A stretch of DNA of 64,000 bases from Desulfovibrio cuneatus DSM 11391 (GTDB taxonomy: Bacteria > Desulfobacterota > Desulfovibrionia > Desulfovibrionales > Desulfovibrionaceae). The stretch lies in NCBI RefSeq assembly GCF_000430005.1, contig NZ_AUCY01000011.1, forward strand, positions 1 through 64,000, given 5' to 3'. The position numbers were made by a program, and so were the translations under genes. Below, piece after piece: positions 1 to 64,000 of this stretch. Position 1 is the first letter of the stretch. Every line of letters begins with the position of its first letter. The notes below the pieces were generated by a model. It had not been told where the DNA came from. It searched no databases and saw nothing but the letters and a program-made list of their open reading frames with translations.

Positions 1-165
1 GGCGGAGGGTACGGGTAGCTTTGCTGCCCGTACATTTCTACGCAGCCCGAGCGGAGAAGGGAAGACGGCAGTCGCGAGCGTAGCGAGCCGTGGAGGGAGG
101 GCGGAGGGTGCGGGCAGCTTTGCTGCTCGCACATATCCACGTAGCCCGAGCGGAGAAAGGAAGAC
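1..165 (+). repeat. Structured hairpin repeat, two tandem copies (family B)
   Basis: Two copies of one element lie head to tail. Each has the flank GGCGGAGGG, then a perfect or near-perfect hairpin (9-33 and 108-132), then a spacer and the flank AGCCCGAGCGGAG. The stems differ between copies (GTACGGGTAGC/GCTGCCCGTAC and GTGCGGGCAGC/GCTGCTCGCAC), while the TTT loop is unchanged. A second hairpin with stem parts TCGC/GCGA and CGGC/GCCG lies between them at 66-90. Related copies occur near 11329-11420 and, inverted, at 62930-63021. I see no coding potential. Confidence 0.8.
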
Positions 166-274
166 TTTGGCGTAGGGCTGTATTGGACAACACTACGGCC
201 TAGGAACCTTCCAAGCTCCTGCGAGCGAGTGGAGGCACCGTAGGTGCATCCATGGCGCGAGCAGGGGGCTGTGC

Positions 275-430
275 TTGGGCGGGGCGTTGGTGAAAAGATA
301 GAATTTTTCGTGCAGGCAAGGCGGCGGCGAATTTTTCAAGGGGCTGACCTCACGGTCTGCCCTGACGGAAAATTCGCCGCCAACGAAGCCTGCGCGGAAA
401 AGCCTAGTTTTACCAACGTGCCACGCCCAA
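275..430 (+). repeat. 156-bp palindromic element, copy 1 (family A)
   Basis: The outer arms TTGGGCG (275) and CGCCCAA (430) are complementary, followed inward by CGTTGGT/ACCAACG, CGTGCAGGC/GCCTGCGCG and GGCGGCGAA/TTCGCCGCC. An apical hairpin is built on GGGGC and GCCC. A second copy of exactly the same length lies inverted at 18081-18236, with different arm sequences that keep the pairing. The short ORF across this element is probably fortuitous. Confidence 0.8.
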
Positions 431-470
431 AACCAAAAACAAAAACAAAGGAAGCAGCCTGCCCTACGCC

Positions 471-1004
471 TTAAGCACGGGCGTCCGTAAAGGCATGCAC
501 CCCTTCCAGGAACGTACGCTTCACGTCCTGCCAGGGGCGCTCATATATGCGAATAGGGGCAGGTGGCACGCCCTGGGTAATGGCTAGGTCGGGCCAGTGC
601 GTCACCTGGTACATTTCCGCCACCATCACGGCTCTGTCTGCCAGTTTTACCGCTTCCGGCCTGGGCCAGGGCAGCCCAAACCGCGCAGCCACCACCTGCA
701 TAAGCCTGTCTTCCACTTGGGTATAGGGCTCCCCCACAAGGCCTTTGGCCGGGGAAACCAAATCCCCCAAATAGGCTTCCGCTGCGTCGTGCAAAAGCCC
801 CCACAGCTTAAGTTCCGGGGGCAAGATATGCGCCACATATTCTGCATGTTGCCCCACAGAATAGTGGTAGGGGCTGGCCCCATTATATCTGTCCAGTTTG
901 GCGCAGTGGTGGGCAATGTCTTCCAGCAAAATGGTTTCTGGTTTGGGCTCAAGCAGGTTTACATCAACCCCTGAAAACGTGCGAACCGTGTGCCGAATGA
1001 ACAT
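471..1004 (-). CDS. HD-domain phosphohydrolase (YfbR-like)
   Basis: This 177-aa protein has the metal-binding HD signature: H53 in YSVGQHAEYV, H72-D73 in GLLHDAAEAY, and D123 in KLADRAV. These fit an HD hydrolase of the 5'-deoxynucleotidase/YfbR type. The family usually removes phosphate from nucleotides or related compounds, but the substrate cannot be read here. The start at 1004 was chosen because AGGAG lies just upstream and the domain begins there. The longer reading to 1163 adds low-quality residues. It stands alone, with repeats downstream. Confidence 0.8.
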   Translation of the reverse strand: MFIRHTVRTFSGVDVNLLEPKPETILLEDIAHHCAKLDRYNGASPYHYSVGQHAEYVAHILPPELKLWGLLHDAAEAYLGDLVSPAKGLVGEPYTQVEDRLMQVVAARFGLPWPRPEAVKLADRAVMVAEMYQVTHWPDLAITQGVPPAPIRIYERPWQDVKRTFLEGVHAFTDARA

Positions 1005-1652
1005 GGGAACTCCTGATGCGTGAGGGCATTTCAATGGTGAAACGCTCTGTGGACACGCAGCGGACACTCGCGAAGTGTGTCGTTTTATTCTATTATCACA
1101 TGGAGTTATATTGATTTTCCCAGTGTGGTGGAAAGGCAATACAACTTTTCGAAGTGAGATCATGGCAAAACTACGTTTTGCGTGCTTTTTCCATCATATT
1201 TCCCTCTGCCTGCGCAAGCGAAATATGGCCTAAGTCACAAAAGGCACTCATTACATTGACTTGAATTAATTTGCAATTGTCATTCTTATACACTTATCGG
1301 CTTTGCAAAAGCAAGCATTACAGCCTCACAGTGCATGGTGCAAAATTATTTCGGGCTGTTTACGGGATTCATTTCAGCTTGGGGGACTATTTTATCGCCA
1401 ACACTGTGTTGCGAGCCTGGAAAAGGTTACGTGTGCCTCATTGCAGTTTGTTCTTGTTTGCCCTATACTTTTTGCCTTCTTAGAGCAAGTTTCCTTTGTG
1501 AATAGACGTTCTCAAAGTATTGCACGCCTGCTTCAGCGTTTAGCGCCTGCGTGACGGGTACTTGCGTATGTATGTACCCGTGCATTCCCACAGTGAAAAT
1601 GCGCTAACGGATGTTTTTGTTGTAACCGCACACATATATGCAGAGGAACCTA
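1005..1652. other. Intergenic region between HD gene and aconitase
   Basis: This 648-bp stretch separates two divergent genes. It is AT-rich around 1250-1290, where a TTGACT at 1256-1261 lies in promoter-like sequence, but I see no convincing -10 at proper spacing. The small ORFs here have no recognisable protein features. I see no repeat copy in it. Confidence 0.5.
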
Positions 1653-3572
1653 ATGGCACACAACCTGACCCAAAAAATTTTGGCAGCCCACAGCACCGGG
1701 CCATTGCCCGCAGCGGGCGAACCCATTGCCTTGCGTATGGACCAGGCCCTTACCCAAGACGCCACAGGCACCATGGCCTGGTTGCAGTTTGAAGCCCTGG
1801 GCGTGCCCAGGGTAAAAACAGACCTTGCTGTAAGCTATGTAGACCACAACACGCTGCAAATGGGCTTTCGTAACCCGGACGACCACCGCTTTTTGCGCAC
1901 TGCCGCTGCCCGGTTTGGCGCGGTGTTTTCCCCCGCGGGTACAGGCATTTGCCACCAGTTGCACCTGGAAAATTTTGCAAAACCCGGTGCCACGCTTATT
2001 GGGTCAGACAGCCACACCCCCACCGCCGGGGGCATAGGTTCCTTTGCCATGGGGGCAGGGGGGCTTTCCGTGGCCCTGGCCATGGCAGGGCAGCCCTATG
2101 TAATTCCCATGCCCAAGGTGGTGCGCGTTACCCTCACGGGCAGCTTGCAGGGCTGGGCTTCTGCCAAGGATATTATTTTGCACCTACTTGGCCTGCTTTC
2201 CGTAAAAGGCGGGGTGGGCAAGGTGTTTGAATATGCTGGGCCGGGGGTTGCCACCCTTACGGTGCCGGAACGCGCCACCATTACCAACATGGGCGCAGAA
2301 CTTGGGGCCACCACTTCCTTATTCCCCAGCGACGAACAGGCCCGCCAGTTTCTGGCAGCCCAGGGCCGTGCAGGCGACTGGCAGGCTCTTGCGGCAGACG
2401 AAGGCGCTGCCTATGACGAAGAAGTGACCATAGACCTGAATGCCTTGCAGCCCCTTGCCGCTGCCCCGCACATGCCGGACAACGTGGTAACCGTGGCTTC
2501 CCTGGCAGGCCTTGGGGTAGACCAGGTGGCTATTGGTTCGTGCACCAACTCTTCCTATGCCGACCTTGCCCAGGCTGCTGCTGTGATGCAGGGCGGGCAG
2601 GTGGCTGCGCGGGTGGACGCTTCCGTAAACCCCGGTTCCAAGCAGGTGCTTGCCATGCTGGCACAAGACGGCGGGCTTGTGACGTTATTGCAATCAGGCA
2701 TGAGGGTACTGGAATGTGCTTGCGGTGCCTGCATTGGCATGGGTGCTTCCCCTGTTTCCCAAGGGGTGAGCGTGCGTACATTCAACCGGAACTTTGAAGG
2801 CCGCAGCGGCACCAAAGATGCCAATGTGTATCTGGTTAGCCCGCTAACCGCCGCCCAGGTGGCCCGCCAGGGGCAGTTCACCGACCCTGCCGGGTGGGGC
2901 ACCCCCCCGGCCAAGGTCAGCCTGCCTGCCACGCCCCCTTCCATCCGGCATCTGTTCCACTTTCCGTCGCAAGAAGGCAGTGGGGTGGAAATTACCCGCG
3001 GCCCCAATATTGTGGCCCTGGAAATGTTTGCTCCCCTTGGGCAAACGGTAGAAGCCAAAGTGGTTATTACCCTTGGCGACAACATTACCACCGACCATAT
3101 CATGCCTGCCGGGGCAGAAATTACTGCCTTGCGCTCTAACCTGCCTGCCATTTCAGAACACGTGTTCGGCAGGGTGGATGCCGGGTTTGTGGCCCGTGCC
3201 CGTGCCGCCGGGGTAGGCGTTATTGTGGCCGGGGAAAACTATGGGCAAGGTTCCAGCCGTGAACATGCCGCCCTTGCCCCGCGCCATTTGGGTGTGCGGG
3301 TGGTGCTTGCCAAGTCCTTGGCCCGCATTCACCGGGCTAACCTGGTAAACTTTGGTATAATTCCCTTCACCTTTGTGTACGCGGCTGATTACGCCAAGGT
3401 AGCAGAAGGTGCCATGGTTAAGGTGAATGCCCAAGCCCTGGTACCGGGTGGTGAAATGCTGGTGGAAGTTCAAGGGGCGGGCCAGATTGCCGTAAAAAAC
3501 GACCTCAGCCCTGATGAATGGGCCGTTATTCGGGCTGGTGGCTTTTTGAATCACGTGAAAACCATGCTGTAA
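1653..3572 (+). CDS. acn: Aconitate hydratase, Aquifex/deltaproteobacterial type
   Basis: This 639-aa enzyme should interconvert citrate and isocitrate in the cytoplasm using a [4Fe-4S] cluster. The cluster ligands are visible as C297 (SCTNSS) and C357/C360 (CACGAC). The substrate loop SDSHTPTAGG is near residue 120, and the C-terminal swivel domain carries GENYGQGSSREHAAL. The length fits the short 'putative aconitase, Aquifex type' family (about 640-660 aa) and not the 850-900 aa AcnA/AcnB. The start at 1653 follows AGAGGA; an ATG 15 bases upstream lies inside that site. A terminator hairpin follows, and the GntR gene converges from the other side. Confidence 0.93.
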   Translation: MAHNLTQKILAAHSTGPLPAAGEPIALRMDQALTQDATGTMAWLQFEALGVPRVKTDLAVSYVDHNTLQMGFRNPDDHRFLRTAAARFGAVFSPAGTGICHQLHLENFAKPGATLIGSDSHTPTAGGIGSFAMGAGGLSVALAMAGQPYVIPMPKVVRVTLTGSLQGWASAKDIILHLLGLLSVKGGVGKVFEYAGPGVATLTVPERATITNMGAELGATTSLFPSDEQARQFLAAQGRAGDWQALAADEGAAYDEEVTIDLNALQPLAAAPHMPDNVVTVASLAGLGVDQVAIGSCTNSSYADLAQAAAVMQGGQVAARVDASVNPGSKQVLAMLAQDGGLVTLLQSGMRVLECACGACIGMGASPVSQGVSVRTFNRNFEGRSGTKDANVYLVSPLTAAQVARQGQFTDPAGWGTPPAKVSLPATPPSIRHLFHFPSQEGSGVEITRGPNIVALEMFAPLGQTVEAKVVITLGDNITTDHIMPAGAEITALRSNLPAISEHVFGRVDAGFVARARAAGVGVIVAGENYGQGSSREHAALAPRHLGVRVVLAKSLARIHRANLVNFGIIPFTFVYAADYAKVAEGAMVKVNAQALVPGGEMLVEVQGAGQIAVKNDLSPDEWAVIRAGGFLNHVKTML

Positions 3573-3609
3573 GGGTATTTGCCTAATAGCTTCGTATCGT
3601 AAGCATAAC

Positions 3610-3636
3610 GCGGCCCCTGGAGATTCCGGGGGCTGC
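3610..3636 (+). terminator. Hairpin terminator after aconitase gene
   Basis: GCGGCCCC and GGGGGCTGC pair around a short loop, followed by TTTATGTTT. It lies about 40 bases past the aconitase stop codon. Confidence 0.6.
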
Positions 3637-3689
3637 TTTATGTTTAATAGCGATTATGCAGGCTTCACAGGCTGCACTATGCCATTGTG

Positions 3690-4373
3690 TCAATTTCTTC
3701 TGGAATCAGAGAGTTCTTTTTCATCATCAGGCGTTACCGGAATTTGCCCCTGCACATAGTTAAACCCTAGCTGGATGTTGCTGTGCAGGATGTTCTCAAT
3801 GGTTGCAATATCATGATTTTTAAGGGCCACAAGAATTTCCTCGTGGTGTTCTATGGATTGTTTTCTGTACTCATAATCGTACGTATGTGTATTCAGGAAG
3901 GTATCTACATGGTCGTTCAGGTGGCCGAAAATATCTAATACATGGGGCATGTCTGCCACCGCATACCATGACAGGTGGAATGTTCTGTCGTGCCAGAAGA
4001 ACTTTTGCGCTTCGTCAATGTCTTTGCGGGAATTGGCCACAAGTTTCGTCAACTGTTTCAGCGTTGGTGCCGTCATTTTTTTCGCAGCGGCAAGGGCCAT
4101 TTGGGTTTCCACAAGCTTTCGCGTTTGGTAGATGGTGGCCATTTCTTCCAATGAAGGGGGGGCGCTCACCACCGCACCCTTAAAGGGAATATTCTCTACA
4201 AGGCCAGACCTGTCCAGGCGCATGAGGGCATCGCGCACTGGCCCTTGCCCCAAGCCCAGCTTTTTTTGTAAATCCGCAAGCACCAGGCGTGAACCGGGAA
4301 GATACTCTCCTGATAAAATGCCATCCCGTATCATCTGATAGGCCGTGACAGATTTGACAATGTTCTTTTTCAT
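3690..4373 (-). CDS. GntR-family regulator, FadR/FCD subgroup
   Basis: This is a 227-aa transcription factor. The N-terminal winged helix (about residues 8-70) has the family pattern LGLGQGPVRDALMRL and ENIPFKGAVV. An all-helical FCD ligand domain follows, with DRTFHLSWY near residue 130 and H/E residues (HHEE) later as likely metal or acid ligands. It is a clear paralogue of the regulator at 57398-58066, which also sits beside a TRAP operon. Divergent placement from the dctP operon at 4899 suggests it controls that operon and itself. AGGAG/AAGGA lies upstream of the ATG at a slightly long spacing. The ligand is unknown, possibly the organic acid taken up by the transporter. Confidence 0.88.
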   Translation of the reverse strand: MKKNIVKSVTAYQMIRDGILSGEYLPGSRLVLADLQKKLGLGQGPVRDALMRLDRSGLVENIPFKGAVVSAPPSLEEMATIYQTRKLVETQMALAAAKKMTAPTLKQLTKLVANSRKDIDEAQKFFWHDRTFHLSWYAVADMPHVLDIFGHLNDHVDTFLNTHTYDYEYRKQSIEHHEEILVALKNHDIATIENILHSNIQLGFNYVQGQIPVTPDDEKELSDSRRN

Positions 4374-4898
4374 GAATGGTCTGTTCCTTCTCCTGCAAAG
4401 ATTTTAAAATGGAATGTTCAGGTAATGCGAGTTCCGTGAATTTTGGAAACTCGCGTTTTTTCCTTGAATCAGGTGTCCATTTCATGAAAGGCAAGCAACA
4501 TTGCCAAACGGAATACATTAGCGTCTCCCCCGCACTCATCCCTAGGGGAACTCCCAATATATGTCAACATAACTTCTATTGAGATTATGCATATCTAGTT
4601 AAAATAATACGTGTTGCTTGTTGTTTTGGTAAGTATATTTTTCACAAGGCGCTCCCCTGCATGTGTGTAGAGAGTTGGTGGTAAATATATCTCAGTATTC
4701 TTTTATTTAAAATAAACAGCTAGTTGTGAGTTATTTTCAAAAATATTTTTTAAAATAAGTGTTAAAATGTTGACATTTCGAGCTTTTCATATGTATTGAG
4801 AAAAAAAGCGCAAGCTTATGTGCTTTGTGGCAAGGCTGGTTGCAGGGCAACCCTGCGGCTGAAAAAAGTAACAAGTATAGGAATGTGATGGAGTAAGT
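4374..4898. other. Regulatory intergenic region between GntR gene and TRAP operon
   Basis: This AT-rich 525-bp stretch lies between divergent genes. It holds a truncated end of repeat family C at 4501-4531 (reverse strand, containing GACGCTAATGTATTCCGTTT), a likely promoter at 4770-4799, and a small hairpin GCAGGG/CCCTGC at 4842-4856 in the dctP leader. I could not identify a clear operator palindrome like the one at 57289. Confidence 0.6.
4770..4799 (+). promoter_or_regulatory. Candidate sigma70 promoter for the first TRAP operon
   Basis: TTGACA (4770-4775) is followed after 18 bases by TATTGA. The leader to the dctP start would be about 95 bases. The -35 is perfect and the -10 is weak. Confidence 0.5.
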
Positions 4899-5912
4899 AT
4901 GAAGATGTTACAATTCTTTTCACGCAAAGTGGCACTTACCTTGGCCCTGGCTTTGGCTTTGTCGGCGGGTGGTGTTATTCAAGGCCATGCAGCCCGCATC
5001 ATCAAGCTCGCTCACCCTAACGTACCTGCCCACCCCATGGGGCAAGGCTATGAACTTTTTAAGAAAGACTTGGAAGAACGTTCCAAGGGCGCATTTAAAG
5101 TACAGATATACGACAGCTCAAAGTACGGTAACTTTGACGCAGTAGTGCAGGGCATCCGTATGGGTGTGTTGCAAATGGGTTCCGACGGTGTTGGCAACTT
5201 TTCTGTATTCAACCCTAAACTGATGCTTTTTGATATGCCGTTCATGATTCCCAGTTACGAAGCTTCCGACCTGATTACCGACGGCCCCATTGGCCAGGAA
5301 CTGGCCAAAAGTCTTGAAAGTAACAACATCAAGGGCCTTGGCTATATTGAAATTGGCTTTAAAAACATCTTTAGCAACCGCCCGGTACGTACCCTGGAAG
5401 ATGCCAAGGACTTGAAAATTCGCTCCACGCACTCCAAGGCACACATTGCTGTGTTGCAGGCATTGGGTATGAACCCCACCCCTGTGGCATGGGGTGAAGT
5501 ATACACAGCCCTGCAACAAAAAACCGTAGACGGCATTGATATTGACCTGAACCTTGCCTATTTCAACAAGTTTCCGGAATTGACCAAATACGTGACCATG
5601 TCGCGCACCGTATATTCCCCCCACCTTGTGATGATTTCCACAAAATTCTGGGACAAGCTGACCCCACAGGAACAGCAGTGGGTTACTGAATCCTTCAAGG
5701 TGATGCAAGAGTTTGAGCGTGCTGAAATCCGCAAGAACGAAGCGATGATTATTGAAAAAATCAAAGCTTCTGGCGGCGAGGTTATTGAACTTACACCTGA
5801 AGAGCGCCAGCGCTGGGTGGAAGCCACCAAAGGCGTGTTTGCCAAATTTAATGATGCTATTCCCGCTGCCACAGTAGAAGCTGTGCGCAACACCGTGAAT
5901 GCCGGAAAGTAG
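4899..5912 (+). CDS. TRAP transporter solute-binding protein (DctP family)
   Basis: This 337-aa periplasmic receptor has an N-terminal signal peptide (KVALTLALALALSAGG, probable cleavage near QGHA|A). The DctP fold follows, with the diagnostic stretch DAKDLKIRST around residue 170, whose arginine normally binds the substrate carboxylate. GEVYTALQQKTVDGID is also typical of the family. It should deliver an organic acid to the membrane pair encoded next. The start has GATGGAG upstream. A strong hairpin separates it from dctQ, which fits a binding protein made in excess of the permease. The substrate cannot be assigned. Confidence 0.92.
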   Translation: MKMLQFFSRKVALTLALALALSAGGVIQGHAARIIKLAHPNVPAHPMGQGYELFKKDLEERSKGAFKVQIYDSSKYGNFDAVVQGIRMGVLQMGSDGVGNFSVFNPKLMLFDMPFMIPSYEASDLITDGPIGQELAKSLESNNIKGLGYIEIGFKNIFSNRPVRTLEDAKDLKIRSTHSKAHIAVLQALGMNPTPVAWGEVYTALQQKTVDGIDIDLNLAYFNKFPELTKYVTMSRTVYSPHLVMISTKFWDKLTPQEQQWVTESFKVMQEFERAEIRKNEAMIIEKIKASGGEVIELTPEERQRWVEATKGVFAKFNDAIPAATVEAVRNTVNAGK

Positions 5913-5927
5913 ACTTTTTGTTCTTGC

Positions 5928-5963
5928 GGAGGGTACGTGTGGTTTGGCCATACGTACCTCTCC
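5928..5963 (+). terminator. Intercistronic hairpin between dctP and dctQ
   Basis: GGAGGGTACGT and ACGTACCTCTCC pair almost fully across a short loop, with only a few T residues afterwards. This looks like a partial terminator or mRNA-stabilising hairpin that lowers permease expression relative to the binding protein. Confidence 0.6.
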
Positions 5964-6013
5964 TTTACATAACGCAGGCTCCACCTTCATCGTTCAGCAT
6001 ACTGGAGACTCTC

Positions 6014-6493
6014 ATGCTACGCGTTTTAAAGAATATTGAAGAAGTTGTTTCTTCAAGCCTCTTGGGGCTCATGACTGTTGTCATTATCATTCAGGTCATC
6101 TTTCGGTATTTTATTTCGTACTCCCTGGCATGGCCTGAAGAATTGGGGCGCTACCTCTTTATTGCTTCCGTGTACATAGGCTCAAGCTATGTGGAACAAC
6201 ACGACAAGCACCTGGCCATTACCATTTTGCGCACCAACGGCGGGAAATTTTTGGGTAAATGGCTGCCAGTGTTTGTGCACTGCGTGACCATTGCCTTTTC
6301 TGGCCTTATGGCCGTGTGGGGCACACAAATGGTTGTTTTTATGTATGCAACAAACCAGCTTGCCCCGGCCATAGAACTTCCCATGTACATTGTGTATGCC
6401 TCCATCCCCCTGGGCATGGCGGGCATGGGCATTCGCGCCGCCATCAACCTTGCTCGCAACTGGCCAAAAAACCAGAGCCTTTGTTCAGAATAA
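6014..6493 (+). CDS. TRAP transporter small permease (DctQ)
   Basis: This 159-aa inner-membrane protein has four predicted membrane segments, the first near residues 14-32 (SLLGLMTVVIIIQVIFRYF). The family motif WPEELGRYLFIASVYIGSSY is present. DctQ proteins pair with DctM to form the sodium-driven permease. The start at 6014 follows CTGGAGA; the longer frame upstream runs through the intercistronic hairpin and is rejected. It lies 13 bases before dctM. Confidence 0.9.
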   Translation: MLRVLKNIEEVVSSSLLGLMTVVIIIQVIFRYFISYSLAWPEELGRYLFIASVYIGSSYVEQHDKHLAITILRTNGGKFLGKWLPVFVHCVTIAFSGLMAVWGTQMVVFMYATNQLAPAIELPMYIVYASIPLGMAGMGIRAAINLARNWPKNQSLCSE

Positions 6494-6506
6494 TAAGGGA
6501 TACATC

Positions 6507-7781
6507 ATGGAACTACCAATTATTTTAAGTGTAATCACCCTTGTTGTCATGCTGGCCTTGAGTGTGCCCATTGGCATTTCTATCGGCAGTTGTGTGGCTG
6601 TGGCTGTGCTGTTTGGCGACTTGCCAGTAGAATTTTTGCTGCAAAAAATGTTCACCTCCATCGACTCCTTCCCACTGCTGGCAGTGCCCTTCTTTATTTT
6701 GGCCGGGGAAATTATGCAAAAGGGGAGCATGGCCCAGGCCTTGCTCAACATTTCCCGCTGTCTTGTAGGGCATATCACAGGGGGCATGGCCCATGTTTCC
6801 ATTCTTACCAGCATGTTTTACGGGGCGCTGAGCGGTTCTTCCCCTGCTACTGTTGCGGCTGTGGGTGGCATCATGATTCCGGCCATGGAAAAAGAAGGCT
6901 ACAGCAAAGACTTTTCCGCAGCGGTGAACACGGCCAGCGGGTGCCTTGGGGTTATGATTCCCCCCTCAGTACCGCTGATTATTTATGGCACAACCGCCAA
7001 CGTTTCCGTGGGTGACCTGTTTTTATGCGGCATTGTCCCTGGCATTTTTATTGGCATACTGCTTATGGTGCTCAGCTACTTTATGTCTAAGCGCTATGGC
7101 TATGTAGGCACATCAACCCGGGCCAGCGTTGGAGACACCATGAAGGCACTTGGCAAGGCCAAATACGCCTTGCTGGTTCCCCTTATTGTGCTGGGCGGTA
7201 TTTATGGCGGCATTACTACCCCTACGGAAGCCGGTGCCATTGCCGTTATTTATGCCTTTGCTGTGGAAGGGTTTGTTCTGAAAACACTCTCCCTTCGCGC
7301 TGTCATGGATATTTTTAAAGGGGCAAGCCTTACCTCCGCTTCCATTTTTATTGTGGTAGCAACGGCAAGTGCCTTTGGCCAGCTTCTTATGATTTATAAC
7401 GTGCCAGATACGCTGGTGGAATGGCTTTCCGGCATGGCTGGCAATAAAAATCTTCTTTTGTTCGCTGTAGTTATCCTGCTGCTGGTCACAGGCACCTTCA
7501 TGGACGCCCTTGCCAACATCCTCATTCTTACGCCCCTGTTGCAGCCGTTGCTCATCACTGCGGGTGTGGATATGACCCACTTTGGCATTATCATGATTGT
7601 GGCCTGTTCCCTTGGTTTCCTTACCCCCCCGGTGGGCGTGAACCTGTTTGTGGGGTGCGGCATTGCCAAAATCAGCATTGAACGTTTAAGCTATGCCGTG
7701 TTGCCCTTCCTTGGGGTTATGATCATTGGGCTCTTGGTACTCACGTACGTTCCTGCCATTTCTTTGTTCATTTTGAAGTAA
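6507..7781 (+). CDS. TRAP transporter large permease (DctM)
   Basis: This 424-aa polytopic membrane protein (about 12 hydrophobic segments) forms the transport channel. The family stretches SGSSPATVAAVGGIMIPAM, IPPSVPLIIYG and TPTEAGAIAV are all present. The start at 6507 has AAGGGA upstream, and the longer frame overlapping dctQ is rejected. It is followed after 12 bases by the 418-aa orphan, so the four genes are probably one transcript. Confidence 0.93.
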   Translation: MELPIILSVITLVVMLALSVPIGISIGSCVAVAVLFGDLPVEFLLQKMFTSIDSFPLLAVPFFILAGEIMQKGSMAQALLNISRCLVGHITGGMAHVSILTSMFYGALSGSSPATVAAVGGIMIPAMEKEGYSKDFSAAVNTASGCLGVMIPPSVPLIIYGTTANVSVGDLFLCGIVPGIFIGILLMVLSYFMSKRYGYVGTSTRASVGDTMKALGKAKYALLVPLIVLGGIYGGITTPTEAGAIAVIYAFAVEGFVLKTLSLRAVMDIFKGASLTSASIFIVVATASAFGQLLMIYNVPDTLVEWLSGMAGNKNLLLFAVVILLLVTGTFMDALANILILTPLLQPLLITAGVDMTHFGIIMIVACSLGFLTPPVGVNLFVGCGIAKISIERLSYAVLPFLGVMIIGLLVLTYVPAISLFILK

Positions 7782-7793
7782 CGGGAACAAGGC

Positions 7794-9050
7794 ATGACAA
7801 CAATATTACCAGCGGCCATAGCAGCTCCTAAAGCAGCCCTTGCCGGGCACATTGGCGTGGGGCATGCGTATAGCCATTCCGGGTTTGTGCAGGAAGATTC
7901 CGTGGGGTTCGCCGCATTATTGCACATTTTGCAACGTGCCTGCCCCATGAATTTTACTGTGACCAAAGTGGATGGCGAGGGCGACACGGTGCGTGTGCAT
8001 ACAGCGCAAGGTGGCGTTGGTGAAGGCACCGCACTTCGTGGCTTTACCCCTTTTGAACGTGACATGATGCAACGTGCTGTGGGGCAAGTTTGCCTTGCCC
8101 CGCAAACTGCTGCCGTGCGCATTTTCGGGCGTATATATGGGCAGGGTGTTTGTGAGCCTGCTGCGGCATTTTCCCTTGCTTTGGCCAAAGCCTATGTGCA
8201 TACCGTGCAGTTGGCATGGCCTGAAGCCACCCTTCATGCCCCTGAAGATGTAGCAGGGGGGTGTGGGGAGTTTTTAGGTGGCAACATGAGTGTGCACAAT
8301 GAACCTGTTGCGTGGCTTTTGTCGGTGAACGCCAGCCCAGGCGGAATTGGCCCAGTGGAAGATGCCGAAGGCATTATCCCCATTGGCAACAAAGGGGAGC
8401 TCATGGCGGCATTGGGCATGGATACGTGCCCTGCCCTTATTCTGGAATCAAAAGCGTATAACCCCAAATTGTCCGATGCGCTTGCCGAAACCACCTATTA
8501 TGCCCGCTGGAACGAAGAGCACGATAATGCCGTGGTGGGGGCGTGCCTGCGCATGGCCCTTGAAGAAAGTGGCCTGCCGTTCAAAGTGCAGGCCGATGCC
8601 TACCCCCGTAATGGGGCGTTAACGGATGAAACGAAGCGCATTGGAGATGTTATTGCCCAGTTGGGCCAGGAGTATGCCAGCGCACAAACGGCTTCCCACA
8701 AGGTGACCCTTGCCTACCGTTTGGCGTGTATTGCCAGCCAGGACTTGGGGGGCAGTATATTTATGTCGGATGTCATATTTGAGCTTGCTGGCGCTGGCGG
8801 GCTGTGGCCTGGGCAGGCCGCAGTGCTTTCCAGCCTTACAAGCCAGGATGATTTACGGCGTATGGGCACCCTGACGGTGACGGAGGAAGAGCTGCGCCGC
8901 TTGGCAGATATTGCTTTAGCAACGGCCTGCCATATGACCCAGCAGCATGCTGCTGCGTTGCGCATTCTTGAAGACAAAAGACCTGCGCACACACCGCAGC
9001 AATTGCTTGACTTAGTGAGCAATAGTGGAGCGACTCCCCCCTCGCTATAA
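7794..9050 (+). CDS. Unrecognised 418-aa protein at the end of a TRAP operon
   Basis: I do not recognise this family. The protein is soluble (no signal peptide or membrane segment) and has two regions. An N-terminal part carries IGVGHAYSHSGFVQEDS and GGVGEGTALRGFT. A central part has GGCGEFLGGNMSVHNEP, then YARWNEEHDNAVVGACL and QADAYPRNGALTDETKR. The conserved-looking His, Asp and Glu residues suggest a metal-dependent enzyme, perhaps hydrolase-like, but this is a guess. Its position 12 bases after dctM and before a terminator argues that it acts on, or near, the imported substrate. The ribosome site is weak (GGGAACAAGG). Confidence 0.7.
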   Translation: MTTILPAAIAAPKAALAGHIGVGHAYSHSGFVQEDSVGFAALLHILQRACPMNFTVTKVDGEGDTVRVHTAQGGVGEGTALRGFTPFERDMMQRAVGQVCLAPQTAAVRIFGRIYGQGVCEPAAAFSLALAKAYVHTVQLAWPEATLHAPEDVAGGCGEFLGGNMSVHNEPVAWLLSVNASPGGIGPVEDAEGIIPIGNKGELMAALGMDTCPALILESKAYNPKLSDALAETTYYARWNEEHDNAVVGACLRMALEESGLPFKVQADAYPRNGALTDETKRIGDVIAQLGQEYASAQTASHKVTLAYRLACIASQDLGGSIFMSDVIFELAGAGGLWPGQAAVLSSLTSQDDLRRMGTLTVTEEELRRLADIALATACHMTQQHAAALRILEDKRPAHTPQQLLDLVSNSGATPPSL

Positions 9051-9078
9051 AGCGCACTCCATGTGGAAAACGGTTGCT

Positions 9079-9126
9079 AACGGGCTGTGTGTGAAATTTT
9101 TATTTCTCACGCAGCCCGCTTTTTTT
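9079..9126 (+). terminator. Strong rho-independent terminator of the TRAP operon
   Basis: CGGGCTG and GCAGCCCG plus inner GTGAAAT/ATTTCTCAC arms form a long stem, followed directly by seven T residues. Confidence 0.88.
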
Positions 9127-9444
9127 GTATACTTACGAAGGCAAACAGTAAGAACCCCCACAGCCCCAAAAAATAGCAACGCATACCGAATTTTTTTCTT
9201 GCGCTTTACCGCCTGTGGGCTTACCTACTGTGTGGTAGTTTGAAAGGGAAAACTTGAGTTCCCGGCTTTTTTGTTCCCAGGCTCTGTCTGTTGCGCTTGC
9301 CCCACCGCTTTTTGCAAACGAATTTTGTCTGTGTGCACTCGCAGCCCTTGCTTGGGGCAGAACACAAAAACCGCTTACATCGAGCTTCCTGTATTATAAC
9401 AGCGGAATTTTGTATTCCTCATAAACGGTACTGGACACAAACGT
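9127..9444. other. Upstream region of typA
   Basis: About 320 bp without a gene. A TATTAT at 9392-9397 could be a -10, but no good -35 is at standard distance. I see nothing else that I can support. Confidence 0.35.
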
Positions 9445-11283
9445 ATGACGCAATTGCAGCACAATGACAAGATTCGGAATATCGCCATTATAGCCCACGT
9501 AGACCACGGCAAAACCACTCTGGTGGATGCCATGTTCCGACAAAGCGGTGTTTTCCGGGAAGGCCAGGCAGTGCAGGAACGCATTATGGACCGCGGCGAC
9601 ATTGAACGTGAGCGGGGCATTACCATTTCTGCCAAAAACTGTGCTGTTACTTGGCACGACATTAAAATTAATATATTGGACACCCCTGGCCACTCCGACT
9701 TTGGTGGCGAGGTGGAACGCGCCCTTTCCATGGTTTCCGGCGCTATTTTGCTGGTGGACGCTTCCGAAGGCCCGCTGCCGCAAACCCGTTTTGTTCTTGG
9801 CAAAACCCTGGAAGCAGGCTTGCCCATTATTGTGGTGGTGAACAAGGTAGACCGCAAGGACGCCCGCCCCGCAGAAGTACTGAACGAAGTATACGACCTG
9901 TTTATTGACCTGGGCGCTTCTGAAGACCAACTGGATTTTCCCGTACTGTTTGCCATTGGCCGTGAAGGCATTGCCATGAAAACAGCGGAAGAACGCAGCA
10001 CAGATCTTTCCATTTTGTTTGAATCCATCCTTGAGAACATTCCTGGTCCGGAATACAACGATGAAGAACCCTTCCACATGCTTGTTTCCGACCTGGACTA
10101 TTCCGACTACCTGGGCCGCCTTGCGGTGGGCCGTGTTGCCCACGGCCACCTGAGCATGGGGCAAACCCTTACTCGCATGGACGAAGACGGCGAAGCAAAA
10201 CCCGCTCGCGTGAACAAAATTCAGTTGTATCAGGGTATTGAGCTGGTGGAAGTGCAGGAAGTTGGCCCTGGCGACATTGTGGTGCTCGCCGGACTGGAAG
10301 ATGTGACCATTGGCGACACCCTGTGTACCAGAGAAGCCTTGCGCACCTTGCCCCGCATTCGGGTGGACGCCCCTACGGTGTCCATGTCCTTTTCCATCAA
10401 CTCTTCCCCCCTTGCCGGGCAGGAAGGGAAAATTGTACAGTCCCGTAACATTCGCGACCGTCTGTTCCGCGAAATGCAACGTAACGTGGCCGTGCAGGTG
10501 GAAGATACCGCCACGGGCGACAGCTTTGTGGTGAAAGGCCGTGGTGAACTGCAACTTGCTATTCTTATTGAAGAAATGCGCCGCGAAGGCTATGAACTTA
10601 GCGTGAGCCGCCCCAAGGTTATTACCCGCGTGGTGGATGGCCAATTGCAAGAACCCATTGAAAACGTGCTTATTGACTGCGACGAAGCCTTCATGGGCGT
10701 AGTGACGGAAAAAGTGACCCTGCGCAAGGGCCGCATGACAAGCTTGCACAACAACGGTTCTGGCCGTATACGCATGGAATTTTCCGTGCCTTCCCGTGGG
10801 CTTATTGGCTACCGCGACGAATTCCTGACCGACACCAAAGGCACTGGCATTATGAACTCCTACCTTGATGGGTATGAGCCATACCGTGGTGATTTCCCTG
10901 TGCGTTTTACAGGTTCCTTGGTGGCAGACCGCGCTGGCACGGCTGTGGCGTATGGCCTGTTTAACCTGGAGCCACGCGGCGAAATGTTTGTGGTGCCGGG
11001 CCAGCCCATGTATGAAGGCCTTGTTATTGGTGAACACAACCGTAGCAACGACATTGACGTAAACCCCAGCAAAGAAAAGAAGCTGAGCAACATGCGCGCT
11101 TCCGGCAAGGATGAACACATTATCCTTACCCCGGTGCGCCCCATGACCCTGGAACGGGCCCTGCACTTTTTGGAAGACGACGAACTGGTGGAAGTGACCC
11201 CCAAGTCTATTCGCATACGTAAAGTGATACTGAGTGCCCAAAAGCGCCACCAGGTTATCGGCGCAAAAAAGAAAGAAGCGTAA
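9445..11283 (+). CDS. typA: Ribosome-associated GTPase TypA/BipA
   Basis: This 612-aa translational GTPase binds the ribosome and affects growth under stress and 50S assembly. The G motifs are complete: AHVDHGKT (G1, near residue 19), RGITI (G2), DTPGH (G3) and NKVD (G4). Domains II, III and V follow, and the BipA C-terminal domain contains NNGSGRIRMEF and the basic end QKRHQVIGAKKKEA. The length is usual. It appears monocistronic. Its TAA is followed with no gap by a family C repeat. Confidence 0.97.
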   Translation: MTQLQHNDKIRNIAIIAHVDHGKTTLVDAMFRQSGVFREGQAVQERIMDRGDIERERGITISAKNCAVTWHDIKINILDTPGHSDFGGEVERALSMVSGAILLVDASEGPLPQTRFVLGKTLEAGLPIIVVVNKVDRKDARPAEVLNEVYDLFIDLGASEDQLDFPVLFAIGREGIAMKTAEERSTDLSILFESILENIPGPEYNDEEPFHMLVSDLDYSDYLGRLAVGRVAHGHLSMGQTLTRMDEDGEAKPARVNKIQLYQGIELVEVQEVGPGDIVVLAGLEDVTIGDTLCTREALRTLPRIRVDAPTVSMSFSINSSPLAGQEGKIVQSRNIRDRLFREMQRNVAVQVEDTATGDSFVVKGRGELQLAILIEEMRREGYELSVSRPKVITRVVDGQLQEPIENVLIDCDEAFMGVVTEKVTLRKGRMTSLHNNGSGRIRMEFSVPSRGLIGYRDEFLTDTKGTGIMNSYLDGYEPYRGDFPVRFTGSLVADRAGTAVAYGLFNLEPRGEMFVVPGQPMYEGLVIGEHNRSNDIDVNPSKEKKLSNMRASGKDEHIILTPVRPMTLERALHFLEDDELVEVTPKSIRIRKVILSAQKRHQVIGAKKKEA

Positions 11284-11590
11284 GGAAACGCTGATTTATT
11301 CCGTTTGGTGGCGTTATATCCCTTAAGCCGACGGCAGTCGCGAGCGTTAGCGAGCCATGAAGCGAGGGCGAAGGGTGCGGGTGGCTTTGCTGCCCGCACA
11401 TCTCCACGAAGCCTGAGCGGATAAAGGAAACAGTCGAGGACAGAAGAGTTGACTCGGCCCTTCCTGGGCCTCGGCCTTCGGCTCCTGCCCTACGGGCAGT
11501 TCCCAATTCCGCTTTCCTGCGGAATTGTCACTCCTGCTTCAAAAAAAGCTTGCGCCTTGCCAAACGAAATAACTGCGCGTTTCCAAACTG
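11284..11590 (+). repeat. Composite repeat: family C ends enclosing a family B hairpin element
   Basis: The segment begins directly after the typA stop with GGAAACGCTGATTTATTCCG. It ends, on the opposite strand, with GAAACGCGCAGTTATTTCG and TTTGGCAAGGCGCAAG. Between these ends lies a family B unit: the CGGCAGTCGCGAGCG hairpin at about 11329-11355 and a TTT-loop hairpin with stem GTGCGGGTGGC/GCTGCCCGCAC at 11375-11399. GAGGACAGAAGAG beyond it matches the inside of the 44055-44197 element. It looks like a mobile element carrying another repeat. Confidence 0.7.
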
Positions 11591-11650
11591 CTAATTAATC
11601 ACTGCGTCCCTAATTCTGCTGTGCGGTAGTAAACCGCTGCTGGCTTCAAA

Positions 11651-11690
11651 CAACAACGCCCGGTTCTTTATGAGCCGGGCGTTGTTGTTT
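11651..11690. terminator. Bidirectional terminator between typA and comEC
   Basis: CAACAACGCCCGG and CCGGGCGTTGTTG form a perfect 13-bp stem, followed by TTTTG on the plus strand. The reverse strand reads TTTG after the stem, so it may serve both converging genes. Confidence 0.85.
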
Positions 11691-11751
11691 TGTGTGGTTT
11701 GAGACCATTGCATAGCTCTTCCGAAAACTGGCAATGACTGCTTTTTTACTA

Positions 11752-14547
11752 TCAGTTGAACAGGGCGTTACGGAACGTGTTGGCGGGAGTGGTGTGCTCC
11801 TGCCGTGTTGTGGTTACCACTGGTGCTGTGGTGGGGGCTGTAAAATGCAGGCCAATGGCTCCGGTCTTGGCCGTGGCGTATAGGGGAATATGCATCTCTT
11901 GCAGCACATCACTGATGGTTCGGTGGGCAAATTGCCCGCTGGGCACGTGGCGCGCGCTGACCAGGGCAAAACGGGGGCTTGCCGCAGCATACAGGGCCGG
12001 GGCCAGGGCTGAACCTGCCCCGTGGTGGGGTAGCACCAGGGCCTGGGCGCGCACGGGGTTTGTGCTGGCAATGGTGTCCAGTTCCTGGGTACTTAAATCG
12101 CCGCACAGCAGCACCAGCCCGGTGCCTTCCCACACAAGGCGCAAGGCAAGGGAACGGTCATTGCGTCCATTTTTTGAAGAAGGGGTTGTGGTGGTGCCTT
12201 CCGGCCACAGCACTTCAAGCCCAAGGCCAGGGGCCAGGGGAATGAAGTTCCCTTTGCTGACCTCTACCGGGGAAAGGCCGCTGTACCTGAGTGCCGCATC
12301 GTAGTGTACTTGCAGGTACGAGTTGGGGGCATCGTCTGTTTTCAAAAAGCGGCCTACCTGAAAGTGTTGCAGCAGGTACACCAACCCACCAAGGTGGTCG
12401 GCGTCGGCATGGGTGTTAATAACGGCGTCCAGCCGGGGCAGCGCTGCATAGGTTAAAACAGGGGCCACAATTTGCTTGCCCTGGTCAAAACCGGTGGAAA
12501 AGCGGATACCGCCATCAATAAGGGCACGGCCTGAAGCTTGGGGCAGGTGCCATTCTATCAGTGCAGCTTGGGCGTGACCCACATCAAGCAGGGTAAACTG
12601 TACCCCGGTAGGACGTTGGCTTAGGGGCAGTAAAACTCCGGCAAGGCACAGAGTGAAGCCAGCAGCCGCAAGGAGGACAAGGCGGGGGGGGGCATACTTG
12701 CCCGCACGGGTACGTTCTTGCTGCGCGCCCGGTTGAGGCGCATGCACTATGGTTGCGCGGGGGCGTAACACCCACGCGAAAAGGAGAAAAGGCAGGCTGG
12801 CACACAGCGCCCACCATCCGGCAATAAACAGCCAGTGTGGCCGGGGAAGGAGCGGTGCCCACAGCACCCCGGCGTTGTCCATGCGTTCCAGTAAGGCCAG
12901 CAGCCAGGTGCAGGGCAGGCTGGCAAGGTGCAGGCAAAAGGTAGCCACCCCACTCAGGCCCAAGGCGGTGGCAGCCAGCCCGGCAAAGGCCAGGGGCATA
13001 ATAAGGGTGCCCAGCAGGGGCAGCCATATAAGATTCAGGGGCAACCACACCCCGGCAGAGCCAAAGGTGGCAATAAGCACCGGGGCCATTACTAACTGAA
13101 TGGTGCAGGTGGTGAACAGCAAGTAAAAGGCCCATTTACCTACGCTTTGTAGGCCAGAATCATGGTTTTTACGTAAGCCCTGCTGTGGGAACAGGCGGTT
13201 TGCCACGGCTTGGCCAAGGGGCAGGTACAAGGCAATGGCAGCAATGCTCAGGGCGGAAAGCTGTAAGCTGGAAGCAAACAGGGCCAATGGGTTCCATAAT
13301 GCGATGCCTGCCAGGGCCAGGAGCAGGCCGTCGTAAAGGCAGGCCGGGCGGCGCAGCAAAAACAGGGCACCCAACCCCACAAACATGCAAAAGGCCCGCA
13401 ACAGAGAAAGGGGTGCCCCCCCAAGCCATAAGTAAAGCAGGGCAACCGGCAGGCCAAGAAGCAGGCTGAGTACCGGGCGCGGGAGCCACAGGTATATTCG
13501 TGGGGCTACGTGGGCAATGGCCCTGACTGCGCAAAAACCAAGCAGCAGGGCATAGCCAAGGTGCAGGCCGGAAAGGGCCAGGCTGTGGGCCAGGGTAGAT
13601 TGATTGATGCGCTCGGTATGTTCCGGGGCAATAAAGGAGCGGTCGCCAAAGAGCAAGGCAGGCAGCAGTGTGGCACCGGGCAGTAGGGGGGGGATGTCTT
13701 CTGTGGGAGTAAATTTACCGTTGAGAGTGCCCACGGTGCCTTCCGGCGCGGCAAGTGGGGCGCGTGGCAGCAGGCCCAGGGTTTGCTGCACCAACTGCTG
13801 GCGCAGGCGACTGGTGGTGTTTGGCTGGCCTGTTACCTGCACTATGGCCTTGGCAGAAGATGTGGCCCGCAGCCACACATTTTGGTCAAACCAGTAGCCT
13901 TCCGGGTTCCAGGAGTGGGGGTTGGCAAACCCGCGTATGGGGGAAAGGGTCATGGGGGCCTGCACATACTGCCCTTCCAGGGGGAGCGGTGTGGGCGCTT
14001 GCCCTGTCCATTGCACCAGGCCTGTGTAAGGTTCCTCGTGCGGGGCAGGGGGGCTGGTAGCCGCGCTCCGGGCTTTCTGGAGCGATTGTACTGGCTCTGC
14101 TGGTTCTATTGATTCTACTGGCGCAAGCTGGGTAAGAATAAGCTGCACCTTGCCTTCAGGGCGTGGAATAACCTGTTCCACCCTGCCAGTAAGGTGCAGC
14201 TTGGGGGCACTGAAGGGGTTGCGGCCCCACTGGTCAAAGTGCTCTTGCACCCACTGGGGCAGGGGTGGCTCCTGCGGGGTGCGAACGAAGGTATAGGCAG
14301 CGCCTGCACCAAACAGCATGAACATTAAAAGGGGCAGGGTGGCAAAAGCCAGCTTGCGCTGTGCCCTCTGCCATGCCTGCCACAGTACGCCACAAAGAAT
14401 AATGGCAAGGGCAAAAAACCCCTGGGCAGGAAAACGCGCCCCCACAATGCCCGCCAGGAAGGCGAAAATTCCCCACTGGCGCAGTAAAAAAGCCGGTGGC
14501 AGCAGCCGGGGGGCGGTGGTTTGGCGTGTGCGTTGCCCAAGTGCCAT
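11752..14547 (-). CDS. comEC: DNA uptake channel protein ComEC/Rec2
   Basis: This 931-aa inner-membrane protein is expected to carry single-stranded DNA through the membrane. N-terminal membrane segments (residues ~25-65) are followed by a soluble region. The multi-helix Competence domain begins around residue 300 (TLAHSLALSGLHLGYALLLG). A C-terminal metallo-beta-lactamase-like domain starts near 640 with HADADHLGG, the form of the metal motif common in ComEC. The domain set is complete. It lies 15 bases after murA in the same direction and is probably co-transcribed. No other competence gene is visible in the window. Confidence 0.93.
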   Translation of the reverse strand: MALGQRTRQTTAPRLLPPAFLLRQWGIFAFLAGIVGARFPAQGFFALAIILCGVLWQAWQRAQRKLAFATLPLLMFMLFGAGAAYTFVRTPQEPPLPQWVQEHFDQWGRNPFSAPKLHLTGRVEQVIPRPEGKVQLILTQLAPVESIEPAEPVQSLQKARSAATSPPAPHEEPYTGLVQWTGQAPTPLPLEGQYVQAPMTLSPIRGFANPHSWNPEGYWFDQNVWLRATSSAKAIVQVTGQPNTTSRLRQQLVQQTLGLLPRAPLAAPEGTVGTLNGKFTPTEDIPPLLPGATLLPALLFGDRSFIAPEHTERINQSTLAHSLALSGLHLGYALLLGFCAVRAIAHVAPRIYLWLPRPVLSLLLGLPVALLYLWLGGAPLSLLRAFCMFVGLGALFLLRRPACLYDGLLLALAGIALWNPLALFASSLQLSALSIAAIALYLPLGQAVANRLFPQQGLRKNHDSGLQSVGKWAFYLLFTTCTIQLVMAPVLIATFGSAGVWLPLNLIWLPLLGTLIMPLAFAGLAATALGLSGVATFCLHLASLPCTWLLALLERMDNAGVLWAPLLPRPHWLFIAGWWALCASLPFLLFAWVLRPRATIVHAPQPGAQQERTRAGKYAPPRLVLLAAAGFTLCLAGVLLPLSQRPTGVQFTLLDVGHAQAALIEWHLPQASGRALIDGGIRFSTGFDQGKQIVAPVLTYAALPRLDAVINTHADADHLGGLVYLLQHFQVGRFLKTDDAPNSYLQVHYDAALRYSGLSPVEVSKGNFIPLAPGLGLEVLWPEGTTTTPSSKNGRNDRSLALRLVWEGTGLVLLCGDLSTQELDTIASTNPVRAQALVLPHHGAGSALAPALYAAASPRFALVSARHVPSGQFAHRTISDVLQEMHIPLYATAKTGAIGLHFTAPTTAPVVTTTRQEHTTPANTFRNALFN

Positions 14548-14562
14548 TAACGTAGCGTTTCC

Positions 14563-15828
14563 CTACGCGTTTTCTTGCATACGGCGAATACGCGCCCCCA
14601 CCTTTTCCAGCTTTTCTTCAATGTGTTCATAACCTCTGTCCAGGTGGTAAATGCGCTGCACATGGGTTGTGCCTTGGGCCGCAAGGCCTGCAATAACAAG
14701 GCTGGCGCTTGCGCGCAGGTCGGAAGCCATTACAGGTGCCCCTGTAAGGTGCTTTACCCCGCGTATTACTGCGCGTGAACCGGCAAGGCGAATGTCTGCC
14801 CCCATGCGGGAAAGTTCCGGCACGTGCATGAAGCGGTTCTCAAAAATGGTTTCTTCTACGGTGCTGGACCCTTCCGCCAGGGTCATAAGGGTCATGATCT
14901 GGGCCTGCATGTCTGTGGGGAAGCCAGGGTAAGGGCTGGTGGTCATATCTACCCCGCGCAGGGTGCCATTGCGTCGCACGCGCACGCCCTGGTCGCATGG
15001 CTCCAGGGTAATGCCCATTTCGCCCATTTTTGCCATAACAGCGGTAAGCTCTTCCACCGGGCAGCCTTCAATAAGGCATTCCCCGCCTGTAATGGCCGCA
15101 GCAGCCAGAAAAGTGCCTGCCTCAATGCGGTCGGGCATAATGCTGTACTCTTTGCCGCGCAGGGCAGCCACACCATGAATGTGAATGGTGTCGGTGCCGT
15201 GCCCGGAAATCTTGGCCCCGCAGGCATTTAAGAAATTGGCAAGGTCTTTAATTTCCGGTTCTTTGGCGGTGTTGCGCAAAATGGTTTCCCCTTCTGCCAG
15301 GGCTGCCGCCATAATAAGGTGTTCTGTGCCGCCTACGGTAGGAAAATCAAAGGTAATGTCTGCACCGTGCAGCTTTTTGCAGTGCCCTACAATATAGCCG
15401 GAATCCAGCTCAAAGGTGGCCCCCATTTTTTCCAGGGCCTTAGTGTGCTGTTCCACCGGGCGCGCACCAATGGCACAGCCACCGGGCAAGGCTACCTTGG
15501 CCTGCCCAAGGCGGGCCAGCAAAGGGCCAAGCACCAGCACGGAAGCCCGCATGGTTTTTACCAGGTCGTAAGGTGCTTCCGGCTGCAAGGCACCCGGTAC
15601 AACGTTTACGCTGTTGCCCGTTTCCCCGGTGAATTCGGCATCGCACCCCAGCACACGCAACAGGGCGTTGGTGGTGCGAATGTCGCGCAGGCGCGGTACG
15701 TTATGGAAAGTAAGGGGGGCATCAAGCAATATGGAGGCAAAAAGAATGGGCAGGGCTGCGTTTTTGGAACCACTTACTGCAATGGTGCCGTTCAGGGGCA
15801 GGCCGCCTTCAATAACAAGTTTTTCCAT
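14563..15828 (-). CDS. murA: UDP-N-acetylglucosamine 1-carboxyvinyltransferase
   Basis: This 421-aa cytoplasmic enzyme adds enolpyruvate to UDP-GlcNAc, the first committed step of peptidoglycan synthesis. SGSKNAALP near residue 20 supplies the substrate lysine and asparagine. [15 protein letters not shown] contains the catalytic cysteine that fosfomycin alkylates, so the enzyme should be of the sensitive Cys type. The start at 15828 has AAGGAA upstream; the longer frame to 15879 is not needed. After the stop codon TAG comes GGAAACGCT, the family C end motif, before the comEC start. Confidence 0.96.
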
Positions 15829-16021
15829 GGGGGTTCCTTCAGGAAGGGTATGTGTGGCAGTGCAGCCAGTTGGGCGCACCTGTTGTATGTATGGGTATAT
15901 TTAGGCTGGTATTTGTGCATGATTGTGGGTGCATAACCAGCGGGCACAGTAGCATAGCTTCATGTAAAACTCCAGCCTGCCGGGGTGTGTATACTTTCTT
16001 TAAAAAAATTAGGAAAATTGC

Positions 16022-16050
16022 TTGACCTTGGGTGCAAAACCAAGTAAATA
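16022..16050 (+). promoter_or_regulatory. Promoter of the tRNA-His gene
   Basis: TTGACC and TAAATA are separated by exactly 17 bases. Transcription would begin close to 16057, just before the tRNA at 16064. Confidence 0.8.
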
Positions 16051-16063
16051 CCACTTCTCGAAC

Positions 16064-16140
16064 GGCGGATGTAGCTCAGTTGGCAGAGCACCTGGTTGTG
16101 GTCCAGGTGGTTGTGGGTTCGATCCCCATCATTCGCCCCA
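16064..16140 (+). tRNA. tRNA-His (anticodon GTG)
   Basis: A full cloverleaf can be drawn. The acceptor GCGGATG pairs with CATTCGC, the D stem is GCTC/GAGC, the anticodon arm CCTGG-TTGTGGT-CCAGG has GTG at its centre, and the T arm ends in GTTCGATCC. The extra 5' G at 16064 pairs with discriminator C, as expected for histidine tRNAs, and CCA is encoded. Confidence 0.97.
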
Positions 16141-16146
16141 TATTTT

Positions 16147-16185
16147 GCGCAGCGCAGTGCCCAGGCACCGTGCTGCGCTCTTGTT
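16147..16185 (+). terminator. Terminator after tRNA-His
   Basis: GCGCAGC pairs with GCTGCGC, with inner GTGCC/GGCAC, followed by TCTTGTTTTT. Confidence 0.75.
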
Positions 16186-16260
16186 TTTAGTGGTGTTCTT
16201 TTGTAAATTACTCTCTGGCTCTTGTTTGTCCTTTCTTTCTATTGCCAACAGAGGTTCTTC

Positions 16261-17163
16261 ATGCCCCCATCCATTCCCCGCGTGGCTGCCATTCATGACC
16301 TTTCCGGCTTTGGCCGCACCTCGCTCATGGTGGTTATTCCCATTTTTTCCGCCATGGGCATTCAGGTGTGCCCCCTGCCCACGGCGGTACTTTCCACCCA
16401 CACCAGCGGGTTTGAAAACTTCCGGTTTGTGGATTTAAGCGGCCCCATGCGCGACTTTTTGCACCACTGGCAAGAGCTTGGCTTGCAGTTTGAAGCGGTG
16501 TATAGCGGTTTTTTGGGCTCCCCCGGCCAGGTGGAAACAGTGGCGGAATGTATTGACACCTGCCTGGCCCCCGGTGGGCTGGCCATGGTAGACCCGGTGC
16601 TGGGCGACAACGGCAAGCTGGACCCCACCATGAGCATGGAAATGGTGGAACGCATGCGCTGGCTGGTGGGCAAGGCCAGTTGCATTACCCCCAATTTTAC
16701 GGAAGCGGCCTTGCTGCTGGGGGAACCCTACCCCCATGAGGCACACACCCAAGCCTTGCCCAATAGCATGATAAAAGAATGGCTGTGCCGCCTTACCGAC
16801 CTTGGGCCGGACGTTGCCGTGGTAACCAGTGTGCCCCAAGGCACAGGGGCAAGCCATGCCACCGCAGTGGTGGCCTACCATAAAAGCCGCAACACCTTCT
16901 GGAAGGTGGATTGTGAATATGTGCCCGCCTTTTACCCCGGCACGGGCGACACCTTCACCAGCGTACTTACTGGGAGCCTGCTCCAGGGCGACAGCCTGCC
17001 CCTTGCCATAGACAGGGCCGTGCGCTTTGTTACCCTTGGCATTCGAGCGGCATTTGGGCACGATGCCCCCCAGCGTGAAGGCATTTTTCTGGAACGGGTG
17101 CTTTCTTCCTTGAATGCTCCGCTCACCGCCAGTTCGTATACCCTGTGGACCGATGCTTCATGA
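16261..17163 (+). CDS. Pyridoxal/pyridoxamine kinase (PdxY/PdxK-like)
   Basis: This 300-aa kinase of the ribokinase fold probably phosphorylates B6 vitamers to recycle pyridoxal phosphate. The start MPPSIPRVAAIHDLSGFGRT has the family's N-terminal vitamin-binding pattern, and PGTGDTFTSVLTG near residue 225 carries the anion hole and catalytic aspartate. AGAGG lies upstream of the start at 16261; the longer reading overlaps the tRNA leader. It overlaps murI by four bases (ATGA), so the two are translated together. The link makes sense only loosely, because MurI itself uses no PLP. Confidence 0.85.
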   Translation: MPPSIPRVAAIHDLSGFGRTSLMVVIPIFSAMGIQVCPLPTAVLSTHTSGFENFRFVDLSGPMRDFLHHWQELGLQFEAVYSGFLGSPGQVETVAECIDTCLAPGGLAMVDPVLGDNGKLDPTMSMEMVERMRWLVGKASCITPNFTEAALLLGEPYPHEAHTQALPNSMIKEWLCRLTDLGPDVAVVTSVPQGTGASHATAVVAYHKSRNTFWKVDCEYVPAFYPGTGDTFTSVLTGSLLQGDSLPLAIDRAVRFVTLGIRAAFGHDAPQREGIFLERVLSSLNAPLTASSYTLWTDAS

Positions 17164-18065
17164 ACCAGCAACCCATGCCCATGATGAATACCCTAGATAA
17201 CAAGGCCGCACAGGCCGACACTGCCCGCTGTGAACTGCCCATTGGGGTGTTTGATTCCGGCGTGGGCGGCCTTACGGTGCTTGCCGCCCTGGCGCAGCGC
17301 TTGCCCCACGAGCACCTTTTGTACCTTGGGGATACCGCCCGCCTGCCTTACGGCACGAAAAGTGTGGAAACCGTAACCCGCTATGCCTTGCAGGCCACGG
17401 CCAAGCTGGTGGAGCGACAGGTGAAAATGCTGGTGGTTGCCTGCAATACGGCCACGGCAGCGGCGTTGCCAGCTCTGCGGGCGGCCTACCCGCACATTCC
17501 AGTGCTGGGGGTGGTGGAACCAGGGGCCGCGGCAGCGGTGGCGGCTTCAACCACTGGGAATATACTGGTGCTGGCAACGGAAGCCACGGTGCAGAACCGG
17601 GCGTACCATAAGGCTATAGCGGCCTTGCGGCCTTCTGCCGAGGTGACGGGCCTTGCCTGTTCGCTATTTGTGGCACTGGTGGAAGAAGGATGGGCTGCCA
17701 GCCATGTGGTGGATGCCTATTCCGGCAGGGGCATGGCGGAAGTGGTGGCTGCGCGCTACCTTGCGCCGTTGTTTGCCGGGGCAGGGCAGAAGCCGGATTG
17801 CATTGTGCTGGGGTGTACGCATTTTCCGCCGCTGGCGGAGGCTATTCGGGCGGTTGTGGGGCCGGGGGTGGCTATTGTGGATTCAGCGGCGACCACGGCG
17901 GAGGCGGCGGCAGCGGTGCTGGGCCAGGCGGGCATTGCCCGGCAGGGCGGCGCAGGCCGGCATGTGTTTTTGACAACGGATGCGCCAGCGCGGTTTGCCA
18001 GAGTGGGGAGTATGTTTATGGCGGAGCCGATTGATGAGGCGGCGCTGGAGTTGGTGGTGCTGTAG
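17160..18065 (+). CDS. murI: Glutamate racemase
   Basis: This 301-aa enzyme converts L- to D-glutamate for peptidoglycan. The PLP-independent two-cysteine site is clear: GVFDSGVGGLTVL near residue 25, VACNTATAAALP (first catalytic Cys), and LGCTHFPPLAEA (second Cys with Thr-His). The ATG at 17160 overlaps the kinase stop; ATGs 5-6 codons later are alternatives, because the first ~20 residues are poorly conserved. A family A repeat begins 16 bases after the stop. The tail of the gene (17690-18060) is unusually rich in GCG/GGC codons. Confidence 0.94.
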   Translation: MNQQPMPMMNTLDNKAAQADTARCELPIGVFDSGVGGLTVLAALAQRLPHEHLLYLGDTARLPYGTKSVETVTRYALQATAKLVERQVKMLVVACNTATAAALPALRAAYPHIPVLGVVEPGAAAAVAASTTGNILVLATEATVQNRAYHKAIAALRPSAEVTGLACSLFVALVEEGWAASHVVDAYSGRGMAEVVAARYLAPLFAGAGQKPDCIVLGCTHFPPLAEAIRAVVGPGVAIVDSAATTAEAAAAVLGQAGIARQGGAGRHVFLTTDAPARFARVGSMFMAEPIDEAALELVVL

Positions 18066-18080
18066 CGTGTGGTGAAGAAG

Positions 18081-18236
18081 TCGGGCATGGTACGTTGGTA
18101 AAACTACCCTTTTTGCCGTATGCTTCGTTGCGGGGCAATTTTCCGGCGGGGCAGTATTTATATACAGCCCCTTGAAAAATCGCCCCGCGCCTTGCCTACG
18201 GCAAAAATTGTATCTTTTCACCAACGCCATGCCCGA
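18081..18236 (-). repeat. 156-bp palindromic element, copy 2 (family A, inverted)
   Basis: This has the same length as copy 1 at 275-430 and is inverted. The outer arms are TCGGGCATGG and CCATGCCCGA, then CGTTGGT/ACCAACG, GCCGTAGGC/GCATACGGC and GCGGGGCGA/TTGCCCCGC. Each arm differs from copy 1, but pairing is kept by matching changes on the other side. The loop region GGGGCTGTATATAAATAC...GCCCC forms its own hairpin. No clear target-site duplication was seen. Confidence 0.8.
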
Positions 18237-18245
18237 ACTCCACGT

Positions 18246-18288
18246 CCGCTCGGTATCGCCTTGCCTCCGGCAAGGTAATACCAAGCGG
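18246..18288. repeat. Long hairpin next to the family A element
   Basis: CCGCTCGGTAT pairs with ATACCAAGCGG, with inner CCTTGCC/GGCAAGG and a TCC loop. It lies at the left edge of the AT-rich restriction island. It may be a terminator for the methylase on the minus strand or part of the island boundary. Confidence 0.6.
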
Positions 18289-18414
18289 AGGCTAAGGTGG
18301 GGTGGGGATGTATACTCTAAAAATTATATTTTCGCATTCTGGTTTCAGGGGAGGACTTGGGTTAAAAAAAGAGTCTTGTAGTTCTCGCAATGACATTTAG
18401 TAGTATTTTTTTCA

Positions 18415-19161
18415 TCACTTTTTAAATATAAATAGGTACTCATGGGCTAGGAGCAAAAAATTATATTTTATGCTGTTTGTCTTCCAATAACCTGTTGCCT
18501 TGCAATTATGCTGTTCTTTAATAATAATTTCTTTTGTTTTAAATTTGGCATGCTCAAAAATACGCATTACCTCAAAGCTCATGGGAATAATATGACCTTT
18601 TTTACGTGTATCTCCCATCAGGATTGCACAAAATTTATCTTTTTTTAAAACTCGGTAACTTTCTGCTGCGACAAGTTTCATTTGCTCTAAAAAAGATGTT
18701 ACATCCAAGTGTGATAAATCATTCAAATTATTTTCGCTATATTGAATAATATTAGCATATGGCGGGTGAGTACAGACCAAGTCAATGCACTCGTCCTTGA
18801 TGAAGTTTAAATTGCGGGCATCACCATGCCGAATGACGACACGCCCCGCATTTTCAGATTCAAAATCACATTTTACTCGGCAACATTCAAGCGCAGATTC
18901 ATTAACATCAACTCCCAGTACATTGCGTTTAAGAAGTTTCGCCTCAACAAGTGTAGTTCCACCTCCAGCAAACTGATCTAGTACATAGTCGCCTTCAGAT
19001 GAGTACCGAAGTAATATATTTCTAGGTATATATGGAGACCAATTCCCTCGGTACTTGGCATCGTGCGTTGCCCAATTTCCACGTTGAGGAAAGCTCCACA
19101 CGGTATTCATTTCAAGTTCAAAATTGTCCGGCCCCCATTTTTGTTCTTTGTTTTTTAGCAA
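18415..19161 (-). CDS. DNA methyltransferase of a DpnII-like restriction system
   Basis: This 248-aa SAM-dependent DNA methylase has the SAM motif VLDQFAGGGTTLVEAKLL near residue 60 and catalytic motif IV as CTHPPYANIIQYS near residue 130. The amino-methylating motif is usually D/N/S-PP-Y/F; here it is H-PP-Y. Motif I precedes motif IV with little between them, so target recognition must sit in the C-terminal half. It is the third gene of the cluster after the endonuclease, like the extra methylase in DpnII loci, but in those I would expect the opposite motif order. Apparent TTG start with AGAGGGAG upstream; ATG at residue 18 is possible. Low GC. Confidence 0.8.
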   Translation of the reverse strand: MLKNKEQKWGPDNFELEMNTVWSFPQRGNWATHDAKYRGNWSPYIPRNILLRYSSEGDYVLDQFAGGGTTLVEAKLLKRNVLGVDVNESALECCRVKCDFESENAGRVVIRHGDARNLNFIKDECIDLVCTHPPYANIIQYSENNLNDLSHLDVTSFLEQMKLVAAESYRVLKKDKFCAILMGDTRKKGHIIPMSFEVMRIFEHAKFKTKEIIIKEQHNCKATGYWKTNSIKYNFLLLAHEYLFIFKK

Positions 19162-19247
19162 TGAATACTACTCCCTCTGCATAGTGAGTGCGGTATATGT
19201 GATGCTTGGTTGGATTATAATGTCTATAAAATATACACTTGAAGGCA

Positions 19248-20159
19248 TCAAAGTCCTTTAATCAAAATCTCTTCCAGAAACCCGTGGCTGAGCATGTTAA
19301 TATTCATTACAAAGTCTGTTGCTATAAATGTTTCAAGCAATGGCCGTTTTGCTGTGTGCCAACCTTGACCGTCGGTTATCCAAATGAAGCCGACTCCTGG
19401 GGATTGTGTTACAAGCTCAAAAAGACTTTTAAATTCTCCAGCAACACTTTTTAATTTGGAACCGCCACCGCCATAATAATTGACCTCGAGCAAATAGATT
19501 TTATTCCCAGTATCGACGGCAAAGTCAAAATAACGATTTGCTTTATCCGTGGGCACGTCACGACCAAAAACAGCTTTAATCTTAGCAACAGTGGCTTGAC
19601 GTAAGTACCGATAACCATGCCTTTGACAGATAGCCTTGATGTACACTTCACTGAGTGTCTCCATAGCATCGCCACTACGATTTTTGCGGGCATTGGTGTC
19701 AAGCCCCACTTCAACACCAATACAGTAATCTACAAGGTTTTTTACAGCCTTATCGGAAAAAATCTTGAGTAATCCACATTTCTCGGTAAACTCCACAATT
19801 TTAGCTATTTCATCTTCACTGTAACAATTTCGTTTAAAAAAAAGATATTCAATATCTCCACCCACGGTGGCAATACGAATGCTTGTGTCCCTAACAGCTA
19901 TAAGAAGAGGGAGTACCGGCACAACCTCTGGATATGAGCGTATCATTTCCGCAAGCCGTTTTGGAAGGCTATCTTTCCCAAGAAGACTATTGAGAATATT
20001 TAACGAGATTTCCACTTTTGCCACATTGCCCAAAACTTTTTCCCACGCTACAAAAAAGCTATGCGTACGGATGGTGTCTTTGAGGGTAACTATTAAATTT
20101 TCAAAAGCAGCACTTTCGGACAATATTCCAAGATGCTTGTAGGTATCTACAAATTTCAC
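19248..20159 (-). CDS. Type II restriction endonuclease, DpnII/MboI family
   Basis: This 303-aa protein resembles DpnII-type enzymes, which cut unmethylated GATC. The stretch GVEVGLDTNARKNRSGDAME near residue 150 is the family hallmark, and IYLLEVNYYGGGGSKLKS near residue 215 supplies an E-x-N/K type metal site. It starts with GTG, placed five bases after a perfect AGGAGG. It is flanked by two methylases on the same strand. It is much poorer in GC than the neighbouring housekeeping genes, consistent with lateral transfer. GATC specificity is inferred from the family. Confidence 0.85.
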   Translation of the reverse strand: MKFVDTYKHLGILSESAAFENLIVTLKDTIRTHSFFVAWEKVLGNVAKVEISLNILNSLLGKDSLPKRLAEMIRSYPEVVPVLPLLIAVRDTSIRIATVGGDIEYLFFKRNCYSEDEIAKIVEFTEKCGLLKIFSDKAVKNLVDYCIGVEVGLDTNARKNRSGDAMETLSEVYIKAICQRHGYRYLRQATVAKIKAVFGRDVPTDKANRYFDFAVDTGNKIYLLEVNYYGGGGSKLKSVAGEFKSLFELVTQSPGVGFIWITDGQGWHTAKRPLLETFIATDFVMNINMLSHGFLEEILIKGL

Positions 20160-20233
20160 AAAACCTCCTAGCAGCTATTCAGCCTGCAACGGTGCTTTAA
20201 ACTGTGTTATTCGTCAAGAACCGCTGAGTACGC

Positions 20234-20274
20234 CTTGCAGGCCTTGCCTGCTTTGCAACCAGCAGACCTGCAAG
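20234..20274. repeat. Hairpin upstream of the endonuclease gene
   Basis: CTTGCAGG and CCTGCAAG are complementary arms around a 25-base GC-rich centre that itself repeats CCTGC/GCAGG. It lies between the mini ORF and the endonuclease and could limit read-through into the endonuclease. Confidence 0.45.
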
Positions 20275-20295
20275 CCCTGCAATAGGATTGTGGGA

Positions 20296-20397
20296 TTATT
20301 TTTCCATTTTCCTAAGCCCAAACTTGGCCTCTATTTCATCTAGTCCTTTACCCGTTTTACCGCAGCATGGACATTCTGCACTTATCTCATATGGCAT
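20296..20397 (-). CDS. 33-aa mini ORF with one CPCCG knuckle
   Basis: The ORF reads MPYEISAECPCCGKTGKG and then LDEIEAKFGLRKMEK. It has one CxxC-type zinc knuckle followed by an acidic helix. It sits 26 bases after the Dam-type methylase stop and before the endonuclease, on the same strand, where small control proteins of restriction systems are often found. Longer proteins with a similar start and a second Cys pair exist in my recollection, so this may be a truncated relative. The ribosome site is weak (AGGT). Confidence 0.45.
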   Translation of the reverse strand: MPYEISAECPCCGKTGKGLDEIEAKFGLRKMEK

Positions 20398-20423
20398 ATT
20401 GGCGACCTACTCTTATTGTGTTC

Positions 20424-21314
20424 TTAACTGTTTGTTATCAACAATTCACTGATACTTCCGCGGCTCACACCGTTGCAGTTTATCATACGCTTTGCCAACA
20501 CTCGGTCAATTTTGAATGCGTTGTATAATTTATCAAAAAAATCATCGCTAACATTGGAATTCTTTGGATCAGAATTACTTACTAGGACCCGTGCCCCACG
20601 GTCAGAGATATGTTCAATAAACTGGGCGAGTGCTATCTGCTGTGCGTCATCAAAAGGGGTTTCATTATAAGCTGTAAAATTTGCTGTTGCAGTTAGTGGA
20701 CGATAAGGTGGGTCAATATAAACGAATGTCCTATCGTCAATAAAGTCAGATGATTGTTCGTAGCTTGCGCAATGGATATTTATATTTTGAAGCGAGTGGT
20801 GTAATTGTCGCAAGTTGTCTTCATCGCAAATCAAGGGCATTTTATATGCCCCCATTGGCACATTAAATAATCCCCTAGAATTTACTCGATAAAGGCCATT
20901 AAAGCATGTACGATTAAGAAAAATAAATAAAGCTGCCTTGAAAAGACTGCTAGATTCATCCCAGTTACTTTTTAAGTTATTAAATTCTTCTCTTTTTGAG
21001 TAATAGTAATGCTTTCTTTGTTCTGCATTAAGTGCCCAAAAATGGGCTTGAATCGGTGCAAGCTGGTTAACAAGTGCCGATATATTACTTTTAATTATGT
21101 TGTATGTGTTTATGAGCTCACGGTTGGTATCGCTAATATAAATACTATCAAAGCCAAGCGGGAGTAAATCAAAAAGAACAGCACCGCCTCCTACAAAAGG
21201 TTCACAAAATTTTGTAAAATATGTGCCAAGATTCTGCGGGTAGCGTTTACGAATCTCTCCAAGCAACTGACTTTTTCCTCCAGCCCACTTCACAAAAGGC
21301 TTTAGTGACTTCAT
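20424..21314 (-). CDS. Dam-type adenine methyltransferase (M.DpnII-like)
   Basis: This 296-aa N6-adenine methylase of the Dam/M.DpnIIA group begins with KPFVKWAGGKSQLL (the SAM-binding start of alpha-class Dam enzymes). FVGGGAVLFDL follows near residue 43, FLNRTCFNGLYRVNSRG lies in the recognition region, and the catalytic VYIDPPY is near residue 195. It should protect GATC sites from the endonuclease downstream. It is first in the minus-strand cluster with its own good promoter at 21480-21508, so protection is made before cutting. AT-rich. Confidence 0.92.
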   Translation of the reverse strand: MKSLKPFVKWAGGKSQLLGEIRKRYPQNLGTYFTKFCEPFVGGGAVLFDLLPLGFDSIYISDTNRELINTYNIIKSNISALVNQLAPIQAHFWALNAEQRKHYYYSKREEFNNLKSNWDESSSLFKAALFIFLNRTCFNGLYRVNSRGLFNVPMGAYKMPLICDEDNLRQLHHSLQNINIHCASYEQSSDFIDDRTFVYIDPPYRPLTATANFTAYNETPFDDAQQIALAQFIEHISDRGARVLVSNSDPKNSNVSDDFFDKLYNAFKIDRVLAKRMINCNGVSRGSISELLITNS

Positions 21315-21479
21315 AGTATTTCATCCAATTTGTTTAAGGCAAAAAAATGTTCACTTGTATTTCCATTTTCACTTGAAGTAGCTTTAAGTTTGCAACTCAG
21401 TCACTGCACTTCATTTGGTCTTCAGAGGAGAGGGAGGTCTCTGATTGACTTTCAAGCCACGAAAAACATCTTGGCAATA

Positions 21480-21508
21480 AGTATATTACAAATGACAAAT
21501 ATTGCCAA
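21480..21508 (-). promoter_or_regulatory. Promoter of the restriction-modification cluster
   Basis: On the minus strand TTGGCA and TATACT are separated by 17 bases. The transcript would have a ~160-base leader before the Dam-type methylase. Confidence 0.7.
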
Positions 21509-21592
21509 ATAACAAAATTGAGTAAGAATATATGTGAAATTAAAGTCAAATGTATGTAAATTGTAGGTGTTGCCGAAGTTTCTCCATCCCAC

Positions 21593-21948
21593 GCGCGCTT
21601 TGTTGCGCCCGCTTACTAATGCGGAGTGCTGTATGTTTGTACGCCGCTTACTTTTGTTGAGGTAAATTACCTTCTGTGGCACGCCCGTTAAAATTCCCCA
21701 GCCCATAACACCCACCTTACCCATGCTCGGCACGGTGTAATTCCCGCGCGAATATATTTGTGTAGCGTACGAGTCTTCGAGTGAGCGGAACAAATCTACC
21801 TGAGCGCGGACAGCAGGCTTAGCGGGGTCACGGGGTGCAACCCCGTGGGTGTGGGGTTGTTAGGGGGCCGCACAAGGGCCCCCTGACCCAAGCGGAGCGG
21901 ATGAATAAAAATAAACCACAAGCTGGTGTGGCGCTTGCGCCGCAAGAA
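21593..21948 (+). repeat. Left ~355-bp direct repeat flanking mazEF
   Basis: It matches 23191-23542 along its whole length with scattered differences. Landmarks shared by both are CTGTGGCACGCCCGTTAAAA, AGCGTACGAGTCTTCGAGTG, the CACGGGG/CCCCGTG hairpin and the closing GTGGCGCTTGCGCCGC palindrome. On the minus strand it encodes FRSLEDSYATQIYSRG and then GILTGVPQKVIYL in one open frame, which is broken by a one-base deletion in the right copy. The rest of the 21315-22140 gap is AT-rich leader and short palindromes. Confidence 0.85.
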
Positions 21949-22140
21949 CCCAAACGGAGCGGCAAACTAAAAAATAAACTACAAGCTGGTGTGGCGGCAC
22001 GCCGCAAAAAACTATGCCTCCCTGTATCTGCCCTTTCTTGTCTTACGCAACATACAGCCTAACTACCAAAGAATACTGGATTCCCGCCTTCGCGGGAATG
22101 ACGGTGCTGGGGGCTTATGCCTTGCCAAACGAAAAAAAAT

Positions 22141-22482
22141 TCACCCCTCCACCAACGGCATAAACCTTGCCAGCACTTCCCTTACAAACCCCTCACCAAC
22201 CTCCTCCTTCAATGCAGCCCCCCTTACCTGCCAATCCAAACTACGCATCTGATCGCACAGCACCACGCCTGTTGTCTGGCAGTCCGCCGGAAGCGCCAGT
22301 TCAAAGGGATACCCTTTGCTCTGGTTGGTTATGGGCACCACAAGGCACAGCCCTGTTTTGCCATTATACGCCTTGGGGGAAAGTACAAGGGCAGGGCGGT
22401 GTCCTGCCTGTTCATGCCCGGCTTGTGGGTCGAAATGCAGCCAGATGATATCGCCGCAATGGGGAACATACGCCTTTACCAT
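22141..22482 (-). CDS. mazF: MazF/PemK-type mRNA-cleaving toxin
   Basis: This 113-aa toxin of the CcdB/PemK fold should act as a ribosome-independent RNase that cuts at short sites. Family features are GDIIWLHFDPQAGHEQAGHR at the start, RPALVLSP near residue 30, LCLVVPITNQSKGYPFEL, and GVVLCDQMRSLDW near 70. The Gly-Asp, Arg and C-terminal positions match active family members, so it looks intact. It overlaps the antitoxin by seven bases and is translationally coupled to it. Confidence 0.93.
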   Translation of the reverse strand: MVKAYVPHCGDIIWLHFDPQAGHEQAGHRPALVLSPKAYNGKTGLCLVVPITNQSKGYPFELALPADCQTTGVVLCDQMRSLDWQVRGAALKEEVGEGFVREVLARFMPLVEG

Positions 22483-22727
22483 GCTTCTTTGCCCTGAGCT
22501 TTGCCAAAGTCGGCTTCATGGTGCAGGTTTTCGGGCGTTACTCCGGCAAGCAGTTCTTCTAGTGTGAATTTTTTGGGTATGGAGGGAACGGTCACCCTGA
22601 AACCGTCTTTTTCAATGTGCAGTTCCACCTCTGCCCCACGCTCAATGCCAAGCTCGTTAATGAGCGCTTGCGGCAAACGTATGGCAAGGGAATTGCCCCA
22701 TTGGGAAACTTTTGTCTGGTTGTGCAT
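22476..22727 (-). CDS. mazE: MazE-type antitoxin
   Basis: This 83-aa antitoxin has an N-terminal AbrB/MazE swapped-hairpin DNA-binding domain (KVSQWGNSLAIRLPQALINE) and an acidic, probably flexible C-terminus that would wrap MazF. It should repress its own promoter with the toxin. A perfect palindrome lies just upstream at 22741-22759. AGGA precedes the start. Confidence 0.93.
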   Translation of the reverse strand: MHNQTKVSQWGNSLAIRLPQALINELGIERGAEVELHIEKDGFRVTVPSIPKKFTLEELLAGVTPENLHHEADFGKAQGKEAW

Positions 22728-22740
22728 ACGGGGATCCTTT

Positions 22741-22759
22741 GTATATCTTCAAGATATAC
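22741..22759. promoter_or_regulatory. MazE operator palindrome
   Basis: GTATATCTTCAAGATATAC is a perfect palindrome 13 bases upstream of the mazE start. It overlaps the likely -10, with TTGCAT about 16 bases further upstream as the -35. This fits toxin-antitoxin autoregulation. Confidence 0.7.
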
Positions 22760-22869
22760 ATGCGCGCTACAAAATGCAAGTAGTATTGATTTTCCGCTTA
22801 CCCCATCTCTTCCCGCTGTGCCCATTACCTTCAACGGCACAATCGTTACCTACCCTCTCCCCGCCTCAA

Positions 22870-23230
22870 GCGAACCTACCCATAGCCCCACCACCCTCTG
22901 CGCACTTTGCTGCGCCCGCTTACTCATGCGCAGCGCAGTGGTTTTCCCTCCATCCTTTGCCGTGCCCGTTACCTTTAGTAGCGCAGGCCGTGCGTACCCT
23001 CAGTCCTTCTCAGGCGAACCTACCCATAGCCCCACCACCCTCTGCGCGCTTTGCTGCGCCCGCTTACTCATGCGCAGTATGGTCTTATTGTTGTCACTGA
23101 ATAGAGGTGAAGTATTTACCGTCTATGGCAAGGCTGTTAAGCCAAACCAGCCCACACAAAATGAGCTTACCCATAGCCCCACCCCCCTCTGCGCGCTTTG
23201 CTGCGCCCGCTTACTCATGCGGAGTGCGGT
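22870..23230 (+). repeat. Three tandem ~144-bp imperfect repeats
   Basis: Units begin with TACCCATAGCCCCAC at 22877, 23021 and 23168 (periods 144 and 147). Each contains a hairpin-prone block CTGCGC...GCTGCGCCCGCTTACTC. The minus strand of each unit encodes RMSKRAQQSAQRVVGLWVGS or a near copy, although stop codons break the frame between units. The third unit runs into the right direct repeat. The rest of the 22728-23638 gap holds the palindromic copies of GTGGCGCTTGCGCCGC at about 23520 and 23574. I see no conventional gene. Confidence 0.8.
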
Positions 23231-23542
23231 AGTTTTGTTGTCGCTTCCCATTGCCGTGGCTATTACCCTCTGTGGCACGCCCGTTAAAATTCTCCAGCCC
23301 ACACCCTCCACCTCATCCATGCTCTGCACGGTGTAATTCCGCGCGAATATATTTGTGCAGCGTACGAGTCTTCGAGTGAGCGAAACAAATCTACTGAGCG
23401 CAGGGCGTAACCTAGCGGGGTCACGGGGTGCAACCCCGTGGGTGTGGGGTTGTTAGGGGGCCGCACAAGGGCTCCCTAACCCAAGCGGAGCGGCAAACAA
23501 AAAAAGAAACCACAAGCTGGTGTGGCGCTTGCGCCGCAAGAA
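23191..23542 (+). repeat. Right ~355-bp direct repeat flanking mazEF
   Basis: This is the partner of 21593-21948. It keeps the same hairpins and end palindrome. A single-base deletion after GGTGTAATTCC shifts the minus-strand frame, so FRSLEDSYAAQIYSRG no longer joins to RILTGVPQRVIA. Confidence 0.85.
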
Positions 23543-23638
23543 TTCACATACTCACGCTTTTTAAAAAGCTGGTGTGGCGCTTGCGCCGCAAGAAACTATG
23601 CAGTCTCGTTTCTTAAAAACTGAGAGCGTCAGCCCCTT

Positions 23639-23866
23639 CTACCTCCTGTAAGGATACCTCCCCTTCACCTTATTCATAAAAGACCAATTAGAATTCCCGT
23701 CATCCGCCCAGGCGTCCCATACTTGAGCTTCTTGTTCATAGGGGTCGCGGAACTCCGCAGTTTTCTGCTTTTGTGTTGTTCCAGCGCACCCAGCCACCAG
23801 CACAGCAGAACTACACAAGGCCAGAACCACAGCTTTTTTCATCATTCTCATTATATGTTCAGACAT
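23639..23866 (-). CDS. Small lipoprotein
   Basis: This is a 75-aa protein with a lipoprotein signal: after MKK comes AVVLALCSSAVLVAGC, where the lipobox VAGC gives cysteine 27 as the lipid site. The mature part is short, acidic-aromatic and ends in KGRYPYRR. No domain is recognised. AGGAG precedes the ATG at 23866 with good spacing; in-frame ATGs at residues 6, 8 and 9 are alternatives. It is preceded by the terminator of the flavin oxidoreductase gene, so it is probably transcribed alone. Confidence 0.7.
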   Translation of the reverse strand: MSEHIMRMMKKAVVLALCSSAVLVAGCAGTTQKQKTAEFRDPYEQEAQVWDAWADDGNSNWSFMNKVKGRYPYRR

Positions 23867-23898
23867 TTCATTCTCCTAAAATTACAGTGTATGCCACT

Positions 23899-23931
23899 AA
23901 AAAAGGACGTTACAGCCACGCTGCAACGCCC
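23899..23931 (-). terminator. Terminator of the flavin oxidoreductase gene
   Basis: On the minus strand GGGCGTTGCAGC pairs with GCTGTAACGTCC, followed by six T residues. It lies 30 bases after the stop at 23960. Confidence 0.85.
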
Positions 23932-23959
23932 TTTATATGTGTAACTCTAGCGGTAGCTA

Positions 23960-25066
23960 CTAAGCGCGGGCCGCCTGAACAGCAGCGTCATATTCCACTT
24001 GGAGGCTATGAATCAGTTCTTTCACGGTGGTAATGCAGTCTACACGGGGGCCATTGGCCCCGATAAAGGCAAAACCACGGTCCAGGTTACCCTTCATGGC
24101 ATTAAGCAGGGCCTGGGCAATGCAGTAAGGGGACGTTTCCGGGTCGCAGGTGGAAACGCAGTGGAACACGCATTTAAAGTTCTTTTTGCCTTCTTCCAGC
24201 GCTTCAAGAAAGCGCCCGCGAATGGCCCGGCCAGGCATGCCCACCGGGCTTTTAATAATAGTAAGATCTTCTTCTTTGGCATTTACAATGGCTTGTTTGA
24301 AGCGAATATCCGCGTCGCACTCTTCCGTGGCCACAAAACGGGTGCCCATTTGCACGCCAGCCGCGCCCATGGTGAGGTATTTGTGAATGTCGCCGCCAGT
24401 GTATACGCCCCCGGCAGCAATAACAGGAATAGCCCTGCCGTATTTGTCTTCAAAGGGCTTGAGGCTATCGAGCACCTGGGGCAACACTGTGTCCAGGGAA
24501 TATTCAGGATCATTGAGGTCTTCGGGTTTGAAGCCAAGGTGCCCGCCAGCTTTTGGGCCTTCCAGCACAAAGGCATCGGGCAGGTAGTCGGCCTTCAGTA
24601 GCCATTTTTTGCACAAAATGCTGGCTGCGCGGGCGGAAGAAATAATGGGAACCAGCTTGGTTTTAAAGTCTTCTTTCTTTTCTTCACACATGGTGCGAAA
24701 AATTTTGGGCAGTTCCATGGGCAAGCCTGCGCCGGAAAAAATAACGTCTGCCCGGTTGGCAATGCTGGTGCGTACCAAATTGGAAAAATCGGTCAACACA
24801 ACCATGATATTTACACCCAATACGCCATCAGTCAGGGCACGGGCTTTTACTATTTCAGCAGCAAGGGCACGTGCGTTTGCTGTTTGCGGATCTTTGGCAA
24901 TATCGTGCTCACGCATGCCAATCATGGCGCCAGCAATAACGCCAATGCCACCCTCTGCAGCCACTGCGGCAGCAAGGCGGTGCAGGGAAATACCTACCCC
25001 CATGCCACCTTGTACGATAGGAAGTTTGGCGGTGAGATCGCCGATTGATAACGAGGGAAAAGGCAT
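23960..25066 (-). CDS. Flavin-dependent oxidoreductase, nitronate monooxygenase family
   Basis: This 368-aa TIM-barrel flavoprotein has the FMN-binding features LPIVQGGMGVGISLHRLA at the start, AFVLEGPKAGGHLGF near residue 170, VIAAGGVYTGGDIHKYL near 225 and GAAGVQMGTRFVATEE near 245. The family includes nitronate monooxygenases and FabK-like enoyl reductases. In an anaerobe an oxygenase role is doubtful, so an NAD(P)H-dependent reductase is as likely. The start is supported by AAGGAGAAACG just upstream. It stands alone between a terminator and addB. Confidence 0.85.
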   Translation of the reverse strand: MPFPSLSIGDLTAKLPIVQGGMGVGISLHRLAAAVAAEGGIGVIAGAMIGMREHDIAKDPQTANARALAAEIVKARALTDGVLGVNIMVVLTDFSNLVRTSIANRADVIFSGAGLPMELPKIFRTMCEEKKEDFKTKLVPIISSARAASILCKKWLLKADYLPDAFVLEGPKAGGHLGFKPEDLNDPEYSLDTVLPQVLDSLKPFEDKYGRAIPVIAAGGVYTGGDIHKYLTMGAAGVQMGTRFVATEECDADIRFKQAIVNAKEEDLTIIKSPVGMPGRAIRGRFLEALEEGKKNFKCVFHCVSTCDPETSPYCIAQALLNAMKGNLDRGFAFIGANGPRVDCITTVKELIHSLQVEYDAAVQAARA

Positions 25067-25152
25067 TCGTTTCTCCTTGAAGAGTGCCGTGTGTATTCAC
25101 GCGGCGTTTATCAAAAGCATTAAGCTTATAGTATAAGGCAGGGGCATGACCC

Positions 25153-28100
25153 CTACAGGGATATCATACACGTTTTTTTGCATGAACACCAGAGGCAATG
25201 TTCCCCTTGCCGCGGAAAATAGACAGAAGATTCTGCCATGTGCCGAATGAGGAAGGAAACCAGCAGGGGAATTTGGGCGTGTATGGCATGTAAACGAGTT
25301 TCCGGCTCGGCATACGGGGCAAACAGGGGGTGTTCTTCCCCAAAATCGGCAAGGCCAACAAAGGCGGCGTCCCACAGGGGAACATGTTCCGGCACAAAGG
25401 AAAGCTGCCCTGTTTGCCGGGCCATGCTGCACAAATGCAGGTAAAAGGGCAACTGCACACGGGGCAGGGCGGCTGCTACCCGTTCCAGGGCCATGGCGTC
25501 GCGTTCCGGCGTGCCGGGTTGCCAGGTGGCCATGTGGTCCCACAGGGCGGAGTTGTGCCATACCCCGTGGTCTGGGCGGGGAATGGAGCCTGTTTTATAG
25601 TCCAGTATTACAAGGCCTTTTTCCCGCATGTCAATACGGTCAAGCTTTCCTTTAAGGCGCAGTGCCTGGCCCCCGTAAAGCCGTGGCCCTAGCTCTTTCC
25701 GTTCTGCCCCAATTCCTTCTACAGGGCAAAAGGGCACTTCAAGGAAGTGTTCCACTGCCAGGGGCATGGGGGCAAGCTGCATTTGCGCTTCCAAAAAGGC
25801 GTGCAGGCGAATGTTGGCTGCGCTTTGCAGCATGGCCCCGGCATCTGCTGGAAGGGTGCCGGGCAGGGGGGAAGCCTTGAGGCAGGCGGTGAATGTTTCC
25901 TGCATGAGGTCTTGCAAGGCCTCTGGCGAAGCATCTTCCGGGGGAAAGGGCCTGCCAAGGCAGGGAGTGAAAAATTCCTGTAACGTTTTGTGCAGCAAGT
26001 TGCCCACTTCCAGCGGGTCGTCGCGTTCCTGCGCTTCATCTGGTTCTGCAAGGTTTGCCGCCCGTTCATGAAAAAACTGTACCGGGCAACGCAGGTAGCT
26101 TTCCAAAAGCGAAGCGGAAACCCCGCGCCCCAAGGTGGCGTGCACCAGGGCAGCCGTGTCCGGGGTGGCGGCAATGGCGCGGGTGTGGCTGGCCTGGGGG
26201 GCCAGGCTGGTGGCAAGGGTTACGTAAGGGGCGGTGCTGCCGGGTTCATGCACAAGGCAGCCCTGGCGTTTTTCCTGTTCCCACACCAACTCTTCCACAA
26301 AGCGGCTTTTTTGCTGTTTTTGTTCAAGGCCAGCATCGGCCCCTTGTTGCCACAGCAGCACCACTTCTTCCGCCCCGGCCAGCAGGCGGAAAAAGTGGTA
26401 GGCGCTTGTTTCATTGCGGCCTGAAACAGAAGGCAAGCCCAGTTCTGCCCGCAATGTGTCTGGCAGCAGGGGGTCGCCCATGGGGATGCCGGGCAGGTTT
26501 TCATCGGTGGCATCCAGCACATACACGCGCTTGAAGGAAAGCAGGCGTGTTTCCAGCATACCCAGCACCTGGGTGCCCACCAGCGGGCTGGCGGTGAAGG
26601 GCACGCGCTCTGCATCCAGCAACTGGCGCACAAGGTTGAACAGCGTTTGGCGGGGCAACTCTTCCCCGGCCAGGGAGCTGTGTAACAGTTCCGGAATGAC
26701 GGATTGCAGCAGGCGGTGCAAACATTCGCCGTCAATGGGGAAGCGTTCCCACAGTGCTGCGCCGTGTTCCAAGAGCAGGGCACAGAATTGTTCCAGGGCA
26801 GCGCCAAGGGCTGCCGGGGTGTTGGGGCTTTCAAACGCTGTCAGGCTGGTGTTCAGGGTGGTGTCCAGCAGGTGCAGCAGGGTTAGGGGGGGCACCTGGC
26901 CGGGGGCCATGCTGGCGTATTCTTCCCGCAGCAGGGTGAAGGGGGCCACAAACAGCGCGCCGGATTCGCGGATGGATTTTTCCAGCCTGTGCAGCTCGCC
27001 GCGCAAGGAAAGGGTGGCATCGGCAGTGCCAGCCGTGTTTTGCGCTGCCTGCCCGGTGGTGGTATTATTAGTTAAGGTTTGGGAGTTTTCCTGTGCCTGC
27101 ACGCTTGGGGAGAGCATTTTCAGGTAGGGGTGGCGGGCAAGGTCCACAAGGTCGCGCCAGTAATAGGTATTTCCCCGGCGTTTTTCTTGCAGGGAAAGCA
27201 GGGTGTGCAGCAATTGGGCCAGGGGAGAGCGCCCAAGGGGATAGCCCATGGAAATGTTGCAGTCTTCCTTGGGCAGGTGGTGCAGGGCAGGCAACAGCAG
27301 GCCACTTTCCGGCAGTACCACGGCAAGGGGAGCAGACCAGCGTTCTTCGTAGGCCGTTTCTGTTGGCTGGGCGTCATTTTCGGGCTTACTTTCGGGTATA
27401 CTTGGCCCCCGTTCCGCCCGCTCTTCGTTGCGCTGTTGCGTCAGGTGCTCTGTCAGGGCATTCAACTGGGAATGCAGGTCAAACCCTTCATAAAAGGTCA
27501 TGCGCGGCGGTGTGTGCGGGGTTTCCTCTTCCACCGGGGTAATGTGGGTGCGCCAACTGCTGGCCCAGGCGGAAAAGGTGCGGCAGCTCCAGTGGCCGTT
27601 GTGCGGGGTGCCATGGGCATTTGTTTGGCGAGCCTGTGGGGTGTGGGGGGCGGTAAGGGCCGGGTCTGCATGCAGCACCACCCTTGCCCCGTGGTCTTCC
27701 CACAGGCGGCGCAGCAGCAGGTCTTCCGCACCGGTAAGGGTGTGGAACCCGGCAAAAAACACGCTGCGCTCGCCGCACAGGGCGTCGGGCAGGGCACCGC
27801 CCCCGGCGGCATGGCGCGCCGCAAGAAAGGCGCTGTGCCCTGGGGTTGTCCAGCCGCGCTGGGCAAGGGCTTGTTCATAGCGGGTGAACAGGTGGGCAAG
27901 GCGTGCCAGCAGGGCCGCTGCAAAGGGGGTTGTTTGCCCTTCCATGTTGCGAAAATTTTCCGGCCTGCGCAGGTGGGTGAAGCATTCTTCAAACAGGTTG
28001 GCAAGCCGCACCCCCCAGGGGAAAAAACGGTCTGCGTCCATGCCCGCCAGCAAAGGTGGGGCGTCGTCCCCGGCATTGGCGGCTTCTTCCCTGGCAGAAG

Positions 28101-28395
28101 CCAGCAGCAGCCCTACTCTGTCTAGCAGGCCAGCCTGCCACAACGGGGTTGCCACAGCCATGCGGCACACCTGCCCCACCACTTCGCTTACCGTAAGCAT
28201 GGTGGGCATGACCAGCGGGCGCGTTACATAGGGGGCTGTTGCCAAAAGGCGCGTCATGTATTGCGCAGCCCGGCGGTGGGGGAACACAAACACCGTTTCT
28301 GCAAGGGGGCGTTCCCCCGGTTGGCAGGCTAGGTGCAGCAGGGCAGGCAGGAAATTTTGGTGCCAGGAAACAAGGGTAAAGGGCAGGCCACTCAC
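25153..28395 (-). CDS. addB: AddB-type helicase-nuclease subunit
   Basis: This 1080-aa partner of AddA takes part in processing double-strand ends for recombination. The N-terminus has FVFPHRRAAQYM, where the helicase phosphate loop is degenerate, as expected for AddB-like subunits without ATPase activity. The C-terminal RecB-like nuclease has GKLDRIDMREKG and VILDYKTGSIP. The cysteines of an iron-sulfur staple are visible: one in YLRCPVQFF and three in CLWCSCKKTC at the very end (C-x2-C-x5-C). It overlaps addA by four bases. Stop-proximal sequence includes a GGGGTCATGCCCC hairpin. Confidence 0.88.
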   Translation of the reverse strand: MSGLPFTLVSWHQNFLPALLHLACQPGERPLAETVFVFPHRRAAQYMTRLLATAPYVTRPLVMPTMLTVSEVVGQVCRMAVATPLWQAGLLDRVGLLLASAREEAANAGDDAPPLLAGMDADRFFPWGVRLANLFEECFTHLRRPENFRNMEGQTTPFAAALLARLAHLFTRYEQALAQRGWTTPGHSAFLAARHAAGGGALPDALCGERSVFFAGFHTLTGAEDLLLRRLWEDHGARVVLHADPALTAPHTPQARQTNAHGTPHNGHWSCRTFSAWASSWRTHITPVEEETPHTPPRMTFYEGFDLHSQLNALTEHLTQQRNEERAERGPSIPESKPENDAQPTETAYEERWSAPLAVVLPESGLLLPALHHLPKEDCNISMGYPLGRSPLAQLLHTLLSLQEKRRGNTYYWRDLVDLARHPYLKMLSPSVQAQENSQTLTNNTTTGQAAQNTAGTADATLSLRGELHRLEKSIRESGALFVAPFTLLREEYASMAPGQVPPLTLLHLLDTTLNTSLTAFESPNTPAALGAALEQFCALLLEHGAALWERFPIDGECLHRLLQSVIPELLHSSLAGEELPRQTLFNLVRQLLDAERVPFTASPLVGTQVLGMLETRLLSFKRVYVLDATDENLPGIPMGDPLLPDTLRAELGLPSVSGRNETSAYHFFRLLAGAEEVVLLWQQGADAGLEQKQQKSRFVEELVWEQEKRQGCLVHEPGSTAPYVTLATSLAPQASHTRAIAATPDTAALVHATLGRGVSASLLESYLRCPVQFFHERAANLAEPDEAQERDDPLEVGNLLHKTLQEFFTPCLGRPFPPEDASPEALQDLMQETFTACLKASPLPGTLPADAGAMLQSAANIRLHAFLEAQMQLAPMPLAVEHFLEVPFCPVEGIGAERKELGPRLYGGQALRLKGKLDRIDMREKGLVILDYKTGSIPRPDHGVWHNSALWDHMATWQPGTPERDAMALERVAAALPRVQLPFYLHLCSMARQTGQLSFVPEHVPLWDAAFVGLADFGEEHPLFAPYAEPETRLHAIHAQIPLLVSFLIRHMAESSVYFPRQGEHCLWCSCKKTCMISL

Positions 28396-31300
28396 AAAGG
28401 CACCTCTTCAAGCCGCCGGGCGTCAAGGTAAACGAGCAGCCCACGCACAGGGCGGTTTTGTGCTTGGGCCAGCAAGCGCATATAGCGCTGCATCTGTTCA
28501 TGGTACTTGGGGCTTGGTGCGCCTGTTTTATAGTCCACCACCAGTAGTCCGGTGCGGCCTTCGTCTACCATCAGGTCAACTCGCAGCACGCTGCCATCTG
28601 CCTCCATAAGGGGCTGTTCGCGCCGCCCATGGGCCAGCCAGTGTTGGGCCTGTGGTTGCCCGGCAAACCAGTGCAGGGTTTCTTCAAGCTCTGCCCGTGC
28701 TTCCGGCGGCAAGGCCAGGGGCAAGGGGAACAGGCGCAGGGCCATATCTACCGCCAAGGTGACGGCTTTGCCAAAAGGAGAGGTTGCGGGTGCCGGGGCA
28801 GGCTTTGCCAGGGAAAGCAGGGGCATGGCAGCTTCCACTGGTTGGGTTTTGGTTGCTTTTTCCAGCACCAGATGTTCCAGGCACAGGTGGGTAAGGGTGC
28901 CCCGGCGTTCCGGCGTAAGGGCTGCGCCGTGCAGCACGGAACGGTAAATTTTCAGGCGGGGCAGCCACCCCATGGGCCGCCATGCTTCCTGCCCTTGGGC
29001 AGAATCTTCAGGAATAATGGGCAGCAGTGGGGCATGGGGTGCTTCTGCCAGTAACCCTGTGAGCCATTGCGGGGAAGTGCTTGCAAGGCAGGGGTCTTCG
29101 CATTCTTCTTCTGGTGGGAAGGGCTCGGCAGGCATGGCGCTCTCTGGCTCTTTGCCTCCTGGTATGGCTTCGCCTGCCATTGCGGATTCTTCGCCTTCCT
29201 CGGCATCCTCTGCGTCCAGTGTATCCGCTTCGGCCTCAATTTGTTCATGCCGAAACAGGTGGGCCTGGGCGCTATGCAGGTACAGGGGCAACAAAGTTTC
29301 CATGGCACGGGGCAGGGGCGTGCTGCCTGCTTTGCCTTCCGGCAGGGTAATGAAGGCGTGCAGTTCTTCTCGCGGGCGTGTCCAGGCAACGTATAGCAGG
29401 TTCAGCGTTTCCAAAGCTTCTGTTACGCAGGCGGGGTAGTAGGTGTCTGGCAGGTGCTTGTCTGCCTGCACCAGTATGGGGGTGCCTTCAAAGGTAACGG
29501 CTTCAAGCTGGCTGCCATAGGCCGTGCCCCCGTGGTGGAAGGGCAGAATAACCACAGGAAATTCCAGGCCTTTTGCCTTGTGCATGGTCATAATGCGCAC
29601 GGCGTTCATGCTTTCGGGCAGGGGGAGCTTTGCCCCTTCTTCCTGCTTTTGCCAAAATTGCAGGAACCCGGCCAGGGAGGCGGCCCCTTCCTTTTCCGCC
29701 ACGTGGGCCAATTCCAGCAGGCGGCGCAGAAACGGCGCTGCTTCCGGGGTAGTGTTCCACAGGTCGAAGCGGGAAATGGCTTCATACAGGGTGTCGTAGG
29801 CGCTCATAAGCCCGGCTTGCAGGTAAAACGGTGCAAGCCATGTGTTCCACTGCTGGGGAAAGCTTTCGGCAAAGCGCCGGAACAGGGGGGGGCGCGTTTC
29901 CCCCATGCTGGTGCGGGCCAGCCAGTCTGCCAGTTCCTGCCAGCCAAGGCCGCTTACCGTGCCAAAGCATTCCGGCCCGCTGATAAATTCCCAGAAGGCT
30001 AGGTCATTTAACGGGTAGTCCAGAAAGGTAAGCAGGGAAACAAGGCGGCGCACCAGGGGATTTTCCCCCAGGGTAAAGCTGTTTTCCGTCACCACCGGAA
30101 TGTTCCAGGTGGTAAGCCACTGGGCCACCAGGGTGGCATGCTTGCCGGAGCGCACCAGAATGGCAATGTCGCGAAAGGGTCGGTTTGGCAGCAGTTCTTC
30201 CAGCAGCAGGCGGTGCAGGCGTTCTTCCACCAACGCTTCTGTGCCAAGGCCTGTGCTGGCCCGCACCTCATACAGCACCACTTGCCCCTGGTCTGTCTGG
30301 CCTTGGTTTGCCGGGTTTTGGTCTGCTGTGGCGGCATTGCTGTAGGGGCTGGGTGGCGGTAAGGCCTGGGCTGCGCGGGAAAAAACAGCGGCAGTGCGTT
30401 TGGCGGCTTCCACCACAAAGTGGATGGGGGTAGCGGCAGGCAGCATGGCCTGCAAGGTGGCCTGGGCTGCTTCCGGCGTGCCCAGCAGGGTGAAAAAGGC
30501 GTTGTTGTGGTGAATGATGCCGGGCAGGCTACGCCAGTTGTAGGGCAGGCTTTCTGCCACGCTTTCTGCCATGGCAGCCAAGGTGGGTTCTTCCAGCACG
30601 GCATCGAACAGGGTGGCGTCGCCGCCGCGCCAGCTATAAATGGCCTGTTTTATGTCCCCCACATAGGTAAGGCTGCCGCCTTTGGCGAGGCTTTCTTCTG
30701 CCAGGGGCAACAAGGCGGCCCACTGTTCCTGGCTGGTGTCTTGAAATTCATCCAGCAAAATGTGCAGCAGGCGCGAACCCAGGCGGCACAGGGCGTCGGA
30801 AACACCCATGCTGCCTTCCAGCAACTGCCCGGCAAGGGCAGGAATGGCCACCGCAGGCAGTACCCCTTGCAGGCGCACGGCAGTGTCCAGCCGGGCAAAC
30901 AGTTCATTGGCCAGCAGGCTGAGGGGGGCAAGGCGCATGGCTTTGGAAAGCACCCCTTGGGCGGTAACGGCTGCGGCATGGGCTGCGCACAGGGCGTGGT
31001 ATTCTTCTTCCAGTGCAGGGCTTGCCTTGCCGAGTGAGGCTTTTTTCAGGCAGGCATCCAGGCATTCCTTGTTGGCAAATGCCGAGGTTGGCGGGGGCAG
31101 GTGGGCAGGTATTGCTGCCACCTTTGCCAAGAACTTCAAAAAATCCACTTTAGCCGCTAATTCTTCGGAGGCAACACCTGCATTCATGGTAGCAGCACAT
31201 TGTTGCAGGGCCGTGTGCCGGGCGTGCAACAACTGCAGCAATTCTTCCGGCTGCATGGTGGGCAAGGCCTGCCCTTTGCACCGGCGGTCAATGAACTGCA

Positions 31301-32039
31301 ACAGGGTGTAGTGCAGGGTGTTGCGGGCCATGAACCCTCGTTTTTTTCCATAAAAAATCTGGTTACGGCAGGCCGCGTGCAACGCTTCCAGCAGTTCTGC
31401 CCCGCTGGTGGTAAAAAATTCGGGCTGGCTGGGAGTATCTTCCGCGCCGGGTTGCTTCTGGACCTGTTCTTCACCATGGGGGGGGGCTGTAACGTCTTCT
31501 GTGGAGTGATTACCTGTGTCCTCGGCATTGCGCCAGTCCGGGTTGGCTTGGGCGAAGGCAGCCATGTCTGCCATAAGCCCTTCATACAGGGGGGTAAAGT
31601 ATTCTTCCGGGGCAAAGCTTGGGCGAAAGTCCGGCGGCAGGTTCAGGGAAAGGGCGGAAAGCCGCACCAGGGAACTGAGCAGGCTGTCGATGGTACGAAT
31701 ATTCAGGGCATTGTAGTTTTCCACAATGGCCCGTACCCAGCGTTCCGCATTGGGCACAAGGGGGGTACCTTGGGGGGAATGGCCCTGCTGCCGTGCGCGA
31801 ATTTCTTCCAGGGCAAGGCTTTTCAGGGTGCCCACCACCCGTTCCTTCATTTCAGCCGCTGCCTTGTTGGTAAAGGTGGCAGCCAGCAGTTCTTCCAGGG
31901 AATACACGGTGTGCGGGCGGCCCAGCAGGCAGCCGGAAGGGGCAGGCAGGGGGCTTGCCCCGGCAAGGCGGGAAAGAAACTGCCGGGTAAGGGTGTATGT
32001 TTTCCCCGACCCGGCAGAGGCGCTTATTTGTAAAATCAT
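28392..32039 (-). CDS. addA: AddA-type UvrD-like helicase with C-terminal nuclease
   Basis: This 1215-aa superfamily 1 helicase-nuclease forms the motor of an AddAB complex for homologous recombination. Walker A is SASAGSGKTYTLTR at the very start, the DExx box is LLDEFQDTSQEQW, motif III is YVGDIKQAIYSWRGG, and motif V-VI is TMHKAKGLEFPVVILPFHHG. The C-terminal nuclease retains LRVDLMVDEGRTGLLVVDYKTG (D...DYK). Two acidic low-complexity stretches near residues 940-990 look like linkers. Its ATG overlaps the phosphofructokinase stop (ATGA), giving a pfk-addA-addB transcript. Confidence 0.9.
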   Translation of the reverse strand: MILQISASAGSGKTYTLTRQFLSRLAGASPLPAPSGCLLGRPHTVYSLEELLAATFTNKAAAEMKERVVGTLKSLALEEIRARQQGHSPQGTPLVPNAERWVRAIVENYNALNIRTIDSLLSSLVRLSALSLNLPPDFRPSFAPEEYFTPLYEGLMADMAAFAQANPDWRNAEDTGNHSTEDVTAPPHGEEQVQKQPGAEDTPSQPEFFTTSGAELLEALHAACRNQIFYGKKRGFMARNTLHYTLLQFIDRRCKGQALPTMQPEELLQLLHARHTALQQCAATMNAGVASEELAAKVDFLKFLAKVAAIPAHLPPPTSAFANKECLDACLKKASLGKASPALEEEYHALCAAHAAAVTAQGVLSKAMRLAPLSLLANELFARLDTAVRLQGVLPAVAIPALAGQLLEGSMGVSDALCRLGSRLLHILLDEFQDTSQEQWAALLPLAEESLAKGGSLTYVGDIKQAIYSWRGGDATLFDAVLEEPTLAAMAESVAESLPYNWRSLPGIIHHNNAFFTLLGTPEAAQATLQAMLPAATPIHFVVEAAKRTAAVFSRAAQALPPPSPYSNAATADQNPANQGQTDQGQVVLYEVRASTGLGTEALVEERLHRLLLEELLPNRPFRDIAILVRSGKHATLVAQWLTTWNIPVVTENSFTLGENPLVRRLVSLLTFLDYPLNDLAFWEFISGPECFGTVSGLGWQELADWLARTSMGETRPPLFRRFAESFPQQWNTWLAPFYLQAGLMSAYDTLYEAISRFDLWNTTPEAAPFLRRLLELAHVAEKEGAASLAGFLQFWQKQEEGAKLPLPESMNAVRIMTMHKAKGLEFPVVILPFHHGGTAYGSQLEAVTFEGTPILVQADKHLPDTYYPACVTEALETLNLLYVAWTRPREELHAFITLPEGKAGSTPLPRAMETLLPLYLHSAQAHLFRHEQIEAEADTLDAEDAEEGEESAMAGEAIPGGKEPESAMPAEPFPPEEECEDPCLASTSPQWLTGLLAEAPHAPLLPIIPEDSAQGQEAWRPMGWLPRLKIYRSVLHGAALTPERRGTLTHLCLEHLVLEKATKTQPVEAAMPLLSLAKPAPAPATSPFGKAVTLAVDMALRLFPLPLALPPEARAELEETLHWFAGQPQAQHWLAHGRREQPLMEADGSVLRVDLMVDEGRTGLLVVDYKTGAPSPKYHEQMQRYMRLLAQAQNRPVRGLLVYLDARRLEEVPL

Positions 32040-33406
32040 GTTTTAGGTTCCGGGGTTATGGCCACTTTCGGGGTGTGTGCTGGTTCCGTAAACAGGGCAA
32101 GGTTGGGGTGCCCGGTGGATTCCAGCACGGCCCGCCAGTATTCAGAATGCACGTTGAGCTTGCGGCGCTTGCGAATGACCAGTTCCAGGGGCAGGTGCAC
32201 GTACCTGTCCATAATTTTTGCCACCACCATGTTGGTGCGGCCTGCCATGGCGGCATGCACGGCGTTTTGCCCAAGGAAGCCGCAATACACTTTGTCGTTG
32301 GCGCTGGCAGGCACAGAGCGGATAATATAGCTTGGGTCAATATACTTCATGGAATAGTGCACGTTACGCTGGTTCATGTATTTTTTAATGGCATTAATGA
32401 GCAGTTCTGCCACGTCTGCCAGCATGACGTTGCCGGAAGCATCGTGCCGTTTTGTGCGTTCCACAAGGTGCTGGCCTGCCCCTTCTGCCACCACCACCAC
32501 CGCATGTTTGCGGTGGTGCAGGCGCTGTTCCAATAATTCCAGAAAGCCCCCTGGCCCTTCCAGGGCAAAGGGTACTTCCGGCACCAGCAGAAAGTTTACT
32601 TCCTTCTGGGCCAAAGCCGCGTGGGCGGCAATAAAGCCGGATTCGCGCCCCATAAGCTTTACCAGCCCAATGCCGTTACGGTAGCCAAGGGCTTCCGTGT
32701 GGGCGCACATGATGGTTTCCGCAGCCTGGAACACGGCTGTTTCAAACCCAAAGGACTGGCTGATAAAGTTGATGTCGTTATCAATGGTTTTGGGAATGCC
32801 AATGATGGAAATATGCAGGCCACGGTGGGCAATTTCTGCGGTAATACTTTTCATGGCCCGCATGGTGCCGTCGCCGCCAATCATATACAGAATGCTGATG
32901 TTCAGGCGCTCCAGGGCGTCTACAATGGCAGCCGGGTCTTGCGGCCCACGGGAAGAACCGAGAATGGTGCCGCCAAACTGGTGAATGTCTGTTACGTTTT
33001 CCGGGGTAAGTTCCACCACCTCATGGCCGTAGGAGGGGATGAACCCTTCCAGCCCGTAGCGAATGCCCAGCATGCAGGGAATGCGGTAAATGTGGAACGA
33101 TTCCATGACCAGGGCGCGGATAACATCGTTGAGCCCCGGGCACAGGCCACCGCAGGTGACCACGGCGCATTTGGCCTTGGCACTGTCAAAATAGAGGTGC
33201 TTGCGCGGGCCTGCGGGTTCAAAATTCAGGGGGACAGATTCGTGCCCCTGCAATTCTTCAATATGTTCACTGTCTATGTACAGAGGAATAAATTCGTTTT
33301 CCACAAAGTGCACTGTGGGTGAAGGGGAAGCCGCAGTACAGCGCCCCAAGGTTTCAATGGTGGTATCTATGGTGTAGTCGTTAATGGTAAAGCTGGTGCT
33401 TGGCAT
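32036..33406 (-). CDS. ATP-type 6-phosphofructokinase (plant/TP0108-like group)
   Basis: This 456-aa glycolytic enzyme is longer than the ~320-aa bacterial PfkA and fits the long TP0108-like group. Visible motifs are GGLCPGLNDVIRALV near residue 80, the phosphate-site GGDGTMRAMKSI (the Gly after GGD, rather than Asp, favours ATP over pyrophosphate), PKTIDNDINFISQSFGFETA, and MGRESGFIAAHA. The start at 33406 has a perfect AGGAGG; the longer frame is rejected. It is first in a transcript with addA and addB, an odd functional pairing that may simply share a promoter. Confidence 0.88.
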   Translation of the reverse strand: MPSTSFTINDYTIDTTIETLGRCTAASPSPTVHFVENEFIPLYIDSEHIEELQGHESVPLNFEPAGPRKHLYFDSAKAKCAVVTCGGLCPGLNDVIRALVMESFHIYRIPCMLGIRYGLEGFIPSYGHEVVELTPENVTDIHQFGGTILGSSRGPQDPAAIVDALERLNISILYMIGGDGTMRAMKSITAEIAHRGLHISIIGIPKTIDNDINFISQSFGFETAVFQAAETIMCAHTEALGYRNGIGLVKLMGRESGFIAAHAALAQKEVNFLLVPEVPFALEGPGGFLELLEQRLHHRKHAVVVVAEGAGQHLVERTKRHDASGNVMLADVAELLINAIKKYMNQRNVHYSMKYIDPSYIIRSVPASANDKVYCGFLGQNAVHAAMAGRTNMVVAKIMDRYVHLPLELVIRKRRKLNVHSEYWRAVLESTGHPNLALFTEPAHTPKVAITPEPKT

Positions 33407-33612
33407 GGGGAACCTCCTGTACGCGGGAATGGGACAGCGCGTAAGCGTTGGGCCACCATAGCCTGTAACAGCCAGCAAGTAAATAACAGGGCGTGGAAGG
33501 CTTGAAAACTCACGGTGGGGCCGGGGAAACCATGCACACTGCCCTGTGCTTTTGCCATGAAGGGAAAAAGCACAGGGCAGTAATAGGGAGCGGTAACGGT
33601 AGGGACTGTTTC

Positions 33613-35631
33613 TTAAGCCAGTTCGCCGATCAATCCATTCAATTGTACCGCCTGTTCAGCCAGGTCTTCTACAGCATGGGAAGCTTGCTGCATGGCCAGG
33701 GCTGTTTCAGAAGAAACAAGGCGCACGCCTTCAAGGCTTTGTGTAATGCTGGTGCTTGTGTTTGCCTGTTGTTCCGCAGCGGTGGCAATGGAGTGAATTT
33801 TACCTGCCACGTCTTCAACCAAATGCACAATGGACGTTAGCGTGGTGCCTGCTGTTTTTGCCTGATCAATGGCAAGGCTTACTTTTTCAGAAGCCATGTC
33901 TGCATTGGACATGGTGGCCTGGGTGCCGCTTTGGATGCCTGTAATAACATTGCGTACTTCTTTGGTGGCCATAACGGTTTTTTCCGCCAGGTTGCGCACC
34001 TCGTCTGCCACCACGGCAAAACCCTTGCCATAATCGCCTGCACGGGCGGCTTCAATGGCAGCGTTCAGGGCCAGCAGGTTGGTTTGGTCGGCAATGTCGG
34101 TAATAACGCTTAAAATAGAACCAATGTTGCGGGTTTGCTCCCCAAGGCCTTCCATTTGTTCTTTGAGCATGTGGGCCACAGTGTTCACATCGGCAATACT
34201 GGAAATAACCGATTGCACAGCACTGAACCCCTGCTGGGCGGTGTTGCGGGCTTCATCCGCATTGGTGGCGGCGTTGGAAGCGCTGGTGGCTACTTCAGTA
34301 ACGGTGGCGTTCATTTGGGTCATGGCGGTGGCTGTGTCTGTCAGGCGTTCACTTTGGACAAGCGCCCCCTGGCTGGCCTGTTCCACCTGTACGGAAATTT
34401 CCGTGCTGGCAGAAGAAACATTGTGGGCCACGCCCTGAGCAGAGTTGGCAAGGGTAACAATGCGCTGATTGGCGTTTTCCACTTCATACTGTTTGTGCAT
34501 AATATCTGTAATATCGTTCCAAACAGAAAGGGTGCCCAGCAGGTTGCCTTGCCCGTCGTTAAACGGGGCAGAAGAAACTTGTATAAACCGGCTGTTTCCC
34601 TTGTGGGTGCGAAATTCCCGTTCCACCTGTACCAGGCGTTTTTCCCGCAGGGCAATGGTGGAAGCTGTGGGTTTTGTTTTATCTCCCCAAATGTATTCAC
34701 CGGAAGGCATACCGTAATAATCTTCAGGGTTGCCTGCACGTTCCAGTAAATTTACCATGTGTTTATTGGTGAACACGGTTTTATCGTCTGTGGAAAAGAC
34801 GGAACACGGTACGGTAATGCCATTAAGCACCCCGCGGGAAAAGGCCAACTGCTTGTGTAAATTTTCTGTCAGTTCGGCAAGGCTTTTTGCCAGGGTGCCA
34901 ATTTCGTCATTACGCTTAAAAGGAAGTTTTCCCTTAATTCCCTTACGGCAATTTTCCGCAAAAATACTGATAATTTGAATGGGCCGTAGGACGGATTTGT
35001 AGAGCACACTCCCCAACCACAGCATGGAAATGCAGGCCGCCGCCCCCAGAACCGTTGCTAACAGAATGGCCTGTTCGGTGGTGGCGTCTTCCACTGCCCT
35101 GAGTGCGGCAATGTCTTGGTCCAGCAAGGTATGAATGGTGGCAAGCTGGTTGGTTACCTGGTTGAAGGCAGGCAGGGTTACTTGCTCAAAAACGGCTTGG
35201 GCTTCCGCCACATTGCCTTCGTGTTTCAGTTGTTCAATACGTGTTGCGCTGGTGTGCAGGGTTTCATGCGGGCCACCCAACCCACGCAGCACTGTGCCCA
35301 GGCGGGGGAACAGATTGATAACTTCATTCAGTTCGTCGCTATAATACCACTTGCCAAAGTCGCACTGGGTGGGGTTGGTTGTGGCCTGTAATTTGTCTGT
35401 GCTTTTCTGGTTAATGTAGGCAGATACAGCGTTAATCCACCGTAAGTGCTGTACTTCCCGCGTGAGCAACTCTTTTTCAATTTGTGTGGCTTCACGTTGT
35501 TGCAGGGCAGAAGCATCAATTATTCGCAGGGAGTAGATGAAGTATAGGGCACTTGTAAGCACAAGAAGAAATGCAATAGACATAAGGAAGAGGAATTTTG
35601 CACGAAGGCTAACTGATGTGAACAGTGTCAT
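33613..35631 (-). CDS. Methyl-accepting chemotaxis protein with periplasmic CZB-like and PAS domains
   Basis: This 672-aa chemoreceptor has a first membrane segment at about residues 12-34, a periplasmic domain to ~185, a second segment ([21 protein letters not shown]), HAMP, a PAS domain (about 285-400) and a signalling tip [20 protein letters not shown]. The periplasmic part contains [20 protein letters not shown] and HETLH, the His/Cys set of zinc-binding CZB domains, so it may sense zinc, redox or chlorine species. The tip is complete for CheA/CheW. GAGGG lies upstream. It is transcribed alone. Confidence 0.92.
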
Positions 35632-36277
35632 GGGGGACCCTCTTGGCTTCTGTAGTCTAATAAAGAATGGTGGCTGGTTTATGGAATGCAGCCATGCAAA
35701 TACAACACGTTTGCGGTTGCAAATGAAAAATATTGCAAGCGAATTTTTAGGAAAATTTGGGTACGCGCTTGCTTGTGTATTATACCCCCAGTGCCGTAGC
35801 TTTTATAATGTAAAAGGTGTGGGAATTGCTCTACTTTCTTAGGCGCAGAAAGGGTGGCGGTGCCTGCCCTTAAATTTGCTATATGACAATAAAAGATAAG
35901 AAATGTTCTTGCAATAAGTTTCTTTTAAAACAGTATGTTGTCATATCTTTTTCTGTCACAAATTTGTCTTGAATTTGACAATTTTGGACATTGTGAAATA
36001 AGATTCTTTTGCTGGGAATTGTTCGTTTCAAAGGTCGCTGAAAACGCTATTTCCTTAGAGAACACTGGAAGATAAAGGTATATAACTATATATAGTATTG
36101 ATGGGTGGAGACAGAGTATGTGCAAGAATGAAGTGTTTGCCAGCAGGAGGATAAAAAAAATGCACGGCACAGGCAAGCGCCTGTACCGTGCGGGGAAGGA
36201 AGGGGAATTGTGTGAAGAATCGCCTCTTGAAAACTGTTATTTCAGCACACCCCATATAAGGCCCTGGTGCGATACCC
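35632..36277. other. AT-rich intergenic region
   Basis: About 645 bp between two minus-strand genes. It contains upstream sequence for the chemoreceptor at its left end and the terminator of the histidine kinase operon at 36153-36191. The AT-rich middle has several A/T runs and TATATAG but no ORF or repeat I can support. Confidence 0.5.
36153..36191 (-). terminator. Terminator of the ABC transporter-histidine kinase operon
   Basis: GCACGGTACAGGC pairs with GCCTGTGCCGTGC across a four-base loop on the minus strand, followed by eight T residues. It is 85 bases past the kinase stop. Confidence 0.9.
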
Positions 36278-39200
36278 TTACTTGTGCACCAGTGCCTGAA
36301 TTTTTGCCAGAATCAACTCGGTATCAATGGGTTTCATGGCATGGTCATTCATGCCACTTGCAAGGCAGGCCTGCACATCTTCCGTAAAGGCGTTAGCTGT
36401 CATGGCAATAATGGGAATGTTTTTGGCCGCAGGTGTGCCTAGGGCGCGAATGGCGCGGGTTGCTTCATAGCCATTCATAACGGGCATTTGCACGTCCATC
36501 ACAATAACATCAAAAGCGTCCTGGTTCTGGCTAAAAATATTCAGGGCTTCCTGGCCGTTTTCGGCTGTGGTAATGTGTATTCCTGAAGGTTCTATGAGGG
36601 TGGTAAAGATTTCCCGGTTAATATCCAGGTCTTCTACCAGCAATAGGCGCAGGCCTGCCAGGGAGGAAGCAGACATTAGGGTGGCTTGCTGTTCTGCTTG
36701 TTCTGCGGGGAGCAAGGCCGAAAGGCAGGCAAGGAGTGGGGAAGGTAATAGCGGCAGGGCCAAAAAATGGGAAATGCCCATGGCAGTGGCTTCGTTTTCC
36801 CAGTAGGTCCATTGGGAACTTGGGCTTACCAGGGCGCAAGGCAGGCCCGCTGCCGCAGCATGGGCCTCCTGCACTGCAAGCAGGCTTTGCGGCCCTTTGC
36901 AGGCATGCAATAAGACGGCAGTAACGGCAGGTGCCTTGGCTTGTGCGATGTTTTCCTTCAGTAGGGCACTTACTTCCTGCGCAGAACTGGCAAGGGAATG
37001 GGAAAAACCGACCAATGCGGCGATGCGGCTAAACATGGCTTGCAGGGTTGGGTCCTGGCTTACCAGTACAAGATGCATTGTGTTTGTGCGTGTAAGGACG
37101 GGGCATGTGGTGGTGACACCCGCCTGCATGCATGTGTGTTTGTTTTCCTGCGTGCATAATGGGAGCCCGGCTTGCGTGCCGGGGCACGCTTCAAGCAGGC
37201 TGGGCTGGGCTGCTGGTTGCAGGGGCACTTCAAAAAAGAAGGTAGCCCCTTGTTCCGGCTGCGACTGCACGCCAATGTGCCCGCCCATTTTGTTCACAAT
37301 ACTTTTGGAAATGGCAAGCCCAAGGCCTGTGCCCCCAAAGCGTGATGCAATGGAAGAGTCTGCCTGGGTAAAGGCGGAAAACAGGCGGTCAATTTGTTCC
37401 TGCGTCAAGCCAATGCCCGTGTCTTTTACAGCAAATACCAGGACTGCATTGGCACCAGATGTTTCTACCTGCTGCACCGAAAGGGTAATGGTGCCTCCTT
37501 CCGGGGTAAATTTAATGGCATTGCCCACCAGGTTGGTGAGCACCTGGGAAAGGCGCAGTTCATCGGTTACGTAATTGCGGCACATTGCCTCTGTGGGTTC
37601 AACCAACAGGGTTTGGCCCTTTTCTTCTGCCTTTGGCGCAAACATGGTACACAGGGCAACAAATACATTTTCCAGGTACACCGGGGCATTGTGCAATTCC
37701 AGCTTGCCAGCTTCAATTTTGGACATGTCCAGAATGTCGTTGAGCAGGCCCAAAAGGTGTATGGAAGAGGATTTAATGCTGTTCAAGCAGTACTTGAGCT
37801 TTGAGACTTCATTTGTTTTTTCAGCTATTTGAGCCATACCCATAATGGCGTTCATGGGGGTTCGTATTTCATGGCTCATAATGGAAAGAAAGTCGCTTTT
37901 GGCCCGGTTGGCCTGCACAAGCTGGCTGGTGCGCTCTTCCACAATGGCTTCCAGGTTTCTGTTCAGCCTTCTGTTTTTGGCAAGCAATGTTGCCACTGTC
38001 CCCAAACCAAGCCCCAAAAGTACCAGGGCGGCAATAATGTAGGGCAAGGTGTCTTTAAGCATTTTGCTGTTATAATCGAACACCTTGCGCTTCCAGTGCT
38101 CTGCAATGGTGTCTGTTTCCACCAGGGGCATGACTTTATCAAGAATGGAGCGCAAAATAATTTCATCTTTATGCAACCCGAAGTTGGAATAGGAAGGGTA
38201 CTGGAACACAAAGTTGGCCTTAAAGCCGGGCTTTTCCAGGTAGTTTGTAAAGCTGAGCAGGGCTGATTCCGTTTGCATAAGCAGGTCAATTTCCCCTTTT
38301 TCCAGGGCTGGATAGGCTTGATCTGCACCATGAAATACTACAATATTGCTATGGTCGGGGAACCAGTCGGAAAATAGTTCCGAAGCGGCTGTGTCTTGCA
38401 ACAGTCCGACTTTGGCGTGGCGAATGTCGTTAATACTTTGGTTTGGGAAATCGGCACGGGAAATAAGAGCAAAGTAGTCTGTGTTGTAGGGGTAGTTTGG
38501 CCATATAAAGCGAGTGTTGCGCTCTTCAGTGGGAACGAGTTCAGTAACAAGGGAGATTTTGCCATTTCCCAATTGCTGCAAAAGTTCTGGCCAGCGCACA
38601 TTCGGGTTGTTGGCAATGCGTACCTGTAAGCCGCTGAGCCGGGCTATATGGTCCAGGACGTCAACGGCAATCCCCTGAAACTGTTGTTCCTTGGGGTTAT
38701 AAAAAGAAATGGGGTAATTTTCATTTTCCGCCCCAATTAAAACCGCTGTTTCTTGCGTGCTGTGCTGTTTTATGTACAATTTTTCTGTGTTTGTGAGCAA
38801 ATTTTCCAGGCGGTTTGTCATGTACAATTCTTGCCCTTGCTTGTGCAGCGCGGCAATGTGCACTAGGCCACCTGCAAGAAAATAGCGTTGCAGCACATCA
38901 ATAACAGGCTTCAACTGGGGGTTGGCTGTGGTTATGGACAAAGGGGAATAGCGTAAGGGGTAATATTCTTGTGAGTGAATAACGGGAGTATGCTGGAAGG
39001 CGGCTTCAACAGAGCCTTCATCAATATACACATCCAGGGTACCTTGTTCCAGGCCATCCAGAATGTCTGCTTCCGATTCCATGAACTGCGGCACAAAGGG
39101 AAGTTGCCAGGAACTTTTTACAATTCCATAACTGGTGGTGCCCTTCAAAAAGCCTGCTTGCAAGGGGCGTTCCTTGGCAATGTCGGCAAGGGGCGGGTTG

Positions 39201-39658
39201 TTCTTGTTGGTGAAAATTTTGAAAATGCGGTTAAAGAACGGCGTGGTCATAAGATATTTTGCATGCCGTTCAGGCGTTGGGCTGAGTTCCCCTGTAAGGT
39301 CAAGGCGGTGGCTATGGAGTGCATTAACAAGCGCATCCCATTCCAGCACCTTGGCTTGCACGGGCATGCCAAGCAGCTCTTCAAGGTGTTCTGTCACAAG
39401 GCGCACAAACCCGTCTGGCTTGCCTTTGTATCCGTAAAAGGCTTCAGTGGTAAGGGCCATGCCAAAAGAAAGCGTTGGGTGCTCTTTTTTCAGGGCTTCC
39501 AGAGCGTCAATTTCCGCTTGGGTAATGCCGGGAATGTTGGTGTAATGGGTAATGGGGGGCGGTGCTTGCCGGGGGGCAGGGCTGTTTTCACAGCCAGACA
39601 CCATGCAGGCTACGCAAAGCCAGCAAAGCAGTAAGGGAATGCGCCAGAAGGTGTACAT
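36278..39658 (-). CDS. Hybrid sensor histidine kinase with tandem periplasmic binding domains
   Basis: This 1126-aa BvgS-like sensor has a lipobox-like start (ACMVSGCENS), then two SBP_bac_3 solute-binding domains in the periplasm (about residues 45-285 and 300-535). A membrane segment follows (PYIIAALVLLGLGLGTVATLL), then a HisKA domain with SIMSHEIRTPMNAIMG, and a HATPase domain with GGTGLGLAISKSIV. After it comes a degenerate receiver-like region with no clear phospho-acceptor (LVLVSQDPTLQ...VTAVLLH) and a full receiver with DVIVMDVQMPVMNG. It begins 11 bases after the ABC ATPase stop, so transport and sensing are co-expressed. No HTH output regulator lies nearby. Confidence 0.9.
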   Translation of the reverse strand: MYTFWRIPLLLCWLCVACMVSGCENSPAPRQAPPPITHYTNIPGITQAEIDALEALKKEHPTLSFGMALTTEAFYGYKGKPDGFVRLVTEHLEELLGMPVQAKVLEWDALVNALHSHRLDLTGELSPTPERHAKYLMTTPFFNRIFKIFTNKNNPPLADIAKERPLQAGFLKGTTSYGIVKSSWQLPFVPQFMESEADILDGLEQGTLDVYIDEGSVEAAFQHTPVIHSQEYYPLRYSPLSITTANPQLKPVIDVLQRYFLAGGLVHIAALHKQGQELYMTNRLENLLTNTEKLYIKQHSTQETAVLIGAENENYPISFYNPKEQQFQGIAVDVLDHIARLSGLQVRIANNPNVRWPELLQQLGNGKISLVTELVPTEERNTRFIWPNYPYNTDYFALISRADFPNQSINDIRHAKVGLLQDTAASELFSDWFPDHSNIVVFHGADQAYPALEKGEIDLLMQTESALLSFTNYLEKPGFKANFVFQYPSYSNFGLHKDEIILRSILDKVMPLVETDTIAEHWKRKVFDYNSKMLKDTLPYIIAALVLLGLGLGTVATLLAKNRRLNRNLEAIVEERTSQLVQANRAKSDFLSIMSHEIRTPMNAIMGMAQIAEKTNEVSKLKYCLNSIKSSSIHLLGLLNDILDMSKIEAGKLELHNAPVYLENVFVALCTMFAPKAEEKGQTLLVEPTEAMCRNYVTDELRLSQVLTNLVGNAIKFTPEGGTITLSVQQVETSGANAVLVFAVKDTGIGLTQEQIDRLFSAFTQADSSIASRFGGTGLGLAISKSIVNKMGGHIGVQSQPEQGATFFFEVPLQPAAQPSLLEACPGTQAGLPLCTQENKHTCMQAGVTTTCPVLTRTNTMHLVLVSQDPTLQAMFSRIAALVGFSHSLASSAQEVSALLKENIAQAKAPAVTAVLLHACKGPQSLLAVQEAHAAAAGLPCALVSPSSQWTYWENEATAMGISHFLALPLLPSPLLACLSALLPAEQAEQQATLMSASSLAGLRLLLVEDLDINREIFTTLIEPSGIHITTAENGQEALNIFSQNQDAFDVIVMDVQMPVMNGYEATRAIRALGTPAAKNIPIIAMTANAFTEDVQACLASGMNDHAMKPIDTELILAKIQALVHK

Positions 39659-39669
39659 GGAAAGCCTCG

Positions 39670-40464
39670 TTACACAAGTAACATGCGGTCGGAAAATTCA
39701 GCAATACCTACGGAATGGAAGCTTTCCAGCAGGGTATCTACCGTAAGGCTTTTCACTTTTTCGCCGCGTACATCAAAAATAACACGACCCCTGTGCATCA
39801 TGATAACACGTGAACCAAAGGCCAGGGCGTGGTGCATGTTGTGGGTGATCATGAGTGTGGTCAGGGAGAGTTCTTCCACAAGCTCTCGGGTCAGGCTTAA
39901 AATCAGTTCGGCTGTTTTGGGGTCCAGTGCGGCTGTGTGTTCATCCAGCAGTAGAATATCAGGGCGTACCAGGGTGGCCATAAGCATGGTTAAGGCCTGG
40001 CGCTGGCCACCGGAAAGTAGGCCAACCCTGTCGTGCAGGCGGTTTTCCAGGCCAAGTTCCAGCTTTTTAAGCCTGTTTTGGAACAGTTCACGGTGGGCTG
40101 GCTTCACACCACGGCTAAGGCCACGCCTTTTGCCGCGCAACATGGCAATGGCCATGTTTTCTTCAATGGTCATGTTGGCGGAAGTGCCACTGAGGGGGTC
40201 TTGGAATACCCTGCCAATGAATTTGGCCCGTTTGTGTTCTGGCCAGTTGGTTATGGCATTGTCTTGCAGCACTACGCTGCCTTCGTCAGGAAAAAAGGTG
40301 CCTGCAATGCTGTTCATGAGGGTGGATTTGCCCGCCCCGTTGGAACCAATGACACACACAAATTCGCCTTTTTCAATGTCCAGGGTCACTCCGTCTAAAG
40401 CAAGCACTTCATTTATGGTGCCGCGCCCAAAATATTTCCGTACACCGTTCAGGCGGAGCATCAT
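39670..40464 (-). CDS. ABC transporter ATP-binding protein
   Basis: This 264-aa ATPase has Walker A GSNGAGKSTLMN near residue 40, the signature LLSGGQRQALTMLMA near 150, Walker B ILLLDEHTAALDP near 170, and the switch histidine in LMITHNMHHAL. It pairs with the permease and binding protein encoded upstream. This trio matches the TrpXYZ/'ABC_sub_bind' class, some members of which import aromatic amino acids. It overlaps the permease by four bases (ATGA). Confidence 0.92.
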   Translation of the reverse strand: MMLRLNGVRKYFGRGTINEVLALDGVTLDIEKGEFVCVIGSNGAGKSTLMNSIAGTFFPDEGSVVLQDNAITNWPEHKRAKFIGRVFQDPLSGTSANMTIEENMAIAMLRGKRRGLSRGVKPAHRELFQNRLKKLELGLENRLHDRVGLLSGGQRQALTMLMATLVRPDILLLDEHTAALDPKTAELILSLTRELVEELSLTTLMITHNMHHALAFGSRVIMMHRGRVIFDVRGEKVKSLTVDTLLESFHSVGIAEFSDRMLLV

Positions 40465-41360
40465 TTGCGTAACCTCTTTTGCAATTGGGGCAAGATAAGG
40501 GCAAATACCACCAATATGGAGGTAATGAGGTTCAAATCGCTTGGCTGGAAGGAAAATTCACCCACTTTTATGCCCAGGGCAAAAGCAATGGCAAGGCGGT
40601 ATACCACAGAGCCAAGAACCACGGCAACAACACAGCGCCCCACGCTGCTGCCCCCGGCGCGGGAACCAAAAAGGGTTTCCCCCACCACAATGGAAGCAAG
40701 CCCGGCCACAATGGTGCCCACCCCCATGTTCACGTCGGCAGCGCCCTGGTTTTGGGCAATGAGTGCCCCGGAAACAGCCACCATGGCGTTGGAAAGGCCA
40801 ACCCCAAGAATAATCATGGAGTGGGTGTTCACCCCCATGCTTTTGATCATTTTTGGGTTGTCCCCTGTGGCAATAAGGGCCTGTCCAGTTTCTGTTTGCA
40901 TAAACCAGAACAGCAGGGCCCCTGCGACCATGGCGAAGCCGCCAAAAACAATGGGAGATGCCAAAAAGGGGGTAATCCCCATTTCAATGAGTGGACTGAA
41001 CACAAAGGGCAAGCCCAAAAGCGGCAGGTTTGGCCCCCCCATAATGCGTATATTCACGCTGTACAGGGCTGTCATGGTAAGGATGGAGGCAAGAAGATGC
41101 AGGATGTTAAATTTGGTGTTCAAAATACCCGTCACACTGCCAGCCAGGAAACCGGCAAAGGCAGCAGGTATAAGCGCAAGAAAAGGCGGCATACCCTGGG
41201 CAAGGCATACCGAACCCACAGCCGCCCCAAGGGGCAGGCTGCCGTCCACCGTTAGATCCGGAAAGTCCAGCAAGCGAAACGTCATGAATACGCCCAGGGA
41301 CATCATGCCATACACAAGCCCCTGTTCAATGGCCCCAGAAACAGCATACCAGGTTATCAC
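40461..41360 (-). CDS. ABC transporter permease
   Basis: This 299-aa inner-membrane protein has about eight to nine hydrophobic segments. Its N-terminus MTFRLLDFPDLTVDGSLPLG is typical of BPD_transp_2 permeases of the TrpXYZ type. I chose the GTG start at 41360, which has GAGAGGA upstream; the ATG 21 codons earlier adds residues without a ribosome site. Confidence 0.88.
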   Translation of the reverse strand: MITWYAVSGAIEQGLVYGMMSLGVFMTFRLLDFPDLTVDGSLPLGAAVGSVCLAQGMPPFLALIPAAFAGFLAGSVTGILNTKFNILHLLASILTMTALYSVNIRIMGGPNLPLLGLPFVFSPLIEMGITPFLASPIVFGGFAMVAGALLFWFMQTETGQALIATGDNPKMIKSMGVNTHSMIILGVGLSNAMVAVSGALIAQNQGAADVNMGVGTIVAGLASIVVGETLFGSRAGGSSVGRCVVAVVLGSVVYRLAIAFALGIKVGEFSFQPSDLNLITSILVVFALILPQLQKRLRK

Positions 41361-41511
41361 ACAGTTCCTCTCAATATAAATGTTTTCATAAACCGTTGGG
41401 GTAGCCAGATGAGAGTATTGCACAATTGAAATTGCAGCATTTTACTTGGGTAGGCTCTACCTCTTCACGATGCCCCAACGGAAATATGAAAAAGCAGCGT
41501 TATGGCCGTTG

Positions 41512-42489
41512 TTATTTTACAAGGAAGTCAGCTTTTTTCATCAACTCTTCAGAAATTTTCAGGCCCATGCCGTGTGATTTCTTCAGGTTAATAACGAGCT
41601 GGAGGTCTTTCAACTCTTCCACAGGCATTTTGGAAACATCTGCCCCATGTATCATAATTTGCTGGGCCATTTTGGCGGTTTGGCGCCCAAGGCGGTAATA
41701 GTCGATACCCACAGTTAGTGCCCCACCGCGTTTTACAGAATCTGTTTCAGCGGGGTACAGGGGGATTTTGTTTTCCAGGCATACTTTAATGACTGGTTCC
41801 ATGTTGGCAATAACGGTGTTGTCTGTAGGCAGGAAAATGGCGTCTACCTTGCCCACCAGGCTTTTGGCGGCCTGGTATACCCCGGCAGAGTTGGGGGTTA
41901 CGGCTTCCACAACATCAATGTTATTCGCTTTGCACACTTCTTTCAACAGGGCCACTTGTACTTTGGAGTTGGCTTCACCGGCGTTATAAATAACTCCCAT
42001 GCGCTTCAGTTCCGGTTGAACACTGGTAAACAGTTCAATTTGTTTTGCTGTTGGGCTCATGTCTGTTGTGCCAGAAACGTTGCCCCCAGGCAGTTGCATG
42101 GTTTTTACCAGGCCTGCGCTTACCGGGTCTGTTGTGGCGGTGAACAAAATGGGAATATCTTTTGTTTTTTGGGCAGTGGCCTGGGCGCTGGGGGTAGCAA
42201 TGGCAAGAATAACATCAGGCTTTTCCCCAACAATAATTCCTGCAATTTGCAACGTTGTGGCCATGTTGCCCTGGGCATTGTGCAGGTGGTACTTCACGTC
42301 AATGCTGTCGTCTTTCATCTGGTCCTGGAACCCTTTCAAGGAAGCATCAAGGGAAGGGTGTTCCACAAATTGGTTGATGGAAATGGTGTACGTTTTGGCG
42401 TGCGCCAGCCCTGGTGTGCCCAGCATAAGCCCTGAGCAGGCAGCCAAGGCCACCAGCGCACCAGAAACGCGGCATAATACTCTGTTCAT
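41512..42489 (-). CDS. ABC transporter solute-binding protein (ABC_sub_bind family)
   Basis: This 325-aa periplasmic protein has a signal peptide (LVALAACSGLMLGTPGLAHA|K). The ABC_sub_bind fold follows, marked by ISINQFVEHPSLDASLKGF, DVILAIATPSAQATAQKT, IPILFTATTDPVSAGLV and GVIYNAGEANSKVQVALLKE. Relatives bind tryptophan or tyrosine, but ligand choice cannot be read here. The start at 42489 follows GGAG. It is the first gene of the operon, with a promoter at 42618-42646. Confidence 0.92.
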   Translation of the reverse strand: MNRVLCRVSGALVALAACSGLMLGTPGLAHAKTYTISINQFVEHPSLDASLKGFQDQMKDDSIDVKYHLHNAQGNMATTLQIAGIIVGEKPDVILAIATPSAQATAQKTKDIPILFTATTDPVSAGLVKTMQLPGGNVSGTTDMSPTAKQIELFTSVQPELKRMGVIYNAGEANSKVQVALLKEVCKANNIDVVEAVTPNSAGVYQAAKSLVGKVDAIFLPTDNTVIANMEPVIKVCLENKIPLYPAETDSVKRGGALTVGIDYYRLGRQTAKMAQQIMIHGADVSKMPVEELKDLQLVINLKKSHGMGLKISEELMKKADFLVK

Positions 42490-42617
42490 AAGAAGGACTC
42501 CGTGGGGGTATTTCAGGCAGTGTGCCCGGTACGCATGTCCGGGGTGTTCGAAAGTGAACATATCTGCTTGATTGTATTGTGTTTATTGGAAAATAGCGTG
42601 CAGGGACTGCTGCAAAT

Positions 42618-42646
42618 TATATAAGATGATTTGTGGTGAATAGCAA
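42618..42646 (-). promoter_or_regulatory. Promoter of the ABC transporter-histidine kinase operon
   Basis: On the minus strand TTGCTA is followed after 17 bases by TATATA (or after 19 by TATAAT). The leader to the binding-protein gene would be about 120 bases. Confidence 0.6.
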
Positions 42647-42843
42647 GAAGTACATTGACGTATGCCAGAAAGCGCCTGTGCTGCAATGAAGAGATAATTT
42701 TAGCAGCAATGGAGGCATGTTTTTTGGCTCTGCCTATACATTTTGCGCGCATTGTCCCAAAAATACCCATTCAGGTGTGCAGGGGGGAGATGAGAACTCG
42801 TTGTTTTTGTATGCACTCCCCTGACCAGGGGTTACATTACGTA

Positions 42844-42878
42844 AAAACCCGCGTCTTGCCAAGGCAACAGCGGGTTTT
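42844..42878 (-). terminator. galU terminator
   Basis: AAAACCCGC and GCGGGTTTT pair, with an inner TTGCC/GGCAA, and the minus strand continues with T residues. It lies 110 bases past the galU stop. Confidence 0.8.
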
Positions 42879-42990
42879 GGGGAAAATGCAGAATGCAGGT
42901 GCATTTTAGTAATAATAAAGGACAGTTACCCTGCATTACGTTGTTGGTTGGTAGGCAGCGTGCCTGGCATGCACATTGAAAAAACCATAC

Positions 42991-43863
42991 CTACCCAAAA
43001 GGCAGCAGCGGGCGTAGGTGGCGAATGAGGTCGTCGCGCAGTTCTTCTTCTTGCAGTGCAAAGTAAATGTTGGCAGTAAGGTATTCTGCCCAATCGCCTG
43101 TATCAAACCGCATGCCGTGAATTTTCACCGCCAGCAGCCCTTGGGTATTTGCCTGGAGTTGCAATGCATCTGTCAGCTGAATTTCACCGCCATGCCCTGG
43201 GGCAATGCTTTCCAGGTGCTTAAAAATGCTGGAACTGAGCACATAGCGCCCCACAATGGCCAGGCGTGAGGGGGCTTCATCTATTTTGGGTTTTTCCACC
43301 AGTTTTTCCACCTGGTAAATACCGGGGGATATTTCTGTGCCGGATATAATGCCGTAGCGGCTCACGTGTTCCTGGGGTACTTCCATAACCCCGATGACAG
43401 AAAGGCGTTCCGACTGGGCCACGTCAATAAGCTGCTTGATGCCAGGATTCATACCAAACATGAGGTCGTCGCCTACCATAACGGCAAATGCTTCGTCCCC
43501 GCTCATCACTTCCTTGGCGCACAGCACGGCATGGCCCAGGCCAAGCTGCTGCTTCTGGCGAATGGAAATACAGTTAATCATGGTGGCAACACGGCGAATC
43601 ACTTCCAACTGCTGTGTTTTCCCGGCCCGTTCCAGCACGGCTTCCAGTTGCAGGTTGTGGTCAAAGTGGTCTTCAATGACGTTTTTATCGCGGTTGGTGA
43701 TAAAGCACACGTCATTCAGGCCAGAAGCAATGGCTTCTTCTACCACATATTGCACCACAGGTTTGTTATAAACAGGGAGCATTTCTTTGGGGATATTTTT
43801 GGTGGCAGGTAATGAGCGGGTTCCCCAGCCTGCAACAGGGATAATAACTTTATGGATATTCAT
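42991..43863 (-). CDS. galU: UTP-glucose-1-phosphate uridylyltransferase
   Basis: This 290-aa enzyme makes UDP-glucose for surface polysaccharides and trehalose/glycogen routes. The nucleotide-binding start IIPVAGWGTRSLPATKNIPK, the motif EMLPVYNKPVVQYVVEEA, and VMVGDDLMFG with its metal aspartate are all present. The start at 43863 has a perfect AAGGAGG; the upstream extension is rejected. It follows glmM on the same strand after a 330-bp gap filled by family C repeats. Confidence 0.95.
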   Translation of the reverse strand: MNIHKVIIPVAGWGTRSLPATKNIPKEMLPVYNKPVVQYVVEEAIASGLNDVCFITNRDKNVIEDHFDHNLQLEAVLERAGKTQQLEVIRRVATMINCISIRQKQQLGLGHAVLCAKEVMSGDEAFAVMVGDDLMFGMNPGIKQLIDVAQSERLSVIGVMEVPQEHVSRYGIISGTEISPGIYQVEKLVEKPKIDEAPSRLAIVGRYVLSSSIFKHLESIAPGHGGEIQLTDALQLQANTQGLLAVKIHGMRFDTGDWAEYLTANIYFALQEEELRDDLIRHLRPLLPFG

Positions 43864-44033
43864 GGGATGCCTCCTTGAGTTGTGCCGCTTTGGTGTGACC
43901 ATGTGCACACCGCTATAATATGCCTGTAAAAATGGCTATAGGCAAGGGCGCATATGGAGAAAATTCCGTATACGCCCGTAATTAATGCAAGAATAGGTTG
44001 TTTGGGAAAAAGGGGAGTTGGAATAAATGACCG

Positions 44034-44197
44034 TTTCCCTAGGAAAGCACTCATTAAGTGGCATTTTGGAAACGCTCAGTTATTTCGTTTGGCAAGGCAC
44101 GAGCTTTTTTTGAAGCAGGAGTGGACTCTTTTGTCCTCGACTGTTTCAAAAAAAGGGAAGTAACGTAGCCAAGCGGAATAAATCAGCGTTTCCCTAG
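44034..44197 (-). repeat. Family C (MITE-like) element between glmM and galU
   Basis: Read on the minus strand it begins within the glmM stop as TAGGGAAACGCTGATTTATT. It continues with CGTTACTTCCC and GTCGAGGACAAAAGAGTC, and ends with the inverted end GAAATAACTGAGCGTTTCC. Terminal arms are imperfect inverted repeats. Just beyond, a ~20-base block (AGTGCTTTCCTAGGGAAACG) repeats the glmM end, giving a second partial left end. The core is about 143 bp. The interior resembles 11284-11590 but lacks the family B insert. Confidence 0.75.
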
Positions 44198-45546
44198 GAA
44201 AGTGCTTGGCGGACCGTTTGGGCCAGGCTCGTGGCAAGGCGTTCCACTTGGGTGTCGTCTTCACCTTCCACCATAATGCGGGCCAGGGGTTCTGTGCCAG
44301 AATAGCGCAACAGCACGCGGCCCCTGCCTTTCAGCGTTTTTTCTGCTTTGGCCACGGCTGCCGCAATGGTGGGTTCATCTTCAAAGGGAATTTTGCGCTG
44401 AATGGGAACGTTGATGAGCTTTTGCGGGAACAGGTGCAGAATATCGCCCAGTTCAGAAATAGGCTTACCTTTTTCACGCATAATGCGCAGCAGTTGCAAG
44501 GCTGCCAGCAGGCCGTCGCCTGTGGTGCCATATTCCATAAATACCAGGTGGCCTGATTGTTCCCCACCAAGGATTGCGCCGTGTTCGCGCATGGCTTCCA
44601 CCACATACCTGTCGCCCACAGCCGTGCGCAGCAGTTTGCCCCCATGGTCTTTCATGAATACTTCAAGGGCCATGTTGCTCATAACGGTGCTTACCAGGGT
44701 GTTGGCTGCCAGCTTGCCTTTTTCCAGCAAGTCCAGGGCGCAAATGGCCATAATCTGGTCGCCATCCAGCACATTGCCCTTTTCATCCACCACAATGAGC
44801 CTGTCTGCATCACCGTCCAGGGCAAGGCCAATGTCTGCGCGGGTTTCGCGCACTTTGGCTGCCACCACATCCGGGTGCAAAGAGCCGCAACGGTAGTTAA
44901 TGTTCAGGCCATTGGGTTCTGTACCAATTTTAACCACTTCCGCGCCCAGTTCTTCCAGGGCCATGGGGGCCACTTTGTAGTTGGCACCGTTGGCACAGTC
45001 AATAACCACGCGCAGGCCATCAAGGGTAAGGTTGGGAGGGAAGCTGTTTTTTATGGAAACAATGTAGCGGCCCGGGGCATCATTAATTTTATAGGCGCGG
45101 CCCACGGCGGCTGGTTCCGGGTATTGCCATTCGCAGTTGGCGTCTAGCACCATGTTGGCAATGGCGTCTTCCACGCTGTCTTGCAATTTGAAGCCGCGCG
45201 AATCAAAAAACTTGATGCCATTGTCTTGGAACGGGTTGTGGGAGGCGGAAATAACAATGCCAAAGTCGGCTCGCATGCTGCGCGTTAAAAACGCAATGGC
45301 AGGGGTGGGCAGGGGCCCCACCTGGAATACGTCCATGCCTGCGGCGCATAGCCCGGCCGTAAGGGCACTTTCATAAATATAGCCGGAAAGACGGGTGTCT
45401 TTACCAATAACCACCCGGTGGCGGCGGCTGCCGGTGCGGAAATAGGAACCTGCCGCAAGGCCAAGGCGCAGGGCCATGTCTGGCAGCATGGGGTAGGTGT
45501 TCACTGTGCCGCGCATACCGTCGGTTCCGAAAAGGCGCTTGTTCAT
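44194..45546 (-). CDS. glmM: Phosphoglucosamine mutase
   Basis: This 450-aa enzyme converts glucosamine-6-phosphate to the 1-phosphate for UDP-GlcNAc. It starts with [15 protein letters not shown]. The phosphoserine loop is [15 protein letters not shown] near residue 100, the metal loop is [12 protein letters not shown] near 240, the sugar loop is GEQSGHLVF, and the phosphate loop is [12 protein letters not shown]. It lies downstream of cdaA and cdaR, the conserved order in which c-di-AMP synthesis is tied to cell-wall precursor supply. Stop TAG is shared with the family C element. Confidence 0.96.
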
Positions 45547-45660
45547 AACGAGTGTTCCTTACAGTAAGGGAAAGGCGCAATGCGCCACAATAATTATCAG
45601 AGTAATGGCTGCTATTTAGCGCTATGGAGGGGGGCCGTCAAGTGCCTTGTATGTGAATTC

Positions 45661-45695
45661 TCTAAGGAATGGCTGATTCATTCCGTTCCGCGGTG
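45661..45695 (+). repeat. Truncated family C end next to cdaR
   Basis: AAGGAATGGCTGATTCATTC resembles the family C end (GGAAACGCTGATTTATTCCG) and points toward the cdaR stop codon, so it is inverted relative to the typA and glmM copies. Only about 35 bp remain. Confidence 0.5.
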
Positions 45696-46685
45696 TTACT
45701 TTTCTTTGCCGTTGCTTTTGGGGGAGGGTGCTGTCTCCGTAACCCCTTGGGTCTTTTGAGGGGAGTCGGGCTGGCTGGTGTTTTCTTCTGTAACAGCCAC
45801 TATATGCACAAGCACTTCAGCAGGTTCAGCGGAGACAAGTTTAAATCCTTCAGGCAAAAGAACACGCACAGGAAGGCGGTGGTTTCCTGGAGTGGTTTTT
45901 CCCATTTCGACCACAACCTTGATGGCAGTATTTTTGGGTGCCAATTTTTCTTGTGAGGCAGGCACAAGCAAGGAAAGGGTGATGCTTTTAGGCTCCACCA
46001 CTGTGGCGTTAATGAGCGGGTCAAGCAGCTCCACCTGACGGGTGACGGTTACGGGAGTGCGGTTGGCTTCCATGGTGAGGGTGAGCACCGTTTCCCTTGC
46101 GCTGGCAATAACCCCATCTGCAATGGGCAAGGGGAACTTTTGTTCCAGGGGCTTTTCCGAAAACTCCGAAGGTGTTGCCGCCGTAAGGTTTATGGGGTTA
46201 AGCGGTTGTATGAGTTCGCTGGGGCCGCTGACTTCCACAAAGTCCGGGGTAAGCTGGGCTGAAACAGTAACATCTTTGGGTGGTGCGCCGCGTAAAATAA
46301 CGGATATGGGCAACGTCTTTTTTTCCAGCGTATCGGCATACAGTTCAATTACTGCAGGGCTTACATCAATCACTTCAATGCCACCCCAAAAGGGCAGTTC
46401 ATTGGTAGGAATGGGCAGCACGTTGCGGCCTTTGGTTATGGAAGAAAGGTCCAGGGAATGGCTGTATGTCCGCTTGTTCAGTGAGCGCAGCAACCCGGCA
46501 GAAGCACGCACACGCACTTCCACCTTGTTAATAAGCCCTTCCCGAATGACAAGCCCCTGGGGTGCGCCCTTGTATTCCAGGCGCACTTCCACCTGTGTTT
46601 CCAGCTTTTCGCTACCGCTTACCCCGTACCAAAGAATAATCGCCAGTACAAAGGCAATGCCTAAATCTTTCCAGCGGATATTCAT
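45696..46685 (-). CDS. cdaR: CdaR/YbbR-domain regulator of diadenylate cyclase
   Basis: This 329-aa protein has one N-terminal membrane helix (LGIAFVLAIILWYGVSG) and a long extracytoplasmic region with three or so YbbR repeats, recognisable at LEYKGAPQGLVIREG, LPISVILRGAPPKDVTVSAQ and NATVVEPKSITLSL. In other bacteria CdaR binds CdaA and tunes c-di-AMP output. It overlaps cdaA by four bases (ATGA). The C-terminal ~30 residues are low-complexity and charged. Confidence 0.85.
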   Translation of the reverse strand: MNIRWKDLGIAFVLAIILWYGVSGSEKLETQVEVRLEYKGAPQGLVIREGLINKVEVRVRASAGLLRSLNKRTYSHSLDLSSITKGRNVLPIPTNELPFWGGIEVIDVSPAVIELYADTLEKKTLPISVILRGAPPKDVTVSAQLTPDFVEVSGPSELIQPLNPINLTAATPSEFSEKPLEQKFPLPIADGVIASARETVLTLTMEANRTPVTVTRQVELLDPLINATVVEPKSITLSLLVPASQEKLAPKNTAIKVVVEMGKTTPGNHRLPVRVLLPEGFKLVSAEPAEVLVHIVAVTEENTSQPDSPQKTQGVTETAPSPKSNGKEK

Positions 46686-47455
46686 TGTGTTGCCTCCAGC
46701 GTTGCTGTAAGCACCTGTTTTAATTTTTGTTCATCCAGCGGGGCAGTTACCCTGCCATCTACAGCAACGGAAACAACACCGCGTTCTTCTGAAACAACCA
46801 CCACCACAGCGTCTGATTCTTCCGTAATGCCAATGGCAGCGCGGTGGCGGGTACCAAAGTCGCGTTTGGTAACGCTGGTGGAAAGGGGCAGAATACACCC
46901 GCCAGCCACAATGGTTTCCCCCCGAATAAGAGCGGCGCCATCGTGCAGGGGGCTTTTGGGCCAGAAAATGGCAATAAGCAGCTCGCGTGAAAGCTTGGCC
47001 TGCAACTGCACACCCCGTTCCGTAGTATCTGCCAGGGGAACGTTGCGCTCAATAACAATAAGTGCCCCAATGCGTTGCTGGGCCATGGCAATGGCCGCTT
47101 CAGCAATTATGCCCACCCCTTGGGAAGTACTTTGCTTGCGAAAACGTGAAGGCGGCCACCAGCGTTGCGAGCCTATGGTGGTGAGGGCGTTGCGAATATC
47201 GCGTTGGAACACAATGATGATGAGAATGAACAACGAGCTGAGAATGTTGTCCAGAATCCACAGCAGGGTGTTCAGCCCAAGCTGCCGGGAAACAAAATAC
47301 ACGGCAATGATGCTGATAAGGCCATAAATGGCTGCCACAGCCCGTGTTTGTTTCACCATGACAATGGTGTTGTAAAGCAGCAGGGTGACAAGGAAAATGT
47401 CGATCCCTGCACGCCAGTCCAGGCTGAAGCTTTGAAACCAGGCGGTGTCTAGCAT
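46682..47455 (-). CDS. cdaA: Diadenylate cyclase CdaA
   Basis: This 257-aa membrane cyclase makes c-di-AMP from two ATP. Three N-terminal membrane helices (about residues 15-85) precede the DAC domain. That domain has the catalytic SPLHDGAALIRG near residue 170 and GTRHRAAIGITEESDAVVV near 205, both intact. The start at 47455 is chosen because the CdaA family begins here and it overlaps the folP stop by seven bases; the much longer upstream frame is folP read out of phase. Confidence 0.93.
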   Translation of the reverse strand: MLDTAWFQSFSLDWRAGIDIFLVTLLLYNTIVMVKQTRAVAAIYGLISIIAVYFVSRQLGLNTLLWILDNILSSLFILIIIVFQRDIRNALTTIGSQRWWPPSRFRKQSTSQGVGIIAEAAIAMAQQRIGALIVIERNVPLADTTERGVQLQAKLSRELLIAIFWPKSPLHDGAALIRGETIVAGGCILPLSTSVTKRDFGTRHRAAIGITEESDAVVVVVSEERGVVSVAVDGRVTAPLDEQKLKQVLTATLEATQ

Positions 47456-48510
47456 GGGGACTCCGGCATGTGGGGCTGCCCCTGTGAAACGGTGAAGGAC
47501 CCTGCTGCGGTGTAAGAGGCAGGGGGACATTGGTTGCAAAGCGATACGGAAGCTGCCTTGCAAGGGGCACCGGGTACGGTATTGCCCCCGGTGGCATGGC
47601 AGGAGCCTGGGCCATTGTCCCCATGCTCCCCAGTATTGGGCATGGTAAAGGGGGCAAACTGGCAGGCCAGAAGCAAGGCATGTTTTGCCGGGGCCACGTG
47701 GTGCACACGGTGTAGCAGCACCCCCTTGCTGGCAAGAAGCGCCGTGGCCACAGCCGTGGCTGTGCCGCGTTCTTCCACAGGCAGGCCAGTCAGTTCCCCC
47801 AGCATGCGCTTGCGGGAAAGGCCAAAATAGAGCGGCCTGCCCAGGCTGAGCAGGCGGGGCACCGCCCGGATAATGGCAAGGTTGTGTTCCAACGTTTTGC
47901 CAAAGCCTATGCACGGGTCAAGCACAATGCGTTCTTCCGGCATACCGCGTTGCACCAGGGTGTTCATGGTGCGGGTAAAATGGGCAAGCACTTCTTCCAC
48001 CACATTGGTATAGGTGGGGGCCTGTTGCATAATAGATGGAGGGGCAGGGCAGTGCCCCAGCACATAGCCGGGCTTGTGCTCTGCTACTAAGGGCAGCATG
48101 TTGGCATCAAATGCGCCGCCGCTGATATCATTAATAATGTGAGCACTGTTTTCCAGTGCCCAGGCAGCGGTGCCTGCTTTGTAGGTGTCTACACTCAGGC
48201 CAACGCCAGGGGAGTGCTGCACCAGAGTTTTGGCCATGTCCAGTACCGGGGCAAGGCGGCGAATTTCTTCTTCTTGTGGTACGGGGCTGGCCCCAGGCCG
48301 GGTGGATTCCGCCCCAAGGTCAAGCATGTTTGCCCCTTCATCCAGGTGACGCTGCATAAGAGCCAGGAGGTTTTCCTGCCCGCTGTGCGTGCCGCCGTCT
48401 GAAAAGGAGTCTGGCGTAATATTAACAATGCCCGCAACCAGCGGGCCATGCACTTGGGCCGTGCTAGGCACGGCCCAGAATGCAGAAGGAACAAAAGCAA
48501 GAGTTTGCAT
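47449..48510 (-). CDS. folP: Dihydropteroate synthase with C-terminal tail
   Basis: This 353-aa folate enzyme joins pABA to the pterin pyrophosphate. Motifs are GIVNITPDSFSDGG near residue 27, DLGAESTRPGASP, INDISGGAFD, DPCIGFGKTLEHNLA and GLSRKRMLG. The family ends near residue 275; here ~75 extra residues, rich in Pro, Cys and Gly, continue to overlap cdaA. The last motif reads VHHVAPAKHA where a RVHDV is usual. There is no normal ribosome site: the bases before the ATG are CACCTCCTTTC. Coupling to ftsH, 20 bases upstream, probably drives translation. Confidence 0.9.
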   Translation of the reverse strand: MQTLAFVPSAFWAVPSTAQVHGPLVAGIVNITPDSFSDGGTHSGQENLLALMQRHLDEGANMLDLGAESTRPGASPVPQEEEIRRLAPVLDMAKTLVQHSPGVGLSVDTYKAGTAAWALENSAHIINDISGGAFDANMLPLVAEHKPGYVLGHCPAPPSIMQQAPTYTNVVEEVLAHFTRTMNTLVQRGMPEERIVLDPCIGFGKTLEHNLAIIRAVPRLLSLGRPLYFGLSRKRMLGELTGLPVEERGTATAVATALLASKGVLLHRVHHVAPAKHALLLACQFAPFTMPNTGEHGDNGPGSCHATGGNTVPGAPCKAASVSLCNQCPPASYTAAGSFTVSQGQPHMPESPC

Positions 48511-48530
48511 GAAAGGAGGTGGGGTAAGAA

Positions 48531-50567
48531 TTATTTACTGTCGTCTTTGGGCCAGCCAAAGCCTTCCTCTTTTTGTGGTGGGGTGGTTTTTGCTTCCACC
48601 CGTTCCTGTGTGCTGGGCACATCCCCTTTAGCCGGGGTTGCTTCTTCTTGTTCTTTGGGCTGCTCAGGTGCCGTATCCGGTTCTGCCACAGGGGCATTTT
48701 CACCTTGTTCAGCAGGGGCCGCCTCTGGGGCTATGGGCTGCGGGGCAGGCTGGCCGTTGGGGGCCTTTGGCTCCATGGGGGGCAGGTCTTCACCGCGCAT
48801 AATGGTACGAATATCCTCGCCGGAAATGGTTTCCCGCTCCAGCAGGGCTGCTGCCACTTTATGCAGCAAGTCGAGGTTTTCCCGTAGCAGTATATCTGCC
48901 CTTTCCACGGCAGTGTCAATAATGCGTTTTACTTCTGAATCCACAAGGCGTGACATTTCTTCACTGTGGTCTTTGTTGCTAATCCATTCGCGACCAATAA
49001 ATACTTCTTGCTGTTGGTCACCAATGGCCATGGGGCCGACTTTTTCGCTCATGCCAAGCTGGCACACCATGGAGCGGGCCACCTTGGTGGCACGTTTGAT
49101 GTCGTCTGAGGCACCCGTGGTGAAACGGTTGAAAATAATGAGCTCCGCTGCACGCCCGCCATAGAAAATAACTAGGCGGTTTTCCAGTTCCGTGCGGCTG
49201 CTGCTGTATTTGTCTTCTTCCGGCAACGACATGGTTACCCCCAGGGCACGGCCACGGGGAATGATGGAAACCTTGTGCAGTGGGTCGGTTTCAGGCAGCA
49301 ACATGGTAAGAACAGCGTGCCCTGCTTCATGGTAGGCCGTGTTTTTCAGCTCTTCAGGGGACTGCACCATGGTGCGGCGCTCTTTACCCATAAGCAGCTT
49401 GTCTTTGGCATTTTCAAAGTCCACCATGTTTACAAAGTCTTTGTTGGCCTTGGCGGCTGTCAGGGCGGCTTCGTTCACCAGGTTTTCCAGGTCTGCCCCG
49501 GAAAAGCCCGGTGTGCCCCTGGCAAGCAGCTCCAGGTTTACATCTGGTGCAAGGGGGGTACGCTTTGCATGGACGCTGAGAATATGCTGGCGGCCGCGCA
49601 GGTCTGGCGGGGGCACCACCACTTGGCGGTCAAAGCGGCCTGGGCGCAGCAAGGCAGGGTCCAGCACGTCCGGGCGGTTGGTGGCGGCAATAAGAATAAC
49701 GCCTTCGTTGGCTTCAAACCCGTCCATTTCTACCAGCAACTGGTTCAGAGTTTGTTCACGTTCATCGTGACCGCCCCCAAGGCCTGCGCCGCGCTGGCGG
49801 CCTACCGCGTCTATTTCGTCAATAAAGATAAGGCACGGGGCACTTTTTTTGCCCTGCGCAAACAGGTCACGCACGCGGGAAGCACCCACACCTACAAACA
49901 TTTCCACAAAGTCGGAACCGGAAATGGAATAGAAGGGTACGCCAGCTTCCCCTGCCACGGCTTTGGCCAGCAGGGTTTTGCCGGTGCCGGGGGGGCCCAC
50001 AAGCAGCACACCCTTGGGAATGCGGCCACCTAGGCGCGTGAACTTTTTGGGGTTGGAAAGAAAATCCACTACTTCAGAAAGTTCTTCCTTGGCTTCATCC
50101 ACACCCGCCACGTCATCAAACGTGACCTTGGTTGATTCTTGCGAAATCATGCGGGCACGGGAGCGCCCGAAGGAAAGGGTTTTGTTGCCGCCATCTTGCA
50201 TGCGGCGCATCAGGAAAATGTACAGGCCAATGAGCACCAGAATAGGTGCGCCAGAGGTAAGAAACAGAATGTACCAAGGAGTTTCTTCCGGTGGGTTGGC
50301 AGTAATGGTCACGCCTGCGGTCAACAGCCGTTCAATAAGATTTGGGTCGCTTGGGGCATAGGTGGCGAACGGCGTTGTGCCGTCTACCTTGCCTGAAATG
50401 GTGTTGCCCTGAATGGACACATCCTTAATTTTCCCAGCGGTGACGTTGTCAAGAAATACAGTATATTGCAGTTCCTTCACCGGGGAAGGTTGCTTGTACA
50501 TCTGGTTAAACGACACCATGAGAACCATTATGATAATGGCCCATATAAACAGGTTACGTTGGTTCAA
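48531..50567 (-). CDS. ftsH: ATP-dependent membrane protease FtsH
   Basis: This 678-aa membrane-anchored AAA+ zinc protease has two membrane helices (about residues 7-22 and 103-120) around a small periplasmic domain. The AAA domain follows, with [11 protein letters not shown] and [12 protein letters not shown] plus arginine-finger region [11 protein letters not shown], then the zinc site YHEAGHAVL near 415. The C-terminal ~75 residues are Pro/Glu/Ala-rich. First gene of the ftsH-folP-cdaA-cdaR-glmM run. Confidence 0.97.
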
Positions 50568-51341
50568 AGCTGCCTCCCGAAGTCAGTATAGAAGGGGAAC
50601 CGGGCGCTGGTTTTTGTTGTGCAGCCGCTTCTGCACCCATTGGTGCGGCCGCTTGGATACGCCTTGTTTCTTGATAAGCAATCCACACATAGCAGGTGTA
50701 GATTATTTTGTTGATGGGGCACAGCAACATTGGGAAAAAATGCCTGCAAAAGGTATTTTTTTGTGCCACCGAGTGAATGCTGTCCGGCTAAAAAGCCGGG
50801 TGGCATTGGGGTAATTTTGCTTGCAAAATTGCCTCGCGAAGCGTGTCGTTTGCCTTTACAGTCACCTCTTTTTTGTTTCTTTTCTGTGGGAAATGCCAGC
50901 CTGAGAACAAAAAGAAGGTTGGACCGTATCACCACCCAGTGAAACTATAGCTTTTTTTAGAAGAAGTTGCCAGCGCTTCTTTATGGAAAAATGGAAAAGG
51001 CCATTTGCTTTGGGCCGCAAGCACATAAGGGCTTGTTCCTGCCATGTCCTGCAACCAGGCGGGTGTGTGCGGAGGGGGGCATATCCAAAAAAACGGAAGA
51101 AGTCACCTCCCATTCTATGGGGAATTTACCGCCACTGTGGCAATCAATTAACTGTGTTCAGGTTCTTCCTCCCCTTTCATTTGTGCCATTGTTGGTGTTC
51201 TTTACAACGCGCAATGAACATACCCCTGCTGGCCTGTTTGGGGCTGGCAGGGGTATGTTTTTGTGAGGCTGGTTCCCCCCCTTTTTCACGGCAAGCGGTG
51301 GCTAGGCTGTGAGTTCCGGTGGGGGGGCAATGGGCAACGGC
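50568..51341. other. Intergenic region upstream of ftsH
   Basis: About 770 bp without a gene I can support; small frames here lack homology-like features. It contains the hairpin at 51217-51259 and presumably the ftsH promoter, which I could not define. Confidence 0.4.
51217..51259 (+). terminator. Long hairpin downstream of the second TRAP operon
   Basis: AACATACCCCTGC and GCAGGGGTATGTT form a 13-bp stem with inner TGGCC/GGC pairs, then TTTT on the plus strand. No plus-strand gene precedes it, so it may work on minus-strand transcripts of dctP despite a weak T tract there. Confidence 0.6.
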
Positions 51342-52331
51342 TTACTTTTTATTGAGAATAGCCTGTACTTTGTCTACCACGGCCTTGCCGCCAACGGCGT
51401 CATACATTTTTGGCCATACAACTTCCAGGGCAATCTTTTTCCACTCTGCTTCATCCGTCAGGGTGGAAACTTCCATGCCGCCATTTTGCAGGCCAACCTT
51501 GGCCTTGTCTGCTTCCAGGGTTTGGAACAGCAAGCCATACATTTGCGCTTCCAGAGCGGCCTGCAATACGATTCCTTGCAGTTCCTTGTCCATTTTATCA
51601 AATGTTTTCATGCCAATAATCATGGGTTGCAGGGAATACTGGTAATGTACTTCGGTGAGGTACTTCTGCACTTCATGGAACTTGGAGGTGTAGTTTACAA
51701 TGTAGGGGTTTTCCTGCCCGTCAAGCACACCCTGTTGCAAGGCCGTGAAGGTTTCAGACCAGTCCATGGGCACGGGGTTTGCGTCCCAGGCCTTGAATGT
51801 TTCAAGAATAATCTGGTTGTGGGGCACGCGAATTTTCAGGCCTTTCACGTCTGCCAGGCTTTTAATGGGGCGTTTGGAGTTGGTAATGTAGCGGAAGTTG
51901 GAGTAAGTCCAGCCAATAATTTTGAACCCGCCATTTTTCATGGCATAGTCGTTCCACATCTGGTTCAGTTCGCCCGTGGTTACCTTGACTACGTCATAGG
52001 GCGTTTGCAACAGGTAGGGCATGGAAAGTGTGCCCAGCTCTTTAACAAAAGGAACAGCATTGCCAACACCGATAATGGCGATGTCCAGTGTGCCCATGCG
52101 GGCATTTTGCAGCATTTCTGTTTCCGTGCCCAGGGCACCGTTGGGGAACAGTTCTACTGTTACTTTGCTATGGCTGAGGCCTTCAACAATTTCCTTAAAG
52201 CGCAGGGCAAAAGCGCCCTGGTCAGAATCTAGCGGGTCGCCCATGCCCACGCGCAGTGTTTTGGCGTACACCGCAGTGGACATAAGAACCATAACAAGTG
52301 CTGAAACGAGGAACAGTGTGAATTTACGCAT
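51342..52331 (-). CDS. TRAP transporter solute-binding protein (second operon)
   Basis: This 329-aa periplasmic receptor has the signal peptide FLVSALVMVLMSTAVYA|K. The DctP fold follows, with the substrate-arginine region DVKGLKIRVPHN near residue 155 and WSETFTALQQGVLDGQENP. It is only distantly similar to the dctP at 4899. Its place at the end of the operon, after two enzymes and away from dctQ/dctM, is unusual. Ribosome site GAAGGGG. Confidence 0.92.
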   Translation of the reverse strand: MRKFTLFLVSALVMVLMSTAVYAKTLRVGMGDPLDSDQGAFALRFKEIVEGLSHSKVTVELFPNGALGTETEMLQNARMGTLDIAIIGVGNAVPFVKELGTLSMPYLLQTPYDVVKVTTGELNQMWNDYAMKNGGFKIIGWTYSNFRYITNSKRPIKSLADVKGLKIRVPHNQIILETFKAWDANPVPMDWSETFTALQQGVLDGQENPYIVNYTSKFHEVQKYLTEVHYQYSLQPMIIGMKTFDKMDKELQGIVLQAALEAQMYGLLFQTLEADKAKVGLQNGGMEVSTLTDEAEWKKIALEVVWPKMYDAVGGKAVVDKVQAILNKK

Positions 52332-52380
52332 TGTACAAACCCCTTCTTTACATGGTGAAAAAGCGGATAAAACACATACG

Positions 52381-53580
52381 CTATGCCAAAATTTCTTTTG
52401 CGGCCTGGTGAATAATCTGTCCTATAAGGGTACAGTCCTGTGTAGTGAAGGTTAAGGGGAGCCTTATGTCGCACAGTTTGGCGAGAATGGCATCGGTTTT
52501 GGGCAGGGTTTGGGTAAGGCCCAGGTATTTCCATGTTTTATAGGAAGAGGTGAAGCCAATGGGCTTTGGCTCGCCAAACCATTTAATGTGTACGCCGCGC
52601 TCTTCACAGGTTTTAAGAAACTGGCGTATGTTTTGTGGTGTGCTGTTTTCAATGGAAAACTGCAAGGAACTGGGCACAAAGTCTTCTTTGGGGCTTCTGC
52701 TGGGCAGCACAATATTGGGGGTGTGGGCAAGTTCTGCCGCCAGTGCGTGGTACAGGTCTTTCCAGCGCTGGCATTGTGCCTCCAGGTTACGCAATTGCAC
52801 CCGTAAAAGGCTGGCCCGCAGGTTGTCCATGCGGCTGCTGTAATTGGGGACATCCAGGGCAATTTTTTCAAACACGGCTTTGTCTGGCCGGGAAAGGTGC
52901 TTTTCATACAGCATGTAGGAACCGGAAAGGATAATGGCCTTTGCCAGGTACTCTTCGTTGTCTGTTACCAGCAGGCCACCTTCGCCGGAGTTCATGTGCT
53001 TGTAAGTTTGGGTGCTGAAGCAGGCAATGGCCCCAAAGGAACCGCTTTTTTTATTGTTCCAGTGTGCCCCCATGGTGTGGGCGCAGTCTTCAATAAGCAC
53101 AATGCCGTGCCGCTGGCATATGTCCATAACGGCGTCCATGTCTGCAATGTGCCCGCGCATGTGGGAAAGCAGCAAATACCGTGATTTATATTGCGCGGCT
53201 TTGCGCTCCAGGTCGGCAAGGTCTATGGTGTAATTGTTTTCTTCAATTTCCACAAAAACGGGCTGGGCGCCGGAATTTTCCAGGGCTCCCGGCACCGGGG
53301 CAAGAGTAAAGGCGTTGCAGAGCACGGTGTCGCCTTTTTGCACGCCTGCCACTTTCAGGGCCATATACAAAGAACTGCCGCACGAACTGCATGCAAGGCA
53401 AAACTTTTTGCCCATGTAAGCGGCAAATTCCTGTTCAAGCAGGGCCGCGTCCCCTGCTTCTGCGTCGGTATTGTAGCGAAACAGCCTGCCTGTGCGCATA
53501 AGCACTACGGCGTTTTCAATGGCTTCTTCTGGTAAGGGTTCTTGCTGGGTAAAACTTTTGGTAAACATCAGGTGTGGCAT
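52381..53580 (-). CDS. DegT/DnrJ/EryC1-type PLP aminotransferase
   Basis: This 399-aa fold-type I PLP enzyme has the features of this family: CLACSSCGSSLYMALKVAGV near residue 60, GAQPVFVEIEENNYTIDLADL, VLIEDCAHTMGAHWNNKKSG near 175, and the PLP lysine in STQTYKHMNSGEGGLLVTD. These enzymes usually aminate keto-sugars, but this copy sits between a TRAP receptor and a HisD-like dehydrogenase, so a small imported substrate is more likely than a surface sugar. The start at 53580 has AGGAGAGG; the 13-residue extension is rejected. Confidence 0.85.
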   Translation of the reverse strand: MPHLMFTKSFTQQEPLPEEAIENAVVLMRTGRLFRYNTDAEAGDAALLEQEFAAYMGKKFCLACSSCGSSLYMALKVAGVQKGDTVLCNAFTLAPVPGALENSGAQPVFVEIEENNYTIDLADLERKAAQYKSRYLLLSHMRGHIADMDAVMDICQRHGIVLIEDCAHTMGAHWNNKKSGSFGAIACFSTQTYKHMNSGEGGLLVTDNEEYLAKAIILSGSYMLYEKHLSRPDKAVFEKIALDVPNYSSRMDNLRASLLRVQLRNLEAQCQRWKDLYHALAAELAHTPNIVLPSRSPKEDFVPSSLQFSIENSTPQNIRQFLKTCEERGVHIKWFGEPKPIGFTSSYKTWKYLGLTQTLPKTDAILAKLCDIRLPLTFTTQDCTLIGQIIHQAAKEILA

Positions 53581-53691
53581 AGCCTCTCCTTTTGCCTGCT
53601 GCCAGCCAGTGGTCTTCATGGTGAAATGCTTGCTTCATGCCAGGCAAAGCCTGCCTGCAAGCGGTTCATGGCTGGCAGCCATGGGAACACG

Positions 53692-55008
53692 TTAAATTTT
53701 GTAGACAGGATGCTGGTATACGGGGAAGTCCCATTGCTTTTCCGGGAAAAACTTGGTCAGCCGCCAGTCGCACGCCCTGGCATGGCCTTCCATGCCTTCC
53801 AGCCGTGAAAGGCGTGAGGCTGCGCCGCTAATGAGGGTCGTGGCCTCTTCTGTGACTTCCTGGTAGGTATAAATTTTCAAAAATTTATGGACGTTCAGGC
53901 CACCGCTGAAATGGCCAGCGCGCTTTGTGGGCAGAATATGGTTTGTGCCGGAACACTTGTCGCCCTGGGCTACGGTGCTGCCTTCCCCAATGAACATGGA
54001 ACCATAGGAGCTGAGCTTTTCAAGCCACCAGGGCAGGTCTTGGGCCAGCACCTGAATATGCTCTGGGGCATAGCTGTCGCTTACTGTGCACAATTCCTCG
54101 CGGGAGTCGCACAGAATAATTTCCCCATAGTCGCGCCAGGCAGCTTCCGCCACTTCGGCATTGGGCAGGTCGGCAATAACCTTGGGCATAAGCTGTAACA
54201 CGGCGTTGGCCAGTGCTTCGCTGTCGGTAAACAGCCACACAGGAGAGTTTACCCCGTGTTCAGCCTGGGAAACAAGGTCAATGCACACTGTCATGGGGTC
54301 GGCTGTTTTGTCTGCAATAATGCCAGACTCTGTAGGGCCTGCAAAAACGTCAATGGTACACTGCCCGGAACCTGCCACAAAGGCTTTGGCTTCTGCCACA
54401 AAGGCATTGCCTGGCCCCACCAGAATGTTGGCAGGCTTGCCTGTGAACAGGCCATACGCCATGGCCCCAATGGCCTGAATGCCGCCGAGTTCCAGAATAA
54501 TGTCTGCCCCGGCCAAATCCATGGCATAGCAGGTAGCGGCGTCAATGCTGGTGCCCCGTGGGGGGGTTGCGGCAATAACCGTTTTCACGCCGGCTGCCTT
54601 GGCTGTGGCAATGCTCATAATGGCAGAACATACATGGGCATAACGCCCCCCAGGCACATAGCACCCGGCCACTTCCATGGGAATTATACGCTGCCCAAGC
54701 TTTACCCCTGCCGAGGAGGTCATGGAAAATTCCTGAATGCTGTTTCTTTGCATGGTGGCAAAGGTTGAAACCTGCTCAAAGGCAAATTCTATGTCCCGCT
54801 TGGCGCTGGCTGGTACGGAATCAATAAGCTGCTTTCGCTTACTGGCTGAAAGTACAATGTCCTGTTGCCACTTGTCGAACTTGAAGGCCAGTTCCTTCAC
54901 GGCTTCTTCCCTGCGCAGCACAATGTCATTCATGGTTTGAATAACAACCTGCCGGGCAGAATCGCTGTTCTCCTGGGTGGTTAACAGGGCTTTTTTCACA
55001 TGACGCAT
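53692..55008 (-). CDS. Histidinol-dehydrogenase-family enzyme, possibly sulfopropanediol dehydrogenase-like
   Basis: This 438-aa zinc- and NAD-dependent dehydrogenase has the HisD core: MEVAGCYVPGGRYAHVCSA, VGPGNAFVAEAK, DVFAGPTES, SQAEHG (zinc Gln/His), YAPEHIQV (catalytic Glu-His), GDKCSGTNHILPT (Asp ligand) and a C-terminal His in EGMEGHARA. All key residues are present, so it should oxidise an alcohol to an acid in two steps. Not being in a his operon and lying in a TRAP/GntR cluster resembles HpsN, which oxidises dihydroxypropanesulfonate. That assignment is inference only. Strong GGAGGAG before the start. Confidence 0.85.
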   Translation of the reverse strand: MRHVKKALLTTQENSDSARQVVIQTMNDIVLRREEAVKELAFKFDKWQQDIVLSASKRKQLIDSVPASAKRDIEFAFEQVSTFATMQRNSIQEFSMTSSAGVKLGQRIIPMEVAGCYVPGGRYAHVCSAIMSIATAKAAGVKTVIAATPPRGTSIDAATCYAMDLAGADIILELGGIQAIGAMAYGLFTGKPANILVGPGNAFVAEAKAFVAGSGQCTIDVFAGPTESGIIADKTADPMTVCIDLVSQAEHGVNSPVWLFTDSEALANAVLQLMPKVIADLPNAEVAEAAWRDYGEIILCDSREELCTVSDSYAPEHIQVLAQDLPWWLEKLSSYGSMFIGEGSTVAQGDKCSGTNHILPTKRAGHFSGGLNVHKFLKIYTYQEVTEEATTLISGAASRLSRLEGMEGHARACDWRLTKFFPEKQWDFPVYQHPVYKI

Positions 55009-55041
55009 GGTAACTCCTCCACTATGAGTAAGGTGGGTGTG

Positions 55042-56328
55042 CTATTTAAAGCCAAAAAGGTTGGGCAACGTCAAAACAAGTTGAGGGAATATTGCCAGCA
55101 CAATTATGGCCGCCAGCATGGCCAGGCAGAATGGTATGGCTTTGAGCGAGAGTTCTTCAAGGCTTACGTCTGAAATGCCCGAAGCAATGAACAGGTTTTC
55201 ACCCAGGGGCGGAGTGGAAAAGCCCACCGCGCAGCAGCACACCAGAATAATGCCAAAGTGAATGGGGTCTACCCCCAAGCTTATCATAACAGGCAGCAGC
55301 ACAGGGGTAACAAGCATGATAATGGCCAGGGTTTCCATGAACATGCCAATGAACAGCAGGAACGCAATGACAAGGGCCCAAATAATAACAGGCTCTGTTG
55401 TCAGGCTGAGTATGCTGGAGGCAATGACTTCCGGAATTTTATACTGCACCAGCAAGCGGCCAAAGGCATAAGCGGTGAACATGATAATAAGCACACGCCC
55501 TGTAAGCCATGAACAGGTTTCAAGGGAGCGCATTATGCCTTTCAGGGTGAGTTCCTTGTAAACAAATAAGCCAATGAACAGAGTATAAAAAATGGCTACA
55601 ATGGCAGATTCCGTGGGGGTAAAGAAGCCGGAGTAAATGCCCCCAAGAATGATGAGCGGAGCAAGAATGGCCCACACCCCATCACGCACAGCCTTTTTCA
55701 GGTTGTGTGTAGCCAGCACTTCCGGGCTGGCCTGCAACCCTTTGTTTCTGCAATACAGGTAGTGGGTAAGCACAAGGGTGCTGGCAATAAGCAGCCCTGG
55801 TACAACCCCGGCCACAAACATTTTGGTAATGGAAACCTGGGCGGTAACGCCGTAAATAACCATGGGAATGCTGGGAGGGATAATAATGCCAATGCCCCCC
55901 GCGGTGGCAGTGGTGGCCCCTGCATAGCGTGGGTCGTAGTTGTTGCGGATCATGGCAGGAATCATAAGCATGCCAATGGCTGCTGTGGTGGCGGGGCCAG
56001 AGCCGGAAATTGCCCCAAAAAAGACGCAGGCAAGGGTAGTGGAAATGGCAAGCCCACCAGAAATTTTTCCTGTCATGGCTTCTGCAATGTGCACCAGCCG
56101 CCGGGAAATGCCGGCACCTTCCATCAGGGCACCTGCCAATACAAAGGCAGGCAAAGCCATAATGGGGAAGGAGTTTACAGAGTTAAAGGCAATTTGCACA
56201 ATGCTGCTTAAGTCCTGGTCAGCTACCAAAAAGGTAGCCATGGCAGAAACACCCAGGGCCACAGCAATGGGGGACCCCATAAGAAGCAGCACAATAAATG
56301 TAGAGAAAAGGACAAGTGTGTAGCTCAT
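55042..56328 (-). CDS. TRAP transporter large permease (DctM)
   Basis: This 428-aa polytopic membrane protein has the DctM hallmarks SGSGPATTAAIGMLMIPAM near residue 105, IPPSIPMVIYGVTA, FTPTESAIVAIFY and LVTPVLLPVMISLGVDPIHFG. Its ATG directly abuts the dctQ stop (TAAATG). It is followed by the HisD-like gene after 33 bases. Confidence 0.93.
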   Translation of the reverse strand: MSYTLVLFSTFIVLLLMGSPIAVALGVSAMATFLVADQDLSSIVQIAFNSVNSFPIMALPAFVLAGALMEGAGISRRLVHIAEAMTGKISGGLAISTTLACVFFGAISGSGPATTAAIGMLMIPAMIRNNYDPRYAGATTATAGGIGIIIPPSIPMVIYGVTAQVSITKMFVAGVVPGLLIASTLVLTHYLYCRNKGLQASPEVLATHNLKKAVRDGVWAILAPLIILGGIYSGFFTPTESAIVAIFYTLFIGLFVYKELTLKGIMRSLETCSWLTGRVLIIMFTAYAFGRLLVQYKIPEVIASSILSLTTEPVIIWALVIAFLLFIGMFMETLAIIMLVTPVLLPVMISLGVDPIHFGIILVCCCAVGFSTPPLGENLFIASGISDVSLEELSLKAIPFCLAMLAAIIVLAIFPQLVLTLPNLFGFK

Positions 56329-56877
56329 TTATTCCCCCTGCTCTTTAGCAATAAGTTCGGCATACTCTTCCGGTGCTACCTTATCTACATCTTCCAGTTC
56401 CATTTTTAATACATATTTCATGTAGTTAACCTGTATAATACGAATAGTCATAAGGGTAAAACTAATGGGGAAAATGTAGTAGACATATTCCATGGAGAGC
56501 CCAAGGGCAGGAGAATGGTATTTGTATTTTGCCAGGTCTTGAATAACAATGATGCTTTCTTTGATCATGATGATGTTAAAGGCAATCCATACCATATCAG
56601 AAAGCAACAAAAGAACCTTTTCAAAGGCTTTTGGCAGTAGTTTGAACTGCACAGTGACCCGGTTGTGGGCACCCAGGCGGGCAGCATAGGATGCCCCAAA
56701 AAACACAAACCACACAAAGGAGAAGCGAGAAATTTCCTCGCTCCAGGTGACGACGTAGTTAAACGCGACCCGCAAGAATATTTGTGAAAATAAGATACAT
56801 ACAAAAAAAACAAGTAAAATCTGCGCCATATAGTTTTCAGCGCCATCAAGAAAATGTAAAATTTTTTTTGCGCTCAT
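56329..56877 (-). CDS. TRAP transporter small permease (DctQ)
   Basis: This 182-aa protein has four membrane segments (first ILLVFFVCILFSQIFLRVAF) and the family stretch WSEEISRFSFVWFVFFGASY. It is the first gene of the minus-strand operon dctQ-dctM-hisD-like-degT-dctP, divergent from the GntR gene. GGAGTGAAGG precedes the ATG. The C-terminal tail is acidic. Confidence 0.9.
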   Translation of the reverse strand: MSAKKILHFLDGAENYMAQILLVFFVCILFSQIFLRVAFNYVVTWSEEISRFSFVWFVFFGASYAARLGAHNRVTVQFKLLPKAFEKVLLLLSDMVWIAFNIIMIKESIIVIQDLAKYKYHSPALGLSMEYVYYIFPISFTLMTIRIIQVNYMKYVLKMELEDVDKVAPEEYAELIAKEQGE

Positions 56878-57397
56878 CCTTCACTCCATAGGTTAAGGTG
56901 CCGAAATATATGAAAATTAAACGTAATTCATTGATTGAGCTAATATATTGAAGTATTGGGCGAATTGAAGCTTGTATCAAGTTGGAATTATTTGGCAAGG
57001 ACTTTACGTCAATCCCCAAAATTTGACGAAATGGCTATAATGGAAAGTGTACTATACTAACGGGTAGACCAATAATGGCAGCAACAGCCCATGCCAAAAG
57101 TGCGCAGGAATCTTGGGTTTTTTACGCTGACTATGCTGATAAACATTCTGAGACGCCATGTACCCCCCCCAAAAACTTTACAGGTTTATGTACCCAGCTC
57201 GGCGTAACTCCTTTACCAGCGTAGTTAACGTCTTGCTGGTAACGAAGGCTTGTTGGTGAAAAGCTAGCACATGGTTTTTTCACGGTCAAGATTTCATGAA
57301 ATATTTCACAATATATTTCATGAAATCTATGAAATGGAATAGAGTATGTTGCAAAATCCCATTGACCCCCCATGACTTTGCTGCTTATAACATACTC
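56878..57397. other. Divergent regulatory region between TRAP operon and GntR gene
   Basis: This 520-bp AT-rich intergenic region has a nested palindrome at 57289-57328. Candidate promoter parts on the minus strand include TTGACG near 57010 followed by AT-rich sequence; on the plus strand TATAAT lies near 57033. None is strong enough to fix a start site. A run near 57240-57275 (AACGAAGGC, GTTGGTGAAAAG) resembles a fragment of family A. Confidence 0.5.
57289..57328. promoter_or_regulatory. 40-bp nested palindrome, probable GntR operator
   Basis: Two perfect copies of ATTTCATGAAAT lie at 57291-57302 and 57315-57326, 24 bp centre to centre (just over two helical turns). They lie inside a larger inverted repeat with ends AGATTTCATGAAATAT and ATATTTCATGAAATCT. 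It sits 70-110 bases before the GntR start, the expected place for autoregulation by a dimer pair. Confidence 0.75.
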
Positions 57398-58066
57398 ATG
57401 CATACTCAAAATAACCCAGAATACCATGCCCCTAAGTCACTTATTGCTTATGAAATGATATGCAAAATGATTTTAAGTGGCGCAGCCCTTCCTGGAACCC
57501 GGCTTATTCTCGTTGAACTTGAACAAAAATTAGGCATGGGCCGGGGGCCCATACGTGATGCTTTGTTGCTTTTGGATAAGTCAGGGCTTGTGCAAAACAT
57601 TCCCTACAAAGGGGCAGTGGTAATGATGCCCCCTGGCTACAGGGAAATGGTGCTTATTTACGAACAGCGCTGTCATCTTGAAATTGCCCTTGCGGTGGAA
57701 GCAATGCGCCTGTCCAGCCCGGAAGATATTCATTCCCTTGCAGCCAAAGCGAAGGAAATGGAACTGCTTCCGCAAGAAAAAGGCTATTTTTTTCATATGG
57801 ACAGGGAATTTCACCACCAGTTGTATCAGCTTTCACGCATGCCGCATCTTGTGTCCATTGTGGAACATCTTATGGATTTTGTGCAGGTATTCCTTACATT
57901 GCGGGCCTATTCTGTGACACACAAAGAGCTTTTCAATCAGCAACATGAAGCCATAATTCAAGCCCTTTGGCAAAAAGACGAAGCGCTACTGAGAACAACA
58001 TTAGAGAATAATATTATGGTAGGGCTTGAGGCAGTGCGCGAAGAGTTGCAACGCTTTTCCCGTTAA
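57398..58066 (+). CDS. GntR-family regulator, FadR/FCD subgroup (second copy)
   Basis: This 222-aa regulator is paralogous to the one at 3690-4373: the wHTH KLGMGRGPIRDALLLLDKSG and QNIPYKGAVVMMP match nearly word for word. The C-terminal FCD domain has DREFHHQLYQLSRMPH and QQHEAIIQALW with likely metal-binding His/Glu/Asp. The start at 57398 is chosen by alignment with its paralogue; no good ribosome site precedes it. It is divergent from the dctQ operon, which it probably controls through the palindrome at 57289. Confidence 0.88.
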   Translation: MHTQNNPEYHAPKSLIAYEMICKMILSGAALPGTRLILVELEQKLGMGRGPIRDALLLLDKSGLVQNIPYKGAVVMMPPGYREMVLIYEQRCHLEIALAVEAMRLSSPEDIHSLAAKAKEMELLPQEKGYFFHMDREFHHQLYQLSRMPHLVSIVEHLMDFVQVFLTLRAYSVTHKELFNQQHEAIIQALWQKDEALLRTTLENNIMVGLEAVREELQRFSR

Positions 58067-58187
58067 GGTGGTTTAGGTATACGGCGTTTTTTCTGGCGGG
58101 AAAGGGGGTTCTGGGCGGTGTGCTTGATGTACTCATTCCCGAAAGGAATTATGAATGGCTGATACTTGATATGAGCAGTAAATGAAC

Positions 58188-58226
58188 AGCCCCGCAACGT
58201 CTTTTGGACATTGCGGGGCTTTTTTG
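58188..58226 (+). terminator. Terminator after the GntR gene
   Basis: AGCCCCGCAACGTC pairs with GACATTGCGGGGCT, followed by six T residues. It also lies 10 bases after the 3' end of the selenocysteine tRNA on the other strand. Confidence 0.88.
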
Positions 58227-58235
58227 TACGGTAGG

Positions 58236-58329
58236 TGGCGGAAGCGTATAGGAGTCGAACCTACAATGGACATCACTGCCCACCACTGGTTTTGAAGACC
58301 AGGCGCCACACCGGTGACGAAACGCTTCC
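58236..58329 (-). tRNA. selC: tRNA-Sec (selenocysteine, anticodon TCA)
   Basis: This 94-nt gene has the acceptor GGAAGCGT pairing with ACGCTTCC, an encoded GCCA end, the anticodon loop CTTCAAA with TCA inside arm CTGGT/ACCAG, and a very long variable arm typical of selenocysteine tRNAs. The T arm GTAGGTTCGACTCCTA is intact. Its presence means UGA can be decoded in this organism. No selA, selB or selD lies in the window. Confidence 0.95.
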
Positions 58330-58339
58330 ATGGCTGGAA

Positions 58340-58368
58340 GATTTAGCATGTGAGGTATGCCTTGGCAA
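58340..58368 (-). promoter_or_regulatory. Promoter of selC
   Basis: On the minus strand TTGCCA and TAAATC are 17 bases apart, about 10 bases before the tRNA 5' end. Confidence 0.7.
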
Positions 58369-59155
58369 GCACAAGGTTATGCATCTTTCCATGTGGGCCT
58401 GAAGTGGTGCCCGTTGATTTTGTTTTTTTGGGGGGGACGGTATAAATGGGTGTTAGGGCAGGTTCAGGCAGGCGGTATTCCGTTTTAGCGAAAATCTTCG
58501 AAAATCGTATTCGAGAAAAAAGGGGGGGGGATGGAAAAAAAAATGGTTTGGTGAACAGGAGTAACTGTTTGTTGCATATGGATAATTTTATCTGTTTGCT
58601 CTCTTTTCTGTGTTCATGGGGGGGTGGGGAAGGCGTAAAATGAAATAGTGGGCTTGTTGTACAGTGTGTATGCTGCTATAGTTATGAACACTAATGCCTA
58701 CAAATGTGGTTATGTCTGTTTTTTGGGGGCATGGCTGCATGGGGAATCGCTTTTTATTAAAAGGCAATGGGCAACAGTTTTATGAGTGTTCATAAAGGAT
58801 AAGTAAGATGTTTGTACCTAGAACTGGTAGCATACGTACGGCTGGGAACCGCCCCTGCTCTTGTTTACTTTTTTTCTTATCCTTTCGCTTGCCGTGCCAT
58901 TGTCCCTGGCAGGCAGTGCCACTAGTGCAGCACTATGCGTATTGGTAATTGCGCGGAAATTACGTTGTGCTGATGGTGGTATGAACTGAGGGGAGCCCAA
59001 CAACTTTAGTGCCAACGCAGGAGTTGGGTTCCCTTCTCTTCTAAAGTATGTACCATTTGGAGTAGTCGCTTAACGGTGCGTAACGCGCGCTTGGCCCTTA
59101 CGTCTTTTGCCTTAATCTACCCAACAGTAAAAACGCATTTTGTGTATCCTTTGTG
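58369..59155. other. Intergenic region with long hairpin
   Basis: Nearly 790 bp without a gene I can support. It has G-rich runs (GGGGGGGA near 58430, AGGGGGGGGATGG near 58520). A strong inverted repeat GGGAGCCCAAC/GTTGGGTTCCC lies at 58991-59033, followed by TTCTCTTCT on the plus strand. The rest looks unstructured. Confidence 0.45.
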
Positions 59156-59527
59156 TTATGGCAAGGGGGGCACTGGCATTTCCGCGCACCTGCTGTGCAG
59201 CCCCTGCCCATGCACGGCCAGCCAAATGCACGGGGTGCTTGTGGTGGCTACACGGTGTTTGCAATGGGCAGGCAACAGCACGTGCATGCCCTGCACAAGG
59301 TGCACAGTGCTGCCGTTGGCATATTCCAGTGTGGCTTCGCCTTGCAGCACCATCACCCATTCATCCTTGTCCTGGTCATACCATTCCCCTGGGGGGGTGG
59401 TGTGCCCATGGGAAATAATGCGCTCTACCAGCAGTCCATGGGGCCCTTGTACAATGGGTTCAAAAATTTCCTGGTCTGTGCTCTGTTGTGCCAAGAGGGA
59501 TGGGGGAATATGAAACAGGGTGTGCAT
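59156..59527 (-). CDS. Cupin-domain protein
   Basis: This 123-aa single beta-barrel has the cupin pattern: GEWYDQDKDEWVMVLQGEAT for the first motif (E and the usual His positions partly replaced by D) and GMHVLLPAHCKHRV for the second (H present). It may bind metal and act as a small enzyme or sensor; no substrate is suggested. The start at 59527 fits the fold; the upstream extension runs into eptA debris. No clear ribosome site. Confidence 0.7.
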   Translation of the reverse strand: MHTLFHIPPSLLAQQSTDQEIFEPIVQGPHGLLVERIISHGHTTPPGEWYDQDKDEWVMVLQGEATLEYANGSTVHLVQGMHVLLPAHCKHRVATTSTPCIWLAVHGQGLHSRCAEMPVPPLP

Positions 59528-59576
59528 AATGGGTGGCCGTGGTTCAGGAATGAGGTTGCGGGGGGAGTGACTGTTT

Positions 59577-60075
59577 CTGCGTGGCCTCTGCTTCTGTGTG
59601 GCGGCAGACCTGGAACAGGTTCTGGTGTGAAAAGCTGTCCGTGGTGGCATGTTGCTTCAGGCAGTCATAATCTCTGTGGCCGTATTTTTTCATGGAATCT
59701 GACTTCATTGAGTGAAAAGTTGCCAGCCCGACCAGCTTCACCCACCACCAGCACAAATACCGTGGGCATAGTGAGTTCTTCTGTTTTTTGCGTCTTCCCC
59801 AACATGGACAAAACCAAGGGGAACGGCAAATTTCTTCATTGTGTACCGAATGGAGGAATACACATAGTTGCCCACGGTAATAAGGGCTTTGGCTTTGGCA
59901 TGGTTTCTGCCAAATGCCACAACTTCTTTATGGTTCAGGGCACCAAGGCTTGCCACTAGCAACAGGCCCAAAAGGCAGACCAGCAGCCGAAAGCGCACTT
60001 CCTGCCACAGCGGGCGGTAGTGAATGGGCGTGCAGGCCAGCAGTACCGCAGGCAAAACCCCTGTGCACAGCACCC
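59577..60075 (-). pseudogene. Wrecked phosphoethanolamine transferase (eptA-like)
   Basis: Fragments of a lipid A phosphoethanolamine transferase are spread over all three minus-strand frames. The first, 60075 to about 59770, gives GVLPAVLLACTP, then RNHAKAKALITVGNYVYSSI. The second gives VFVLVVGEAGRAGNFSLNE, the catalytic sulfatase start. The third, around 59669-59577, gives YDCLKQHATTDSFSHQNLFQ, the C-terminal end. The N-terminal ~120 residues and about 300 residues of the sulfatase domain are missing, and there are frameshifts. Confidence 0.75.
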
Positions 60076-60240
60076 AGCAAAAAAGAGGGCATGTGCATAA
60101 CGCGCATACCCACCTCCAAGCACAAGCCAAGATACGTTCTGTGACAGTCTGACGTTATTACGCAGAGTGGGGCGGGTGCATTTTAGGGCGTTTAGTGGTT
60201 CCACAGCTAAAATGCACCCGGCATCGTGCAGGTGTATACG

Positions 60241-61299
60241 TTAAATCAATACAATGGGTTTAATAACATCGGCAGATTTGGCGTGCATCATTTCAAGGGC
60301 TTCGTCAATTTTATCCAGGCCCTTGAAGGTGTGGCTTACCATAAGGGCAGGGTCCAGGCGTTTTTCCATAACCAGTTCTGCCATGCGTTCCATACGCACC
60401 CGGCCACCGGGGGTAAGGCCACCCTGGATGTTTTTATGTCCCATGCCGCAAGCCCAGCCCAAGCGAGGAATGGGCAAGGTTGCACCTTCGCCATAGTAGT
60501 TGACGTTGCCAATACTGCCCCCGGCTTTAACCATGTCTACGGCCTGTCCTAATACAGTGCCAGGTCCGCCTGCCACAATAACATGGTCCACGCCTTTGCC
60601 ATTGGTTGCGTCAAGAATCTGCGTGACAATATCGCCATTTTTGTAGTTGATAATGGTTGTGGCCCCGTATTTCATGGCCAAATCGCAGCAATTTTTGCGG
60701 CTTCCCACAGCCATAATGCGCCCGGCTCCGCGCAGGCGTGCCCCAGCCACTGCCATAAGACCTACCGGGCCAATGCCAATAACGGCAACACTGGCACCGA
60801 GTTGGATGTTGGCCAGTTCAGCACCATGCAGGCCAGTGGTGACCATGTCTGGCAACATAATAGCCTGCTCCAGGGTCATACCTGCGGGTATTTTTGCCAG
60901 GTTCATGTCTGCATCGTTCACATGAAAAAATTCAGCAAAAACGCCATCTTTGATGTTGGAAAATTTCCAGCCGCTCAGGGCACCTTCCGAATGGCAGGCA
61001 GGAACGCCTTCTTGAATGGCAACGGAGCGCCAGTTGGGGGTAATGGCAGGAACAATAACTTTATCCCCAGGTTTAAAGTCTTTTACCTCACAACCAACTT
61101 CTACAATTTCGCCCACTGCTTCGTGCCCCAGAATCATGTCTTTACGTTCCCCCAACGCGCCTTCATACACGGTGTGAATATCTGAAGTGCAGGGGGCAAG
61201 GGCCAGGGGACGGAGGATGGCATCAAAGGGGCCAGCCACTGGCTTCTCTTTTTCAATCCATCCCGTTTGTCCAATTTTGAGCATAGCAAATCCGCGCAT
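60241..61299 (-). CDS. NADP-dependent secondary alcohol dehydrogenase (TbADH-like)
   Basis: This 352-aa zinc alcohol dehydrogenase is close in sequence to the Thermoanaerobacter/Clostridium isopropanol dehydrogenase. Catalytic zinc ligands are C in LAPCTSDIHT (37), H-E in LGHEAVGE (59-60) and D in MLPDMVTTG (~150). The structural-zinc cysteines of liver ADH are absent, as in that subgroup. Cofactor loop GSRKN with a later Y in INYKNG matches NADPH users. The start at 61299 has AAGGAG. Flanked by non-coding sequence, so likely single. Confidence 0.93.
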   Translation of the reverse strand: MRGFAMLKIGQTGWIEKEKPVAGPFDAILRPLALAPCTSDIHTVYEGALGERKDMILGHEAVGEIVEVGCEVKDFKPGDKVIVPAITPNWRSVAIQEGVPACHSEGALSGWKFSNIKDGVFAEFFHVNDADMNLAKIPAGMTLEQAIMLPDMVTTGLHGAELANIQLGASVAVIGIGPVGLMAVAGARLRGAGRIMAVGSRKNCCDLAMKYGATTIINYKNGDIVTQILDATNGKGVDHVIVAGGPGTVLGQAVDMVKAGGSIGNVNYYGEGATLPIPRLGWACGMGHKNIQGGLTPGGRVRMERMAELVMEKRLDPALMVSHTFKGLDKIDEALEMMHAKSADVIKPIVLI

Positions 61300-61588
61300 A
61301 ATGAACTCCTTGTTATAGTTTGACCTGCTAAATGAATACAATATATTTATTTATGACTATGGCGTTATTGGGATAATGTCAACGGACAAGGAATAATATC
61401 AGCAAAATTTTTTGCGTACAGAGTCGATGGTATCGGTTATGCGAGCAGGACAGCAGTAAAGCAGGGGAGTGCCTGGTTTGGATAACTTGGGAAAACGTAA
61501 AAAGTCCGAGGAAGTGTAATTTAAGAAAGTATGTATGATCTATGCGCCGCTTCATGGGCGGGGTGAATCAAGGGCAGCTTGTTTTTTG
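61300..61588. other. AT-rich spacer
   Basis: About 290 bp between two minus-strand genes. It includes upstream sequence of the alcohol dehydrogenase. I see no repeat, hairpin or ORF of note. Confidence 0.4.
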
Positions 61589-62740
61589 CTATCCAGCTAC
61601 AACAAACTGGTGCATGTATTCCACCACCTGGGGCAGCACTTGCTGGGGCAGCAGGGTGTTCAGGCAGGCAATGCCAATGGGGCACGTGTTTTGGTCGCAT
61701 GGTTGGCAGGGCAGGCCAAGGCGCATGTCCATGTGCTCCGGGGAAGGGAAGGTCCATTCCGTGCCTGTGGCCCCAAGCAATGTCATGGTGGGCACCCCAA
61801 GGGCCACAGCCATGTGCCGCGGGGCGGAACAGTTGCCAAGGTGGGCTGCGGCAAATGTCATGCAGGCTGCCATGGCCCGCAAGGAAAGCATGGCAGAAGG
61901 CACCACTATCTGCTTTTTGCACTGGCACAAGGCCCGCAGGGCGTGTACTTCTTCCTCTTCCCCTGGGCCATAAGGCAGCAGAAAGTGGCAACCGGGAAAC
62001 TGGGCCACCATGCCATCCATAAGTTGTGCATAATGGGCAGCAGGCCAGCGCCGCGTTTCCCTGCGGTGGGTGGCATCTATCGTAATGAAAAAGGGCTGGT
62101 TCGGGGCTATGCGCGCGGGAAGGGGGCCAGTGGCTTGTTCCCGCCCTGGAAAAGGGGTGCAGGGCAGGCCGTATTCTGCAAGCATGGCCGCAGCAGTGTG
62201 GCGTTCATCCTCTGTAAGAAACAGGCGGGGGCGTTCCCCTTGCCATTCCAGGCCAAGACCACGCAAAATACCTGCTTTTTGCCCGGCGCTGTAGCCTTCT
62301 CCTTCCTCATACCAGTGGGTATACAGCGGGCGGGTGTACCATGGGGGCGGAAAGCTTAGGCGGATGGCAGCGCGGGAAAAGCCCACTACCCAACGGCAGC
62401 GGGGAAGCTGCTGAAAGTCGATAACCATATCAAACCCGCTGGCTGCCACACTGCGGTAAAATGCTATTTCATGCCACAAGGTGGTGAGCTTTTTTTTGTC
62501 TACCCCCCACAACGTGTGCAGGTATGGGTTGCCTTGCAGTACGGGCAGGCACTTTTTTTCTGTAAAATAATGCAGTTCCGCTTCAGGAAAACGGCGGTGC
62601 AGCATTTCCACCGCAGGGGTGGAAAGCAATACGTCGCCAATTTGGCGCAACTGGCATAGCAAAATTCGCCGGGGTGGGTGCTGGAGCAAGGCAGGGGGCA
62701 CGGGGCGTGCAGCAATATGGGCAGGAGCAGAATGGTTCAT
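61589..62740 (-). CDS. Glycosyltransferase family 9 (heptosyltransferase-like)
   Basis: This 383-aa GT-B glycosyltransferase is similar to LPS heptosyltransferases (WaaC/WaaF/WaaQ). It has ILLCQLRQIGDVLLSTPAVEMLHRRFP at the start, FFITIDATHRRETRRWPAAHY near 235 (donor domain), and MTFAAAHLGNCSAPRHMAVALGVPTMTLLG near 310 (sugar-nucleotide site, with the usual D replaced in NCSAPRH). It probably adds a heptose to the lipid A core from the cytoplasmic side. The start at 62740 lacks a good ribosome site; the longer frame is unlikely. Confidence 0.87.
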   Translation of the reverse strand: MNHSAPAHIAARPVPPALLQHPPRRILLCQLRQIGDVLLSTPAVEMLHRRFPEAELHYFTEKKCLPVLQGNPYLHTLWGVDKKKLTTLWHEIAFYRSVAASGFDMVIDFQQLPRCRWVVGFSRAAIRLSFPPPWYTRPLYTHWYEEGEGYSAGQKAGILRGLGLEWQGERPRLFLTEDERHTAAAMLAEYGLPCTPFPGREQATGPLPARIAPNQPFFITIDATHRRETRRWPAAHYAQLMDGMVAQFPGCHFLLPYGPGEEEEVHALRALCQCKKQIVVPSAMLSLRAMAACMTFAAAHLGNCSAPRHMAVALGVPTMTLLGATGTEWTFPSPEHMDMRLGLPCQPCDQNTCPIGIACLNTLLPQQVLPQVVEYMHQFVVAG

Positions 62741-62929
62741 GATGGCAGGCAGGGTTAAGGGGCGGTACGTTTGAATAGGATAGTACTGGAACCGGAACGA
62801 TGCGTAAGCGCAAACAGTACCGGGGGTTGTACCGTGAAGCCCGGGGAAAGGCAATGAACTTCCGCTCCTGCGGCGGGAAAGATGCTCCGGCGGCATAGCC
62901 GCCTACGCCCCGCCTTGTTGCTCGACTTG

Positions 62930-63021
62930 CTCCGCTTGGGCTTCGTTAAGATGAACAGTCAGCAAAGCTGTCTGTTCCCTCCGCCCTCGCTCCACGGCTC
63001 GCTACGCTCGCGACTGCCGTC
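62930..63021 (-). repeat. Family B hairpin element, inverted copy
   Basis: Read on the minus strand it has the CGGCAGTCGCGAGCG hairpin (62995-63019), then GGAGCGAGGGCGGAGGG, then a TTT-loop hairpin with stem GAACAGACAGC/GCTGACTGTTC (62953-62977), then CGAAGCCCAAGCGGAG. The stem differs almost completely from the other three copies but still pairs. A further hairpin GGCGGC/GCCGCC lies near 62885. The 62741-63257 gap contains only this and the next element. Confidence 0.8.
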
Positions 63022-63074
63022 GGCTTTAGGGAAGGCTCATAGGTTCACAGAAAAACAGAGAAACAAACCATGGA

Positions 63075-63257
63075 ATGGGAGGAAGTGCTGGATTTTTTCG
63101 TTTGGCAAGGCGCAAGCTTTTTGAGAAGGTAGGAAACGCTCAGTTTTTTCGTTTGGCAAGGCGCAAGTTTTTTTCAAGAGGGGGGTGGGCTCTTTGGCCC
63201 TGCCCCCTCTTGAAAAAAACGTAGCAACGCCGCCAAAAGAAAAAAATGAGTGTTTCC
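63075..63257 (-). repeat. Family C element next to the TPR gene
   Basis: Directly after the TPR stop codon TGA the minus strand reads GGAAACACTCATTTTTTTC, close to the family C end. The far end (63130-63155) has GGAAACGCTCAGTTTTTTCG and TTTGGCAAGGCGCAAG on the plus strand. An inner stem GCCCACCCCCCTC/GAGGGGGCAGGGC closes it. A partial duplicate of the far end lies at 63087-63122. Full element about 128 bp. Confidence 0.7.
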
Positions 63258-64000
63258 TCAGGCGGAGCGCCAAATAGAGGCCGTATACCGCGCCACATCT
63301 ACAACGTCGCGTAGCCGTGGGTAATTATCCAGCCAGCGCGCGGGCGGGGCATATTCCACCGTGGGCACACCGTGCAACAACCGGGAACGCACAGCTTGTG
63401 CCATGTTAGTACGCCCAAGGCGTTCCAGCCCTGTGCAAAGCATTTCCAAACTTTCCTGGGGTTTTGGGGTAAACTGGCAGGCCCGTGCCACAAGCCTGTT
63501 GAACAGTTGGGGGCCTCCATGGCCTTCCACCTGTTGCTGGTGGCGGGCGGCTTCCAAAAAGCTGCGGGCCGCTTCCGTTGGGTTGCCTTCTTCCAGGTAG
63601 CTCACAGCTTCATGGGAAAATACGTTGCCTTGCAATAGCCGCTGGGGCAAGTTGGCGGCCACGTTTTCTGCCATGGCGGTGTCCCCTGCCCGCAGGGCAG
63701 AAGTGTAGGCCCGCAGCAGGGCGCGTTCCATACCCTTGGGGTCGTTGTGCATGCGGCATGTTTTTGCAAGGCCAAGCAGGGCAGGCACGTAGCCGGGGGT
63801 GCGGGCCAGGGCAAGTTCAAATTTATGGGCGGCTGCATCCACTTCGCCGCGTTGCAGCAGCTTCATGGCTTCCACATGCATGTCGGCTACGGTCATGGGC
63901 TTGCGTAGGGAACGCACGGCAGGCTTTGGCTGGGGCAGCAATGCCGGGCAGGAAGAACCTTTGCTTTGGCTTGCTGCCAGCAGGGCATCGCAGAGCGCTT
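63258..64000 (-). CDS. TPR-repeat protein, C-terminal part (runs off the window)
   Basis: The frame is open to the window edge, so only the last ~247 residues are visible and the true start lies outside. The region MHVEAMKLLQRGEVDAAAHKFELALARTPGYVPALLGLA is one clear tetratricopeptide unit, with weaker helical pairs after it. The end reads ARWLDNYPRLRDVVDVARYTASIWRSA. In related bacteria such tails follow receiver domains, but nothing here shows that. The TTG near 63941 could be read as a start but has no support. Confidence 0.7.
   Translation of the reverse strand, partial: ALCDALLAASQSKGSSCPALLPQPKPAVRSLRKPMTVADMHVEAMKLLQRGEVDAAAHKFELALARTPGYVPALLGLAKTCRMHNDPKGMERALLRAYTSALRAGDTAMAENVAANLPQRLLQGNVFSHEAVSYLEEGNPTEAARSFLEAARHQQQVEGHGGPQLFNRLVARACQFTPKPQESLEMLCTGLERLGRTNMAQAVRSRLLHGVPTVEYAPPARWLDNYPRLRDVVDVARYTASIWRSA

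What the first reader, a model, noticed from the sequence alone, without database searches (positions are those of the whole stretch)
51342..58066. TRAP operon joining a HisD-like dehydrogenase to a DegT aminotransferase
The order dctQ-dctM-hisD-like-degT-dctP is unusual: two enzymes lie between permease and receptor. The dehydrogenase keeps all zinc and catalytic residues and would turn a primary alcohol into an acid. The aminotransferase would act on a keto group or aldehyde. Together they suggest catabolism of an amino or sulfonated polyol. Resemblance to HpsN systems for dihydroxypropanesulfonate suggests a sulfonate route that could feed sulfite respiration in this type of organism.
Basis: partly seen in the sequence, partly recalled or inferred. 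Interest (0 to 1): 0.6.

Follow-up and report, generated by a model that had tools for sequence, protein, structure and literature searches.

The report
Probable aminosulfonate breakdown operon
This bacterial gene cluster most likely imports and breaks down a small compound holding both sulfur and nitrogen (probably cysteinolic acid, made by algae) and passes its sulfur on toward hydrogen sulfide; the same enzyme pair recurs in many marine and gut bacteria.

Summary
In detail: dctQ-dctM-hisD-like-degT-dctP on the minus strand, with a divergent GntR gene. The dehydrogenase is not the biosynthetic HisD, which lies elsewhere in the genome. It is HpsN-type, with the HpsN-only sulfonate motif GRYAH and all zinc and catalytic residues checked. 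The split TRAP order is unusual, but the hpsN-degT pair recurs in Desulfobacterota, Gammaproteobacteria and Alphaproteobacteria.

Of 52 hpsN-degT units with enough flank, 41 have cysteate sulfo-lyase cuyA nearby and 39 a cuyB-like racemase. In none did I find hpsO/hpsP, suyAB or sulfolactate/sulfopyruvate genes, the hallmarks of dihydroxypropanesulfonate (DHPS) catabolism. Some units use taurine-type ABC or amino-acid permeases instead of TRAP. The host has cuyA, cuyB and dsrA.

Best reading: catabolism of a C3 aminosulfonate, most likely cysteinolate, to cysteate and then sulfite. HpsN-like oxidises the primary alcohol; DegT handles the C2 amino group. The order of steps is open. No substrate was tested. 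I found no bacterial cysteinolate pathway in the open-access texts looked at; a key review was not readable.

The parts
56329..56877 (-). dctQ, TRAP small permease
   Evidence: PF04290 97.8 bits
55042..56328 (-). dctM, TRAP large permease
   Evidence: PF06808 351.7 bits; TIGR00786 388.5 bits
53692..55008 (-). hpsN-like zinc/NAD sulfonate alcohol dehydrogenase, 438 aa; GRYAH motif at residues 121-125, catalytic E316-H317, Gln319 two residues on
   Evidence: PF00815 411 bits; CpHpsN 497 bits, E 4.3e-148; residues; trees
52381..53619 (-). degT, PLP fold-type I aminotransferase, 412 aa, Lys207 in the YKHMNSGEGG motif
   Evidence: PF01041 218.9 bits; no NCBIfam cut-off reached; K207 kept in at least 98% of 92 relatives
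51342..52331 (-). dctP, TRAP solute-binding protein, placed after the enzymes
   Evidence: PF03480 227.9 bits; PDB relatives 24gh, 4pfr
57296..58066 (+). divergent GntR/FCD regulator (start codon uncertain)
   Evidence: PF07729 64.5 bits, PF00392 35.2 bits; 18 GntR hits of 42-71% identity lie by other DegT units
56878..57295 (.). intergenic region between the operon and gntR, the likely regulatory region (inferred)
   Evidence: divergent arrangement; four inverted repeats, 74-89% complementary, none compelling

Best explanation
The operon imports a C3 aminosulfonate, most likely cysteinolate (2-amino-3-hydroxypropanesulfonate), through the TRAP transporter and turns it into cysteate. The HpsN-like enzyme oxidises the primary alcohol to a carboxylate with NAD+ (four electrons). 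The DegT enzyme moves the C2 amino group. Cysteate is then epimerised by CuyB and cleaved by CuyA (both encoded on another contig of the same genome) to pyruvate, ammonium and sulfite, and sulfite is respired to sulfide by Dsr. Shown here: gene content, families, conserved residues, linkage of relatives to cuyA/cuyB, absence of DHPS genes near them, presence of cuyA, cuyB and dsrA in the host. Inferred: the substrate, transport specificity, regulation and every reaction in this organism. Two orders of steps fit. (i) Direct: HpsN-like turns cysteinolate into cysteate, DegT is accessory. (ii) By way of the ketone: DegT converts cysteinolate to 2-oxo-3-hydroxypropanesulfonate, HpsN-like oxidises that to sulfopyruvate, and transamination (perhaps by DegT itself) gives L-cysteate, which CuyB turns into the D-cysteate that CuyA prefers. 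I lean slightly to (ii) because every gene then has a role.
For: Of 52 DegT-HpsN units with at least 6 kb of flank, 41 have CuyA and 39 a CuyB match within 8 kb; HpsO/P, SuyAB, SlcD, Ldh or ComDE were found by 0 of 52, against 17 of 29 non-DegT units. In the order, 15 of 17 genomes with DegT-linked HpsN carry CuyA over its cut-off, against 85 of the other 331. Plasmid units in Mesorhizobium (two), Ancylobacter, Ensifer, Shinella and Paracoccus alcaliphilus are compact: cuyA-degT-cuyB-tauABC-like-hpsN, three of them followed by a YeiH/sulfate-exporter-type gene. NCBIfam cut-offs were passed by six of six CuyA and five of six CuyB proteins scanned from related units, and by the host's own pair. 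Transporters near the 52 units: TRAP 27, taurine-type binding protein 8 plus 1, amino-acid permease 5, none detected 11. FAD N-demethylase-like or MttB-like genes lie near 4 of 52 DegT units and 0 of 29 others. Sulfonate-binding His and Lys are kept. The residue two after the catalytic His (Cp321) is Gln or His in 65 of 65 DegT-, CuyAB- or FeADH-linked enzymes and Glu or Thr in 20 of 20 from the HpsO/P clades and the TRAP clade without DegT; only 11 of 364 regroupings of clades give any such column.
Against: No enzyme, transporter or growth test exists here. In the window's genome cuyA and cuyB are not in this operon, and 11 of 52 units show no CuyA within 8 kb. DegT has no essential role in order (i), and the ketone route (ii) has no direct support. 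CpHpsN oxidises R-DHPS and is inhibited by L-cysteate (PMC11382572), so a DHPS-specific enzyme could look the same. The first residue marker (Cp226) failed on a larger set; Cp321 was found by scanning, and two PF00815 relatives without the GRYAH His also have Gln there. FeADH-linked units have CuyA without DegT, and one has SuyAB too. CuyA also occurs in 4 of 9 genomes whose HpsN is only of the other types. Five of the 39 CuyB matches are only 29% identical to the query, and the one of these scanned scores 175 bits, below the 190 cut-off. Two of the four N-demethylase cases are MttB hits of 26% identity. The units share ancestry, so P values overstate independence.
Confidence: 0.55

Rival explanations
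1. DHPS route through cysteate. HpsN oxidises R-DHPS to R-sulfolactate, an unlinked dehydrogenase makes sulfopyruvate, and DegT is the unidentified sulfopyruvate-to-cysteate aminotransferase of the CuyA pathway.
For: This pathway is described for Ruegeria pomeroyi, where the aminotransferase gene is said to be unknown (PMC11382572). HpsN residues are all kept. The host also has a SuyB-like and a SuyA-like gene elsewhere, so sulfolactate may be used there.
Against: No sulfolactate dehydrogenase or HpsO/P gene found by any of 52 units; ComC-type Ldh_2 not found in the host (other sulfolactate dehydrogenases were not searched for); taurine-type and amino-acid transporters are unexplained; Cp321 differs from DHPS-linked enzymes.
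Confidence: 0.22
2. Catabolism of another alcohol, not a sulfonate, with the HisD-fold enzyme and DegT acting on an amino polyol or inositol-like compound.
For: The best-scoring DegT structures are inositol-type and sugar aminotransferases; DctP ligand unknown.
Against: HpsN-only sulfonate motif and Lys; linkage to CuyA in 41 of 52 related units.
Confidence: 0.1
3. The pair makes cysteinolate rather than degrading it, DegT aminating 2-oxo-3-hydroxypropanesulfonate, for example for lipid head groups.
For: 26 of 92 DegT relatives, among them many Rhodobacteraceae, show no HpsN, CuyA or FAD oxidase hit within 8 kb. The SAL aminolipid of marine roseobacters has a cysteinolic acid head group (PMC11631085, passages), and the biosynthesis of cysteinolic acid was called unestablished (PMC8319176, passage).
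Against: The window unit has an uptake transporter and an HpsN-type oxidase, and most related units carry a sulfolyase.
Confidence: 0.08

Closest known systems
HpsN (R-DHPS 3-dehydrogenase) systems: hpsN-hpsO-hpsP with suyAB, or with slcD-comDE
   Same: Same dehydrogenase family, zinc and sulfonate residues, often a TRAP transporter
   Different: No hpsO, hpsP, suyAB, slcD or comDE found by DegT units; degT present; cuyA/cuyB linkage; different residue at Cp321
Taurinivorans muris hpsN-dctPQM-suyAB cluster (PMC10507020, passages read)
   Same: Desulfovibrionaceae gut bacterium, HpsN plus TRAP, sulfonate respiration; that strain did not grow on racemic DHPS
   Different: SuyAB beside HpsN and no DegT reported in the passages; similar TRAP/SuyAB units here (L127, L169) have Glu at Cp321. 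The strain's own HpsN sequence was not seen
CuyA/CuyB cysteate pathway
   Same: Same end enzymes, in the host genome and in related units
   Different: Here the upstream pair hpsN-degT would supply cysteate from another compound
Histidinol dehydrogenase HisD
   Same: Family PF00815 and the catalytic Glu-His
   Different: 32% identity to the host's own HisD, which lacks the GRYAH His and the Lys

Membership tests
HpsN (DHPS 3-dehydrogenase) | closer in sequence to HpsN than to HisD | tested here: met
   497 bits to CpHpsN, at most 222 bits to HisD chains
HpsN (DHPS 3-dehydrogenase) | G-R-Y-A/S-H motif with zinc/sulfonate His | tested here: met
   GRYAH at 121-125; motif from PMC11382572
HpsN (DHPS 3-dehydrogenase) | zinc ligands, Glu-His catalytic pair, Asp352 and Lys353 equivalents | tested here: met
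   Q248, H251, H409, E316, H317, D350, K351
HpsN (DHPS 3-dehydrogenase) | hpsO and hpsP close by (selection rule of PMC11382572) | tested here: not met
   no hit near the window unit or the other 51 DegT units
HpsN (DHPS 3-dehydrogenase) | oxidises R-DHPS to R-sulfolactate | not testable with these tools
   needs an enzyme assay
HisD (histidine biosynthesis) | orthologous to HisD, without the GRYAH His | tested here: not met
   a 503-bit HisD lies on contig C13; window has the GRYAH His
DegT/DnrJ/EryC1/StrS aminotransferases | PF01041 match and PLP lysine | tested here: met
   218.9 bits; Lys207; that this Lys binds PLP rests on family knowledge
CuyA/CuyB cysteate pathway | CuyA and CuyB in the genome | tested here: met
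   510.6 and 263.2 bits, over cut-offs; 1.7 kb apart on contig C1
Cysteinolate catabolism | growth on, or enzymatic turnover of, cysteinolate | not testable with these tools
   needs experiment

The most novel reading that the evidence does not exclude
hpsN-degT marks a widespread, undescribed bacterial pathway for cysteinolate (and perhaps its N-methylated forms): DegT makes 2-oxo-3-hydroxypropanesulfonate, a specialised HpsN makes sulfopyruvate, and DegT returns the amino group as L-cysteate, so a self-coupled transamination feeds CuyB, CuyA and sulfite respiration.
Probability: 0.3. Interest if true: 0.75.

Novelty: new variant of a known kind. Interest (0 to 1): 0.55.

Why it matters
Cysteinolic acid is reported as a widespread algal metabolite whose cell content can exceed that of DMSP (PMC8703288, passages and section 2.1 read), but I saw no bacterial catabolic genes for it in the texts looked at. 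A marker gene pair would make its turnover traceable in sea, sediment and gut, would link it to sulfide production, and offers a candidate for an aminotransferase said to be unknown in C3-sulfonate metabolism (PMC11382572).

Tried and rejected
Residue Cp226 (Ser/Thr, contacts the product carboxylate) at first separated DegT- and FeADH-linked from DHPS-linked enzymes. On a larger set 8 of 8 alphaproteobacterial HpsO/P-linked enzymes have Thr too, as does the PDB entry 8wwe named (R)-DHPS dehydrogenase. Rejected.

Residue Cp321 was then found by scanning columns after the fact. Sequences seen later agree (L170 Glu, 8wwe Thr), and 11 of 364 clade regroupings give at least one such column. Kept as suggestive only.

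HpsN phylogeny (quick trees): DegT-linked enzymes are not one clade, and the window enzyme groups beside TRAP-type enzymes without DegT, so tree position alone does not give the substrate.

The unit in Ruegeria SCSIO 43209 has cuyA-cuyB-hpsN without degT (both cuy proteins pass cut-offs). I considered it as a sign that DegT is dispensable, but a chromosomal DegT cannot be excluded from a plasmid record.

Crude gene calling picked wrong-strand frames in GC-rich loci, so counts were redone with tblastn. Units with under 6 kb of flank (12 of 93) were dropped before counting. The 29 non-DegT units include two PF00815 relatives without the GRYAH His (L163, L164). Counts see only fetched DNA: CuyA lies about 6 kb downstream of HpsN in G038 and G044 beyond the stretch taken (coordinates), so CuyA by non-DegT units is 5 of 29 rather than 3. 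Plasmid regions fetched: 22, chosen by me from the listed hits.

Inverted repeats in the regulatory region were not compelling. Structure prediction and fold search were not run.

Literature searches. 'Cysteinolate' gave 0 papers, 'cysteinolic acid' 13. Of those 13 I looked at passages of 8 (PMC8703288, also one section; PMC11631085, PMC11131964, PMC11766726, PMC11286703, PMC8027193, PMC9695272, PMC8319176); 5 were seen as listing only. PMC11382572: abstract, sections 2.4, 2.5, 2.8 and passages. PMC10507020: passages. The review doi 10.1039/D2OB00362G was not held, so priority is unchecked.
Full report
Observation. The six genes lie where stated and all match their families. Gaps within dctQ-dctM-hpsN-degT-dctP are 0, 33, 72 and 49 bases, so one transcript is likely (inferred). 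The gntR gene diverges. Permease before and receptor after the enzymes was seen only in the window among 26 DegT units with both DctM and DctP on the HpsN strand; it is probably a local rearrangement.

The dehydrogenase. Its best PDB relatives are Cupriavidus pinatubonensis HpsN (497 bits) and 8wwe, named (R)-DHPS dehydrogenase (424 bits); HisD chains score at most 222 bits. PMC11382572 reports that the motif G-R-Y-A/S-H marks HpsN against HisD and that its His and a Lys contact the sulfonate. Both are present, with the zinc and catalytic residues. The host has a separate HisD on another contig (503 bits) and a third, sub-cut-off PF00815 hit; the HisD is 32% identical to the window enzyme. No HpsN-like match at E up to 1e-60 was found in the 14 other genomes of the genus searched, many of them incomplete; 35 of 348 genomes of the order have one at E up to 1e-80.

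The recurring pair. A search with DegT gave 541 stretches encoding a relative, of which the best 80 loci were kept. Of these 80, 47 hold an HpsN, 38 a CuyA and 49 either; many contigs are short. Over all loci I counted 93 distinct HpsN units, 81 with at least 6 kb of flank. 52 of the 81 have DegT within 8 kb (within 700 bases in 42): 41 with CuyA, 39 with a match to the CuyB query, 0 with HpsO/P, SuyAB, SlcD, Ldh or ComDE. The 29 others: 3 with CuyA (5 if coordinates beyond the fetched DNA are used), 14 with HpsO/P, 7 with SuyAB, 7 with sulfolactate/sulfopyruvate genes, 17 with at least one of the last three kinds. These sets come partly from DegT searches, so they are not frequencies in nature.

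Identity of CuyA and CuyB. Proteins scanned from related units pass the NCBIfam cut-offs for D-cysteate sulfo-lyase (L046, L140, L142, L162, L139, L134: six of six) and cysteate racemase (L049, L140, L142, L162, L144: five of six). The exception is the racemase of the gut-type unit L134, 175 bits against a cut-off of 190. Five of the 39 CuyB matches are of this 29%-identity kind, so they may be another racemase.

Whole genomes. CuyA over its cut-off is in 100 of 348 genomes of the order, in 15 of the 17 with DegT-linked HpsN and in 85 of the other 331 (Fisher P 2.7e-7, not corrected for kinship). The two misses, G183 and G254, are incomplete drafts. All 5 genomes in which an iron alcohol dehydrogenase stands in place of DegT have CuyA; 4 of 9 genomes whose HpsN is only of the other types do too. 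The host has CuyA and CuyB 1.7 kb apart on contig C1 and DsrA.

Substrate logic. Six alphaproteobacterial plasmid units hold cuyA, degT, cuyB, a taurine-type ABC transporter and hpsN. Five of 52 DegT units, in gut-type Desulfovibrionaceae, have an amino-acid permease. Four of 52 have an FAD N-demethylase-like or MttB-like gene near, two of them weak matches; further such genes lie just outside 8 kb in L139 and L143. With cysteate as the implied intermediate this points to an amino sulfonate with a primary alcohol: cysteinolate. PMC11131964 (passages) detected cysteinolic acid and its ketone in DHPS-producing algae and cites a proposed conversion between them, which is the reaction I suggest for DegT.

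Stereochemistry, inferred. HpsN takes R-DHPS, which by my own reading has the spatial arrangement of L-cysteate. [quoted passage not shown] A ketone intermediate would remove the mismatch and explain the racemase. This is reasoning, not a result.

Residue evidence. Cp226 was rejected after a wider test. Cp321, Gln319 in the window, is Gln or His in 65 of 65 DegT-, CuyAB- or FeADH-linked enzymes, and Glu or Thr in 20 of 20 others: 13 of the HpsO/P clades (12 with hpsO/P beside them, and L125) and 7 of the TRAP clade without DegT, two of which have SuyAB in view. Two PF00815 relatives without the GRYAH His (L163, L164) also have Gln. It was found by scanning, so it is a lead.

Verdict. A real, conserved catabolic unit built of known parts, a new variant of HpsN systems. 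The pathway is inferred, the substrate untested, and priority could not be checked in subscription literature.

Noticed in passing
L138 (host contig C26:5000-22000), 2-9460 and 16101-16994: A second sulfonate-type locus in the host: a SuyB-like gene (PF20629/PF04295), a SuyA-like gene (tblastn 61%, no family hit), a LarAH5-type nickel racemase over its cut-off, a sulfolactaldehyde-reductase-like dehydrogenase below cut-off, an aldehyde ferredoxin oxidoreductase, a TRAP receptor and an Xsc-like gene cut by the stretch. The racemase could act on sulfolactate.
   Followed up: partly
L119 9049-14839: Host cuyA and cuyB with a symporter-like gene between them, then another transporter-like gene and a GntR-like gene; names other than CuyA and CuyB are my reading of the sequence.
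   Followed up: partly
L128, L129, L133, L171, L172: An iron alcohol dehydrogenase stands in place of DegT beside HpsN, with RidA and CuyA in L129 and L172.
   Followed up: partly
L078, L084, L086, L093, L100, L101, L104-L107, L110, L112, L113: Rhodobacteraceae and kin carry a close DegT with no HpsN or CuyA hit in the fetched stretch; possibly cysteinolate synthesis for aminolipids.
   Followed up: no
L120 4551-6149: A sulfatase-family gene upstream of an hpsN-degT-cuyA-cuyB unit.
   Followed up: no
window 3690-7781: A second TRAP transporter with a divergent GntR gene in the same window.
   Followed up: no
window 58236-58329, minus strand: A selenocysteine tRNA gene next to the gntR gene.
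   Followed up: no
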